Both the position numbers and the translations under genes were made by a program. A DNA stretch of 64,000 nucleotides from Rapana venosa. Lineage: Eukaryota; Mollusca; Gastropoda; Neogastropoda; Muricidae. Each line of letters begins with the position of its first letter. The first letter of the stretch is position 1. The stretch spans positions 29,271,335 to 29,335,334 of the forward strand of contig CM054165.1 of the NCBI GenBank assembly GCA_028751875.1, given 5' to 3'. Under the pieces are notes generated by a model. That model saw nothing but the letters and a program-made list of their open reading frames with translations, had not been told where the DNA came from and did no database searches. This document shows positions 1 through 64,000 of this stretch, one piece after another.

Positions 1-247
1 TGTTTGTGTGTGGAGGGGAGGGTTGGGGTTGTAGTGTGTGGGTGTTTAAGTGAGTGGGTGGTTGAGAAGTGAGAGAACATTATGGGTGGTTTTGAGGGCG
101 GGAATGTTATAGATTGAAAGAAAAATGAATGGGGGAACGAGTGCCAAGTCTGCACAGAGAGAGGGAGAGAGAAAGACAGACAGACAGACAGAGAAAGAGA
201 GAGAGACTGAGGGAGAGAGTGAGGAAGAGAAAGAAAGAAAGAAAGAG

Positions 248-303
<56 letters not shown>

Positions 304-590
304 GAGGGAAAGTGAGGAAGAGAAAGAAAGAGAGAGAGAGAGACAGACAGACAGACAGGACAGACAGACAGACAGACAGACAGACAGAGAAAGAGGAAGA
401 GAAAGAAAGTAAGGAAGAGAAAGAAAGTGAGAGAGAGGCAGACAGACAGACAGACAGAGAGAGAGTGAGGAAGTTGGCAAGGGCAAGTAAACACTCTTGA
501 AAATAAATGAAAGAAGAAGGAAAAAAAAGGAATAAAGAAGCAAGAAAGCCCCCCCCCCCCCCCCCCCCCCTCCCATCCCCCAAGCTTAGT
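1..590. repeat. GACA/GAAA microsatellites and poly-C run
   Basis: Positions 155-470 are mixed (GACA)n, (GAAA)n and (GA)n tracts on the + strand; positions 549-570 are an almost pure C run. Open frames through this stretch are low-complexity translations (poly-Ser/Leu/Cys or Arg/Glu) and are not genes. Confidence 0.9.
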
Positions 591-790
591 AAGGAGTAAT
601 AAAATCAAGAATGGCTTGGATCCCTTGAACCTGCACCACATAACCCGGAAAGATAAACACGAGAAAAAACCGGGAGGAGAAAAAACAACCACCTAACAAC
701 AACAGAGCAGCTCTTTTGAAGAAATCGCTACGGAGAATATTTTTTAGGAAAAAGTAAACAAAGTCACAAAATATCAACGAAATTATATGA
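591..790. other. No recognisable feature
   Basis: AT-rich unique sequence between the poly-C run and the tRNA-like head of SINE-1. No gene, RNA or repeat is recognised. Confidence 0.5.
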
Positions 791-791
791 C

Positions 792-1252
792 GGACGCTAC
801 AGCCGAGTGGTTAAGACTGTTCGACTTCAATCCCACGGGCCCATGAAGTCATGGGTTCGAATCTCGGTAGTGTCTGCTGAATTAAGGGTGGAGATTTAAA
901 AAAACCAAAAAAAATCTCCCAAGTCAACTTCAAGTGCAGACCTGCCAGTGCATTAAGTCCTTTCCTTTTGTGTGTAATTTATAATGCATGCAGACGATCA
1001 AACATGCATGTTATGCCAGAGCCATAATTCGTTTCCTTATGTGTATTCATATATTCTCATGCAGAAGATCAAATATGCGCGTTAAAGATCCCGTCATTCA
1101 TGTCAGCGTTTTGTGGGTTACGGAAACGGGAGCACACCCAGCATACGTCCCTGAAGTTGGAATGTGGCTACCTTCATGGTGGGCAAAAAATGAAAAAACA
1201 ACACAGAAAAATCTTACCATTGGTGAACTTAGGAGCTCTAAAAAATAATTTG
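792..1252 (+). mobile_element. SINE-1, tRNA-derived SINE with Ser/Leu-like head
   Basis: The head (about 793-874) looks like a class II tRNA: a D-arm with AGCCGAGTGGTTAA (box A), a T-arm with GGGTTCGAATC (box B), and acceptor halves GACGCTAC and GTAGTGTC that can pair. The anticodon arm is not convincing. The body runs about 370 bp further and recurs at 25,375-25,735 and as a fragment near 28,655. Recurrence with the same body argues for a SINE, not a functional tRNA gene. Confidence 0.75.
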
Positions 1253-1770
1253 CTTTTCCATCTTGTTCGGTGTTGACCTCCAAAACAGCAGGGGAGGCAA
1301 TTGACATTTCAGAAATAGGGCAGAAATTTGATTATTTATTTATTATTTATTTATTTATTCTTTTATATCCAGGATAATGGAATAAGCACTCATGTGCTTT
1401 TTTTTTTTTTACATCCTGTCCCCGTGTGTATGTGGTTTTGTAAATTTTGTCATCTGTTTCCACCGGCACACAATGGCCTACTCTTCCGAAAAGTGGAACA
1501 CGATTTAACGTGTGCGCAAGATGCTCTGCATGCATTTGAACACGGGGCCTTGGTTTATAGTCTCATCCGAAGGACTTATAGTGGAGATGCCTTTCCCACA
1601 GTACATCCCCACTCTCAGCCAAGTGGGCATAAGGACAGTCAGCGTTGGACATGTTCTCCAAAGGCCAACCAGCCCCCAGGGCTGCAGCACATAAGGACTG
1701 TGCGAGTCAAGCCTCCTAGTCAGAGAGTCATAGTCGATCGCTAAAGACTAAGCTGTAAAGTGGAATTCCC
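1253..1770 (+). repeat. Dispersed repeat R4, split by a nested SINE-3
   Basis: Segments 1253-1335 and about 1577-1765 together match one continuous inverted block at 41,185-41,490 (shared words include GGGCAGAAATTTGATT and AAGACTAAGCTGTAAAGTG). The intervening part is a SINE-3 copy, so the SINE inserted into an older R4 copy. The function of R4 is unknown. Confidence 0.7.
1336..1577 (-). mobile_element. SINE-3 fragment (reverse orientation)
   Basis: Same body as the full copy at 33,155-33,510, reversed: A/T-rich tail, then CATGTGCTTTTTT, CCGTGTGTATG, CACAATGGCCTACTCTT and GTTTATAGTCTCATCC. The tRNA-like head is absent. The copy is nested in R4. Confidence 0.75.
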
Positions 1771-1850
1771 CTCCTCCACCCCCCCCCCCCATAAAAAAAA
1801 AAAGAGAAAAAAGTATATAATACAATGTAGCATTGGTGACGCAACAAAGA

Positions 1851-1882
<32 letters not shown>

Positions 1883-2160
1883 AACCAGTGGAATAACAAG
1901 GGTGAGGGAGTGGGAGGAGGGGGGGGGGGGGGGGGGGGGGGGTCAGAGATATATCCAAATGTATTAAAAATTAAACAATATTAGTAGATTGCTGCTTATT
2001 TTAGCTGGTGGAGTTAGGTTTATTTTAGCTGGTGTATATAAAAATGATATGTTTTGAAAGTCATATTGAATCTTACATCAGTTGATGGGCTTGTGTTTTG
2101 ACAGTTGTATTGGATGGATTGCTCATCCGCTGATCATCCCCTGAGTCGGAATGAATCTGT
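1771..2160. repeat. TCA microsatellite, poly-G run and unique sequence
   Basis: (TCA)n at about 1852-1878 and a run of roughly 24 G at 1918-1942, then unique AT-rich sequence. No gene seen. Confidence 0.8.
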
Positions 2161-2400
2161 AATCAGCTGATGGATGCACGCACGCGCACGCACGCAGTCA
2201 CACAAATACACACGCCCATGCACACATGCACGCATGCAACACACATACATGCACGCACACGCGCGCAATCACTAAATGTGAATAGACGTTAAACTGAAGA
2301 TATCACGCACACCCACACACACACGCATGCAAGCACGCACGCACACAAGCGCACGCACGCACACGCACACACACACACACACACAAACAAAAGGTGCAGT
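2161..2400. repeat. CA/CGCA microsatellite with a LINE-H 3' end
   Basis: Imperfect (CA)n mixed with GCAC units. Positions 2264-2300 carry a degenerate copy of the LINE-H 3' stem-loop in + orientation (ATCACTAAATGTGAATAGAC then GTTAAACTGAAG). The CA tract continues directly after it. Confidence 0.65.
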
Positions 2401-2550
2401 TTCTGACAGAGAACAGGCCAACTGACATAGATCTATAATATATTAGTACAAGAGTACCTCTGTCAAAAACTTGGCAGTGTTTTCTCGCCATCTTTTCCAC
2501 CCCCTCCTCCTCCCCCTTCACTCCTCTCTCTGTGTGTCTCTCTCTGTCTA

Positions 2551-2587
<37 letters not shown>

Positions 2588-2945
2588 CTCTCTCCCTCCC
2601 TCCATCCCTCCCTCTTTATCTTTCACAACCCATCAAGGAATTAGTTTCTCTTCCACCTCCCTCCCTCTTTCCCTCCTATCCATCCCCCCCCCTCCCCCCC
2701 TTTTCACCACCACTTCAAACACCTACAGACAACTCTTCCCCCCCCTACCTCCCCCCTCCAACCCTCAATATGAAGCTGTGCTGGTTATTTACCTGTTCAC
2801 CTGTGATATTTTTCATCATTATTGTTTATTCCTGGGCTTTTTTGGTGTGTGTGTGTGTTTTTTTCTCTCTCTAAAGGTTGTTTATATATTTATTATGATT
2901 ACAGTCACTGAATAGGTCATGTCCAGGTTTGTTAATAATGTTGTG

Positions 2946-3036
<91 letters not shown>

Positions 3037-3167
3037 GGGTAGGGGGGGCAGGCATATCTCTCAGCATAGGTTGATCTGCTGAGTGCATTTTGTGTGTGTG
3101 TGTGTTGATTTTTTTTGGTTATTGTATTTGTGGAGTTTTTTACATTGTTTTTATTTCATGTAAGCAC

Positions 3168-3249
<82 letters not shown>

Positions 3250-3480
3250 GTCTGTCTATGTCTGTGTGTCTGTCTGTCTGTGTGTCTGATGTCTGTGCCT
3301 GTCTGTCTGTCTGTGCCTGTCTGTCTGTCTCTGTCTCTCCGTCTGTCTCTCTCTTTCTTGTAAACACACGCACACTCATTTCCTCCTTCTGTCAGTCTGT
3401 CCGTCCTTCTGTCTTGAAGACTTCTACAGAGGAAATCAAAGTAAAAGTGCCACTCTTGCGGAATATATAATGTGTCTGGT
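2401..3480. repeat. CT/TG/GA microsatellites
   Basis: (TG)n at 2551-2585, C/T-rich tract to 2760, (AG)n at 2950-3030, (CT)n at 3173-3260 passing into CTGT units to about 3360. The GA tract and the CT tract are 140 bp apart and could pair as an inverted repeat. No gene seen. Confidence 0.9.
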
Positions 3481-3519
3481 TGGTTGAGCTGTTTGCCTGT
3501 GTTTGTTTAGTTGTTTGCT

Positions 3520-3670
3520 TTTTATTGGAAAAAAACACCTTCTTTTTATTGGAAAAAACCTTCTTTTTTATTGGAAACCCCCCTTTTTTATTGGGAAAAA
3601 ACCCTTTTTATTGGAAAACCCCTTCTTTTTATTGGGAAACCCCCTTTTTATCATTGGGGAAAAAACCCCT
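3520..3670 (+). repeat. Short tandem repeat, TTTTATTGGAAA-type unit
   Basis: About seven imperfect copies of an 18-22 bp unit built on TTTTTATTGGAAAACCCC. A simple local minisatellite upstream of the first glypican exon in the window. Confidence 0.8.
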
Positions 3671-3821
3671 TCTGGGACAAAATCCGTACAGAATTTGCAG
3701 AAACTACAAAACAGTATTAAAAAGTACGGTGGAAGGGACCTTTGGTTTTTTACTTAATAAGTAATCTTGGTCATATAGAGAAAGTCTAGTTGGGGTGGGT
3801 TTTTTGTTGTTGGTATTTAGG

Positions 3822-4085
3822 GAACGGGACAGCTCAGAAGTCAGAGCACTCGCTTCCCCCCAGCTAAGGTTAAGCAGGATGACCGTTTGCGCGCCTTGGC
3901 TTCAGTACAGTTCACCCAGTTCACCCAACTGTAAATGGGTACCTGCCCTCTTTAGGGTCAGGGAAGGTAAAGCAGCGAGGGAGAGGAGATGGGCACCGCC
4001 GCCCTCAATATGCTGGCGCCTAGAGAAGTTGAGGTCTCTGACGCCTTGCTCACCTACGACCACGTAGGTTTGGGGACATCCTTAC
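3822..4085 (+). mobile_element. SINE-5S copy with internal deletion
   Basis: Matches the SINE-5S copy at 30,254-30,535: tRNA-like start (GCTCAGAAGTCAGAGCACTC), GGTTAAGCAG, GATGACCGTTTGCGCGCC, then GTAAATGGGTACCTGCCCTC and the AGGAGATGGGC body. The middle of the 5S-like part is missing. It ends about 75 bp before a glypican exon. Confidence 0.75.
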
Positions 4086-4157
4086 TTGTACCTTATGTTT
4101 GACAAAAGCCAAACCCAACAACAACAACCACGGTTTTCTTGCTGCGTGCTGCTGCAG

Positions 4158-4323
4158 ATTCCGCCGACGGAGGCGTGTGTGCGGGGCATGGTGAAGATGA
4201 CGCACTGCCCCAAGTGCCGCGGCCTGACACAGACCCAGCCCTGCAACAACTTCTGCCTCAACACCATGAAGGGCTGCCTGGCCCACCACGCCGAGCTGAA
4301 CGCTGACTGGAACCAGTACATTG
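4158..4323 (+). CDS. GPC6-like: Glypican (GPC4/6 type), internal exon 1 of 5 in window
   Basis: Glypicans are GPI-anchored heparan sulfate proteoglycans on the outer cell surface that tune Wnt, Hedgehog, BMP and FGF signalling. This exon encodes part of the cysteine-rich domain: HCPKCRGL, PCNNFCLN and [17 protein letters not shown], with the cysteine spacing and W/I positions of vertebrate GPC4/GPC6. It follows an acceptor (GCTGCTGCAG) and ends with one base of a split codon before donor G|GTCAGT; 166 bp gives 55 codons plus one base, which joins in phase to 7,559. The signal peptide and N-terminal exons are not in the window. The adjoining intron starts with about 40 tandem copies of this exon's last bases and its donor. 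The GPC4/6 assignment is firm; orthology within the group is inferred. Confidence 0.93.
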
Positions 4324-4418
4324 GTCAGTCAGTGTGTCAGTCAGTGTGTGTGTGTGTGTGTGTCAGTGTGTGTGACTGGAAAGAGTATACTGGTCAGTCA
4401 GTCAGTGTGTGTGTGTGT

Positions 4419-4456
<38 letters not shown>

Positions 4457-5596
4457 CTGGAACCAGTATATTGGTCAGTCAGTCATGTGTGTGTAGGTGT
4501 ATGGTGTGTGTGTGTGTGAGCTGAATGCCGACTGGAACCAGTATATTGGTCAGTCAGTCTGTCAGTCTGTGTGTGTGTGTCAGTGGTGTGTGACTGGAAC
4601 CAGTATATTGGTCAGTCGTCAGTGTGTCATGTGTGTGTGACTGGAACCAGTATATTGGTCAGTCAGTCAGTGTGTGTGTGGTGTGTGTGTGACTGGAACC
4701 AGTATATTGGTCAGTCAGTGTGTGTCAGTGTGTTGTCAGAGTGTGTGTGTGTGTGTGTGACTGGAACCAGTATATTGGTCAGTCAGTGTGTCAGTCAGTG
4801 TGTGTCAGAGTGTGTGTGTGTGTGTGTGACTGGAACCAGTATATTGGTCAGTCAGTGTGTCAGTCAGTGTGTGTCAGAGTGTGTGTGTGTGTGTGACTGG
4901 AACCAGTATATTGGTCAGTCAGTGTGTCAGTGTGTGTGGGTGTGTGTTGTGACTGGAACCAGTATATTGGTCAGTCAGTGTGTGTGTCAGTGTGTTGTGA
5001 CTGGAACCAGTATATTGGTCAGTCAGTGGTGTGTGTCAGTGTGTGTGTGACTGGAACCAGTATATTGGTCAGTCAGTCAGTGTGTGTGTGTGTGACTGGA
5101 ACCAGTATATTGGTCAGTCAGTGTGTGTGTCAGTGTGTGTGACTGGAACCAGTATATTGGTCAGTCAGTGTGTGTGTCAGTGTGTGTGACTGGAACCAGT
5201 ATATTGGTCAGTCAGTGTGTGTGACTGGAACCAGTATATTGGTCAGTCAGTCAGTGTGTCAGTGTGTGTGTGTGTGACTGGAACCAGTATATTGGTCAGT
5301 CAGTCAGTGTGTGTGTGTGTGTGACTGGAACCAGTATATTGGTCAGTCAGTGTGTGTGACTGGAACCAGTATATTGGTCAGTCAGTGTGTCAGTGTGTGT
5401 GTGTGACTGGAACCAGTATATTGGTCAGTCAGTCAGTGTGTTGTCAGTGGGTGTGTGTGACTGGAACCAGTATATTGGTCAGTCAGTCAGTCAGTGTTGT
5501 CAGTGTGGTGTGTGTGTGGTGTGTGTGGTGTGTGTGTGTGTGTGTGTGTGTGTGACTGGAACCAGTATATTGGTCAGTCAGTTGTGTCATGTGTGT

Positions 5597-5639
<43 letters not shown>

Positions 5640-6904
5640 GTGTGTGACTGGAACCAGTATATTGGTCAGTCAGTGTGTCAGTGTGGTGTGTGTGACTGGA
5701 ACCAGTATATTGGTCAGTCAGTCAGTCAGTGTGTGTGTGTGTGTGACTGGAACCAGTATATTGGTCAGTCAGTGTGTGTGTGTGTGTGTGTGGGTCAGTG
5801 TGTGTGTTGTAAGAGCTGAATGCACTGGAACCAGTATATTGGGTCAGTCAGTCAGTGTGTCAGTGTGTGTGTGTGACTGGAACCAGTATATTGGTCAGTC
5901 AGTCAGTGTGTCAGTGTGTGTGTGTGTGACTGGAACCAGTATATTGGTCAGTCAGGTCGTGTGTGTGTGTGACTGGAACCAGTATATTGGTCAGTCAGTC
6001 GTGTGTCAGTGTGGGGTGTGACTGGAACCAGTATATTGGTCAGTCAGTCAGTCAGTGTGTGTGTGTGTGTGACTGGAACCAGTATATTGGTCAGTCAGTG
6101 TGTGTGTGTGTGTGTGTGGGTCAGTTGTGTGTGGTAAGAGCTGAATGCCAACTGGAACCAGTATATTGGTCAGTCAGTCAGTGTGTGTGTGGGTGTGTGT
6201 GTGACTGGAACCAGTATATTGGTCAGTCAGTCAGTGTGTCAGTGTGGGTGTGTGACTGGAACCAGTATATTGGTCAGTCAGTCAGTGTGTCAGTGTGTGT
6301 GTGTGATGGAACCAGTATATTGGTCAGGTCAGTCAGTGTGTCGGTGTGTGTGTGTGGTGTTGGGGGGGGGGGTGTGTCAGTGGGTGTGGGTGTGTGTGTG
6401 TGTGTGTGTGGGGTCAGTGTGTGTGTGTGAGTTTATTTATTCATTTATTTATTTGTGTGTGTGTAAATGTGTATGCCGACCATGCTGAGCTGAATGCCGA
6501 CTGGAACCAGTATATTGGTCAGTCAGTCGGTGTGTCAGTGTGGGTCATGTGTGAGTGGGTGTGGGTGTGTGTGTGTGTGTGTCAGTGTGTGTATGTGTCT
6601 GGTGTGTGTCAAGTCAAAGTCAAAGTCAAAGTCAAATGTGTTTGTGTGTGTGTGTGTGTGTGAGTATTCAAATTCAATTAACGTCTTTTCACAAGTTGTG
6701 ATATTGGACGGAAAGTGTGAGTATGTTGTGTGTGTGTGTGTGTGTGAATGTGTATTGTGTGAATGTGTGTTGATGTGTGTGTGTGTGTGTGTGAATGTGT
6801 GTTGAGTGTGTGTGAATGTGTGTTGAGTGTGTGTGTCAGTGTGTGTGTGTCAGTGTGTGTGTGTGTGTGTGAGCTAAATGCCGACTGGAACCAGTTATAT
6901 TGGT

Positions 6905-6937
<33 letters not shown>

Positions 6938-7044
6938 TGTGAGTGTGGTAGGTGTGTGTGTAGTATGTATAGTGTGTGAGTGTGTGTGTGTGTCAGTGTG
7001 TTTGTGCGAGCTGAATGCTGACTGGAACCAGTATATTGGTCAGT

Positions 7045-7078
<34 letters not shown>

Positions 7079-7234
7079 TGTGTGTGTGTGTGCTTGTGTT
7101 AGTGTGTGTGTGTGTGAGTGTGTGTGTGAATGTGAGTGTGTATGTGTGTGTGCACTTGTGTATGCCCACCATGCTGAGCTGAATGCCGACTGGAACCAGT
7201 ATATTGGTCAGTCAGTCAGTGTGTGTGTGTGTGT

Positions 7235-7273
<39 letters not shown>

Positions 7274-7305
7274 CACCAACTGGAATCAGTATGTCAGTCA
7301 GTCAG
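4324..7305 (+). repeat. Exon-end/splice-donor minisatellite with TG tracts, in glypican intron
   Basis: About 40 imperfect copies of GACTGGAACCAGTATATTGG followed by TCAGTCAG, separated by (TG)n spacers, with period mostly 45-60 bp. The unit is the last ~20 bp of the preceding exon (GACTGGAACCAGTACATTG) plus its 5' splice site GTCAGT. Copies near 4,520, 6,120, 6,480, 7,010 and 7,170 keep more exon sequence (GAGCTGAATGCCGACTGG). Nearly every unit keeps the GGTCAGT donor. Frames through it repeatedly spell DWNQYIGQS because they are exon copies. Confidence 0.95.
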
Positions 7306-7321
7306 TCAGTATAAATACCCC

Positions 7322-7500
7322 CCTAAAAACAATAATAATAATAATAATAATAATAAATGGAATTTATATAGTGCTATATCTTGTAAAAAAACGAAACAAA
7401 GCGCTTGCGTCCCCATTCCACTCCTACACATGCAACCAACAACGATTAATAGTTTAACAAGTTCAAATACACACAAACGCACGCGCTTAAAATAAATCAA
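7322..7500 (-). mobile_element. LINE-T 3' tail
   Basis: (AAT)n at 7329-7358 followed by GGAATTTATATAGTGCTATA, then CTTGTAAA and AAAGCGCTTGC. In reverse this is the 3' end of the LINE at 44,165-46,810, with an ATT tail. A 5'-truncated insertion ending about 60 bp before the next exon. Confidence 0.7.
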
Positions 7501-7558
7501 TAAATGAATAGATAAATAAATAAAATACCCTGCGGGCGGTTTCATGTGTGTTGTGCAG

Positions 7559-7689
7559 ATGCCCTGAAGAACCTGGCCAAGCGTCTGGAAGGCCCGTTCA
7601 ACATCGAGTCTGTGGTGGACCCCATCGACGTGAAGATCAGCGGGGCCATCATGAACATGCAGGAGAACAGCGCCCAGGTCTCCTCCAAG
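7559..7689 (+). CDS. GPC6-like: Glypican, exon 2 of 5 in window
   Basis: The exon lies between acceptor TGTGTTGTGCAG and donor AAG|GTGAGC. The split codon (G+AT) gives Asp, so the join reads [19 protein letters not shown], followed by [20 protein letters not shown], which is nearly identical to vertebrate GPC4/6 and is the hallmark of the family core. It ends in phase 0 after SSK. Length 131 bp is not a multiple of three, so skipping would shift the frame. Confidence 0.95.
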
Positions 7690-8800
7690 GTGAGCTGGCA
7701 ACTGACTGACTGACTGACCCCCCACACCCACACACCCACAGCCACACCCACCCACTCAAACACACACCCGCGCACCCACACACCCATGCATACACACACA
7801 CACACACCCATAATAATAATAATAATAACCCATGCACCCTCACACCCATACACCCACACATTCACACACCTGCACATTCACACATCCACACATCCACACA
7901 CACATCTGGACACACACCCATACATCCACACACACACCCACACACACCCACGCACACCCACGCACCCCACACACCCACACCCACACACTCACACCCCCAC
8001 ACATCCACACCCACACATCATCAAATGCATTGCTTATTCAATGTACCATCTGGAAATAAAATCTTGACTTGACTTGACACATCCGCACACACACACACAC
8101 ACTCACACACATCCACACACCCGCACACATCCACACAATCACACATCCACACACCCACACATCCGCACATCCACACACCCACACACCCACACAATCACAC
8201 ATTCGCACCCACACACATCCACACATTCACCCACCCACGCCATCCACACATCCGCACAAACACACTCCGCACACACACACACATCACACACCCACACATC
8301 CACACCCACCCACACATCCACACACCCACACATCCGCACCCCCCCCACACTCACACACACACCACACTTACCCACACATCCACACCTACTCACACTCCAC
8401 ACACCCACACATCTGCACACACATACACCCACACATCTGCACACACATACACCCACACATCTGCACACACATACAACCCACACATCTGCACACACATACA
8501 CCCACACATCTGCACACACATACACCCACACATCTGCACACACATACACACCCACATCTGCACACACATACACCACACATCTGCACACACACACACACAT
8601 TCACACACACTCGCACATCACACACACATCCCCACATCACACAACATGCACATCCACACACGTGCTCACACACACAACATCCACACACCTGCACATCCCC
8701 CCCCTGCACACTCGCACATCCACACACACACACACACACACACATATCCACGCATCCATACATCGCACACCCACCACCACATCATCACTCATCATCATCA
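7690..8800. repeat. CA-rich microsatellite/minisatellite block in glypican intron
   Basis: Just after the donor there is a short CTGA repeat, then over 1 kb of (CA)n, CACACCCA and ACACATCC units. At 8,390-8,590 is a regular ~30-bp unit, CCACACATCTGCACACACAT plus ACAC. It ends with (ATC)n at 8,785-8,820. The His/Thr or Cys/Val frames are low complexity, not genes. Confidence 0.92.
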
Positions 8801-8964
8801 TCATCATTATCATTATTATTACTGCAATAATCACTGTTTCTATTCATAATTATCGTTGCTGTTGAGCAGAAAAATCCAAATTTCTAAAAGAAGTCTAAAT
8901 TATGTTCTGGTTTAAGATACAACTTTCTGCAGACTGAAAAAAAAAAAAAAATTGATCCCCCGCC

Positions 8965-9016
<52 letters not shown>

Positions 9017-9740
9017 CACACACACACACACACAAAGACCCAAGAACCTAAACCATAAGTAAGTACTGGGGTAACTGGGATAATCAAAGAAGGGGCCATA
9101 ATTCAGTCTTTGTGACGAAAGGTTTCCTTAATTAAGATCACAGTTTAATGCCCTTTCCAGTGTGCTGTTGTACTGGCACTCTTACTTACTCAACTTTTTC
9201 AGCATGCAATCTACTCCCCCCCCTTCCCAATGGAATGCCGGGGACTTGTCTGTATAAATAGCACCCTCACCTTCTGGAAAATCTGTGCTAGGAATTCCCT
9301 CTCTTCTATCCCTCTCTTTTGTTTCTGGCCTTGTTCCTTTTCTTCCTGTCACCACCTTCTTCTTGTCTGTTTTTCTGCCTTCTGGGTCCATTCTCCTGCC
9401 TTTTTTTTTCCTCAGAAAGACTTAAAAAGTAATAAGTTCTCTCCTATGCTGAAGACTGATGCGCAGGGCCTAACTTTCCAGGTGCTTAACGGCAGGGCAA
9501 AACATGTTCACTTGTATTACAAAACAACAGTAGTTGCTGTCTGATCCTTTGACAAAGAAGAAGTAGGCGTTTGTTGGTTTTTATTTTATTTTTTATTTTG
9601 TAAAGTTTAATGTTTTGAATTGTTTGTATATTTTATTGTGAACAGTTGCATGTGCCGCGTGAATGATTTGAATGTGAACCCTTTGATTTGTTTGCTTTAC
9701 CAAGATTCGGCACTAAATAAATTCCAATATATTGTATTTA
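8801..9740. repeat. CA tract, dispersed R5 fragment and LINE-T-like tail
   Basis: (CA)n spans 8,967-9,032. The stretch 9,450-9,545 (GGCCTAACTTTCCAGGTGCT, GTAGTTGCTGTCTGA) matches copies at 26,765-26,850 and 41,530-41,625, so it is a dispersed repeat (R5). Positions 9,690-9,740 resemble the LINE-T tail in + orientation (CTAAATAAATTCCA then ATT repeats). No gene is seen in 9,033-9,440. Confidence 0.6.
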
Positions 9741-9818
9741 TTATTATTATTATCATTATTGTTATTGTTGTTCTTGTTGTTATCATTGTTGTTGTCATTA
9801 TTATTATCATCATCATCA

Positions 9819-9852
<34 letters not shown>

Positions 9853-9870
9853 CATTACTACTATTATTAA
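9741..9870. repeat. ATT/GTT microsatellite
   Basis: (ATT)n with GTT and ATC interruptions, directly following a LINE-T-like tail, which suggests that the tail seeded it. Confidence 0.85.
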
Positions 9871-9960
9871 GCTCAAAACAGAGAGAGATGGAGAAGGCTC
9901 ATCAATGTCAAACCTCCCCCTGGGAGAAACATGACAAAAAAGGAAGAAGAAGAAGATTCT
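9871..9960 (+). mobile_element. LINE-D C-terminal fragment
   Basis: In one + frame the stretch reads ERWRRLINVKPPPG, the basic C-terminus of a LINE polymerase. Related fragments are at 15,745-15,900 (+), 16,195-16,420 (-) and 25,810-25,975 (-). A 5'-truncated pseudogene copy. Confidence 0.6.
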
Positions 9961-10112
9961 TGTTCTTGTCATCATCATCATCATCATCATCACCATCATC
10001 ACCATCATCATCACCACCATCATCACCACCACCATCACCACCATCACTACACCACCACCATCATCATCACCACCATCATCACCATCATCATCGTCATAAT
10101 AATATCACACAT
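9961..10112. repeat. CAT/CAC trinucleotide tract before a splice acceptor
   Basis: (CAT)n and (CAC)n units run to within about 20 bp of the glypican exon that starts at 10,131. The acceptor's own pyrimidine tract (CCATTCCTTCCTTACAG) follows. Confidence 0.88.
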
Positions 10113-10130
10113 CCCATTCCTTCCTTACAG

Positions 10131-10402
10131 ATATTCTCAGGCTGCGGCCAGCCTCGCTTCTCCCGCAAGAAACGCAAGGCCGACAACACCAACATCTACG
10201 ACTTCGACTTCTCCTCCAAGCCCAAGCCGCGGCCAACCACCGCGGCCGGAACCAGCCTGGACCGACTGGTGCGCGACATCAAGGACAAGGTCAAGACGGC
10301 CAAGGACTTTTGGCTGCAGCTGCCCTATGCCGTCTGCAACGACGAGGAAGTGGCCGCCAGTCCAGACAATGACGACTGCTGGAATGGTCAGGACAGAGCC
10401 AG
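10131..10402 (+). CDS. GPC6-like: Glypican, exon 3 of 5 in window
   Basis: Starts after TTCCTTACAG in phase 0 and ends GCC AG|GTGAGAG. It encodes IFSGCGQPRFSRKKRKADN, then RPTTAAGTSLDRLVRDIKDK, AKDFWLQLPYAVCNDEEVAA and NDDCWNG, which align with the end of the GPC4/6 cysteine-rich domain. RKKR is a candidate furin-type convertase site; glypicans are commonly cleaved in this area into two disulfide-linked chains. The family motif GTSLDRLV and the CND and DDCWNG cysteines are intact. Length 272 bp. Confidence 0.95.
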
Positions 10403-10489
10403 GTGAGAGTGATGGCCATCCCCTGGGGTTGAGGGAATGCTTTACCTTTGCGGTTTAAAATTTTTATATTTTTTTATTTTTTCATTCTT

Positions 10490-10786
10490 TTATAGGTAAA
10501 GGAGTCCCATAACCTATAAGGTCGTAGGGAAGCGAGGCGTCAGAGACCTCACTTCTCTAGGGCCAGCATATTGAGGGCGGCGCCCATCTCCTCTCCCTCG
10601 CTGCTTTACCTTCCCTGACCCTAAAGAGGGCAGGTACCCATTTACAGCTGGGTGAACTGGGGGGACTGTATTGAAGCCAAGGCGCGCAAACGGTCACCCA
10701 TCCAACTGGTAACCATGCTCGACGCTGCTTAACTTGGTTGGGGGAAAGCGAGTGCTCCGACCACTGAGCTACCCCGTCCCCATTGT
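10490..10786 (-). mobile_element. SINE-5S copy (reverse orientation), near full length
   Basis: Read on the - strand from 10,784 it begins GGACGGGGTAGCTCAGTGGT (tRNA-like 5' half with box A). It continues AAGTTAAGCAGCGTCGAGCA and GTTACCAGTTGGATGGGTGA, matching box A, the intermediate element and box C of 5S rRNA. The body and a T-rich end (GACTCCTTTACC) follow. This is the clearest copy of the chimeric head. Confidence 0.85.
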
Positions 10787-11235
10787 TTTATATCGAGGAT
10801 AATAGAATAAGCATTCATGTGCTTTTTTTTTTTTTACATCGCAATGACAAATTCTTTTAATTCGAGGATAATGAATAAGCACTTTTTACAATCAGTCCCC
10901 GCCCTTAGGGATATATAAGAGAGAGAAAGAAAGAAAGAAAGAAAAAAAGAAAGAATAATGAATAAGCACCCATGTGCTTTTTTACAATCATTCCCTGCCC
11001 TTAGGGATATATGAGAAAGAAAGAAAGAAAGAAAGAAGAAGAAAAGAAAGAAAGAAAGAAAGAAGAAAGAAGAAAGAAAAAGAAAGAAAGAAAGAAAGAA
11101 AGAGAAGAGAGAGAAGAAGAGAGAGAGAGAGAGAGAGAGAAGAGAGAGAGAGAAAGAAAAGAAAGGAAAGAAAAAGAGAAAGAAGAGAAAGAAAGAGAGA
11201 AGAGAGTAGAGAAAGAAAGAAGAAAGAAAAGAGAG

Positions 11236-11266
<31 letters not shown>

Positions 11267-11267
11267 G

Positions 11268-11304
<37 letters not shown>

Positions 11305-11316
11305 AAGAAAGAAGAG

Positions 11317-11347
<31 letters not shown>

Positions 11348-11575
11348 TAGTGTTGGGGTGGAATTGAACCTAAGACTGTTCGAGTTTTTTTGTCCACCTG
11401 CTGGACTACATCCAGTCCCTGTGTGTATGCGGTTTTCTTTATTCTGTCATCTGTTCCCACCGGCGCACAGTGGCCTACTCTTATGAAAAGTGGAACAGGA
11501 TTTAATGTGTGATGTTCTGCGTGCGTTCGCACACGGGGCCTTGGTTTATATAGTCTCATCCAAAGGACTTTGCCT
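10787..11575 (-). mobile_element. SINE-3 pieces interrupted by GA/GAAA expansion
   Basis: SINE-3 tail pieces lie at 10,787-10,840 and around 10,970; the body is at 11,400-11,575 (CCCTGTGTGTATGCGG, CACAGTGGCCTACTCTT), reversed relative to 33,155-33,510. A (GAAA)n/(GA)n array at 10,917-11,348 sits inside. The short unit ATAAGCACCCATGTGCTTTT with AGGGATATAT is duplicated at its left edge. Confidence 0.7.
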
Positions 11576-11905
11576 TGTTTTTTTTTGGGGGGGGGGGGGG
11601 GGGGTATTTTTTGGGGGTGGTGGTGGTGGTATTTGTTTGTTGGTTTTTTTGGGTGTTTTTTTAAAAAGTTTGTTTAAAAAAAAAAAAAAATTCTGGTATG
11701 TTCTGTTATCTCTCTGTCACTGACTCTGTCTCTCTGTTTCTGTCTGTGTGTGTCTCTTTAAGCCTCTCTCTCTCTGTCTCTCTTTCTGTCTCTCGTTCTG
11801 TTTTTTTGCGCCTCTGACTCTTGTCTGTTTGTTCTGTGTGTCTCTCTCTCTTTATATTTCAGTTCATTCCAAACACTTTATTATCTCAAAGACAGGAATT
11901 CACAC
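11576..11905. repeat. Poly-G run and CT-rich sequence
   Basis: A run of about 18 G at 11,587-11,604, then T/G-rich sequence, poly-A at 11,675-11,690 and C/T-rich sequence with CTGTCTCT units. No gene seen. Confidence 0.7.
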
Positions 11906-12060
11906 AGGTTATAATTATAATAATAATAATAATAATAAATGGAATTTATATAGCACTATATCTTGCAAAAACAAATCAAAGCGCTTGCATTCATCCTACT
12001 CTAACACATGCAACAAATGCCATTGTTACAAGGTTACAAGCCATACATAAAAACAGTAAA
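11906..12060 (-). mobile_element. LINE-T 3' tail
   Basis: (AAT)n then GGAATTTATATAGCACTATA and AAAGCGCTTGC, as at 7,322 and 44,165. On the - strand this is the terminal 3' UTR with its ATT tail; the rest of the element is missing. Confidence 0.75.
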
Positions 12061-12124
12061 CACAGCATCACAGAAAAAATATCCACCACAAACACGGTAT
12101 CGAAACGTCAGCATGCGTCCCTCG

Positions 12125-12315
12125 CAATATGCAAAGCAGAACATCTTGCGCACACGTTAAAATCCTGTTCAGCTTTTCGTAAGAGTAGGCCATTGTGGTG
12201 CTGGTGGGAACAGATGACAATTTACAAAACCGCATACACACGGGGACTGGATTTTAAAAAAGCAATTAAGTGCTTATTCCATTATCCTCGACATAAAAGA
12301 ATAAGATAAATAAAA
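12125..12315 (+). mobile_element. SINE-3 3' half (forward)
   Basis: Contains CTTGCGCACACGTTAAAATC, AGAGTAGGCCATTGTG, CCGCATACACACGGGGACTG and the tail ATAAAAGAATAAG, matching the 3' part of the 33,155-33,510 copy. The head is absent. Confidence 0.75.
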
Positions 12316-12377
12316 GCACCCACAAATCAGCAATATACCTCAGCCAGTTATGAACTCGCCTAAGTAAAAATCACAAA

Positions 12378-12832
12378 CACCCCTGTGTTGTTGTTGTTGT
12401 TGACTTCAAGTTTACGTCTGTTCACTTTTAGTGATATTAGACGCCCCCCCCCCCCCCCCCCCACAACCCCAAAAAAAAAAACAACAACAAATCCCCCCAA
12501 AAAAAAACCAACCCCCGGGAGATGTGGATGTGTTTTTAAAAGAAAAAAATCTTGAAAAGAGACTTGGCAATGCAACAGGAATTGAAAAAAACAACAACAA
12601 CAAACAAACAAAAACAAGTCAAAAACGTTAATGTAACTATGACAAATGTCCTATGGGACTGTGACAAAGACCTTTCACAATTTCAAATGCTAGTTTTAGA
12701 TTACTGAATATGCTGGTGAGGGAATTTTCAGAGAAACGGGGCATGAAAGGTTTTACACTCTGGCAGTCAAAAAGTATATGAGTATTAGTGATATTCTCAC
12801 CACACAGGCATTTACCATTTTTGCTGAATTTG
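12378..12832 (-). mobile_element. LINE-H 3' fragment with stem-loop end
   Basis: On the - strand it reads from a C-terminal coding piece (GGTAAATGCCTGTGTGGTGA; CxC zinc-knuckle-like) through the stop, a shared 3' UTR (ACATCCACATCTCCC), a poly-G run, the stem-loop GTCTAATATCACTAAAAGTG plus AACAGACG, and a CAACAACAAC tail. The same order occurs at 54,200-54,625, so these are two copies of one element; this one is 5'-truncated and pseudogenic. Confidence 0.85.
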
Positions 12833-13145
12833 GTACCTGTGTGTGCGTGTGCATGTGTGTGCGTGCGTGTGTGTGTATGTGTGTGTGTGTCTGTGTGTGT
12901 GAGAGTGTTGTGTGTGTGTGTGTGTGTGTGTGCGTGCGTGCGTGCGTGTGTGTTGTGTGTGTGTATGCGTGCGTGCGTGTGTGCGTGTGTGTGTGTGTGT
13001 TGTGACTGTGTGTGTGGTGTGTGGTGTGCGCGTGCGTGCGTGCGTGTGTGTATGCGCGTGTGTGTGTGTGCATGCGTGTGAGTGTGTTGTGTTGTGTGTG
13101 TATGTGCATGTGTGTGCGTGCGTGTGTGTGTGTGTTGTGCGTGTG
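12833..13145. repeat. TG/CGTG microsatellite
   Basis: (TG)n mixed with GCGTGC units, starting exactly where the LINE-H coding piece ends. Low-complexity frames here are not genes. Confidence 0.9.
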
Positions 13146-13151
13146 CGCAAC

Positions 13152-13200
13152 ACTCTTTTTATGATGTGGTGGTCCGCTTTCTGTTGAACGTGCCCAAATC
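13152..13200 (-). mobile_element. Short LINE-D fragment
   Basis: TTTTATGATGTGGTGGTC and CTTTCTGTTGAACGTGCCCA also occur at 16,375-16,420, upstream (in element sense) of the LINE-D C-terminus. Confidence 0.6.
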
Positions 13201-13239
13201 AGCGCAGCCTATTGGTAACTAGCTACAGACTTCAGATCA

Positions 13240-13420
13240 TCAACTGTGTGTGTGTGTGTGCACGTGCGTGTGCGCGGCGTGCGTGCGTGCGTGTGTGTTT
13301 TATTTATCTATTTATTCTTTTATAACGAGGATAATGGAATAAGCACTCATGTGCTTTTTTACATCCAGTCCCCGTGTAGTATGCGGTTTTGTAAATTCTG
13401 TCATCTGTGTGTGTGTGTGT
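13240..13420 (-). mobile_element. TG tracts flanking a SINE-3 fragment beside a splice acceptor
   Basis: (TG)n lies at 13,243-13,298. SINE-3 tail sequence in reverse occupies about 13,300-13,405 (AATAAGCACTCATGTGCTTT, AGTCCCCGTGTAGTATGCGG). A second (TG)8 tract at 13,405-13,420 runs into GGCCAG, the acceptor of the next glypican exon. Confidence 0.75.
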
Positions 13421-13426
13421 GGCCAG

Positions 13427-13602
13427 GTACGTCCCTGCAGTGCAGAAGGACGGGGTGATCAACCAGATCAACAACCCTGAGGTGGAGGTGGACGTGTCCA
13501 AGGCCAACACGCTCTTCACGAGGCAGATGATCCAGCTGCGCCTCATCACCAGCCGCCTCAACTCCGCCTACAACGGGGAAGACGTCGACTGGATCGACAC
13601 GG
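13427..13602 (+). CDS. GPC6-like: Glypican, exon 4 of 5 in window
   Basis: Acceptor GTGTGTGGCCAG; the split Arg codon AG+G joins in phase. It encodes YVPAVQKDGVINQINNPEVE, VDVSKANTLFTRQMIQLRLI and SAYNGEDVDWID, matching the GPC4/6 region with NNPEV and YNG.DVD. The donor is ACG G|GTAGGT. This exon closes the folded core before the serine-glycine stalk. The (TG)8 tract replaces a normal polypyrimidine tract, a context known to affect splicing. Length 176 bp is not a multiple of three. The intron that follows opens with an array of donor-like units. Confidence 0.95.
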
Positions 13603-14175
13603 GTAGGTCACGCAAAAAAATCGAGTAGGGGTCACGCCGGGTAGGTTATGCCGAAAAGTTTGGGTGGGTCACGCCAAAAGTCGGGTAGGTCACACCGGGT
13701 AGGTCATGCCAAAAGTCGGGTAGGGGTCACGCCAGGTAGGTCACACCGAAAAGTCGGGTAGGTAGGTCACGCCAAAAGTTTGGGTAGGTCACGCCAAAAG
13801 TCAGGTGGGTCACGCCGAAAAAAGTTTGGGTAGGTCACAGCAAAAGTCGGGTAGGTCACACCGAAAGTTTGGGTAGGTCACATCAAAAGTCGGGTAGGTA
13901 GGTCACGCCGAAAAGTCGGGTAGGTCATGCCAAAAGTCAGGTAGGTCATGCCAAAAGTCGGGTAGGTCATGCAAAAAGTCGGGTAGGTCACGCCGAAAAG
14001 TCGGGTCGGGTAGATCACGCCAAAAGTTTGGGTAGGTCATGCCGAAAGTAGGTCATGCCGAAAGTAGGTCACACCGAAAGTAGGTCACACCGAAAAGTCG
14101 GGTAGGTCACGCCCAAAAGTCGGGTAGGTCACGCCCAAAAGTCGGGTAGGTCACGCCGAAAGTCGGTAAAGTAAT
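13603..14175 (+). repeat. Splice-donor-derived minisatellite in glypican intron
   Basis: About two dozen imperfect copies of a ~22-bp unit (GGGTAGGTCACGCC plus GAAAAGTC). The first unit is the real exon/intron junction: exon end ACGG followed by GTAGGTCACGC. Most units keep a G|GTAGGT donor-like sequence. Some units are shortened to GAAAGTAGGTCA. Confidence 0.93.
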
Positions 14176-14574
14176 TTTGTGACAAGTGTGAATGTTTGAT
14201 TGGATTACCATGACGGTGGATGCGATGGAGGACACATTCAGGCAGGACCACACTTATTTTTTTAAAATCACATACGTATATTGCGCATGTTAGAGGGTAG
14301 TTGTAGACTAACAGCATGATGTCACTGCAATGTTACCTGTATTTGGTGACAAAGAGGGGACAGCAGCACGACACATGTAGGTAGGACACATATCTTGGGG
14401 TGCAGAACAAAGTATGACATCATATGAATACTTTGGCCAAATATGAATGCTCTGCGAACAATAGTAACTGTACAGCACTGTGTGTACTTGAGGTACCTTA
14501 TTCTCTTAAAAAAAGTGCGTGAATTTTCAAATACTACAGAGAGTTTCTCTGTAAGATATGCAAATGGTAAAGGG
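14176..14574. other. Intronic sequence, nothing recognised
   Basis: Unique-looking intron sequence of the glypican. No exon, RNA gene or repeat family is recognised. Confidence 0.5.
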
Positions 14575-14675
14575 TTAAAGAGGGCAGGTACTGATTTACA
14601 GCTGGGTGTTCGAACTGGGGGACTGTACTGAAGCCAAGACGCACAAATGGTCACCCATCCAAGCGGTAACCACGG
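14575..14675 (-). mobile_element. SINE-5S fragment
   Basis: AGAGGGCAGGTACTGATTTA, then GGTCACCCATCCAAGCGGTA: reversed pieces of the SINE-5S body and the 5S box C region. Confidence 0.7.
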
Positions 14676-15744
14676 ACATTTCTATGAAAAGTTATTGCAA
14701 ATTGAAATGATATATTGGAGGCATTGACAAAATGAGATATTGATATGTTTAGCATCGTAATAGGTGGTCAGAATGAGGGCTTGGGTATTTTTTAAGACAC
14801 CTTTAACCACTAGACTGCCTTACCCCGGAAATTTTCCGGGGCTAAACGTGCACCCTATACGCCTACAACCCGTAAAATTTCCGGGGTGTCGAACCGAAGT
14901 AAACAAGCCTGCTTCCTTGACTACAGTTAAAGGGAAAGAACTCCAAACTTAATGAATGTCATTCTCCTGTTGCTTGGCAACATTCAGCTGCAAAATTCGT
15001 AGCAAAAACTATCGTTTTTTAGCTCGTATTTTGTGTTTTTATGCATGACTGTTTTGGAAGTTCGTGTTCAAAATGGCTGACACTTCTTGTTGAAGGCATA
15101 AATAACTTTACACAGCTGTAAAATTGGCAAATAAAACTGTAGATTTACCTAACAGTGATGAAAACAATCGTGTATGATTCAGCTGATCGTGCATTTAAAA
15201 AAAAAAGAATGAGATTTTGGCCTAGACTTATGTTTGACATTATTGAGATCGGGAGTACTCAGAATGACAGTGGTGATAAAGAAATGTATTTTTGGTCAAT
15301 TTTTTTACATTTTAAATATATTTTTGCAGTGAAATAGCATGCTAACTAATTTGAGCTTGCCTCGAAGTAATCTACGATATATATAATGTCATTAGGCAGA
15401 CTATCAGGAATGATATGTGGTAGTTTTGAGTAAAGAGATATGAACATAGCTGCGTACTAAGATAATTTATCCCGGCTATAGTGTTGCCTGCATGGGCTTT
15501 TAGGTTAAAGCACAAGGATTCAAAATTGTGGATATGGTTTTATAATCCATCAAATTCTAAGATCAACAACTGACCCCCACCTGCCTAAAATGACTTAGCG
15601 TAAATGGGTCAGGTGCAGACTGACTCATTTTGTAGTAGGATTGTCACATTTTAATGTCAAACTTGCTCACAGATCAGCCATGAGCACACACAGGACAACA
15701 CAGTATAAAATGCACTTGCATATTTTTACCAGTGCAGGATAGAC
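14676..15744. other. Intronic AT-rich sequence, nothing recognised
   Basis: AT-rich intron sequence. GGAAATTTTCCGGGGC at 14,826 and AAAATTTCCGGGGTG at 14,873 are two similar short motifs, but no gene or repeat family is recognised. Confidence 0.5.
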
Positions 15745-15900
15745 CAAAGTATATTTGAAGCAAAACATGGGCGATGTGTTAGCATATGATCTTAGAGAAA
15801 GGGGCATAATTAGTAGTGTAAAACGAGAGATGGAGAAGGCTCATCATGTCAAACCTCCTGGAAATGACAAAAAGGACGAAGAAGAAGAAAAAGAATGCAT
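15745..15900 (+). mobile_element. LINE-D C-terminal fragment
   Basis: GATCTTAGAGAAAGGGGCAT and GAGATGGAGAAGGCTCATCA match the element at 16,195-16,420, where the frame reads IADDLRERGN and RWRRLINSNLRE. Decayed. Confidence 0.65.
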
Positions 15901-16145
15901 GATTAGCTCAGTGTTTCAGAGCACTACTTCCTCACTATAAGGTTAAGCAGCAAGAGCTGATTTACCACTTGGATGGGTGGCCATATGCGTTCTTAGCTTT
16001 AGTTAGTCTCCCAGTTTCCCATGTAAGGGGTTAGCCGCCCCTTTGGGTCAGGAAGTCAAAGCACGAAGGCGAGGAATGTAATCGCTGCTTAAGTAGCTGG
16101 CCCTGGTATATTAGCGATAGGTCTAATATGCTGCCCTGAATCTAG
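15901..16145 (+). mobile_element. Diverged SINE-5S copy
   Basis: TTAGCTCAGTGTTTCAGAGC (tRNA-like part), AAGGTTAAGCAGCAAGAGCT and CACTTGGATGGGTGGCC (5S-like boxes) occur in the same order as in the 10,490-10,786 copy. The body is more divergent, so this is an older copy or a subfamily. Confidence 0.65.
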
Positions 16146-16194
16146 CACATAGCTTATGGCACACCATAGTTACACTCTTCTTCACTTTCTTTTC

Positions 16195-16424
16195 GTATTT
16201 TTCATTCCCGGAGGTTTGAATTGATGAGCCTTCTCCATCTCTCCTGTTTGGCCTTTCCATCTCTTTTATCCTTATTACCCCTTTCTCTAAGATCATCTGC
16301 AATACAGGCAGCCCAGGTTTTGCTAGGTCTTCCCTTTGGTCTCTTTCCATCCTCTACGAAGTTCATTGCTCTTTTTTTATGATGTGGTGGTCTGCTTTCT
16401 GTTGAACGTGCCCAAACCTTTACC
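16195..16424 (-). mobile_element. LINE-D polymerase C-terminus, pseudogene
   Basis: On the - strand one frame reads VEDGKRPKGRPSKTWAACIA, DDLRERGNKDKRD and ERWRRLINSNLRE then a stop. This GRP.K.W..C basic tail is typical of LINE (RTE/Jockey-like) polymerases. The element is 5'-truncated. Confidence 0.75.
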
Positions 16425-16429
16425 TTACA

Positions 16430-16760
16430 TCTATCTATCTATCTATCTGTCCCGTAGTCTGACGACCGTGGGGGCACCCTCAAAGACTCAACAACCAGTT
16501 CCCTCCATTCCTCTCCCTGTTCTGCCTTTCTCAGGGTTTTGTCGAGTTCTAGGCCTGTCCATTCGCTGATGTTATCCTCCCAGCTCTTCCTTGGTCTGCC
16601 TCTTCTTTTTCTTCCTCCTCGGACAGTGCCTTGTAAAACTGTCTTTGCAAGTCCTTTGGATCTTGTGACATGCCCATACCGTTTAAGTTTACGCTTTTTC
16701 ACGATCGTTAGAAGGTTCTCATAGGGTCTGATGGTTTGCTGGATTCTGTTATGCATACAC
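16430..16760 (-). mobile_element. LINE-C (RTE-like) polymerase C-terminus
   Basis: An uninterrupted - strand frame (16,439-16,756) reads KRKLKRYGHVTRSKGLAKTV, GGRKRRGRPRKSWEDNISEW and EWRELVVESLRVPP. This is the conserved RTE-type polymerase end often mis-annotated as craniofacial development protein 2-like. (GATA)n at 16,428-16,449 is its 3' tail. It ends 24 bp before the terminal glypican exon. Confidence 0.85.
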
Positions 16761-16783
16761 AGTATTTTGAAATCTGCTGACAG

Positions 16784-17097
16784 AAATCGAGGCCATGAGC
16801 GGGTCAGGAAGTGGCGATTCCCTCACGAGCGGCTCGGGCAGCGGCGCCTCCCCAGACGGCGACATCGACATCGACAACTTCCCGCCCACCGCCACCGATC
16901 ACCCTCGGGTCATGACTCCCCGACCAGACGGGGGTCAGCCGCCTCACAGTGGCGGAGGACGCAAACCCACCAAACCCAAGGAGAAGGGCGACAGTGGTTC
17001 AGTGGTACACACAATGTCCTGGACAGTGTTGCTGGCCGCAGTGGTGGTGGCTGGCACGTGGCACAGGTCGGGGGCGTGGTGGTGGTGGTGGTGGTGA
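16784..17097 (+). CDS. GPC6-like: Glypican, terminal exon: HS-attachment stalk and GPI signal
   Basis: Acceptor AATCTGCTGACAG; the split codon G+AA gives Glu. The exon encodes EIEAMSGSGSGDSLTSGSGS, with several Ser-Gly pairs flanked by acidic residues (heparan sulfate attachment), and DGDIDIDNFPPTATDH. A Pro/Lys-rich spacer follows, then SGSVVHTMSWTVLLAAVVVA: a small-residue omega region and a hydrophobic C-terminal GPI-anchor signal. The frame closes with six consecutive Trp encoded by (TGG)n before TGA; other glypicans do not carry this, so a microsatellite probably altered the stop region. 314 bp fits the phase exactly. Stalk and anchor calls follow from family knowledge plus visible motifs. 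Confidence 0.93.
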
Positions 17098-17100
17098 TGA
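17078..17100 (+). repeat. TGG microsatellite within glypican coding end
   Basis: (TGG)6 runs directly into the TGATGA stop. It encodes the terminal tryptophan run of the glypican frame. Confidence 0.9.
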
Positions 17101-19185
17101 TGGGAGTGGTGTGGACGTGGTCAGTGTGTCTGGCCAGTGTCCTGACACAGCAGACTCGGGCCGCAGGTTTCTTTTGGTGTGTGTGTGCGTGTGTGTGAAG
17201 CAAGCAGGGATGGGGGACAGAGGACAGCATGTGACAAGCAGTTGAACTGAATGCTGAAGAACAGAAAGAGAGAGAGAGAGAGAGAGAGAGATGCCTGCGG
17301 GTTGGTGAAGACTGCACGAACCAACACTGACTGACTGATCGTCACTGCCACTTTGTTTTATTCTGTTCCCTTTCGGTGGCAGACGGTGCGTTTTAACAGA
17401 TTTTTTTTTTTTTTAAGATGTGAAAACGTTATTTCTCGTACTTCAGCGACATGCGTGGTATGGTATGAGCCACCTTTTAAATTTTTTTTTTTTTTTTTTA
17501 CATACAACATCAGCACTGAAGATGCTTGCACTGAAGATGCTTGCACTGATGATTGAAGAACAAAAAAATACCTAACTATGATTTGCTTGCCTTGAAAAAA
17601 TGCCTGTGAAGTTGGCTATTTGGGATAACAAAACACGAAACGCTATACTGCATCGGTAAGAAAAAATTTTTTTGAGTTTCTGATTGCGTGGAAACTTAGT
17701 TGCTCCTGCTGCTGCTGCTTGTTTCCGTCAAGAAATATTGTTTTGACTATATGTATGTTGTCACTAGTGTCCTAGGTTTCAGACCCTGAATTGGACGTTT
17801 TTACTTGCAGAAGTATTTTTTATCTTAAAATTTTTTTTTTTAAGGTCATGGCAAAAGTGGGGCATTGTACTTTCTGAAGTATTTTCCATCCATTTATTTG
17901 GTGTATGTAATGGTCACAATCAAACAAATCAACCAGAAAAAAAAAGGAAATTAAAAGTGTGTCTGATATGTCTGCCTGCCGCATGAATAGCAACGTCTAC
18001 CGCATTTATTTCTTATTCCAGCAAGTTGACAAAAAAAACAACCCCAAAACTGTGAGATAGATCGTCATCATCAAAGCAATAATGAATATTCCAACAACGA
18101 ACCAATGGCAGTGAATTTTTTGGGACATTTTTTTGGGGGGTTGCTTCTTTTACTGCTGCTCGTTTTAAATTTTACGTGTTCAACTTTTTAAAAAAAAAAG
18201 ACAACCATCACCACCCCCACAAAACCAACAGTAAATGGCAATCATTTTTTTCCCCTCCTTCCTCCCTCCTACGAACCCAACGAGCCAAATGTTCATCATC
18301 CAGTCCAGTAATCATGGCTATACCCCCCACCCCCCCTCCCCCTCCTCAAACAACACGAGGGAGGATGGTGGTTTTTTTAAAGTCACATCATGGGTCTCCC
18401 ACGACTCAAAGCCAAAGTCAGTTGTTTTTTTCTCTCGTTTGTTTTTGTGTTATAAAAACCAGTCCTCGCATCGTGTCCAAATCCCGTGGCCAAATGTGTG
18501 TATTTTTCTTTTTCTCCACATATATATATCAGGGATACAGTACGTTTTAACGCTGTAACGTGAAAGGAAACAGGTTTCTTTTTTGTGTTTTTTGGAGAAT
18601 GCGTGTTGAATCTTTTAATGAAGTTCATGAACTTTGAGAGACAGTCTGTGTAGACAGAAAGAAGGCTTGTGTAGTTAGTATCTTCCATCTTTGTGGGTTT
18701 GTTTGGTGTGGGTTTTTTTCAACACTTGAGTTGAAAAAATGGATCTTTTAAAACATAATTTTATTTTTTTTAACAGCTGTTATACTTTAAAAAAAACACC
18801 TTTAAATGAAAGGAAATGTGGCATGTAGGAATACTTCTGTCAAGAAACATATGTACCCCCCCACACACACACTCGCTGCATTCAGATGGACTTGAAAGAA
18901 GGAAAAAGAACAAGGGCAGGTATACATATTTTTTCTCTCCGGGATGTGGAGAGGGAAGGGGGGGTGGGGGAATGGAGGACTCCTCCGTAACGAAGCCCCT
19001 CCCACCATAACGACAAGACTTCCTGACGCGTATCATCAGGAAGCGCCACCTGCAGGTAACGGTTTTGTTTGGGACGGAGAAAGGAAGAAACGGGGAGGAG
19101 ATTGTTTGAACTCCCTGAAAGTGATGCGTTACGTCGGTGTAACAGTGCGTCACGTCGTTGACTTCAGCGTCTGTGCGTCACATCG
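17098..19185 (+). other. T/G-skewed region downstream of glypican stop (possible 3' UTR)
   Basis: Starts at the glypican stop. A (GA)n tract lies at 17,267-17,291 and many T and A homopolymers follow. There is no supported coding frame. The T and G excess on the + strand continues to about 32.5 kb, which fits a very long 3' UTR or a T/G-rich intergenic region. Confidence 0.45.
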
Positions 19186-19490
19186 GTCTCTGTGACAGTG
19201 CGTGTCACAGCGGTCTCTGTGACAGTGTGTAACAGCGGTCTCTGTGACAGTATGTGTCACATCGGTCTCTGTGACAGTGTGTGTCACAGCGGTCTCTGTG
19301 ACAGTGTGTAACAGCGGTCTCTGTGACAGTATGTGTCACAGCGGTCCTGTGACAGTGTGTGTCACAGCGGTCCTGTGACAGTGTGTCACAGCGGTCCTGT
19401 GACAGTGTGTGTCACAGCGGTCCTGTGACAGTGTGTGTAACAGCGGTCCTGTGACAGTGTGTATAACAGCGGTCCTGTGACAAGTGTGTT
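19186..19490 (+). repeat. Minisatellite, ~24-29 bp unit with TGTGACAG
   Basis: About eleven copies of TCACAGCGGTCTCTGTGACA plus GTGTGTG. Each unit holds an imperfect inverted repeat (TGTCACAG / CTGTGACA), so a transcript could fold into a row of hairpins. Later units lose a TC from GGTCTCTG. Confidence 0.9.
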
Positions 19491-19549
19491 GTGTAGGTTA
19501 GCATTGACGGGTAGTCGGCGACATCGTGTGACATCATCCCATCCTGCAA

Positions 19550-19552
19550 CAA

Positions 19553-19582
<30 letters not shown>
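19550..19582 (+). repeat. TG microsatellite
   Basis: (TG)n dinucleotide tract. Confidence 0.9.
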
Positions 19583-19586
<4 letters not shown>

Positions 19587-19734
19587 CATCCAACTCCAGC
19601 GCAGAATGTGTTGCGTGTCGACTCGTCTGGTGATGTGTGTTTCACGTTTAATCTGGCGGAGGAGATGCGTCGTGTCGACTCTTGTCGGGTGACGCGTCTT
19701 CGGCTCGATGGAGATGTCATGTCACGGCCTCCCA

Positions 19735-19930
19735 GCAGGGATGTGTCAGGCAGAGATGTGTCATGTCTGACATCGGCAGAGATGTGTCATGTCTGACATT
19801 GGCAGAGATGTGTCATGTCTGACATCGGCAGAGATGTGTCATGTCTGACATCAGCAGAGATGTGTCATGTCTGACATCAGCAGAGATGTGTCATGTCGAT
19901 GACGTCGCCAGAGATGCGTCATGCCACCTT
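19735..19930 (+). repeat. Minisatellite, ~26-bp unit
   Basis: About seven copies of GCAGAGATGTGTCATGTCTG plus ACATCG. GATGTGTCATGTCTGACATC is partly self-complementary. The unit resembles flanking sequence such as GGAGATGTGTCGAGACG, so it grew locally. Confidence 0.88.
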
Positions 19931-21720
19931 CAGCACTGAGGTCATGTCGGTGTCAGCGGAGATGTGTCGAGACGACTTCTGCAAAAGATGTGTCGTGTAA
20001 GGACTGTGATGCGTCGGCTCCGAACATCAACGTCGACATCTTCGGGAATATGTCTGCAACACCCCCACCACTGTCCATGGCATGGTTCCACTCCCTGCAG
20101 CAGATTGTCGTCTTGGGTGCTTCACCCTGCGCTGCAGAAGCCAAGACTTCGATCACCACCACACCTTTGTGGAAGGGACCTTGCTAGAGTGTTTGGGAAC
20201 GTGGTGGGGGGGTTGGCTGTTGGCAGTGTTGATGGTGATTGTGGATGATTCTTTCGAAAGGTTTTCTGTCGGTTTTGTTGTTGTTGTTTGTGTGGAAAAG
20301 CGACTTATAGAGTGAAACTGAACTGCTTGGTATAACAATGATGATGATGACGTTGATGTTTATTACTATTATGCGTGTGTACATAACGACGCCAGTAATA
20401 TCGCTTGCAGTGTTTAAAAATGTTGATGCTGTACTATTGTATAGTTTTCATTCACTAGCTTACGAGACGTGATGATGATTGTTTTTTTTTTTAGGGTTTT
20501 ATTTGTTTTTTTAAAAACCGAAAATGTTGAAAGTTTTGGGAGAGGGTGGTAAGAAATGTGATGAAAGATAATGGTGAAGTTTGGAAAACTAAATTGATAT
20601 CTAAATCAATTTAACGTTGGATGCTGGTTTCAAAATTTGATTTGCTTTTATTATATTTTTTAAGTTTGGTTTTGATATATATAAAAAAAAATTTAAGCAC
20701 TCACTGCCTAAAGGTCAAGTGTTTCACATTGTTAGTTATAGTTGTGTGTATGTGTGTGCGCGCGTGTATGTGCACTTTATTAAAAGTATAAAATAACATC
20801 AGATGTTGAGATGGTACACTTTAGTCTATGCTAGTTTAAGTGTAACGCGTTTTAACCCGCAACAAAAAACGAACGAGAAAAGCCAAAGAACTGGGGACAA
20901 AAGTAACGAAAGAAAGAAGTTAATACTGAAACATGGTAATGTTCTATCATAAGTTTATTTCATGTGGAATGACAAAGTCTGTTTAAATTTTTATACAGGG
21001 AGTTACGAAAGATGCCAGGTGTGGCGTCATATTTTAGAGTTTTGCTTTTAATCCACATCATGTATATAATGTTTTAATTTTGATGCCAAAAAAAATTGTT
21101 TATGATATATCTGCTAGCACTAGTTACGGCATCAGCACATGACTTGATTATATGACCGTTTTTACTGCCAGGAAGTAACAGTATCGCAACAGTGATTTTG
21201 TAGCAGTGACCATATTTTGTGGAATTATCATGTAAATATCATCCTGTAATGGTGCGAATAATATAATTAACAAAAAAAAAAATGTTTTGATATAATCTGA
21301 ATCCAGGGAGCTTTTATGATTTTAAACATTTTTGTTTTGTGTTATTAAAAACGATTTATTTTGAACACATTATCAAACTAGTGAACGGTGTGTATCAAGA
21401 CTGGGTTTTTTGTCGTTATAGTTGTTTCATTCGTGTTTCGTTATAGTTGTTCGTTTGTTGTTGTTTTTTTACTGAAGTTGTGAACGTATTCACACGGTCG
21501 GTTGGTCGGCGTGTTGTGTGGTTTCAGGCGGACATTTTTGTGACAGCAGGGTCATGTCACCATGGTTAGTGCTATAGCTTCAGCTTTGATTGTCAGCCGC
21601 AAATTGTCGACGTTTCATTTTTCTTGTGGGGGTCACTATGCCTTATTATCAGTTTTCAGTTTTGTGTGTTAAAAAAGTGAGTCTTGTGTTTTGTTAATTT
21701 TGTGTGTGTGTGTGTGTGTG
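19931..21720 (+). other. T/G-skewed region, no gene seen
   Basis: AT-rich with T and G excess and only short open frames, none with a recognisable protein. No RNA gene recognised. Confidence 0.45.
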
Positions 21721-21723
21721 TGT

Positions 21724-21776
21724 TGGCTTCTTCTTTAATTTAATGTCTTTTCAACTTTTTGAGTGATATTTGACCG
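21724..21776 (-). mobile_element. LINE-H 3' stem-loop remnant
   Basis: CTTTAATTTAATGTCTTTTC and GAGTGATATTTGAC are a degenerate reversed copy of the LINE-H 3' terminus. A TG tract flanks it on each side. Confidence 0.65.
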
Positions 21777-21904
21777 GTTGTGTGTGTGTGTGTGTGCGCG
21801 CGCATGTGTCATGCATGTGTGTGTTTTGATAACAGATTTGGCAGATTTGTAGACATGAAAACTTGTCAATTTTCTTGTATTTTTTTTTTATAGCGTTGAA
21901 ATAA

Positions 21905-21910
21905 AATAAA
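21905..21910 (+). promoter_or_regulatory. Candidate polyadenylation signal AATAAA
   Basis: AATAAA, followed at once by GCAG and an A-rich stretch. It is one of several possible 3' ends for the glypican transcript; others are at 29,718 and 32,526. Hexamers are common in AT-rich DNA. Confidence 0.3.
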
Positions 21911-22687
21911 GCAGAAAGTTAAAAAAAAAAGAAGAGAAAGCAAATACCAAATACTGCGTGATGGGAGATAACATCTGTGAGGAATAATAACAGACAATAA
22001 CGTCCTTTCAAGAGCTGATCGTCAAAAAGTATAATGGTTTTCGTTAGTTCTGTGCTTTTCATCATGGATGCAGCAGTAACCTGTTTAGAACATATTATTA
22101 CTTTTTTTCTTTTTTTTAAAAAATGGATTCGTACATATTTAGAGCATTTATTTATCTTTTTTGGGGGGATGGGGGGTGTTCATATTTAACATTTTTCTTT
22201 TTTATATTGTGTGAATATTGACAAATGTGGTAGAACGGCTGTAAATGATTAAGAAGACGGGATACAGATACCTATATATACCAAATTGTCTTTTGCATGG
22301 AGCTTTACGGAGAAAGATAATCATAACTTGAGTTAGAAAGCTTTTGTTTTCTGTTGTTTATTTATTTAATAAAAAAAACAACAAATTGATGGATGTATTC
22401 AATATGTCTTTGAGTTATACTTGATTAGTATATGGTATAGTCAGAGGTTTGAGTTATTAATGTTAGCGTGAGGGGTGGTTACGGATAAGATTTCAATTTT
22501 GTTTGTTTGTGGAGGTGGGGGTTGGGGGGTGGGGGGATCACTGTATTTGAGGGATAGGGTGGAAGAGCAGGGGATTCTGGGAAGGACACGATTCGGCAGG
22601 GCCACTACCAGTAAATACTGTCACGCGATGATGCATTTTTCGGAGCTGCGCGTATGGTTTCAGTGACTTTTTAAGCATGTGTTTTTA

Positions 22688-22752
22688 AACTATGAGGAAT
22701 TGTTGTTGTCTTCAATTTAACGTCTGTTCACTCTATGAGGAATTGGTTATTG
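22688..22752 (-). mobile_element. Ultra-short LINE-H insertion with target-site duplication
   Basis: About 30 bp of LINE-H 3' end (reversed: TTGTTGTCTTCAATTTAACG and TCTGTTCACT) is flanked on both sides by the direct repeat CTATGAGGAATTG (about 22,690-22,702 and 22,733-22,745). The duplication marks the event as a retrotransposon insertion. Confidence 0.85.
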
Positions 22753-23450
22753 AATGGTATCATTTTTTTATGTTTGTTATTGAATCAAAATCCCCAACAC
22801 TGCCCTGATTTAGATGGGAGGTGTTGAGAGCCATGATAAACACTTACTTTCTTTTTGGTTGCCCGTCCTGTCAAGTTCTGTTCGTTTAAGAAAAGTTTTA
22901 ATGTTAGGATGGTTTTATCCAGGAGATCTTTGAAGTTACTGAAAAATTCTGTTTCCCCCTCCACCCCCTCTCTCTTCCCCCCCCCCCCTCTCTTCCCCCC
23001 CCCTCCCCCCCTTCACCCCTCTGCCCCTTGCATTTTTTTTTATTTTTTAAAGAAAGGTTGTTTTGGGTTTTTAAATGCAAACTCTGTCTGTGCCTTGCTG
23101 TGTTTATAACCAAGTCTGCTTCTTGAGTGGCTTGGTATTTACCGGTAATTCAAGATTTCTGTTTAGTGTTTGGTTGGGCGTAGTGAAGTTTACGCACAAA
23201 CAGTGCTAAGTGTTTGTGAGAAGCGTTGTTGTCGATTAATGTCGTGTCTTTGTTAGTGATTTGGCCTGTCTGTCGGTTGTCTGTTCATGTTTCCTGTTCT
23301 GAGTTTTGAGCCATTTGTGGCCTGTAGCTGTGTGTGTGTTTTTTTTCTTGTGAATCCTTTTTTTTGTAATGTAAAGGAAATTCTAATATCAGAGATAGAA
23401 AAGATTTGACTTTGAATATGGACCAGAAAAAAAAAATTCTTGTGGAGATA
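22753..23450 (+). other. T/G-skewed region with C-rich run, no gene seen
   Basis: Includes a C-rich pyrimidine run at 22,955-23,025. No supported coding frame. Confidence 0.4.
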
Positions 23451-23565
23451 CTTGGTTTGTTTGTTTGTTTGTTTGTTTGTTTGTTTGTTTGTTTGTTTTT
23501 TATTAAGGAAATTTTCATTTCAGAGATAGAAAAGATTTGACTTTGAATACGGACAAAAAAAACAA
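23370..23565 (+). repeat. Local duplication around a TTTG tract
   Basis: (TTTG)n at 23,453-23,498 lies between two near-identical copies of CAGAGATAGAAAAGATTTGA (23,390 and 23,520), followed by TGAATA and GGAC. This is a local segmental duplication with the tetranucleotide between. Confidence 0.8.
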
Positions 23566-24569
23566 CAACAAAAATCATTATTGTGGATATACTTGGTAAT
23601 TTCTCTTATGGACCACTTGGTAATTTCTCTTATGGTCCATCATTTCAGTTTTTCTCCAGAGTTGTTGTATCTCATAGCAAAATGGGAATCAAGAGTGAAA
23701 CGAAAAGTTATGGCTCTTGAATAGGATTTTGCTTGCTTTGGTCATTTTGCTTGGTTTGTTTTTTAAGAAAATAAACACCCCCCACCCTCCCCCCCTCCAA
23801 AAAACCCCAACCCCAAACAAAGAAAAGGAAACCCTTATGATTTTGATAATTTTGGGAGGTAGACAGCTTTATTTGGTTTAGTCTTGAGGACAGAACCAGA
23901 AGGACACAGTACCATTTTGATTTTAACCCCCATTCTGGGAAATGTTTATTCTTCTTAAGTATGTTTAACTAGTACACATATCTGTCTTGAAATGCAGTAT
24001 TATATATATTTTTTATGATCTCTTGGTTACTGGCTGTTCTCCCTTTTTGACACTTTTTTTTTTGGGGGGAGGGGGGGGGGAGACAGTGACGATCATAATT
24101 ATGTGTAAATCTTTGTTCTTTTTTTTGTGTTTGTTTGAAGTTTATCTTTTAGATCTGGTATGTATTTATTGGGGGATTTTTTTTTTTCATATGAGAACTT
24201 GGACTAGAGCTCTGGAGGTTCACACTAGTGGCAAGATTTTACGTACACAACCATTTTTCTACGCACATTCTGACACCCTGTAGCAGTTAAAAAAAATTTT
24301 TTTTTTTTTTTTTTAATATACTGATCCGATAAGGGATGCTATATGGTTTTACAGCCTTTAAATGTTTTTGATACTTTGAATGCTTCTTTTGAGGAGGAGG
24401 GGAAGGGGAGGGGGGGTGTTTGTTGGTAAATCTGAGGATTATTACTGAAGGCCGTGACATCTCCCTAAACTCCTTGAGGAGTTGTTGGGGGCACCGGGCT
24501 GAAATTTTCAGGCCGTGTTGTCATCTTCTTCTCTCGTTTGCTTTTTACACTGTCGGACGCATTTTGGAG
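23566..24569 (+). other. T/G-skewed region, no gene seen
   Basis: TGGTAATTTCTCTTATGG is tandemly duplicated near 23,595-23,640. Poly-G lies near 24,063-24,082 and poly-T near 24,296-24,316. No coding frame supported. Confidence 0.4.
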
Positions 24570-24896
24570 AAATAATAATAATAATAATAATAATGTATGG
24601 AATTTATATAGCACTGAATCTTGTAAAGCAACGAATCAAAGCGCTCAGATTTTATTTCATACCACTTTAAGTCACGGCAGATTTCTCCGTGAAATTCGGG
24701 CTGCTCTCCCCGGGGAGAGCGGGAGAGCGCGTCACCACAAGCGCTGCGCCACACTTTTTTTTTTTTTTTTTTTCATGTCTGCAACTGTATTTGTTTCCCT
24801 ATCAGAGTGGCTTTTTTCTAAGAATTTTGCCAGGGACAACTCTCTTGTTGCCGTGGTTTTCTTTTACGTGCGCTAAATAATTACGTGTAACACACG

Positions 24897-24927
<31 letters not shown>

Positions 24928-25068
24928 TAGCGCCCAGACCACCACTCATGGTCTAATGGATGGGGGAAAAGTTTCCAGTCCAAACGGGGTATGAACCACC
25001 GCACACTTCAGACCCGGACTTTTCGCTTTCTAGACAGGCGCGTTACCTCTAGACCACGATCCACCAAA
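24570..25068 (-). mobile_element. SINE-T, tRNA-derived, with LINE-T tail
   Basis: On the - strand the head has GTGGTCTAGAGGTAACGCGC (box A) and GGTGGTTCATACCCC (box B). The body contains GTTGTCCCTGGCAAAATTC and GGGAGAGCAGCCCGAATTTC. The 3' end is AAGATTCAGTGCTATATAAA, then TTCCATAC and an ATT repeat, the same tail as the LINE at 44,165. Other copies: 40,535-40,960, 47,625-48,035 and part at 32,700-33,105. Confidence 0.85.
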
Positions 25069-25194
25069 GAAATAGCGGCAAGTCCATTCCAGCTCCTCTC
25101 GTGGGCTGTACAGCTTTTAGTTTGCAGGGCCATTTCTATTTGCCAAGCCGTGTTGTCAAAGGCAAGGTGAACCTGACTAGGGTCCACCTCTCTG

Positions 25195-25226
25195 GAGATA
25201 CTGACTTGACTTGACTTGACTTGACT
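25195..25226 (+). repeat. ACTTG pentanucleotide repeat
   Basis: Short tandem GACTT units (TGACTTGACTTGACTTGACT). Confidence 0.85.
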
Positions 25227-25374
25227 TTATCCATCCTCTTGTACTGTCTAGGGCGTGGAGTGGAGGGGACAAAGAGCTGACTGACTGACGGTCTCTGGCA
25301 GCAAGCTGGGTGCAGTGGGATGTTGTGGGTCTTTTGGATTTCTTTCACACTCTCTTGAGATAGTTAGTAAAAAG

Positions 25375-25735
25375 AAGTTATAGCCGAGTGGTTATGATCT
25401 TTGGACTTCAATCCCATGGATTCCTGAAGTTGTGGGTTCGAACCCGCTGCAGCATCTGGAGAATGAAGGGTTGGGGATTTTTATGATGATCTGGCAGGTC
25501 AGCGTGAAGTGCAGATCTGCCAGTGCCTTAATTCCCTTCCCTGTATGTAAACACATGCAGAAGATCAAAAGTGCATGTTTTAAAATCTCGTGATTCATGT
25601 CAGCGTTAGGTGGTTTAGGGAAATTCGAGTATACCCAGCATATGTTTCTGAAGTTGGAATGTGGCTACCTGCCTGGTGGGCAAAAACAGTCACATACGCA
25701 AAATCTCGCCATTGGTGAACCTCAGAGCTTTAATC
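25375..25735 (+). mobile_element. SINE-1 copy
   Basis: Head AGCCGAGTGGTTATGATC with GTGGGTTCGAACCCG (box B). The body matches 875-1,252: GCAGATCTGCCAGTGCCTTA, GAAGTTGGAATGTGGCTACC and CCATTGGTGAACCTC. Confidence 0.8.
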
Positions 25736-25809
25736 AAGGAACAAACAAAAAAAAGGAAGTCTAACTATATTCTGTAAAGAAGTTATTGTTCAGATTGTAT
25801 ACATTTGTA

Positions 25810-25975
25810 AACTTCTTCCTTTTTTTGTCATGTTTCTCCCAGGGGAGGTTTGACATTGATGAGCCTTCTCCATCTCTCTCTGTTTTGAGCTTCCTCCTTA
25901 TTTATGCCCCTTTCTCGAAGGTCATCTGCAATACAGGCAGCCCAGGTTTTGCTAGGTCTGAGTTCTTCTGCTAGA
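25810..25975 (-). mobile_element. LINE-D C-terminal fragment
   Basis: Reversed copy of the 16,195-16,424 element: TGATGAGCCTTCTCCATCTC, TCATCTGCAATACAGGCAGC and CAGGTTTTGCTAGGTCT. Confidence 0.75.
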
Positions 25976-26300
25976 TAAAAATTTGATATGTGAGAAGATA
26001 CCTGGATTTGATATTAAAGTTTTCTGGATGTGGTGAGATGAGATGAGACTTTAAATTTTTTGTTTACTCTTTTTATTATTATTATTGGTGGGTGTTAAAT
26101 CTCTTCTGTGTGTTTCTGTCTCAGCTTGGGTGACAGATATTAGGTTTTAGAAGTTTACCATATCAGCACAAGCACATTTATAGTGAATGTGATTGCCGTA
26201 CCGTCCTGAGTTCGTTCGATTTATCGTAGCCAGAAATTTTCATCTCAAAGTTCTGGGTTTTTGTTTCCTTCTACATCTATCTTGGAAGTCATATCAAAAT

Positions 26301-26381
26301 CATACACGTGCATGTTGTTGTTGTCTTCAATTTAACGTCTGTTCACACTCAGTGATATTAGACGATGATACACGTGCATGT
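26301..26381 (-). mobile_element. Ultra-short LINE-H insertion with target-site duplication
   Basis: About 50 bp of LINE-H 3' end (reversed: GTTGTTGTTGTCTTCAATTT, AACGTCTGTTCACACTCAGT, GATATTAGACG) lies between direct repeats ATACACGTGCATGT. The full stem-loop and the CAA tail are present; nothing upstream of the stem-loop is. Confidence 0.88.
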
Positions 26382-27232
26382 CACTGTAGTTGTGCTTGAC
26401 TTTTGAAGCTTTTTATTAAAAAAAACATATTAAAAAATGAACATGTATGTGTTTTTATAAATTTTTCTTTTTGCTAGCGAAAAAAACCACCAAAAAACAA
26501 AACTAGATCTGGTTTATCAAAGTTTTGATGATCAAAACTGACGGAAAGAATATTTTGTGTATAAGTTTTGCTGATGTATGTATGTACTTTTGTTTGGTAC
26601 ATTTTGAAATATTTTAAGAGAAAAAGAATCATGCTTTTTCAATTTTTTTCATCAAGCCACAAAGATTTTGGTTTTTTTCTTGATGTTACAGCTTTAAGTT
26701 TAAAAGAAATTGTTCTGTAGAAAGTAGATCTTCAAATAATACATAAATTGCTCCAAAGTTGGTTGCGCTGGGCCTAACTTGTCAGGTGCTTAACGCAGCG
26801 CAATGCATTTTCGCTCATATGGCAGACAACATTGTCTGAGCATTCAATGATGAAGAAGAAAACGAATACATTAATCAGATTTTGAAGCCATTTTACTATC
26901 TTTTTAAAAAAAAAATTGCATAGTAACTGACAAAATAGAAGAGAAGGTTTGTGATGTTCAGGTTGATTCATAAGTTTGATTCTTTTACAACATATCAAAA
27001 ACGCGGTAAGTTTTTTTTTCTCTTTTTTTTTTTTTACAAGTTGAAGTGTAAGGGTACCTTCATGAGCGCAGGGTTGATTAAAAAATTTGTTTTTTGTTTT
27101 TTTTTAAAAGTGTATCTTTAATATCATGCAAGATTACATTCAGGCAATTTTTATTTTTTTTATAGCAGTATGATTGATGATTTTTTTTCATCATATTATG
27201 CATTTTTTTGGTTTACAGGTTAGTATGCATGC

Positions 27233-27234
<2 letters not shown>
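26382..27234 (+). other. T/G-skewed region; R5 fragment
   Basis: Positions 26,765-26,850 (GGGCCTAACTTGTCAGGTGC) match the dispersed repeat R5 at 9,450 and 41,530. The rest is AT-rich without a supported gene. Confidence 0.5.
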
Positions 27235-27269
<35 letters not shown>

Positions 27270-27475
27270 CCTCTCTGTGTAGGTGTGTGCCTGTGTGTGT
27301 GTGTGCGTGCCTGTGTGTGTGTGTGTGTGAGAGAGAGAGACATTAAAAAAAACCCAACTGATTGGTGAGAAAACGATGATTAACACTACCACATATGTTA
27401 GAAAACTTTCTCCACATATTTTGTCCTTGTGTGTGTGTGTGTTGTGTGTGTGTGTGTGTGTGGTGTGTGTGAACT
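27235..27475 (+). repeat. TG microsatellites
   Basis: (TG)n at 27,235-27,262 and 27,290-27,328 (with GCGTGCC units) ending in GA units, and at 27,428-27,470. Confidence 0.9.
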
Positions 27476-28002
27476 GTGAGATTCAAGCGATATTGATATA
27501 TATACATATAAATTTGTGTTGTTACTACCTCCATGTTGTGACAGTAGGCTTGCCAGCTTTTTGTTTGTTTAGTTCTTAAGTCTCTTGCCTTTAAGTTTTT
27601 AAGCAGTCCTCTGTATGTGTGTGTGCTTTTAAAAAAAAAAATCACTTTTAAAGTAGTTTTCATGATTTTGTTCACCTCCTGTCAGTTTTGCTCTTTTGGC
27701 TGTCAGTACTGAAGAATGAACATTCGCATGTAGGCCTAGTCCAAAGGAATCGAAAAAACAGAAATTGGGGTTTTGGGTTTTGATTGTATTACAGTCCCAG
27801 CGGAGCTGTCCGATTAACGCCATCCCTACCTTAAGGGAGAGGACCCCCTCTTTCCTACAGTACACGTGCACTGTGCGCAGTTGTATGCTGCCGTAACCCT
27901 GTAGTAGTGGGCGATACGGAGGGAAGGGTTAGTGGATGGTTGGTTAATCTATAGCCGTAGGGAAAAGGAGAATAGGGTCTGTACCATCACCCAGTCATCG
28001 CC
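27476..28002 (+). other. No recognisable feature
   Basis: Unique-looking sequence with a GC-richer patch at 27,790-27,960. No gene recognised. Confidence 0.4.
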
Positions 28003-28425
28003 TCTGAACAAGAAATGTGACCCTCCCAGGCAAAACGAGTCACACTCTGAACAGGAAATGTGACCCTCCCAGGTGAAATGAGTCACACTCTGAACAAGAA
28101 ATGTGACCCTCCACAGCGAAATGAGTCACACTCTGAACAAGAAATGTGACCCTCCACTGCGAAATGAGTCACACTGACAAGATTACCCTCACTGCAAATG
28201 AGTCACACTCTGAACAAGAAATGTGACCCTCCACAGCGAAATGAGTCGCTCTCTGAACAAGAAATGTGACCCTCCACAGCGAAATGAGTCACACTCTGAA
28301 CAAGAAATGTGACCCTCCACAGCGAAATGAGTCACACTCTGAACAAGAAATGTGACCCTCCACAGCGAAATGAGTCACACTCTGAACAAGAAGTGTGACC
28401 CTCCACGGCAAAATGAGTCACACTG
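28003..28425 (+). repeat. 43-bp minisatellite carrying TGAGTCA sites
   Basis: About ten copies of TCTGAACAAGAAATGTGACC, CTCCACAGCGAAATGAGTCA, CAC. Eight units hold the perfect AP-1/TRE heptamer TGAGTCA; others have CGAGTCA or TGAGTCG. One unit near 28,165-28,200 is shortened. Its 3' flank (CACCTGACCCACTTTTC) recurs near 29,925. Confidence 0.9.
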
Positions 28426-30242
28426 CACCTGACCCACTTTTCTGCTCGGGAGCTGTTTTACTGTATAGGCAGGTAGGAGGGGGAGGTGGGACTGTTCAGG
28501 TTGTTGATTTTGAGATTTTTGATGGATTAAAGAGTATTTAGATGTGCGGCCAACTCCAGTGATTTATTAAGTGAAAACGTTCTTTCTCATATTTATACAA
28601 GTCATATTTGCAGATGATGCGGAATTTAAATGAGATGAACGTAGATCTGGTATATCGGCTAGATCTCCAAGGTTCACCGATGGTAAGATTTTTGTGTATG
28701 TGACTGTTCTCTCCTCCCCTCCCCCTTAAGGTAATTGAGGAAGCTGTATTTCGACTTTGGGGGTTATTTTCTTGGTTCATTCATTTGATATTTTTATCTG
28801 TGTGAATGGCGAGTACTGCTCTGATAACAGTGCTATCCACTTACGGTATGACATGGTTATTCATTTTTTTTGTTTGTTCTGGAAATATTTTGTCTGTTCA
28901 TGAGAAAAGTTTAGCGGTAGTTTTATTTGGTGTATGTGTGGGCATTATATCGTCTGTTATTTTGTATCATGCAGAGTTAGGGAGGGAAGAGATGGGTGCC
29001 ACATATGTGGGAATGGCATCACATATGTGTATGGCACCAGGCACAGCATATGTCAATGGCAGAGCATATGTGAATGTATGTTCTTAAGATTTTTTGTCTT
29101 TAGAATTGTGTAGAAAGCAGATACGGAAGGTTGTGTGTGTGCGGTTTGTTCGTGAGTTTTTTTTATTTAAAAAACAGAACCTAAGAAAGATGCTATGTGT
29201 AGTGTTTGCCTTTTGTGTTGGTGTTGTTGGTTTTTTTTTTAATGGCAGTGTGCTTTTATAACGGTTACGTTTTCTTTTTTATCAAGAAAGTGTGTGCGTG
29301 TGTGTGTGCGAAATTAAATTGTGCATTTTGGTTTTCATACTGTCGATTGTTTTGTACTGTCTGCCTGATATGTAACATCAGCGTTTTAAAACCATTTTAT
29401 TGTTTTTAATGGTTGATATATGATCTGTGTATATGTATCACTCTTTTTGTGTTTTTGGTTTTTGAGTTTTTTTGTGTGAAGTTTCTTTTGGTTTTTGTTG
29501 TTGTTTTGCTTGTCTATTTATTTTATTCTAACCTGTTTTAGTGTAGGTGAATGTTTCATGGTTATAACTGTACAGTATGGACAATGGTGCTGATTATTAT
29601 TATTGCTATTATTTTTTAAATGTTCCTGTGTCCAAAGTACTTACCACTGACAATGTATTATTACATGACAATAATATATATTTTTGCTTCACAACAATAT
29701 TATTTTTTGAACGGGTCAATAAAACATTTCTCCCCCCACACCCACCCACCCACTTTATTATTTTTTTTAGAAGAAGCACAAATTTGATGGATTGTTTGTT
29801 TTTGTATTTTGGTTTAGTTTTTTGGTAAAAAGTACAGACCTGTAGCTTTTTTACAATTTTTTTTTTTTTTTTTTTGCATCACAATATTATTTGTGATCCT
29901 CCACCACTACCTGAGTCGCATCGCACCTGACCCACTTTTCCTCTAAGAGCCATTTTAGGCAGGTGAGGAGGCAGTTTGTCGATTTTGAAATTTTGATGAA
30001 TTATAAAAACCAAGCCTTTGTTGTACACTATGCTGAAGTATCGGAGCATATTTTTGTATCCTTTTGCTTTAAAAAGCAAGTTTTAAAAAACATCCAAGCC
30101 CTCATTCTGACTGCCAGTCATGATGGAAAAACTTTTGTCTATTTCTCATTTTGTCACTTTCTGCAGTCTGTCATAACTTTTCATAGAATTGTTCGATTTT
30201 CAATCTGTTTTGATTTGGTATCGAGTAGCCTTTTAATGGAGG
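28426..30242 (+). other. T/G-skewed region with a local duplication
   Basis: 28,425-28,530 and 29,905-30,000 share CACCTGACCCACTTTTC, GGCAGGT and TTGATTTTGA-like sequence, a diverged duplication. A reversed SINE-1 scrap (CAAGGTTCACCGATGGTAAG) is at 28,665-28,690. A tandem CACATATGTG-type patch is at 29,000-29,060. No gene seen. Confidence 0.45.
29718..29723 (+). promoter_or_regulatory. Candidate polyadenylation signal AATAAA
   Basis: AATAAA followed by T-rich sequence. Weak evidence alone. Confidence 0.2.
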
Positions 30243-30548
30243 TTAATAACATGGACAGTGGTCGGAGCACTCGCTTTCCCCCAGCCAAGTTAAGCAGCGT
30301 TCGAGCGTGGTTACCAGTTGGATGGGTGACCGTTTGCGTGCCTTGGCTTCAGTACAGTTCCCCCATTTCACCCAGCTGTAAATGGGTACCTGCCCTCTTT
30401 AGGGTCAGGGAAGGTAAAGCAGCAAGGGAGAGGAGATGGGCGCCGCCCTCAATACGCTGGCCCTAGAGAAGTGAGGTCTCTGACGCCTCGCTCCCTACGA
30501 CCTTATAGGTTATGGGACTCCTTTACCTTTTTTTTTTTAATAACATGT
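30243..30548 (+). mobile_element. SINE-5S copy with target-site duplication
   Basis: Flanked by direct repeats TTAATAACATG (30,243-30,253 and about 30,538-30,548). The head has GGTCGGAGCACTCGC (tRNA-like), AAGTTAAGCAGCG and ACCAGTTGGATGGGTGACCG (5S rRNA box A and C region). The body has GTAAATGGGTACCTGCCCTC and AGGAGATGGGCG and ends CTTTACC plus poly-T. The first ~15 bp of the head are missing. Confidence 0.9.
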
Positions 30549-31480
30549 TAATCGATAACTAAAAATTGATCTCTGGTGCAATGTGACTCATATAGTGGTG
30601 GAGTGTCACATTTTTCAACGGGTCACAGTATTTCCCCATTGCACATTATTTTAGAATAAGCACAAAGGTAGAGATTGGTTCTTTAGTTGTTGTTTTTTGT
30701 TAAAAGTACAGGTAGCTGGTTTTGGCGACAGGTGTATTTTTTTTCTGTGTGGAATTTTTTATATATTATTATTATATATTTAGTTTGAGGTTCTAAATGG
30801 AGGCAGCAGGTAAGTTGGGTTGTTTTTGGTGGTTTATTTTGACAAACAGTAGTATTTCATTGCATTTGTATTTTTTTTAAAAAAAGGAAGAGTAATTAGG
30901 ATCAACAGACTGACCACTACAGTGTGTGTGTGTGTGCATGCATGCTTGCGTGTGTGTGTGACTGAGTGTTCACATGCACATGCGCTGGCACATGTATGTG
31001 TGTGATGTGGATGTTAGAGGGATGGTTGGGGGGGGGGGGGGGGGGGGGGGGGATTTGAACAAGGAAACTGACCATAAAGAAAGAAAACGTTTTATGCATT
31101 TTCGACTTAAAAAGAAGAGGAAAAAAAGGGGAGATTCATGTCACTAAATGGCAACAACTTATGTGCTTAAAAAAAAAGTTTTGTTTTGAGTGTATATATA
31201 TTTTATATACACATATTTACACAGACACACACACACACACACAGAACCATTGTTAAGCAAAACTTTTTCCCCCTTTTATTTTACTCTAGAAATACAAATT
31301 TCTAAACAACTGAATTTTGAAGGCTAAGCACACATTATTCACCAATTTGAACAAAAATGAGTTTCATGTTTTCTAGCAACTGGTTTGCTGTTTAGGTTGG
31401 TTTTTATTTTTTCATTTTTTTTAAAACAGTAATTTGTTGGGAGGATGAAAGACTCTAGATAATGTGAACAAAAAATCTGA
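30549..31480 (+). other. T/G-skewed region with TG and poly-G tracts
   Basis: (TG)n near 30,921-30,960, a run of about 23 G at 31,030-31,052 and (CA)n at 31,226-31,241. No gene seen. Confidence 0.5.
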
Positions 31481-31485
31481 TGGAA

Positions 31486-31865
31486 GACACACATAGGTTG
31501 ATGAAGACATAGATTGATGAAGACACACAGGTTGATGAAGACACATAGATTGATGAAGACACGTAGGTTGATGAAGACACATATACTATATATAGGTTGA
31601 TGAAGACAAACATAGGTTGATGAAGACACATATAGGTTGATGAAGATAGATTGATGAAGACACATATAGATTGATGAAGACACATAGATTGATGAAGACA
31701 CACATAGGTTGATGAAGACACATAGGTTGATGAAGACACATATAGATTGATGAAGACACATATAGATTGATGAAGACACATAGGTTGATGAAGACACACA
31801 TAGATTGATGAAGACACATATAGGTTGATGAAGATAGATTCACATAGGTTGATGAAGACACATAG
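31486..31865 (+). repeat. Minisatellite, 18-20 bp unit
   Basis: About twenty copies of GGTTGATGAAGACACATA (variants GATTGATGAAG, CACACATA, CATATA). Open frames across it (Ser/His/Gln/Asn-Leu repeats on the - strand) only reflect a unit without stops. Confidence 0.92.
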
Positions 31866-32199
31866 TTTAAGACACGTATGACAAATATTTTACTTTGTGA
31901 ATGCGTACCACCTTTTGATGTAAAGCTCAGGTTTTGTAACAAACATTTGTGTTGCTAGTGACGTTTTTTTGTGTGTAAATTTTTTTTTTTTTTGGGGGGG
32001 GGGGGGGCGTATTTTTGGTTGTTTTTTTTCTTCCCCAAAGCTTGATTGACAACACACACACCCCAAAAAAAGTCAAATTTTTTTTAAAAGAACATTGCTT
32101 CTATAGTATGGCTTGCTACCAGACTTAGTATTTTTGTTGTTTATTTTTGTGAATTGGACACACCGAATCCTTGTAGTTTTTTAAAAAAATTTTAAAAGT

Positions 32200-32375
32200 A
32201 GTTTGATTTTGTTATTTGTAGGGGTACAGGGCCATATAAACAGGTTTTGTTTGTTTTTAATACAGAGGGTACAGAGCCATATGATCAGGTTTTGTTTGTT
32301 TTGTTTTTTTAAAATATAGGTTATTTGTAGGGGTACAGGGCCGTATGAACATGTTTTGTTTGTTTGGATTTTTAA
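32200..32375 (+). repeat. Three copies of a ~60-bp unit
   Basis: GGGTACAGGGCCATATAAAC, GGTACAGAGCCATATGATCA and GGGTACAGGGCCGTATGAAC, each followed by GGTTTTGTTTGTTT-like sequence. A short tandem triplication. Confidence 0.85.
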
Positions 32376-32525
32376 AAATTTACCATTTTTGTTTTGTTTT
32401 TTTAATAGATGAATAAAGATGAGGTCAGAGACCTTTGGTTTTGAAGTGGATCTATTGATTGATATTATTACCTCATAGTAATTTGCGTTCAGTTGTTAAA
32501 TATCGTACTGTTTTATGGATCTTAC

Positions 32526-32531
32526 AATAAA
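32526..32531 (+). promoter_or_regulatory. Candidate distal polyadenylation signal AATAAA
   Basis: ACAATAAAGCTC, followed by T/G-rich TTTGTACAAGTTTGTAAAAG. It lies where the + strand T/G skew stops, so it could be the far end of a long glypican 3' UTR. Transcript data would be needed to support that. Confidence 0.3.
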
Positions 32532-32697
32532 GCTCTTTGTACAAGTTTGTAAAAGCGCGTTCTTGCAGTGTGGTGTTTTGTGATTAGTGTGGAGTTGCAG
32601 TGAGAGTGTTGAGGATTGCTTGAATTGCATATATGCGACTTGGGTATGACTATGTCTGTCTGCCTGTCTTGTTGGTTGGTATGTCTGTCTGCATACA

Positions 32698-33105
32698 TAG
32701 TCTTTTGGATGAGATTAAAAACAGAGGTCCTGTGTGCAACAGGCATTTAGCGCACATAAAACAACCCACGGCAACCTGAGAGTTGTCCCTGGCAAAATTC
32801 TGTGGAAAAAAGCCACTTTGATAGGAAAATAAAATACACATGCACATAGGAAAAGAAAAAAAAATTGGTGCTGTTTGTGTGATGATGTGCTTTCCCCAGG
32901 GAGAGCAGCCTGAATTTCACACAGAGAAATCTGTCATGGCTTAAAGTGGTATACAATGTGCGCACACACACACATACACACACACACACTAACACACGAG
33001 TGTCCATATTTGCTCACACACTCTCCTCTCTTTCACGCACACACACACACGCATGTGCTATATATTAAATTCCATACATTATTATTATTATTATTATTAT
33101 AAACA
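32698..33105 (+). mobile_element. SINE-T copy, forward, with CA tracts and LINE-T tail
   Basis: AGTCTTTTGGATGAGATTAA, GAGTTGTCCCTGGCAAAATT, GAGAGCAGCCTGAATTTC and AAAGTGGTATACA are the SINE-T body in + sense. (CA)n tracts expanded inside, then GTGCTATATATTAAATTCCA and (ATT)n end it at 33,105. The tRNA head is absent. Confidence 0.75.
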
Positions 33106-33154
33106 TCATCCCTCAGGCACAACACAAACATCACACAGGGTGGGGGTGAAGGGA

Positions 33155-33512
33155 TGGGATAGTCTGGTGGTTAGAGCGTTGTGCAATTGCGCTTGTGATC
33201 TGCTGACCAGGGTTCAAATCCTGTTCAAAGGGATACTTGCCCCTGGAGTTAACATCAATGCTGACTCGACTCTACCAAAAGTCCTTTGGACGAGACTATA
33301 GACTATGGTCCCATGTGTGAATGCACGTAGAATTTCCTGTGCACCTGTTAAAACTTGTTCTGCTCTTCCAAAGAGTAGGTCATTGTGTTCTGGTGGGAAT
33401 GGATGACAAAGTTTCCAAAACTGCATACACACCGGGATAGATGTAAAAAAAAAAGCACACCAGTGCTTATTCCATTATCCTGGAAATAAAAGAATAAATA
33501 AAGAAAAAGCAT
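33155..33512 (+). mobile_element. SINE-3, full-length tRNA-derived SINE
   Basis: The head has ATAGTCTGGTGGTTAGAGCG (box A) and CCAGGGTTCAAATCC (box B). The body includes CCAAAAGTCCTTTGGACGAG, TCCAAAGAGTAGGTCATTGT and CTGCATACACACCGGGA. The tail is ATTATCCTGGAAATAAAAGA then ATAAATAAAG. It is the reference copy for fragments at 1,336, 10,787, 12,125, 13,300, 40,310 and 52,320. Confidence 0.85.
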
Positions 33513-33594
33513 ACATATACATAAGTCTCTGTGACTCAACAATCACACACATACATAACACAAAACAAGCAGTTACCAGAATTATCAGTCATAT

Positions 33595-33596
<2 letters not shown>

Positions 33597-33629
<33 letters not shown>
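33597..33629. repeat. TA microsatellite
   Basis: (TA)n tract of about 32 bp. Confidence 0.95.
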
Positions 33630-33631
<2 letters not shown>

Positions 33632-33784
33632 AAATTATTTTGCAGGGATTCTTAAACCAAAAACAAAGCATTACGATGATCTTTAAGAATTCAGATTTGT
33701 TTCTGTTTGGTTTGGTTTTGCTGTTTTATTATGTATTTATTTTATTTTCTTTGGTCCACTGTGTACAACACAATCAACCTTTGT

Positions 33785-34722
33785 ATTTTTAAAATCTGTG
33801 TACTGCAAGCGTGCAAGATCAACCTCTGTACTATCAAAATCTGTGTACTGCAAGCGTGCAAGATCAACCTCTGCACTATCAAAATCTGTGTACTGCAAGC
33901 GTGCAAGATCAACCTCTGTACTATCAAAATCTGTGTACTGCAAGCACAGTCAACCTTTGCACTATCAAAATCTGTGTACTGCAAGCGTGCAAGATCAACC
34001 TCTATACTATCAAAATCTGTGTACTGTAAGCACAGTCAACCTTTGCACTATCAAAATCTGTGTACTTCAAGCGTGCAAGATCAACGTCTGTACTATCAAA
34101 ATCTGTGTACTGCAAGCGTGCAAGATCAACCTCTGCACTATCAAAATCTGTGTACTGCAAGCATGCAAAATCAACCTCTGTACTATCAAAATCTGTGTAC
34201 TGTAAGCACAGTCAACCTTTGCACTATCAAAATCTGTGTACTTCAAGCGTGCAAGATCAACGTCTGTACTATCAAAATCTGTGTACTGCAAGCGTGCAAG
34301 ATCAACCTCTGCACTATCAAAATCTGTGTACTGCAAGCGTGCAAAATCAACCTCTGTACTATCAAAATCTGTTTACTGCAAGCACAGTCAGCCTTTGCAC
34401 TATCAAAATCTGTGTACTGCAAGCGTGCAAGATCAACCTCTGTACTATCAAAATCTGTGTACTGCAAGCACAGTCACCTTTGCGCTATCAAAATCTGTGT
34501 ACTGCAAGCACAGTCAACCTTTGCCTATCAAAATCTGTGTACTGCAAGCACAGTCAACCTTAGTCAACCTTTGCACTATCAAAATCTGTGCTCTGCAAGC
34601 ACTGTCAACCTTTGTACTATCAAAATCTGTGTACTGCAAGCACAGTCAACCTTTGCACTATCCAAATCTGTGTACTGCAAGCACAGTTAACCTTTGCACT
34701 ACCAAAATCTGTGCACTGCTGT
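33785..34722 (+). repeat. Alternating 45/41-bp minisatellite
   Basis: About 22 units that begin CTATCAAAATCTGTGTACTG. Type A continues CAAGCGTGCAAGATCAACCT (45 bp); type B continues CAAGCACAGTCAACCTTTGC (41 bp). A and B occur in blocks, and one block (about 33,960-34,170) is repeated at 34,170-34,350. Type A is a multiple of three, so frames stay open for up to 327 codons, with no known domain and no start context. Confidence 0.92.
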
Positions 34723-34789
34723 GACTTCTGCTTACTCATAGGGGCCAGGGCCCCTCTGAAGCAATCAACAGTCAAGGCTCACATAGGCA

Positions 34790-35030
34790 ATACAATGTAT
34801 AATGGGAGATAACCTCCACAACCCGCATGCTAGCAGTCAGTCAAGGGAAGTAATTTTGAACAGAAAGCGTTACACAGGGAAACGAAATTTGGTGGCTGGA
34901 CAAGTCTTTATGACAAAACCAGTCAACCAGGGTCCCATGTGCAGCCCATACAGAGCGTGTGTGAGAGTTCAGAGAGTTGTCCCTGGCAAAATTGTGTTCA
35001 AGGCAGGAAAGTACAGCAGAAGACACTAAG
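34790..35030 (+). other. Possible decayed SINE-T-related sequence
   Basis: AGAGTTGTCCCTGGCAAAATT at about 34,974 is shared with SINE-T, and GGGTCCCATGTGCAGC resembles its neighbourhood. The rest is not matched. Weak. Confidence 0.3.
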
Positions 35031-35453
35031 TTTTGTTGTTGTTTTTTTAAACGTACACTGTATCTTAGTGATACACCTAACTACTTTTCACAGTAAAAAG
35101 AAATGTGTTGTGACCAGTATTGATTTAGTAGCCTTGAAAACATGGCAGTGCAATACAATAATATAATACAACAGAAGACAATGCAATACTGTACAACAAT
35201 ACAACAGTAACTTTCTTTCATCCAAGCTCGGAAAGTTCAAATGCAACAGTACTTTTGATAATATATATATATATGGGTAGTTCTCATCACTAAACATCTT
35301 TCTCACTACAAACTGATGATATATAACGTTTTCATTAACTCTATTCCAAGCACTGCTGTTGACCACCCCAAGAGCAAGTTACTGTCCTTCCTACCTCATG
35401 GACTCTTTCCGGAAGTCCCACACCATGAACCTTCTTTCGCTGGTGTGTGACTG

Positions 35454-36922
35454 TCACTCCAGTTCCCGCAGTTCCTGCATTCCGGGGAAGTACCAGCAAG
35501 CGCTGCGGACATTGCGAGAGAGGCAGAAGACGTTCTGACTGGCGCTGTTTAGCTTGGCGCTGCCACAGGCAGAGTTGACCAGCCTGTCCAGCAGGAGCTC
35601 GTTGTATCGGGGACTGCTGGCGTAGCTGATGAAGAACAGCCCCGCCTCCCCTCCTTTGTTCTTGTAGGGCAACGACTGGCGCAGGATGCGGAACGGTTTC
35701 TTGGGCGTGGCTGTCCCTGGAGTGCACTGGATCTGCCTCTCGGGATGGTTCTTCTGCATCTCCAGGCATTCCGTGTAGGCTTCCTTGATCCAGTGCTCCA
35801 TGGAGATGTCTGCCAGCTCTGCTTTGAGCATGGAGGGGGATCTGAACTTCTTCTCCCCAGGGGGTCCAGCACACTGCTCCCAGGCCCGGTCCACCCACTG
35901 GTTCATGATGAAGTCCCCGTTGGAGTTGAGCAGGTGGTCGTCGTGCACCCATCGCTGCGTCATGACGTAGCTGCCGCCTGTCCTGCTGTCCATGGCCGTC
36001 TCCTCCCGCTTGAACTCCGTGTCCTGGCTGCCCGTGTCGCTGACAAACAGCAGCCAGGGTTTGTCTTCAGGCACAGGGTGTTTCGGGGGGAACAGCTCCA
36101 TGTCTCCTTGGGTGTACTGGAAGTTCAAGATGCTGGGCTGGTTGGCGCCTGCCTCTGTCGTGGACAGCACCTCGGGGTAGCGGGTTTTGGCGTAGGTCTC
36201 CTCGGTGCAGAGGATGCTGTTCTTGGGCAGGTTCTGCAGCACCACCTTGCTGAGTTGCTTCAGCAGGTTCTCGTCGTTGGACTTGGCGTGGACGAGGATG
36301 TCACCGCCTACCGAGCTGCTGCTGATCAGACTGTGCTTAGCGTTGGAGAGGCCTTGGGGAGTCTTCCCTTTGACCTGTTTGTAGAACTCGGGCCCGAAGC
36401 CCACCCTGCCAGGATCCGGAAGTCTCCGCAGGCGTTCTCGGTGGGGGTTTCCACCTCCCCCACGTACTGCTGTATCCTGGCCACGCTGCAGGCCACATCC
36501 TGGGGGTCAGCCTCTTTCTTCACCTGGATCCACAGGAACAGCGCGTGCGCCCTGTCGTGGGAGCTGACGGAGGGCTGGCATCGGGCGGAGGCCGCCAGGT
36601 CCAGGTACACGGCGTCTTCAGGGCGAGGCAGCAGCCCATGCCGGGGCGGCTGCTCCTCCTCCGCCGCCACCACGGCCTTCCTCCGCGCGCGCCCCCTCTT
36701 GCCCTTTTTCCGTCTGCATTCCGCCTTTTTCAGCAAGGAGTCCCCTTGCGCTAGGGACCTGTAGGCGGTGTAGGTGAGGGCCACCCCCGTGGCTGTTCCC
36801 ATCACCACCTGCATTCTGCCCAGCATCAGGCAGCTCTGCGTGACCAGTTTCTGCAGGAAGGCCATCATCAGTCTGGCGGTGATAGAGGAGGAAGTCAGAA
36901 AGTAGGGCACTGGGTTGGCCAT
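35454..36922 (-). pseudogene. DyP-type peroxidase-like gene, frameshifted near 36,405
   Basis: Two overlapping - strand frames form one protein of about 500 residues. The N-terminal frame (ATG at 36,922; the exon may begin at 36,944) has a hydrophobic stretch (MQVVMGTATGVALTYTAY), a basic Lys/Arg/Glu stretch, and HALFLWIQVKKEADPQD and GDFRILAG. The second frame continues VGFGPEFYKQV, VGGDILVHAKSNDENLLKQL, GGSYVMTQRWVHDD and RILRQSLPY, then EAGLFFISYASSPRYNELLL to the stop at 35,454. The order GFGP, GGDIL, GGSY, ILR..PY, GLFF.SY is that of dye-decolorizing (DyP) heme peroxidases. A single missing base in the G-rich stretch at 36,400-36,409 would account for the break, so it may be an assembly error and not a dead gene. 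The usual GxxDG heme-pocket motif is not visible, so peroxidase activity is doubtful. Typed pseudogene only because of the frameshift. Confidence 0.7.
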
Positions 36923-36944
36923 ACACTGGCGCACCGAGGGTAAT

Positions 36945-38340
36945 CTGCACCAATGTTTGGGTTTAGGGTTTTAGTGCAGGAAGATATACAGAAAATGCGT
37001 TCAGGCAGTTTTGTTGTGAATGGTTTTTGTCTAGCAGTTTGCAAAACTTGGAAAAGTTGGTTTTGTGAAAATGCTCTTAGTGCTTTATTCGTTTCTCAAA
37101 TTGTTTGTTCATGGAGTGTTAAAATTTCTCAGAGGTGAGACTGACTGCCATTCAAATGTTCATTACGAATATACCAAGAAGATAAGATAAAACAGGGAAT
37201 TGGGTTGGAAGCACAGAAAAAATGTCAAGATCAGAAGCAACAGAACCAAACTGTGATGCGTAAAACTGACAAAGTCCTGATATTCTCGTTATAGTTTCAT
37301 CTACATTTCAAAAACAAAACAACAAAAATGTACATTTCAAAGGAAGAGGATCGGAAGGGTTCAAAATGTGCAGCTCTTCCCCAAAAAAGCATATGTTCAG
37401 AATAGAAACAGTTCAAGGGTGTTTCACGATGTTGCATCCACCACTCACAAAACCAATAGTTCTTCAATACAACTGTGAAGGCGAGTTCATTTGTTCCACA
37501 CTGTCGTTGCCTGAGGTACCAGCACTCAAAGAGGATGGACAAAGAATCTCACCAGTGTCTAAGCTCTGGTCGCCTGATCAAAAAGTCTGATGATAGAAAT
37601 CACTGACATCCCACGTATACCCACTTGATTAACATCTAACATCCCAGAATGAGATGGTACTTCAAAAGTAAATTATGTTGATACTTTCATTAGTTTACCC
37701 AAAAAACTCTTAACCAAGTTTGGACAGTACAAATTACAGAATAAGACCGCTGTTACGTTTCACACTATGAAAACCAGACTCTTAATAATAGAAAACTTTG
37801 GCAGTTTCTTTTTTATCGACTGCAAAGAAGGATAAATTTTTCAGTGAAAATGGTTTGATGGGAATGTGACATTTACCATTTCAATATCATAAAAAAAAAA
37901 ATCGCTGCACTCTGTAAGATACAAATCAGTCTTCCATCACAAAGATCAGTTTAAGCTTGTCAAGAATAGTTGCTCATGGGGAAAGAAGATGGCTGCAGAG
38001 CCCTTAGAGCAGGGAAATTAACGAAGGCAATGTTGAAGTCTTTGTACTGATAGTGTTCAGAGATACCCTAAGGTTCACGCTAATTTTGTAGAAATGAGTT
38101 GTTGGGTCATTTGTGCCTTAAGGCTTCACCTTAAGAAAAACAGATGGTGTTATAGCTGTCGGCCTATTTGGCAGTGAAGAAAAGATGTGAACTGATTCAT
38201 CCACATTTTAAGCCTTCTCCCTCCGCAGTTTTGATGTTTGATAAAATGTATGTTTTGTGGCGAGTGTGTTTGTGTGTGTATTTTCACATGTGGTTATTGT
38301 GTGTACACTCATTCATTTGTGTATGCTTCAGGGTGGACCT
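36945..38340. other. Upstream of the DyP-like gene, nothing firm
   Basis: AT-rich single-copy-looking sequence upstream of the DyP-like exon; the gene's 5' exon and promoter could lie here. No coding frame is convincing. Confidence 0.4.
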
Positions 38341-38349
38341 TCCAGGCTT

Positions 38350-38352
38350 TTC

Positions 38353-38383
<31 letters not shown>

Positions 38384-38476
38384 CGTGTGTGTGAGCGTGT
38401 GTGTGTTCACATACTAATATGTGTGTGCTCTCATTCATGTATAATGTGCATCAGCGCATACCTTTTATAGGTTTCA

Positions 38477-38507
<31 letters not shown>

Positions 38508-38530
38508 CGCGCGCGCGCGTGCGTGGTGTG
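38350..38530. repeat. TG microsatellites
   Basis: (TG)n at 38,352-38,407 with GCGTGC units, and at 38,476-38,504 followed by a (GC)n stretch (GCGCGCGCGCGTGCG) that could adopt Z-DNA. Confidence 0.9.
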
Positions 38531-40309
38531 TAAGAACGCAGGGACAATGATTATTCTGATTTCAAATTGAAATAACAGATCGTTCTACAACCTTCTCAGC
38601 TGATCCTTCCAACACAAAACTAAATGGAAGTTCACACTGACAGCTGCCAATGCTGAGATGGGACTCAGCTTGTTTACTTTAGAGAGTGGCTGGTAAAACA
38701 GGTCACTTCTACAACAAAGAAGAGAGAGAGAGAGAGACTCACACGACTATCATTTCCATCCACTGTATTCCTTTCTCTGATTTCAGCAGAACAGTAGGCC
38801 TACTCGCTGTGTGAACTGGAAACAACCCCAGTCTCAAACCTTGAACTTTACAAACTAACTCTCGCCAGCTCCGCAGCAAAAAAAATCCGTGCTAACTGGC
38901 CGGCCAGAAATGCAGACGACAGCTCTTACAGATTGTTGTTGTTGGGAGGACAGTTCAGTGAGGAACGAACTGCTTGATCAATGGTATGTCGACAAAACAG
39001 TGGATAATTTTATTATCTGTGAATGTCACTTTAGACTACTACTGCAGTATGGATTATTGCTCGGTACCTTTTCTCCTAAAAAAACGACTCAGAATGGAAG
39101 ACTAATTCACAAAGCTGTTAAAAATGTGCGCTAAAGTAGTGCTTTTATGTCAAAGACGGACAGACCAGAAACGATGAAATCATAAGTATACCAAAAATTC
39201 CGTTTGTTTTTCTTGAAAATGATTCTCCCTAATTTTCTACCCTCTTTTAACAGGACAGAGTCGTTCACCAAATTTTTCTGACGGACACTATTAATTAATT
39301 CCGATTCAATTCCGCACAACCTGCTGTATTTCTACAACGTGTGAAGACTGGAAAATTCTACTGCAAACGTAAACACACATTTGGAATTGGATCAATCATG
39401 TACTCAGTAGCACGTTACACAGCATTCCATGCTTTTTAGAGCTCCCTCTACTGTTAGAACTTCATCTCACCCAACACTTGATGTGGCACTTCGGCTAGTT
39501 AATTATTATGGAATAGATTTTCACAGGGGAAAAAAAAACTGCTACAGAGAACACTAAATCGGGTCTGGATATTTCGTTGTTGTTGTCTGGTCTTTTAGAG
39601 CACTGCAGGGATGGAGCAGTTGTTAAGGTGGGCGCCTCATTGACAGTGACACGTTATGGTTTCAGTGTGGAAATCCAAGGATTCAGACAGACTAGCCCGC
39701 CTGTCAATGATCACTGACATTGCGGTGCTGCCCGGTGAAGCCTAAACAACGTGAATGAGATGACATGACGTTATTTTTGCTGTGACGTCATCCCGCAGAA
39801 AAAATACGTAAGTCTATGACTTCAGTCTCTAGCTAGTTGATTTGGTTGTTTCAAGTTAAAAAATTTTTAAATTTGTGTAGTATTCCTTTGGTTCAGTAAT
39901 TTGTGCTCTGATTTATTCGTTGTGCGTTTATTTATTTTTTCACTCCCTTATATATTCCTGTATGTAATCGGAGGTTTGTGTGTGTGTGTTTTTATGTGCG
40001 ATTTCTGCTTAGTCACCTATACCATTTGTTACTATTTTTGTTTGTTTCATAGAATAATGGCCGTTTGTCTAAAATTTAAATAAACACCCCAACTGTAACT
40101 ATTATTCAAAATAATCATTTAGGACAAAACCATTTGCCTTTGTCTTAGCCGGTTCCAGTCTGTGGATTTATCACTAAAAGAGAGCCACAAAAAGCACAAT
40201 AACACGAAAAATGATGTAATGCTATTCAATGATTCATTGCCCTAATCATAAAGAACCTTGCGCATGAGAAGGCTAAATTTACAAAGACGCTCCACGGCAC
40301 TACTACTGA
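38531..40309. other. Nothing recognised
   Basis: Single-copy-looking sequence. An 81-codon frame at 38,889-39,134 (+) has no recognisable domain. No RNA gene seen. Confidence 0.4.
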
Positions 40310-40398
40310 GAATATGCACACAGGGACTGGATGTAAATCCCCCCAAAAAGTATATCAGTGCTTATGCCATAATCCTCGAAATAAAAGAATGGAAAAAA
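40310..40398 (+). mobile_element. SINE-3 tail fragment
   Basis: CACACAGGGACTGGATGTAA, CAGTGCTTATGCCATAATCC and TCGAAATAAAAGAATGG match the 3' end of SINE-3. Confidence 0.7.
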
Positions 40399-40534
40399 AA
40401 CCCCAAAACAATATAGCTTGCTTTCTCTGTGTCAGTATGATGAGGTAGGTGTCCATGGGGATGCGAGGTCAGTCTGATGATGATCATGGTTATCTCCCAT
40501 TTCCCTGACGTCACATGGTCCATGAAAGACATGT

Positions 40535-40960
40535 ATTTATTTATTCACTTATACCACTTTAAATCGCGGCAGATTTCTCTGCGTGAAATTCGGGTTGCTC
40601 TCTCTCCGGGGGAAAGCGCGTCGCCACAAGAGCAGCGCCACCCATTATTATTTTTTTCTTTTCCTGTCTGCGACTGTATTTGTGTCTTTATCTAGCTTAG
40701 CTTTCTTTCTACAGTAATTTTGCCAGGAACAACTCTTGTTGTTGCCGTGTGTTCTTTTACGTGCGCTAAATAAATGGTGTAACACACAGGACCTCTGTTT
40801 TATCGTCTCATCGGAAAGACTAGCACCCAGACTACCACTTATGGATGGGGGAAAAGTTTCGGGCCCAAAATGGGATTGGAACCACCGCACACTTCCGACC
40901 CGGACTTTCCACTGTCAAGGCAAGCGCGTTACCTCTTTAAGATCACCGATCCACAAGAAT
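40535..40960 (-). mobile_element. SINE-T copy (reverse)
   Basis: Reversed SINE-T: GGCAGATTTCTCTGCGTGAA, GCCAGGAACAACTCTTGTTG, CGTCTCATCGGAAAGACTAG and the head complement GGCAAGCGCGTTACCTCTTT. The tail with ATAGCGC and (AAT)n is missing. Confidence 0.8.
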
Positions 40961-41184
40961 GCTCCTTCAACGTGTAGTGAGTGGCATTTCCACTGCTTGA
41001 AATTCATCTTTCTCTGTGGGTCTGCTGTTGGAGTCTAGGACTAGCGTGCGTGCAGAAAGATGGACAGAACCATCGGTGTGCATGCAGGTAGTCGTTTCGA
41101 GTTTTGTTTGTCATCACGCCGTCAGCGCCTGGGCTTTATCACAGTTCTTGATTAAACCATTGACGCTGGGGGCAACAACAGCAA

Positions 41185-41490
41185 AGTGAGAGGCTGTATG
41201 ACCAGTGGCTTTCCCACTCATGGAATTCCACTTTACAGCTTAGTCTTTAGTGATCGACTATGACTCTCTGACTAGGAGGCTTGACTCGCACAGTCCTTAT
41301 GTGCTGCAGCCCTGGGGGCTGGTTGGCCTTTGGAGAACATCTCCAACGCTGACTGTCCTTATGCCCACTTGGCCGAGAGAGTGGGGATGTACTGTGGGCA
41401 AGGCATCTCCACTAAAATCAAATTTCTGCCCAGTTTCCAAAACAGCAGCTGCCTCTTCTGCTGTTTTGGAGGTCATCGTCGGACACGACG
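41185..41490 (-). repeat. Dispersed repeat R4, uninterrupted copy
   Basis: Inverted relative to 1,253-1,770 (CACTTTACAGCTTAGTCTTT, CTGGGGGCTGGTTGGCC, CAAATTTCTGCCCAG). This copy lacks the SINE and so defines its insertion point. An ORF-like frame here is not conserved between copies. Confidence 0.75.
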
Positions 41491-41514
41491 GACAAAACAT
41501 ACATACATCAACAT

Positions 41515-41640
41515 GCCGAAGTTAAATGTGCTGGGCGTCAGCTGGCGGACTTGTCAGGGGCTTAGTTAACGGCAGCGTGACGTTTTTTCCCGCTCATATG
41601 ACGTACAACAACAGTTGCTGTCTGACGACGACGACGACGA
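41515..41640 (+). repeat. Dispersed repeat R5
   Basis: GGCGGACTTGTCAGGGGCTT, AACGGCAGCGTGAC and ACAACAGTTGCTGTCTGACG match 9,450-9,545 and 26,765-26,850. It ends in a (GAC)n tract that leads into the CA array. Confidence 0.65.
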
Positions 41641-41654
41641 CAACGAAGGAGGAG

Positions 41655-43069
41655 AAGGACACGCACACACTTACACACACACACTTACACACACACACAC
41701 ACCACTTACACACACACACTTACGCACACACACATACTTACAACACACAACACAACCTTACACACACACACAACACAACACACTTACACACACACACACT
41801 ACTCACAACTACACACACACACACAACTTCACACACACACTTACACACACACACCACACACACACCACACTTACACAGCACAACCACACACACACACAAC
41901 ACACTTACAACACACACTAACACTTACACACACACACACACCACTTAACCACACACAACTTCACACACAACTACACACACACACACCTTACACACAACAC
42001 ACTACACACACACACACTTACACACACATACACAACTACCACACACACACAACTTACACACACACACTACACACACACACTTACTACACACACCACACAC
42101 ACACACTCACCACACAACACACTTACACCCACACACACTTACACACACATACACACACTACACACCACTTACACAACACACACACTTACACACACACACA
42201 CTTACACACACACACACACACACACACACTTACACACACACACTACACAACACATACACTTACACACACACACTTACACACACTTACACACACACTTACA
42301 CACACACTTACACACACACACTACACAACACTACAACACACACAACACACACACACAAACACACACACACACACACACACACACAACACTTACACAACAC
42401 ACTTACACACTACACACACACTTACCACACACACAATCACACACACACACACTTACACTTACACACACACACACTTACACTTACACACACACTTACGCAC
42501 ACACACCACAACTTACACACACACTACACATACTTACACACACACCACACTTACACACACACACCACACACACACACACACACACACTACACACACACAC
42601 ACACATTCACACACACTTACACACACACACCACACACATACCACACACACACTTACACAACACTTACACACACTTACACAAATACACACACACACACACA
42701 CACAACACTTACGCACAACACACTTACACAATACACACACACACACACACACACTACTTACACACAACACTTACACAACCACACCACTTACACACATCAC
42801 ACACACTTACACAACACACACATTTACACACACACCACACACACACACACTCACACTTACACACTCACACTCACTTACAACCACACACTTGCACACACTA
42901 CACACACACTACACCACACACGCACACCTTACAATACACCACACTTACACACACACTCACACACACTTACACACCCTCATACACACACACACACACACCA
43001 CACCACACACTTACACACTCACATACACACACATACACACACACACACCAACTTACACAACACACATAC

Positions 43070-43118
<49 letters not shown>

Positions 43119-43605
43119 ACACACTTACACACACTTACACACACACACATACGCACACACACACTTACACACACATCTACACACACATACACACCACACT
43201 TACACACACACACACACACACTTACACACACACACACACTTACACACACACTTTACACACACATACACACACACACTTACACAACACACACACACTTACA
43301 CACACACACACACTTACACACAACACTACACACACACTTACACAAACACACACAACTTACACACACACATTTACACACACACACAACATTACACACACTT
43401 ACACACACCACTTACACAACCACACACACACACAAACACATACACTTACACATACTCACTCACACACACTCACACACACTCACATACACACTTACACAGA
43501 CACACTTACACTTACACACACAGTCACACAACTTACACACACACACACACACACACACTTACACTCACTCACACACACTTACACACTCACACACACACAT
43601 ACAGT
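41655..43605 (+). repeat. 2-kb CA array punctuated by CTTACA
   Basis: Nearly 2 kb of (AC)n with frequent CACTTACACACAC interruptions and small AC-loss variants (CACAACAC, CACCACAC). Strand-pure: almost no G on the + strand. Long Thr/His or Cys/Val frames are not genes. Confidence 0.95.
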
Positions 43606-43694
43606 TATTCACAAGGTAAATTCATTTCTTTCATTGTTTTATGGTTACAGTAGTTAGACAGTTCCTTAACCGGTTTTTTTCTGATTTGTTTGCC

Positions 43695-43760
43695 TTTTTG
43701 TGTCTAATATCACCTAATGTGTATAGAAGTTAAATTGAAGAACACACACACACACACACT
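43695..43760 (+). mobile_element. LINE-H 3' stem-loop remnant leading into CA tract
   Basis: GTCTAATATCACCTAATGTG, ATAGAAGTTAAATTGAAGA, then (CA)n in place of the CAA tail. Confidence 0.75.
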
Positions 43761-44164
43761 GATGTCACCGGTGAGATTGCCAACAATGATGATGATGACA
43801 TGATTTGGACAATTTAGATTAAAGAATTCTAAAACTTTTGGGTCTAGTTATTTTTAAACACTGCCATATCCATTTTACTTGTGCATGGGAAAATGCTACA
43901 ATTCTCCTAACATTCAAGCAGCAAAATCAGAACAAGGACAGAAGCTACTTTCCTCTTAACCTTCAAGCAGCAAAAATCAGGCAAACCCATTTGTCTTTCA
44001 CATTATGGGCCAATTTTCATTTTCTCTGGTGTATCTATACCCATCAAAAAACACATTATTATATTCTTTATTCGTAAACTCTTCCTGTCACACAGCTGTT
44101 CCCCCCCTCCCCCCTTAGCGAAAGATTATGCTAGAATGGAAGTGAAGTACTAGAAAAAGTTGTT
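43761..44164. other. Nothing recognised
   Basis: Short local duplication: TTCAAGCAGCAAAATCAG near 43,912 and TTCAAGCAGCAAAAATCAG near 43,962. No gene seen. Confidence 0.45.
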
Positions 44165-46810
44165 CTAAAACAGCTTAATAATAATAATAATAATAATGTA
44201 TGGAATTTATATAGCGCTGAATCTTGTAAAGTAAACAAATCAAAGCGCTTGCATTCAAATCATTCACACGCATGCAATCATCCATAAATATCAAGATAAA
44301 CAAATATCAAATTTATATACACAACACACTTAGGTGGGGGTGGTGGAGGTGAAGGCAGCTATTGACAAGTAGGAACAGATAACAGGGGAAGATCTCAAGT
44401 AGAGTATAAGTGCGTTTTGAGGCTAGATTTGAAAGAATCAAATGAAGCTTTTGGCAAAGTGGAAGAGGGAGGTCGTTCCATGTGGAGGGACCGGAAACAG
44501 AGAAAGAGCGACGGCCAACAGTGGTTTGTTTAAATCTGGGTGTTCGAAAGCACAACGTATCTACAGCTGAATGAAGGGAACGGGACGGAGTGTACAGGTA
44601 AAGACAGTTACAGAGATAAGAAGGTGCAGATTTGTGGAGACATTTGAAACAAAGGGTATTAATCTTATACTTTATTCTTTGTGAGACAGGCAGCCAGTGA
44701 AGAGATCACAAAAGAGGAGTGATGTGTTCAGATTTTTTCTTTCTAAGGACCAGTCGAGCTGCAGAGTTTTGTATGCGTTGAAGGGAGTAAAAGATGGGGT
44801 CTCTAATTTTTCAATAAAGGTATCAAGCCTTTTAGGGTCCCATATGTATTTAGTAGTTGGAACATATTCACTATTGTTAACTGAGACATTCAGACTAGTG
44901 TTTACAGTTAAAGTTAGCTTTAAAGGCACATGGTCAGATTCTACTCTTTCCTGTATTTCAAGTGCTGAACAAAGGTATAGAATGTCTGGTGAGCTCAAAA
45001 AATAATCATTTGTGCTACTTCCAGCTGCTGATAAACATGGATTTCTTAGACAAATCAGGTGTACACAAACCATAAGCAATTCTAAGCATATACACATGGA
45101 CAATAATATCTTTCCAAATTCATTTATGGTTTTGTCTTCTGAGTATCGACATGGTATAAGTTCATCACAGTTAAATTCTGTTATGTCCTGAGGGTCAAGA
45201 CTGAATGTCGTGTTCTGGCGTTAAAGTCACCACAAACAAGGAAACTTTTGGCATTGTGTTCAAGGAGAATATTAACTAGACATTCTTCAATATCATGTAT
45301 GTGACAATTGGTCTGGGCAGATTCATAGAAAGGGGAAGCAGAGGGTGGACAATAACAATTAATAAGAAAAATATCAGTCAATGTCAAAAAGAGTTTTTGA
45401 AAACTTAATACAAACAACATTTCCACAGTCTGTCTCGATTTTGGTCACAAACTTGGCAAACACTTTTTTCACCATTACCAGAACCCCACCACTACATTTG
45501 CCATGGTAAGAAAGTTTAACAGCTGGGGAAGAAAAACACATGTAATCAGGGAAGCTATGCAATGTAGTTATGTCTTCATTACAAAACCTTTCGGACAAAC
45601 AAATTACATCATATCTACTTCCAAAATTAATGAAGTCACTGTCAGAAAGTTTTCCAAATAGCCCCCCAGTATTCCACGAGAGTACAGATATTTCATTTCC
45701 TTCCCAAGAAGCACCAATATCGTTTTCTCTGTTCAATTCCTCCAAAAGAGCCCCCGTGGCCAGACCCTCCTGTCATGATTCCTCTTCCATATGCAGATCA
45801 GGTCCTGTAGATTCAGACTCCGGGGTACTTGGAGGACGTGGTCTCTTCGAAGGATTGGCGGATCTTGCTCTGCTCGGAGTCGTCAGTGCAGGCCACTCTC
45901 TGGTGTTGAGCAGAGCAGAAGGCCCCCTGGCTGCAACCTCCGGGGAGTGGGGGATACCACGCTGGGGAGCCAGTGTTTTGCCGCTGATGTTGTTGTCTCT
46001 CTTGGCCCCGTCAGATGGACGCCCAGTTCTGCTCTGGTTTTCTTGGGCTCTCAGCGGGCTTGTGACAACCAGCTTTCCTGCTTTGTAGTAGGCGTGTAGG
46101 CCCTTGTCCCTGTGCTCCTTCAGGACTGCTCTCTGGCGTGTGGTCAGGTCACCGGCTACTTTGATGCCCTTCTACTTCAGAGCCTCCCTTCCAGAGTTGA
46201 TGATGGCCATCTTGTCTTTCCAGCGCACCATTTTTACGATCATAGGTCGTGGGTTTGAGATTGATGAAGTTGTGCGTGGTCCAAGGCGGTGTGCGCGGAC
46301 AATATCATCAAGGGACCAAGTTTTGTCATGAACTGAGTCTTTCAAAACATTCAAGACTTTGTCTGAGCAGGACTCGTAGGTCTCCTCTGGGGATTCTGGA
46401 ATGTCGAAGAATCTCAAATTGTCCCGGCGGGAGAAAGCCTCTAGTTTGTCAAGTTCGTCATTTACTTTCTTTTTCACTTCAGTGATTTCCTCTTCAAGGT
46501 CTTCCACTGTCAGCTGGAGTTCTTCCTGTTTGTCTTTGACTTCTTCACATGTAGCTTCCACCGTCAATGTTCATTGTTTGAGCTCTGCAATGTCACATGA
46601 GAGGTTCTGAACAGCAGTCCTAATAGTTGACATCTCTGTACAGATACTCGTGAGATTTCATGGAAGAGGGAAGTTTGATTGTCTATAATTCGCTGGACAT
46701 CTTCATGTGTACACGGCAATGCTAGAGGGGGGCACGAAGAGGAATCTTCATCAGTGCATACTGCAGCATTGCTGGCCATACTCAGTGTTGATTTTTTCAC
46801 TCAGCGTCTT
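44165..46810 (-). mobile_element. LINE-T: ORF1, endonuclease, deleted RT core, polymerase C-terminus
   Basis: Reading leftward from 46,779: ORF1 starts MASNAAVCTDEDSS. A coiled coil (EEITEVKKKVNDELDKLEAF) and RRDNLRFFDIPE, AHRLGPRT and PMIVKMVRWKDKMAI follow, an L1-type ORF1p RRM/CTD layout, with a frameshift near 46,565 and an in-frame TAG near 46,172. The endonuclease has LSWNTGGL, YDVICLSE, GDFNART and ESDHVPL, split by frameshifts. At about 44,800 it passes straight into a polymerase C-terminus (RIQNSAARLV, LLCDLHWLPV, GRRSFSVSGPSTWNDLPLPL) with no YxDD-containing RT core, so the middle is deleted. The 3' UTR ends AGCGCTATATAAATTCCATA and (ATT)n at 44,172-44,200. A dead element. Confidence 0.85.
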
Positions 46811-47060
46811 GTTGGCAGTACAGGTATGAATTGTTTGTTGTGCCCTTCACAGCAGCAAGTCGCAATAAACGTCAATATCTCAACAAATATCAACATAAAC
46901 ATAGAAATTTTATATGGTTTTGTTCAGTAGCACCTACTGCAATATTTAGTGCAGGTTTTTAGTTTCTAAGAAGTAAATTGATTAGGCTAATTAGAAAAAT
47001 TAACAAATTTTTCCAGAGCTCTCAAATTATGCTGCAGTCCAAAAGCGTGAGAAGCTCACC
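46811..47060. other. Nothing firm; possible LINE-T 5' UTR
   Basis: AT-rich sequence just upstream (in element sense) of LINE-T ORF1. Contains a small ATCAACATAAAC patch. Confidence 0.35.
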
Positions 47061-47061
47061 C

Positions 47062-47129
<68 letters not shown>

Positions 47130-47130
47130 G
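47061..47130. repeat. GA microsatellite
   Basis: (GA)n of about 66 bp. Confidence 0.95.
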
Positions 47131-47620
47131 AGAACTCTGAACTCTGAACAGTTTTATTATGTACATTGACCTTAGGCCACAGTACATGGAGTTTCCGGAA
47201 AGGAGGAAAACCAGTATATTGGTATGCAAATTGTGATCAAACGTGAAAAACAACAAGCGATTCTTTGAGGCTCATATGTCGTACAAGGTTAGCTTTTGAT
47301 TACACATTCATGTCATACTGCAACAATATTTTATTAGGAGAAATCAAAATCCCTATCAGTCAAAATGCAGCATTATAATTCAAGATCTGGACCATGCTTG
47401 TAAATACAAAGCTTTAACACACCCATTATTAACTGATAATTTTAACACAACAATTTCTTCCCTTGTTCAGTAGAATGAAATATATATCTGGACAGAAAAC
47501 GAATGCATTCTCTATTTGATGTTATAAGTAAAACTGACAATGTTATATTGATACATTCGGTTAAAATACTATATCTACGAACATTATTTTAAATTAAATT
47601 TTATCTATTTTTAAATTTTT
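47131..47620. other. Nothing recognised
   Basis: AT-rich sequence with no gene, RNA or known repeat seen. Confidence 0.45.
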
Positions 47621-47621
47621 A

Positions 47622-47852
47622 CAATTTTTATACCACTTTCAGTCGCGAGATTTCTCTTCGTGAAATTCGGGCTGCTCACCCCGGGGAGAGCCCGTCGCCA
47701 CAGGAGCAGCGCCACCATTTTTTCTCTTTTTTTGTCTGCAACCGTATTTGTTTCCCTATCAGAGTGGCTTTTTTCTAAGAATTTTGCCAGGGACAACTCT
47801 CTTGTTGCCGTGGATTCTTTTACGTGCGCTGAATAATTTTGTGTAACACACG

Positions 47853-47883
<31 letters not shown>

Positions 47884-48037
47884 TAGCGCCCAGACCACCA
47901 CTCATGGTCTAATGGATGGGGGAAAAGTTTCGGGCCCAAACGGGATACGAACCACCGCACTCTTCCGACCCCGACTTTTCGCTTTCTAGACAGGCGCGTT
48001 ACCTCTAGACTACCGATCCACTATCCGTTATTCTTAA
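47622..48037 (-). mobile_element. SINE-T copy (reverse)
   Basis: Reversed SINE-T close to the 24,570 copy: GATTTCTCTTCGTGAAATTC, AGAATTTTGCCAGGGACAAC, GTCTCATCCGAAAGACTAGC, GGGATACGAACCACCGC (box B complement) and GCGTTACCTCTAGACTACCG (box A complement). The tail is missing. Confidence 0.85.
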
Positions 48038-48221
48038 GAGGTAAAACATTTAATCTAACCTGTTTAATGGAAACTAAAACAAACAGCAAGTATCTCGAGA
48101 GTCATTATCTTCTTATCCAAAGATAGTTTTGAATGGTCTCTAGTTTTCATACCTCTCTTTATCTCTTATTGTTACTTGCCACTCTTGAATGAATATGGCT
48201 ACTAATCTTTGCTTCAATAAC

Positions 48222-48292
48222 GGGTAATGGTGTCCCATAATCCATATGGTCGTAGGGGAGCGAGGCGTCAAAGACCTCTCTTCTTTTTTGCT
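48222..48292 (-). mobile_element. SINE-5S tail fragment
   Basis: GGTGTCCCATAATCCATATG, GTCGTAGGGGAGCGAGGCGT and CAAAGACCTCTCTTCT match the reversed 3' end of SINE-5S. Confidence 0.75.
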
Positions 48293-48377
48293 TACATACA
48301 AAAACAAAAGAAAAGCCTGTACAATACCAACACCTTGTTGTAGCTATACAATATTTAACCCTGTTTGACACAAAATT

Positions 48378-48378
48378 T

Positions 48379-48452
<74 letters not shown>

Positions 48453-48456
48453 AGAT
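48378..48456. repeat. GA microsatellite in GPCR 3' flank
   Basis: (GA)n about 40 bp past the GPCR stop codon, probably in its 3' UTR. Confidence 0.9.
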
Positions 48457-48496
48457 GGGGAGGGTGGAAGAGAGAATATCCCTTTCCAATGGATTT

Positions 48497-51400
48497 CTAA
48501 TCCACATCTAACTGAGATTGAGTCTCTAGCCATTCCAGAAGCTTAGCTTCATTCCTTTGTCTTCTCTTTTCAGCCAGAGTGTTTAAGGTATACATGAACG
48601 GATTTATACCCGAGTTTAAAGGCAAGACAAAAATGGCCAGGATCACACTGATCTCCCCAGGGATACGTATACCAGCCAATGCCAGTAGTCCACACAGCCC
48701 AATGGGAAACCAGCACATGAAATCAGTAACTGCAATGGTGATCAAACGTCGAGCTATGGTCATATCCTGTGACACTTTGGTAGAATCGCCTTTTATAGCA
48801 TTTTGCTGAATTGTCCAGTAGATGAGAGCTTGGCCTGAAGAGACAAATAAAAAGATGATGAAATTGAAAACAATCAAAACACTGAAAGAATACACCCAAC
48901 CTTTAAAGTCTTGTCTTGTGACTGGCAGTGGGACACAGATACCAGTCTGTCCATAGAACTCCCAGTGTGATGTCGCTGGAAGCAATGGCAACATTGCTAC
49001 AAACAAGCCAGTTAACCAGGTCAGCAGACAGGCCACTGACGCTGATGTTCTGCCAAACCTCATGCTGCTGAAAGGAAAGTGAAGGACAATGAAACGATCC
49101 AGTGTGATAAACCAGATGATGAGAGCAGACACCTCACTGGACAGCAGAGACAGAAAACCAGCCACCTTACAGGTGATACTGTTTTTCCATATGTCGTCAT
49201 TATAAAAGTATTGTCCGCGGAACCATTCGTCTGCCACACCAATGATGGCAATGTAGACCCCCATCAGAAAGTCAGCCATGGAGAGGTTGGTGACGAACAC
49301 ACTGAAACCACTGGATGATGCCAGACGTTTATTAAACAAACGAGCACAAAAGCAGAAGACATTACCTGTCAGTGACAGACAGGTAATCAGCCACAGAAAT
49401 CCTCGGTATGTCCATGACTGCAGCAAATCTTCACAAGAAGAAAGTTCATCTCTTGGAGCAATGCATTCAGACATGTCAAAGTTATCGGGGAGTACATCAG
49501 AGCAGCAAAGTTTGTAGTTTTGTGTTGATATATAACGAAGACTAGAAAGAGATGTAAAAATGTCAGGTGGAAAAGTTTTCACAGGGCTGTTGTCCAGATG
49601 GAGTTCAGTTAACAGTGGTATGGACTTAAACCCAGCAGGGCTGATCGTGTGAATAGAGGCGGAGGTTAGGTTCAGTTTCTGCAGGTTAGGAAACAGTGAA
49701 AGCACTGTGGAATCAAACACTGTCAGTGTGGTGTGGGACAGATCTAGTGCTGTGAGTGAACTGTGCTGGCGAACAGATGAGGGACCAGTATTAAGAGATA
49801 TCAGAGGATTGTGAGACAGGGAGACTGTCTGTAAACTTTGTAAGCCAAGAAAAGATGTCATATTGATGTACTGCAGCATGTTACCACCGAGATCAAGGAT
49901 TTGTAAATTGAGCAGGGGTGTTTTTGGTATGAGCTTTATAGAGCAGTGTGCAAAGACCACATCAACTAGCAGAGCATTATTACTCACATCAGACAGTGTC
50001 ATGCCAGAGCCTGTAGCATCCAAGTAGCGAAGCTGAGGGAAGTGAGCTGCAGAGAAAGGCTGGGGACACAGAAAGGTGTGACCCTGACAAAGGCAGTTTG
50101 TAGGACATGTTACATTACATACTAATTCATCATCACTCATCGGGCAATGAGACCAACCATCACAGATGTGTTCATTGTGTACACATATTTTGGAATTCCT
50201 ACATTGAAAGAATCCTGAACATGCTATTTCTTCACATCCCTCTTCATCCTGGTGGCCAATACAGTCATGCATTGAATTACACCGTGTGTAGATAGGCAGG
50301 CAGTCATTAAATTCACCAGGACAACGATAGTGAGTGTCTGGACACAGCTCACTGGAATCCATTGGGAAAGGAAAAAAGCGTCTAAAGCCGTCAAACTGAA
50401 CAAGAACAGGAGATGGGTATGGTATAAAAAACAAGTAAAAGTCCCAGGTACAAATTTCGTCTTCCTTGTTTGCGCAGTGGTACACTTTATCACACACTTT
50501 GTCAAAGGGCAGGCAATAACCGTTAGCACACCTAAACTGCCTGACACAGGGAGGATGTTGGCAGAAAGATTCATCACTCTCATCCAGACAGTCGGTGACA
50601 AAGTTGCACACCAAAGTAAATGACAGTTTTGACACACCATCATTGCATGTAAATGTTGGAACTACAGAGCTGTGGTGGTCTGATAAATCAGATTCATGGC
50701 TGCCTGACAACTGATCAGAAAAAACACACGGGGACATGGGCTGCTGACCACATATCTGATTCTGGTTGGAGCCACACAGAAGAAACGTGTGTGTTACATG
50801 ACCACCAGGGCACTGTGTCATAGACTGCCGACCTGTGGACAGTGGAAATCCTGTGCTGTTTACTGAAACAGCCAGCGATCTCTGACCGTGTTTCCCTGTG
50901 TTGTTTTTCTGGAATTCACAAAACGCTCCTGTTTCAGTATCTTTGAATGTTGTGCATGACTGAAAGGATAAAGAGTGTGGAATGGATTTCAATTTAAAAC
51001 AAAGTTTTTCTTTGTTGGTCAGTTGCAATATAGTGAAAAAAGCATGATGGACAGCCTTTCTCGTTTTCTGAATAAGACTCTGTTCATACATAGTAGGAAG
51101 CAAAGAGTCAAGAGTGTACAAACCTGTCAAATGACCCTTAAGTCTTTTTGGATGTATTCCTGTTTTGGTTCGAATTGTAGTGAACAAATCATAAATACAG
51201 GTTGGCAAGCTCAGCTGTCCCCCATTGGAATGACAATATTCCTTGGCCCTTTCAATGATGTCAGTGTTATAGCTAACAAACCCACGCAGACTGTCAACAA
51301 TGGTGTAGCAATGGTCACAGAGATCTATCATTCCAGGACACTGGGGACTGCTGTAGGGACAGTCTCCTGTTTCATCCCGTCCATCTTCACACTCTGTCTT

Positions 51401-51888
51401 CAGATTACAGGCCAGGTGGTGATGAAAGCTGGTGTAATGCTCTACAGAACAGTTCCACAGATCATTGGCTAACTTCACAGGCTGTTTATTCTTAGAGAAG
51501 AATGAGAAAAATAGTTTGAAACACGCTGTATGTTCACAGTCTTGGCTGTCAACAATTAGGCTGAAATGTGTGGTGTGACAGAGATGGGCAAAATCTGACT
51601 CAAGGTCTGTTTTTCTTTTCCACACGACATACTTTGGCCCATCATCAGATTGTGATGTTTGGCAGGTTGAGTGATAAAGGCGTACATCAGGTACATGCTC
51701 TACTGCTTCTTTGTAGCTGATGATGACTACATGTGAGGCTGGCACAGACAGAGTTGTACACACTGTTGCAGTACCAGTCAGATCACTGAAGTTTGTCATC
51801 ATGCTGACGTAACCAGAGTCTTGTGACGTCATCACGAGATTAAAGTAGTTTGTAAAGTCTTTCGGTGATCTTTGATCTTCAGCCCTAT
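48497..51888 (-). CDS. GRL101/relaxin-receptor-like GPCR with LDLa and LRR ectodomain (3' exon)
   Basis: One uninterrupted - strand frame of about 1,130 residues. It follows a strong acceptor (CCCTGTGTTTTTTTTTAG at about 51,889-51,906), so the signal-peptide exon lies upstream and was not found. An LDL receptor class A-like module is near residues 150-185 (numbered from 51,925). A cysteine-containing spacer follows, then four LDLa modules at about 430-605 (CLDESDESFC, CANKEDEIC, CIGHQDEEGC, CPMSDDELVC), a short LRR cap (CPTNCLCQGHTFLC), and about six leucine-rich repeats to ~800 (NLQILDLGGNMLQYI, SLTALDLSHTTL). The seven-helix domain spans ~840-1,110: NLSMADFLMGVYI (TM2), ITLDRFIVLHFPF (a DRY-type position reading DRF), CWFPIGLCG (TM6) and NSGINPFMYTL (TM7). 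This matches Lymnaea GRL101 and the relaxin receptors RXFP1/2. A plasma-membrane receptor coupling to G proteins is expected; the ligand is unknown. Confidence 0.9.
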
Positions 51889-52230
51889 CTAAAAAAAAAC
51901 ACAGGGAAAGAGCGCTGCATGTCAATGCATGGAACGTTCAACACCAGGACTTAAACCAAGAAAGAATAATAAAAACCGGATCATTGAAAGATACTATTTG
52001 TGATGCTCCACCAGTCTTACTGCACTATGGGTCCATTGTTAGTCACTGACATATTATTATTATTTTGCAATAGAAGGACTATTAAATACAGAACAGATTA
52101 AAATCGGACAATACTGTGAATAGTTATTACAAATTAAAATGATAGACTGCCGGAAGTGACACATTAAGAAATGGACTAGTTTAGCAATGTAAGTAGATTG
52201 TCAGAACGAGAGCTTGAGCAACAGTTCACT
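51889..52230. other. GPCR intron, no gene seen
   Basis: Begins, in - sense, at the GPCR acceptor. AT-rich; no exon recognised. Confidence 0.5.
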
Positions 52231-52231
52231 T

Positions 52232-52316
52232 AATAATAATTAATAATAATAATGTATGGAATTTATATAGCGCTGAATCTTGTAAAGCCACAAATCAAAG
52301 CGCTCAGATGACTTTT
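52232..52316 (-). mobile_element. LINE-T 3' tail
   Basis: (AAT)n, GTATGGAATTTATATAGCGC, TGAATCTTGTAAAGCC and AAATCAAAGCGCTCAGA, the same tail as 44,172-44,250. Confidence 0.8.
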
Positions 52317-52319
52317 AAA

Positions 52320-52548
52320 AATGGAGGATAATAGAATAAGCACTCATGTGCTTTTTTTTTTTATTAAAACATCCAGTCCCCGTGTGTATGCGGTTTTGTA
52401 AATTTTGTGATCTGTTCCCACCGGCACACAATGGCCTACTCTTTCGAAAAGCGGAACAGAATTTAACGTGTGCGCAAGATGTTCTTCATGCATTCGCCCA
52501 CGGGGCCTCGGTTTATAGTCTCATCCGAAGTCTTAAAGCAGATGCACT
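52320..52548 (-). mobile_element. SINE-3 fragment (reverse)
   Basis: AATAAGCACTCATGTGCTTT, CCCCGTGTGTATGCGG, CACACAATGGCCTACTC and GTTTATAGTCTCATCC. The head is absent. Directly adjacent to a LINE-T tail. Confidence 0.8.
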
Positions 52549-52717
52549 TCCTCAGTATCATCATTCCATCAAGTCAAGTCAAAAACGCTTTAATCATCCC
52601 ATGAAGGGCAATTACAATACTGACAGGCACATTGATACGTAGAATTATCTCGAAAAACGCATGAACGCTACATTTCATATTGGCATGAACATTCCAGATA
52701 ACTTCAAATTAAAGTAT

Positions 52718-52792
52718 CACGCACACGCGTGTGCGCGCACACACACATACACACACACGCACGCACATATGCATACACACACATATACACTG
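52718..52792. repeat. CA/CGCA microsatellite
   Basis: (CA)n with CGCG interruptions, immediately before the LINE-H fragment. Confidence 0.85.
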
Positions 52793-52794
52793 TT

Positions 52795-53930
52795 CAAAAC
52801 GGTTTGAAATCAGTGGTTAATCTCAAGTCTGACACCGATTTTCCAAAGAGAGCTAAATCTATATCATCACAAACTACATTGAGAACATACACAAACATTT
52901 TTACAAACGCTGGGTTGGAGCCAACAGAAAATGTAGCACAACGGGATGCATTACCCCCTATTCCATTCTGGGAACTCAAACGAGCAAGGTTTGACATCAA
53001 TTATATTGATCTAGCGAAAAAGGACAACATCAATTTAGTATCTTCTCATGCCAAAATTCTTTTGGAAGACAAATATCCTAATCACTTAAAAGTATACACA
53101 GATGGCTCAGTATTAGATAATAATGCTGGTGCTGCTTATATCAGACCAGATCTAAAAACTGAAAACCACTTTCATCTTGGAGAAGGTATACCAATATTTT
53201 CAGCAGAACTATTCGCAATATTGATGGCCCTAAATTTTCTCACCAGTTTTCCTAAAACAATCTTTCAAACACTTTTTTGTGTAGACTCCAAATCAGTAAT
53301 TTATGCAATTAATTCTTTGCAAACAAATGTTAGATCTGAAGTCGTCATTGAAATATGCCATTTGATTAACATTTTATCATTAAACGGCTCAGAAATAACT
53401 TTCTGTTGGATTCCATTGCACAGTGGTTTTTACTACAATGAAAAAGTTGACATTCTTGCAAAAAAAGGAGCGAAGGGTTTATCAGAGGTGATACAATTAG
53501 TACTCCCCTTTTCATTACAAGAGTGTTATCATATTGTAATAAAATCACAACAAAAGTTATTTCAGTGTGAGGAAAGGAGACTTGGTTGTCTAGACGCACA
53601 TAAAGAATTACGTAAATTTGAGTCTTTCGTCAAAATTCGAGAACATGATGTATACTGTTCAAAGCAGATTGTTTCCTTAGCTTGTAGATTGAAATTGAAT
53701 TGCTTCAAGACAAAATATGCTGGAAATGCGTTTTGCATATGCGGTAATAATATAACAGCAGATCATATATTAACATGCCGCAGTTTAAAAGGGCACATTT
53801 CCGTTTTGATGGCATCCTCTCCATCAGCAATATTTAGCAGTCTGTCACTTATGTACGACTTTTTTAGATCGCTGATGCATAGTCCAGTTGGTTTGTTATT
53901 GTGATTGCTTTGGACATTAAAGACGCTCTA
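52795..53930 (+). mobile_element. LINE-H polymerase C-terminus with RNase H domain
   Basis: A continuous + frame to the stop at 53,904. It encodes an RNase H domain with KVYTDGSVLDNNAGAAYI (first catalytic Asp, about 53,100), FSAELFAILMALNFL (Glu), CVDSKSVIYAI (Asp) and CWIPLHSGFYYNEKVDILAK (His, Asp). A CxC-x7-H-x3-C knuckle (CICGNNITADHILTC) and HSPVGLLL end the protein. This is the C-terminus of an I/Jockey-type non-LTR retrotransposon. The endonuclease and RT are missing (5'-truncated) and there is no proper start. Confidence 0.85.
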
Positions 53931-54109
53931 GTCCAGACATTATTTTTTCGAGCTTGTTAGATTTTTAAAAAATTATCATTATCCTTTTTTCTTTGCTATA
54001 TGCCTCCTGTTTCACAGTTGTTGAACAAAAATCATGGAGAAAGGTCACCAATAGTACCGTAATCAGCAAAATGAGAGACTTTTAACTAGAACTGCAATCA
54101 ATACCCATA

Positions 54110-54538
54110 ATCTAACAGTGGGGAACCATTCAGAAGTCAGTACAAGTGTTTTTACGTCAAGGAGAATTAATACTTTATTCTATAGAATGAAACTAAATGC
54201 ATTGATAACCAAATTCAGCAAAAATGGTAAGTGCCTGTGTGGTGAGAATATCACTAATACTCATATACTTTTTGACTGCCAGAGTGTAAAACCTTTCATG
54301 CCCCATTTTTCTGAAAACTCCCTCACCAGCATATTCAGTAATTTAAAATTGGCATTTGAAATTGTGAAAGGTCTTTGTTACAGTCCCATAGGACATTTGT
54401 TATAGTTACATTAACGTTAATGACTTGTTGGGTTTTTTTTGTTGTTTTTTAAATTCCTGTTGCATTGCCAAGTTTTTCGAGATTATTATTATTATTATTT
54501 TAAAAACCACATCCACATCTCCCGGTTTTTTTTTTGTT

Positions 54539-54569
<31 letters not shown>

Positions 54570-54625
54570 CGTCTAATATCACTAAAAGTGAACAGACGTA
54601 AAATTGAAGTCAACAACAACAACAG
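54110..54625 (+). mobile_element. Second LINE-H 3' fragment with complete 3' terminus
   Basis: A short frame (54,118-54,405) repeats the end of the previous element: GKCLCGENITNTHILFDC and CYSPIGHLL. The 3' UTR follows with a (TTA)n patch, CCACATCCACATCTCCC, poly-T, a run of about 20 G, the stem-loop TCTAATATCACTAAAAGTGA plus ACAGACG, AAATTGAAG and CAACAACAAC. It matches the reversed copy at 12,378-12,832. In the window this is the reference for the element's 3' end. Confidence 0.85.
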
Positions 54626-55120
54626 TTGTTGCATTCCTATTGTTTATCTTGTTTATTTCATAGGAGGAGGCTAGAGATATTGTGTTTGTAATTGGGTTTT
54701 TGGGTGTTTCTCGCTCTTGTTTTAAGGGTTGAGCTTTTTTCTTCCAGGGGTGGGGGGGAGGGGGAGGAGTTGCTTCTTGGGTTTCTTTTGAGGGCAGGGG
54801 AGGTGGTTACACACATTAAGATAGGTTTGGGTTTTTTCACGTGAAATTCAGTAGTTGAAATTTTATTTACATTTTTCATTGGAATTACTGATTTTGTTAG
54901 AAATTGTTAGAATTGTATTTTCCTGTTGTTTATTGTAGTTCAATGGGTTAGTAAAGGTGTTTTTTTTTCTATAATTTTGGTTGTGTTTCTATATTTTTTA
55001 TTTTAAAATTTTGTTTATCATTTTGCATGCATTGATCCCCTGAAATTCCTTCTCCTGTACAGTACCAACTACACCCTCCTCCCTTGACACTCATACACCC
55101 TCCTTCTCCCCCCGCTGCCC
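54626..55120. other. T/G-rich sequence, nothing recognised
   Basis: Contains a G-rich patch near 54,740-54,770. No gene seen. Confidence 0.45.
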
Positions 55121-55195
55121 CCCCCCCCCCCCCCCGCCCCCACCCCGTCTAATATCACAGCTGTGAAGAGACCTTAAATGAATTTGAACATATAC
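55115..55195 (+). mobile_element. Poly-C run and LINE-H 3' remnant
   Basis: Poly-C at 55,118-55,135, then CCGTCTAATATCACAGCTGT, GAAGAGACCTTAAATGAATT. A degenerate stem-loop with a CA repeat after it. Confidence 0.65.
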
Positions 55196-55383
55196 ACACA
55201 CACCAGTGTAGGGATACAATGTTATATAAAACAACCATTGATTGGAAAAGACATATAAACTTATTATTTACGCGTGCATGCACGCACTCACACACGTGCG
55301 CACACCCATACACACACACCAATACATGAATACAATTTTATAAAGACCATTAACTAGTAAAGACATAAACTTACACACACACA

Positions 55384-55471
<88 letters not shown>

Positions 55472-55760
55472 ACACACACATAAAGCTCATTGACTATATG
55501 TTTGTGCTTGCTGTATTATATCACCTCAACTGCACCTGGTTACTTTTTCATATTATGTGTTCATATGAGTCTTATGGCCTGCAAAAACTGAATAAATATG
55601 ATTGATTGATTGACCATTGACTAGTAAAGACAAATTTACTCACACACACAATTCAAAAATCATTTAAACCAAAACTAAGATACACGAGTACTCATTTTCA
55701 TAAGCACTCCCCCCCCCCCCCCCCACACACACACACACACAATCAGGGAGGCATATCAGA
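55196..55760. repeat. CA tracts with a repeated ACCATTGACTAGTAAAGACA-like unit
   Basis: A pure (CA)n at 55,375-55,471. The unit ACCATTGACTAGTAAAGACA (variants TTGATTGGAAA, TTAACTAGTAA) occurs near 55,230, 55,345 and 55,610. TGAATAAATATGATTGATTG at 55,588 resembles a LINE 3' end. Poly-C at 55,709-55,724. Confidence 0.75.
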
Positions 55761-55774
55761 TACTGTAAAACTGT

Positions 55775-56510
55775 TTGGTCAGTACTGTTGTGAATATAGA
55801 ATTCGAATAACTATTGGAACAAAATAGTTTCTTTTTGTGTTTGTTTTGTTGTTGGAGCACCGAAAGCGGCGTCCTGAAGGCAACAACTGAAATTCCGAAG
55901 ACATAGCATGGGAAGGATCAGCCAAGATGGCAGTTGCTTTACATACAAGCTGTTGATTGCAGAATGATTTGAGATTTCTTTGTTCTTCTCCAATTATTTT
56001 TTGAGCAGATTCTAACATTTCTCTGAAGACTATTCTTGTTTTTAACACTAAGGTTATTGTAACAACAGATGAAAGTAAAACTTAGAACACTCTCTATGTA
56101 GGACTTGTATAACCAAGCAAAAACCTTTTTGTCAGCAAAAAATGAGTTACGCTTCCTTAGAAAATACATACATTGTTGTTCTTTTTTGACAATAGCGTCA
56201 GTATTATCATCCCAGTTTAATTTGTGATTAAAAATAGTTCTTAGATACTTGTAGTTTAAAAGGTTTTCAACTTCTTGTCTATGGATGATAGTATGTTCAG
56301 AATTGTGACCCGATCTTCTGAAATCGATAGGAAGATCTTTAGTTTCAGAAACATTTAGCCCCAGATATGCCTCATCACACCAATTGACGAAATCAGTGAG
56401 GGCTGGACCATGGTCTTGGAAAGATCCAGATAAGAGAGACAAAAGAGCACTGTCGTCCACAAATTTTACAAGAAAGGAATTTTCATAGCTGCTTCTGCAA
56501 TCATCCTCTT
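55775..56510 (-). mobile_element. Rex1-like LINE reverse transcriptase fragment
   Basis: The - strand reads LVKFVDDSALLSLLSG, with FVDD as the RT catalytic motif. WCDEAYLGLNVSETKDLPID, LGTIFNHKLNW-like sequence and RRNSFFADKKVFAWLYKSYI follow. After a frameshift near 56,000 comes ILADPSHAMSSEFQLLPSGR, the typical Rex1 C-terminus. It is truncated at its 5' side and is a pseudogene copy. Confidence 0.8.
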
Positions 56511-56559
56511 ATATTGATCATCTTACATTAAAAAAGAAAACTTCTCTAATTCAGTGGCC

Positions 56560-56960
56560 CCATTTGCTATGGTCTCAGTGTGACTTCAGTTTTTGTGTCA
56601 CACAGACTTCTGTGTCTATAGGAAGTTAGTGTAAAAGCCATTGAGGTTGAAGGGTCATGGGGATAGGTCCTGAGAGGGATGTTGTGGTGACTAGGATCCT
56701 GGGTGGGAGTCGCACTCTGTCTGGCTCTGCAACTTAAGTATAATTGCTGTCAGTAGGGGGCTTAGTAGGCATTCTCCAGCATATGTTAGCTCAGCACAGG
56801 CAGCACTGAACAGGGGAGATGTGACTCCTCAGCAGCAAAGCAGAAGCCTTCTGGCTTGTGGGTTCACAAAAGCCCAACACTGATAATTTCCCTGAGGACT
56901 TTTGACCGTGAGAATGTGACATAACAAGCCATGGTACAGTTTAACAGGAGAGATCAAAAT
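56560..56960 (-). repeat. Dispersed repeat R6, copy 1
   Basis: Shares ordered blocks with 58,635-59,035: GTAGGGGGCTTAGTAGG, TTAGCTCAGCACAGGCA, GTGACATAACAA and others. On the - strand both copies can read ELxYAGxxLLSPLL...SQTE, but this copy soon meets a stop. Confidence 0.6.
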
Positions 56961-58634
56961 GAGCAGCAGGCAACGGCAGGATAGGAATGCTGCAGAGGAT
57001 ACAGCAGCAAAAAGAAGTCAATAGTTCATATTTGTGCTTCAGCAAATTAATATTCTGATTAATACATTGACCCTTTTGTAGCTTTAAACATATTAATGCC
57101 ATCAACACTGCAACAAGGTGTAAAATTGACTTTGTACTATTCTTTTTCATATCATGCATTTTGGAAACATACTGAAAATCTTTTACATTAAGAAATGGAG
57201 ATTTCTGCTACCCTGTCTCTCACACTTTTCACAGAGAGTCGACTTAAAGAGGAGTTACTGTGTATCATCTTACAACAGACATACATGTTGACAGTTAAAC
57301 ACTATACACCGAGTGCAGTTCTTTCATATCCATCTAAAAAATGGACAACATGTGCGTCTTCCTCCACTGCCACTCTGCTGGTCAACACCACCTGGCTGTC
57401 CCAATATCACGCAGACAGCCCAGGAGCAGAGGGCTGACCTCACAGACATGTCTACGGCTGCTCAGAATGAATGTTTAGATAGCAAAAAGAGGAGAAGTAA
57501 TGGGCCTCACCCTCCCCACCCATCCCCTCCAGCAATGCCAGGATAGGAAAGAGCAAGCTGGCCAGACAGACAAGTGGTTTGTGCACTCACTCAGCTCTCT
57601 GCAGCCAGGTAGTTGCCCTATACTGGGAGTCTGTGAGAGTAATGCAACAGCGATGCATTGAGTGGCCTGCCTGACAAGCTTGTCTAAACAGGGTGTCTGG
57701 TTTTCTCATTAATACTCCCTGCCAGAATTCCACAAGTCAGGTGCGATGAATGTGGCTAAACTGTGCATGTATTAACAATTAAAATGATACCAAACATGAC
57801 TGTTTCATTTTATTCACACTGTGTGTGACAGGCATAAAGTTTGATAACACATTCTAATGTTCAGAGCACAGAGTTCTTAACACACATGGAACATACTTAA
57901 AACCTAAATTAGTGTGCTGCATGTATCAGAGTTGTTGTTGCTATAACTTTGAGCACATGACTACATCACAGATCAGCTTCAGTTTTACACTGAAAGTCAC
58001 CCTTACCTGAAGGCTGTAGACCCTTCAGAAGTTGATTAACTCCCTCAGCTCTACTAGCTACTGCCATGCTTTTGTTTTGTTTTTCCACATAACGTTGTGA
58101 CCTTATTTCTGTTTATGTCTAGGTGTTACAGTCTAGGCTGACTGTAGCATGCGGCTTTCCATCCTAGACCCAAAAGAAAACAGCGCACTGAAGAGTAAAC
58201 ATCACAGCCTGGGATGCTGGACAAGGGTGTGAGAGAAACATTAAAAAATGGGGGATGTTTCTATTTTCAAAAAGTTCCATTCTATCAGGCAATAATCCTG
58301 TGAATAATGCACAGAACCACATCCATTACGGTACGCGCACATTTGTCACAACACTGGCTTTCTGCCCGTGATCTTGCTGACGCTTAAAAATCCTACACTA
58401 CTCTCCCATTGACAACATTGACAAAAACAGAAGAGCCCCAAATTACCTGACCAACACTGCAGGTGTCTGTCTCTCAGGCCTGGTTGATGCCAGGATATGA
58501 TAGTAAGCAAAGAGCACAACCATGGCAAGTAGTCTCAAAGCATATTCACTTCCATAGCAGCATCATTACAAAATCCTCAAAATCATTTATCATCATGCAA
58601 TGATAAAAATGGCCTCTAGATCATGACCCTGGTT
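56961..58634. other. Nothing recognised
   Basis: Single-copy-looking sequence. Small open frames at 57,195-57,546 have no recognisable domain. Confidence 0.45.
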
Positions 58635-59035
58635 TATCTGATCTCGTGGTGACCTCAGATTTGGTTTCCTCATACACTCCTGTGTCTGTGGTGAGCTGTA
58701 TCAAAGCCTTTGGGGTTGGTTCCAGGTTCATGGGGACTGCCATTGGAGAGACATTGTGGTGATCACCACCTCGGTTGGTGAATAACTCAGTCTGGCTCCG
58801 CGACAGAGCTAATACTGTCATTAGTAGGGGGCTCAGTAGGTGGTGTCCTGCGTATATTAGCTCAGAACAGGCACCAATGAACACCAACAAAGTGACCCAG
58901 CTGCAGTGCAGGGCCCCTCTGGCTGGTGTCTCCACGGCGGCCTGATATTGATGGGCACCTTGTGAACTTTCGACCCTGAGGATGCGACATAACAAATCTG
59001 GGTATGGCTGTGGCAGGGAGATTGAGATGATGGTG
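58635..59035 (-). repeat. Dispersed repeat R6, copy 2, with a 124-codon open frame
   Basis: A - strand frame (58,621-58,995) reads CSWVTLLVFIGACSELIYAG, then HHLLSPLLMTVLALSRSQTE and a polar tail. It has a hydrophobic segment but no recognised family. Copy 1 is broken in this frame. It could be a dispersed repeat or a duplicated exon; a repeat is more likely. Confidence 0.45.
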
Positions 59036-59129
59036 TGGGAGAACAGAGGGGAGCCTCAGAAAAGATGAGGGGGCAAAAAGAAAAGAAAAGCTGCCCCCAC
59101 CCTCTCTCTCTCTAAAATAAAAAAAAAGT

Positions 59130-59425
59130 TGTTCACTCCAGGATCTTTTTGATGATGTAAAACTTAACCACCACAAACAGGACACAACCATCCTACGTGT
59201 TCTTTTTGATGATGTAAAACTTTTTGATGATGAAAACCTTTTGATGATGTAAAACTTTTTGATGATGAAAACCTTTTTGATAATGTAAAACTGTTTGTAA
59301 AACTTTTTGATGATGTAAAACTTAACCACCATAAACAGGACACAACCATCTACTTCTCTGTGTTCTTTTTGATGATGTAAAACTTTTTGATGATGTAAAA
59401 CTTAACCACCACAAATAGCACACAA
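59130..59425 (+). repeat. TTTTTGATGATGTAAAAC short tandem/dispersed units
   Basis: About ten copies of TTTTTGATGATGTAAAAC. They lie within a longer duplication containing CTTAACCACCACAAACAGGA and CACAACCATCTAC, seen near 59,163, 59,322 and 59,400. Confidence 0.85.
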
Positions 59426-59479
59426 CCATCTACTTCTCCTCTGTGTTCTCTGGAAGAATGGATTTGTATCTCCATCATA

Positions 59480-59480
<1 letters not shown>

Positions 59481-59529
<49 letters not shown>

Positions 59530-59721
59530 CAGTCGCGCCTGCATGCGCATGCACGTGCCCATGGGCAAGCATGCACACACCCATGCACACACACTTGTAT
59601 GCACACACACACAAACACACACATGTACGCACGCACACACACACAAACACACATACATGCACAAACACACAAACATGCAAACACACATACATGCCACAAA
59701 CACACACACAAACACACACAC

Positions 59722-59759
<38 letters not shown>

Positions 59760-59760
59760 A
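59481..59760. repeat. CA microsatellites
   Basis: (CA)n at 59,481-59,528 and 59,718-59,758 with GCACGC and ACATACATGC variants between. Confidence 0.92.
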
Positions 59761-60393
59761 AATCCTAGCTTACAAAAACGGTCAGTGAGCACATAGCTTG
59801 GATGACAATCATATGCACAATGAAAAGAAGATAAAATAAAATATACCCACATGTGTAACTGTAAAGAAAATATCGTGGACATTGTACAACTACACAGCCA
59901 GTCTCACACAGTACACACAGAGCACTGCTAGCCTAGTTCAAGTAAGTCTAGAACCACGTTGATAACTGCTCAGTACACAACAAACCAGACAGCCCTAATG
60001 CACATAAATGGCACAAGTGACTACAATGTTACAAAGCACACTGTATCTAGACACGCACACAAATCACATACTAAAAAGTCACAGTAATCCACAGGACTTT
60101 GCACTCAGGAGGTGGGAAAGATAACAGAAACTCTAAACATCCACCACTGTGAATACAGAGAACAAAGAACGGGGCCCAGCCCCTCAGAGAAAGCAGACTA
60201 CCAGGCGCTTGGTGCATAGGTCAGGTTCTAGAATAGGTCTCTGGTCTTCTAAAGATGCCGTTTTGGGGGCTTGACATTGAGAGCGTTTTTGTAAACAGAC
60301 CTGTGCTGATGAGCTCTTGAAATCTGGACAGATTTAGGATACTTGTAGAGAGTGTACAGTACGGAAACTTGGCACACAGACAGGTGACGCACT
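59761..60393. other. Nothing firm; possible 5' UTR of the following LINE
   Basis: Single-copy-looking sequence. The part nearest 60,394 may be the 5' UTR of the LINE ORF1. Confidence 0.4.
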
Positions 60394-61262
60394 ATGCCTG
60401 TCTCTCCGTTACTTTTCAGAAGTGTGTGTGGAGGATTTCTGCCAGTATTTTTGAAGTTCATGTACGACAGAGCAAAATTCAAAGCAGCCATGTATCAGCC
60501 AGTGTTGACATTAGGAAGCAAAACAGACGGTGTCATGGCAGGTTTGCTCCTCTTCCTCCTGTACATGGGCAATTTGATTCATCAATGTGGGGACATGGAA
60601 TTGAACCCGGGACCAAAACAGGACACTTCCAGACCAACACGGATGATGAATGGCGGACAGAGACGACCCAACACTGGCCAAGCAGCAGGTGAGAAGTGTG
60701 AGGACGAGCTGACTCTGAAAGAGGTGGCGTTGATCACCTTCAGAGATGACATGAAAAAAGACATGGCAGATTTAAAGCAATCTCATGCGGACTTGACTCA
60801 AAATGTTCACCACTTGATGACTTCTGTTGACAGTTTAAGAAGAGAGAATGAACTTTTAAAGGAAGAAAACTGTGCTTTAAAAAGCAAAGTGGACAGTTTA
60901 GAAAAAAGACAGATGAGTTGGAAGGAAGGTCAAAAAGAAACAACTTGATTATCCATAGGATACAGAGAAATGAGAGTGAAACTTGGCAAGACTGTGTGGA
61001 GCTGGTGGGTGAAATGATAGTGGATAAACTGGAATTGTCAAACACATTTCAATTTGATAGGGTGCACCGACTGAACAGTAAGCCAAACTCGCCCATAGTT
61101 GTACTTTTTTCAAGGACAAAGAAAGAATCCCGAAGGAACGAAGCAAACTGAAAGGCAGCGGAATTTTCATCAACGAGGACTTTTCCGCAAAAGTGAGGGA
61201 AGTCAGAAGAAAGCTGGCTCCACGCCTCAAGGCCGCCAGGGACCAAGGAAAGAAAGCCACCA
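60394..61262 (+). mobile_element. CR1-like LINE ORF1 with 2A-like ribosome-skipping motif
   Basis: From ATG 60,394 the frame has a hydrophobic segment (MAGLLLFLLYMGNLI) and then QCGDMELNPGPK. This fits the 2A/2A-like consensus D-x-E-x-N-P-G-P (NPG|P, codons 71-74, 60,604-60,615), where the ribosome skips one peptide bond. A long coiled coil follows (residues ~100-180, MTSVDSLRRENELLKEENCA). A frameshift in an A6 run near 60,902 leads to LEGRSKRNNLIIHRIQRNES, and a second in a T6 run near 61,108 leads to KGSGIFINEDFSAKVREVRR and RLKAARDQGKKATMIHDHLV, the usual ORF1 C-terminal block of CR1-type elements. ORF2 is not seen. Similar 2A motifs open ORF1 in other invertebrate LINEs. Confidence 0.8.
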
Positions 61263-63832
61263 TGATACATGATCACCTGGTGATAAAGGAGAGAAAGCCA
61301 CCATGATGCATGACCACCTGGTGATAGAGGAAAGAAAGCCACCATGATACATGATAACCTGGTGATAGAGGAAAGAAAGCCACCATGATACATGATCACC
61401 TGGTGATAGAGGAAAGAAAGCCACCATGATACATGATCACCTGGTGATAGAGGAAAGAAAGCCACCATGATACATGACCACCTGGTGATAGAGGAAAGAA
61501 AGCCACCATGATGCATGACCACCTGGTGATAGAGGAAAGAAAGCCACCATGATACATGATCACCTGGTGATAGAAGGAAAGAAATCCACCATGATACATG
61601 ATCACCTGGTGATAGAGGAAAGAAAGCCACCATGATCCATGATCACCTGGTGATAGACAGAAGAAAGCCACCATGATACATGATCACCTGGTGATAGACA
61701 GAAGAAAGCCACCATGATATATGATCACCTGGTGATAGAGGAAAGAAAGCCACCATGATACATGATCACCTGGTGATAGATGGAAGAAAGCCACCATGAT
61801 ACATGATCACCTGGTAATAGAGGAAAGAAGGGCACCATGATCCATGATCACCTGGTGATAAACGGAAAGAAAGCCACCAATATTTCATGATCACCTGGTG
61901 ATAGAGGAAAGAAAGCCACCATGATACATGATCACCTGGTGATAGAGAGAAGAAAGCCACCATGATACATGATCACCTGGTGATAGAGGAAAGAAATCCA
62001 CCATGATACATGATCACCTGGTGATAGATGGAAGAAAGCAACCATGATACATGATCACCTGGTAATAGAGGAAAGAAAGGCACCATGATCCATGATCACC
62101 TGGTGATAAATGGAAGAAAGCAACCATGATACATAATCACCTGGTGATAGAGGGAAGAAAGCCACCATGATCACCTGGTGATAAAGGAAATAAAGCCACC
62201 ATGATACATGATCACCTGGTGATAGAGGAAATAAAGCCACAATGATACATGATCACCTGGTGATAGAGGAAAGAAAGCCACCATGATACATGACCACCTG
62301 GTGATAGATGAATGAAAGCCACCATGATGCATGATCACCTGGTGATAGAGGAAAGAAAGCCACCATGATCCATGATCACCTGGTGATAGATGAATGAAAG
62401 CCACCATGATGCATGATCACCTGGTGATAGAGGAAAGAAAGCCACCATGATACATGATCACCTGGTGATAGAGGGAAAAAAGCCACCATGATACATGATC
62501 ACCTGGTGATAGATGGAAGAAAGCCACCATGATACATGATCACCTGGTAATAGAGGAAAGAAGGGCACCATGATCCATGATCACCTGGTGATAAACGGAA
62601 AGAAATCCACCAATATTTCATGATCACCTGGTGATAGAGGAAAGAAAGCCACCATGATACATGATCACCTGGTGATAGAGAGAAGAAAGCCACCATGATA
62701 CATGATCACCTGGTGATAGAGGAAAGAAATCCACCATGATACATGATCACCTGGTGATAAATGGAAGAAAGCAACCATGATACATAATCACCTGGTGATA
62801 GAGGGAAGAAAGCCACCATGATCCATGATCACCTGGTGATAAAGGAAATAAAGCCACCATGATACATGATCACCTGGTGATAGAGGAAATAAAGCCACAA
62901 TGATACATGATCATCTGGTGATGGAGGAAAGAAAGCCACCATGATACATGATCACCTGGTGATAGATGAATGAAAGCCACCATGATACATGATCACCTGG
63001 TGATAAAGGAAAGAAAGCCACCATGATACATGATCACCTGGTGATAGTTGGAAGAAAGCCACCATGACATATGATCACCTGGTGATAGAGGAAAGAAAGC
63101 CGCCATGATCCATGATCACCTGGTGATAAAGGAAAGAAAGCCACCATGATACATGATCACCTCGTGATAGAGGGAAGAAAGCCACCATGATACATGATCA
63201 CCTGGTGATAGACAGAAGAAAGCCACCATGATACATGATCACCTGGTGATAGACGGAAGAAAGCCACCATGATACATGATCACCTGGTGATAGAGGGAAA
63301 AAAGCCACCATGATACATGATCACCTGGTGATAAATGGAAGAAAGCAACCATGATACATAATCACCTGGTGATAGAGGAAAGAAAGCCACCATGATCACC
63401 TGGTGATAGATGAAAGAAAGCCACCATGATACACGATCACCTGGTGATAGAGGCAAGAAAGCCACCATGATATGTGATCACCTGGTGATAGTTGGAAGAA
63501 AGCCACCATGATACATGATCACCTGGTGATAGATGAAAGAAAGCCACCATGATCACCTGGTGATAGAGGAAAGAAAGGCACCATGATCCATGATCACCTG
63601 GTGATAAACGGAAAGAAATCCACCAATATTTCATGATCACCTGGTGATAGAGGAAAAAAAGCCACCATGATCCATGATCACCTGGTGATAAAGGAAATAA
63701 AGCCACCATGATACATGATCACCTGGTGATAGAGGAAAGAAAGCCACCATGATACATGATCACCTGGTGATAGATGAATGAAAGCCACCATGATACATGA
63801 TCACCTGGTGATAAACGGAAAGAAAGTTCTTT
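61250..63832 (+). repeat. 41-bp minisatellite seeded by LINE ORF1
   Basis: About 60 units of GAAAGAAAGCCACCATGATA, CATGATCACCTGGTGATAGA, G. The first unit is the ORF1 segment encoding GKKATMIHDHLVI, so the array grew from the element. ATCACC-T-GGTGAT in each unit is a near-palindrome. Variants (GGAAGAAAGCAACC, ATTTCATGATC, units of ~26 bp) recur in the same order in blocks near 61,770-62,160, 62,500-62,850 and 63,290-63,650, indicating higher-order duplication. There are no unique spacers, so this is not a CRISPR array. Confidence 0.95.
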
Positions 63833-64000
63833 CTCAGTGCTGGTGATGGACTGAAAGAAGATACCTAGGATTACGGCCGGCCCTGGAAAACAGAGTTAAA
63901 GTTTTTCTCTTCTTATTTAAAACAGCCTGGTTCTTTTATACATGGGGGTACTTTTGGACTTGTATGTTCTTTCGATCCAGAAGGACCATAGAGCCGGAGC
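63833..64000 (+). other. Sequence beyond the minisatellite, possibly more LINE
   Basis: Non-repetitive sequence after the last unit. It may resume the interrupted LINE, but no motif confirms this. Confidence 0.3.

Follow-up and report, generated by a model that had tools for sequence, protein, structure and literature searches.

An exon end and its 5' splice site in some forty tandem copies: a probable mirage in a gastropod glypican intron

The window, a stretch of 64,000 nucleotides (G000:C32:29271335-29335334) in a gastropod genome of 2.28 Gb, contains a glypican exon whose last bases and 5' splice site recur many times in the intron that follows. The locus raises the question of how an exon/intron junction came to be copied in this way, whether the resulting decoy donors are likely to matter for splicing, and whether such an array is peculiar to this gene or belongs to a kind already described. 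Coordinates of the features discussed are collected in Table 1.

Table 1. Positions of the glypican exons, donors and arrays in the window and of splice-site arrays at other genes (a slash marks the exon/intron boundary; handles are those of the survey loci)
Feature	Location	Strand	Remarks
Glypican source exon	4158..4323	+	PF01153, E 2e-21; phase-1 end ...ADWNQYI-D
Authentic donor TTG/GTCAGT	4321..4329	+	weak, C at +3
First decoy donor CTG/GTCAGT	4390..4398	+	exon end 4392, +69 nt, in frame, stop-free
Second decoy donor TTG/GTCAGT	4471..4479	+	exon end 4473, +150 nt, in frame, stop-free
First in-frame stop (TAG) on read-through into the array	4494..4496	+	frame analysis
Crowded part of the array	4374..6322	+	35 of 40 intron copies, three of them long units
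Sparse 3' part of the array	6465..7320	+	5 of 40 copies: four long units and a degenerate last unit at 7278; spacers 71-366 bp
Following glypican exon	7559..7689	+	extends the PF01153 profile, E 1.7e-11; acceptor ...TTGTGCAG/ATGCC, donor AAG/GTGAGC
Later exon of the same glypican gene (L017)	13419..13602	+	PF01153 profile 420-480, E 7.7e-11; start is that of the HMM match; end GACACGG/GTAGGTCACGC
Second donor-side array, glypican gene (L017)	13601..14168	+	unit of about 21 bp, CGG/GTAGGTCACGCCAAAAGT (CGG/GTAGGTCACGCC...), 3 exon bases only
CDK9-like acceptor array (L047 and L053)	C28:35004001-35010800	-	12 copies and 5 further upstream in L053, authentic excluded
PLK-like donor array (L064)	C7:46444400-46446400	-	AGAGAGGAAGAT/GTGAGTGTGTG, 24 copies including authentic (3 edits), period mostly 25-27 bp
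NEK-like acceptor array (L069)	C9:19969900-19971900	+	7 copies including authentic (6 edits), two kinds of unit
MAP2K-like acceptor array (L083)	C1:10525900-10527900	-	48-bp unit, 7 copies including authentic (3 edits)

The source exon and the array downstream of it

The source exon is 166 nt long, is bounded on its 5' side by an upstream acceptor, and has the 3' end ...GACTGGAACCAGTACATTG, followed by the GTCAGT donor from position 4324. The intron that extends from there to the following glypican exon is 3.2 kb long and consists mostly of array. Among the best 120 of 235 protein matches to the glypican exons, the snail Batillaria was the sole named mollusc and vertebrates were also named; a protein search with the source exon alone returned one protein. 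Several glypican introns (L013, L019, L020 and the window from 7690 onward) contain long stretches of GT/GGGT-rich or CA-rich low-complexity sequence soon 3' of the donor.

The initial annotation had described the exon end and its 5' splice site as amplified about 40 times inside the intron, and its coordinates and count proved accurate: with degenerate units counted, 40 tandem intron copies were found, with starts from 4374 to 7278. The 25-mer GACTGGAACCAGTA[C/T]ATTGGTCAGT has 35 exact occurrences on the + strand, one in the exon and 34 in the intron; none was found on the - strand of the region with up to four edits allowed, nor did any appear, at up to four substitutions, when the region was simulated 100 times with a first-order Markov model. 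The 18-bp core ACTGGAACCAGTATATTG is exact in 36 of the 40 intron copies, all 36 of which read TAT in place of the exon's TAC. Genome-wide, a pattern search allowing up to two mismatches returned at least 57 matches, at least 37 of them (exon counted) at the glypican locus, and the remainder (at least 20) are scattered, with two mismatches each, one of them being the paralogous exon. With the pattern reversed as a control, the whole genome gave at least 10 matches, and a scan of viral contigs for the array pattern gave none.

Each unit is composed of the core ACTGGAACCAGTATATTG, then GTCAGT (mostly GTCAGTCAGT), and then a TG/TCAG tract of varying length. The exon part, to which the donor is joined, amounts to about 18-43 bp in the 40 intron units; in the crowded part, units are 35-95 bp long, which is the minisatellite range. 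Some copies had been noted to carry a longer piece of exon, and this holds for seven long units (near 4518, 5813, 6138, 6487, 6871, 7009 and 7174), the longest exon stretch being that of the unit near 7174, with 43 bp matched and five differences. The outer units (first and last) are degenerate, and the interior cores are homogenised. In short units, the TG tract meets the exon at a TG native to the exon (GCTGACTGG), and in the long units near 4518 and 6871 the junction with the TG tract is at TGAGCT.

The source exon appears to be older than the array, because a paralogous exon on C22 (L013), which has the end ...AACCAGTACATTG and the donor GTGAGT, is without array copies, and because the read-through open reading frames P0002-P0004 depart from the exon at the same residue as the glypican source exon. 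Both observations support the earlier proposal that the exon/intron junction gave rise to the array and that the exon was its source. A match on C2 with DWKEY was rejected as glypican because its frame is interrupted by stops.

The unit near 7174 differs from the exon at five sites, all of them transitions and all at third codon positions. The C22 paralog has the exon state at three of these (CAC, AAC and TAC) and the array state at the other two (GCT and GCC), a polarity that depends on one paralog and hence on a thin outgroup. Nor is the array uniform, for the copy near 7009 has two further states in common with the exon. The third-position differences (five of five in the unit near 7174) might suggest that the array is under coding constraint, but this was rejected: CpG/TpG pairs, which in this sequence occupy third positions, account for four of the five, and other arrays (L069 and L047) show differences from their exons outside third positions. 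Recent expansion or constraint could each account for the 36 identical 18-bp cores.

A founding duplication may have comprised a segment running from the exon interior (at least 43 bp) through the donor and into the TCAG/TG tract. Copies would later have been shortened, and multiplied through slippage or unequal exchange via the TG tract, with new 5' ends placed where the tract joins a TG of the exon (TGACTGG, TGAGCT); that the TG is shared is observed directly.

Comparison with amphioxus mirages and human IFI6

The initial annotation knew of no described minisatellite class originating from an exon/intron junction, a statement that is contradicted by the mirages of amphioxus, which are such a class, and by IFI6, a human precedent. 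According to the accessible text of two reports, mirages are minisatellite-like tandem duplications of exon/intron boundaries, found in amphioxus at the genes for Adh3, troponin C, PGBD5 and the globins BflGb6 (on the acceptor side) and BflGb9 (on the donor side), with units of 10-160 bp overall and of 10-72 bp at Adh3 (PMC3087553, PMC3902484). In the same text their lengths are described as variable, at Adh3 even somatically, undisturbed splicing is suggested by data on Adh3 and by RT-PCR of the globins, and mirages are put forward as a way in which new introns could arise (PMC3087553, PMC3902484).

The glypican array resembles amphioxus mirages in its tandem boundary copies with splice signals in many units (here, 36 TTG/GTCAGT sites 3' of the authentic donor), in a homogenised interior from which edge units are excluded (36 of 40 cores with TAT, the exon having TAC), and in units within the minisatellite range, at least in the crowded part, the spacers of the sparse 3' part being longer. 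Unlike BflGb6, which has 6 and 3 copies in two haplotypes, it has 40; its units, unlike those of amphioxus, are linked to a TG/TCAG microsatellite, and its host is a mollusc. Amphioxus mirages are reported to vary in length and to leave splicing undisturbed, whereas the glypican array is known from the sequence of one assembly. The polarity of the copies fits a mirage origin, in that short homogenised units are crowded together, long exon-bearing units lie mostly 3', and the last unit is degenerate. We put at roughly four in five the probability that the glypican array is a mirage, that is, a minisatellite derived from tandem duplication of a splice junction, that it is near-neutral, and that the first donor is the one used. 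It would thus be a real, extreme and neat case of a known kind, probably with no function.

Human IFI6 (G1P3, 6-16) has a donor minisatellite, reportedly described by Turri et al. in 1995, with a repeat unit of 12 bp. An article by Zhuo et al. (2007) is said, by its title, to concern tandem arrays as the origin of alternatively spliced human introns. The accessible text on IFI6 states that its minisatellite supplies multiple donors (PMC4526556, PMC3618361) and that two downstream repeat units serve as donors (PMC4526556). The glypican repeats could likewise supply donors, two decoys being permitted by the sequence; in IFI6 downstream copies are in use, and the two differ in unit size. The second donor-side array of the glypican gene, at 13601-14168, is closer in form to the IFI6 minisatellite than is the array 3' of 4324.

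No report of a mirage from a mollusc was found among the matches listed, which is weak evidence, since most of the subscription literature lay outside the search. The accessible parts of papers on an earthworm metallothionein, a Conus intron and an abalone TSSK describe intronic repeats (minisatellites in the earthworm), and no splice-junction copies.

According to the accessible text, one of the amphioxus mirages was aberrantly assembled in the draft genome (PMC3087553, PMC3902484). Inflation or reshuffling of the glypican copy number by assembly is nonetheless improbable: numerous single-base irregularities occur within the TG tracts, and runs of N adjoin simple repeats at L093 and L094, but the window itself is without N, the spacers vary in length and sequence, with only four spacer sequences seen twice, and comparable arrays are present at other genes.

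Donor strength and predicted use of the decoys

Donors were scored with a donor-site matrix and by their pairing with the 5' end of U1. For this duplex, the authentic donor has a computed energy of -5.0 kcal/mol, compared with -9.6 kcal/mol for the donor of the next intron and -14.0 kcal/mol for the consensus. Of the 40 decoys, 36 repeat the authentic 9-mer. Sites that equal or exceed the score of the authentic donor number 73 in the intron of 3,233 nt, or 22.6 per kb; their density in three other stretches of the window is 2.8-6.3 per kb, so that weak sites are enriched 4- to 8-fold in the intron. The suggestion that the array could titrate U1 snRNP is unlikely to be correct, given a donor as weak as this and the occurrence of such sites elsewhere in the window. 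The combination of a weak true donor with 73 equal-or-better sites could also be read as a U1 landing pad that aids recognition of the donor or blocks early intronic polyadenylation, a reading that we regard as very improbable in view of the equal-score sites elsewhere in the window and of the C22 paralog, which is without copies.

The initial annotation had further suggested that alternative donors might add DWNQYIGQS repeats to the protein. This is conceivable for at most two decoys (exon ends 4392 and 4473) and fails for the later ones, all GGTCAGT donors beyond 4473 being located 3' of the TAG at 4494. If decoys were really used in the manner of IFI6, the first two would give 23 or 50 extra residues, and later ones would give stop-containing mRNAs and less glypican. 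Although both of these decoys are in frame and open, the second is identical to the authentic 9-mer and the score of the first is a little higher, and although human IFI6 splices from two downstream repeat units according to the accessible text (PMC4526556), we consider such use unlikely: the inserts would be Val/Cys/Ser/Gly-rich TG-tract sequence within a conserved domain, and amphioxus mirages are described as harmless to splicing in the accessible reports (PMC3087553, PMC3902484).

The original first donor is presumed to be in use because, with the upstream acceptor, it closes a normal 166-nt exon, whereas a premature stop would follow from the use of any decoy but the first two. Since every copy is intronic, use of this outermost donor would leave the mRNA unaltered. 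Judging from the sequence, the array is most likely close to neutral, and among the three consequences envisaged in the initial annotation, that of no effect because the first donor wins appears the likeliest. Against neutrality, a weak authentic donor together with 36 of 40 decoys of the same 9-mer makes competition plausible, neither of the first two decoys shifts the frame or brings in a stop, and the IFI6 analogue does use downstream donors. Forty near-identical donors in cis constitute an extreme in vivo experiment on competing splice sites, with an intact frame at the first and two more that would be tolerable; should the outermost site win in every case, the choice would be governed by position and exon definition and not by site strength.

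Splice-site arrays at other genes

The genome was surveyed by eye for splice-site arrays that include exon bases, and these were found at six of 80 exon matches (target included), three on the donor side and three on the acceptor side. The 80 matches comprise 11 glypican matches (seven, including the target, apparently belong to this gene) and 69 kinase matches, of which 30 were cut out automatically and 39 were hand-picked from the other 109 rows; edges are those of the HMM matches, splice sites were judged by eye, and matches with internal stops were retained. Kinases alone have arrays at 4 of 69 exons, or 4 of 138 edges, the names CDK9-, PLK-, NEK- and MAP2K-like being readings of translated motifs. 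Three myosin exons, out of 72 rows, had no arrays, and the very long open frames there are explained by runs of N.

In the second glypican array (13601-14168), a 14-bp core occurs 22 times with up to two mismatches allowed, and the site GG/GTAGGT 17 times, the authentic copy being included in both counts. The CDK9-like array places 17 junction copies upstream of the real exon, most of them with about 40 bp of exon. Several further cases were kept outside the six: the donor side of L073, which may be a C-terminus; L052 and L019, where arrays abut acceptors and exon bases are not clear; L059, which has donor-like repeats; and the acceptor sides of L064 and L073 together with L080, where the arrays, as examined, are without a junction. 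At L052 (C7:3930197-3930652 with 1500 bp on each side, minus strand), units of 40-46 bp reach the acceptor and the last intron bases are unit-like, the repeat itself being without exon bases.

Whether arrays are drawn to exon edges was assessed by counting windows with a non-simple 20-mer present at least three times, low-complexity 20-mers being excluded. Such a 20-mer was found in 13 of 160 edge windows, a count slightly lowered by the exon sequence that edge windows include, and in 16, 19 and 17 of 160 windows displaced by 350, 500 and 650 bp; there is thus no enrichment of arrays at exon edges, and the idea that junctions attract arrays was rejected. Splice-site arrays look like the boundary cases of a minisatellite-rich genome. 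Array coverage per base past donor-side edges is 0.9% in the first 75-bp bin and 1.4% in the second, compared with 1.8-4.2% deeper, and before acceptor-side edges it is 2.8-3.0% nearest the edge, compared with 1.8-5.1% further out. The donor-side dip could be due to exon bases beyond the HMM match or to selection against decoy donors, and a mild avoidance of donors by arrays is possible, the numbers in either case being small.

The odds seem evenly balanced that mirages are pervasive in this gastropod genome, at about 3% of sampled edges (4 of 138 for kinases), on donor and acceptor sides alike and near the intronic share of arrays. If they are pervasive, dozens of identical decoy sites would be barely purged by selection, and a spliceosome that reliably takes the outermost of many identical sites would provide a natural experiment in exon definition. 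The presence of the same type of array at unrelated donor and acceptor junctions is of more interest than the single glypican case, and its recurrence at several genes unrelated to one another points to boundary duplications as a common raw material in another, distant lineage of animals.

The window also contains a 41-bp minisatellite of 63 copies near its end (61246-63826). On its minus strand, an open reading frame at 35457-36506 encodes the C-terminal domain of a Dyp-type peroxidase (PF20628, E 2.8e-8), which was unexpected in an animal genome, and an open frame of 1145 residues at 48503-51937 has LDLa, leucine-rich repeat and rhodopsin-type 7TM domains. An open reading frame at 52702-53901 with an RNase H domain (PF00075) is probably the remnant of a retroelement.
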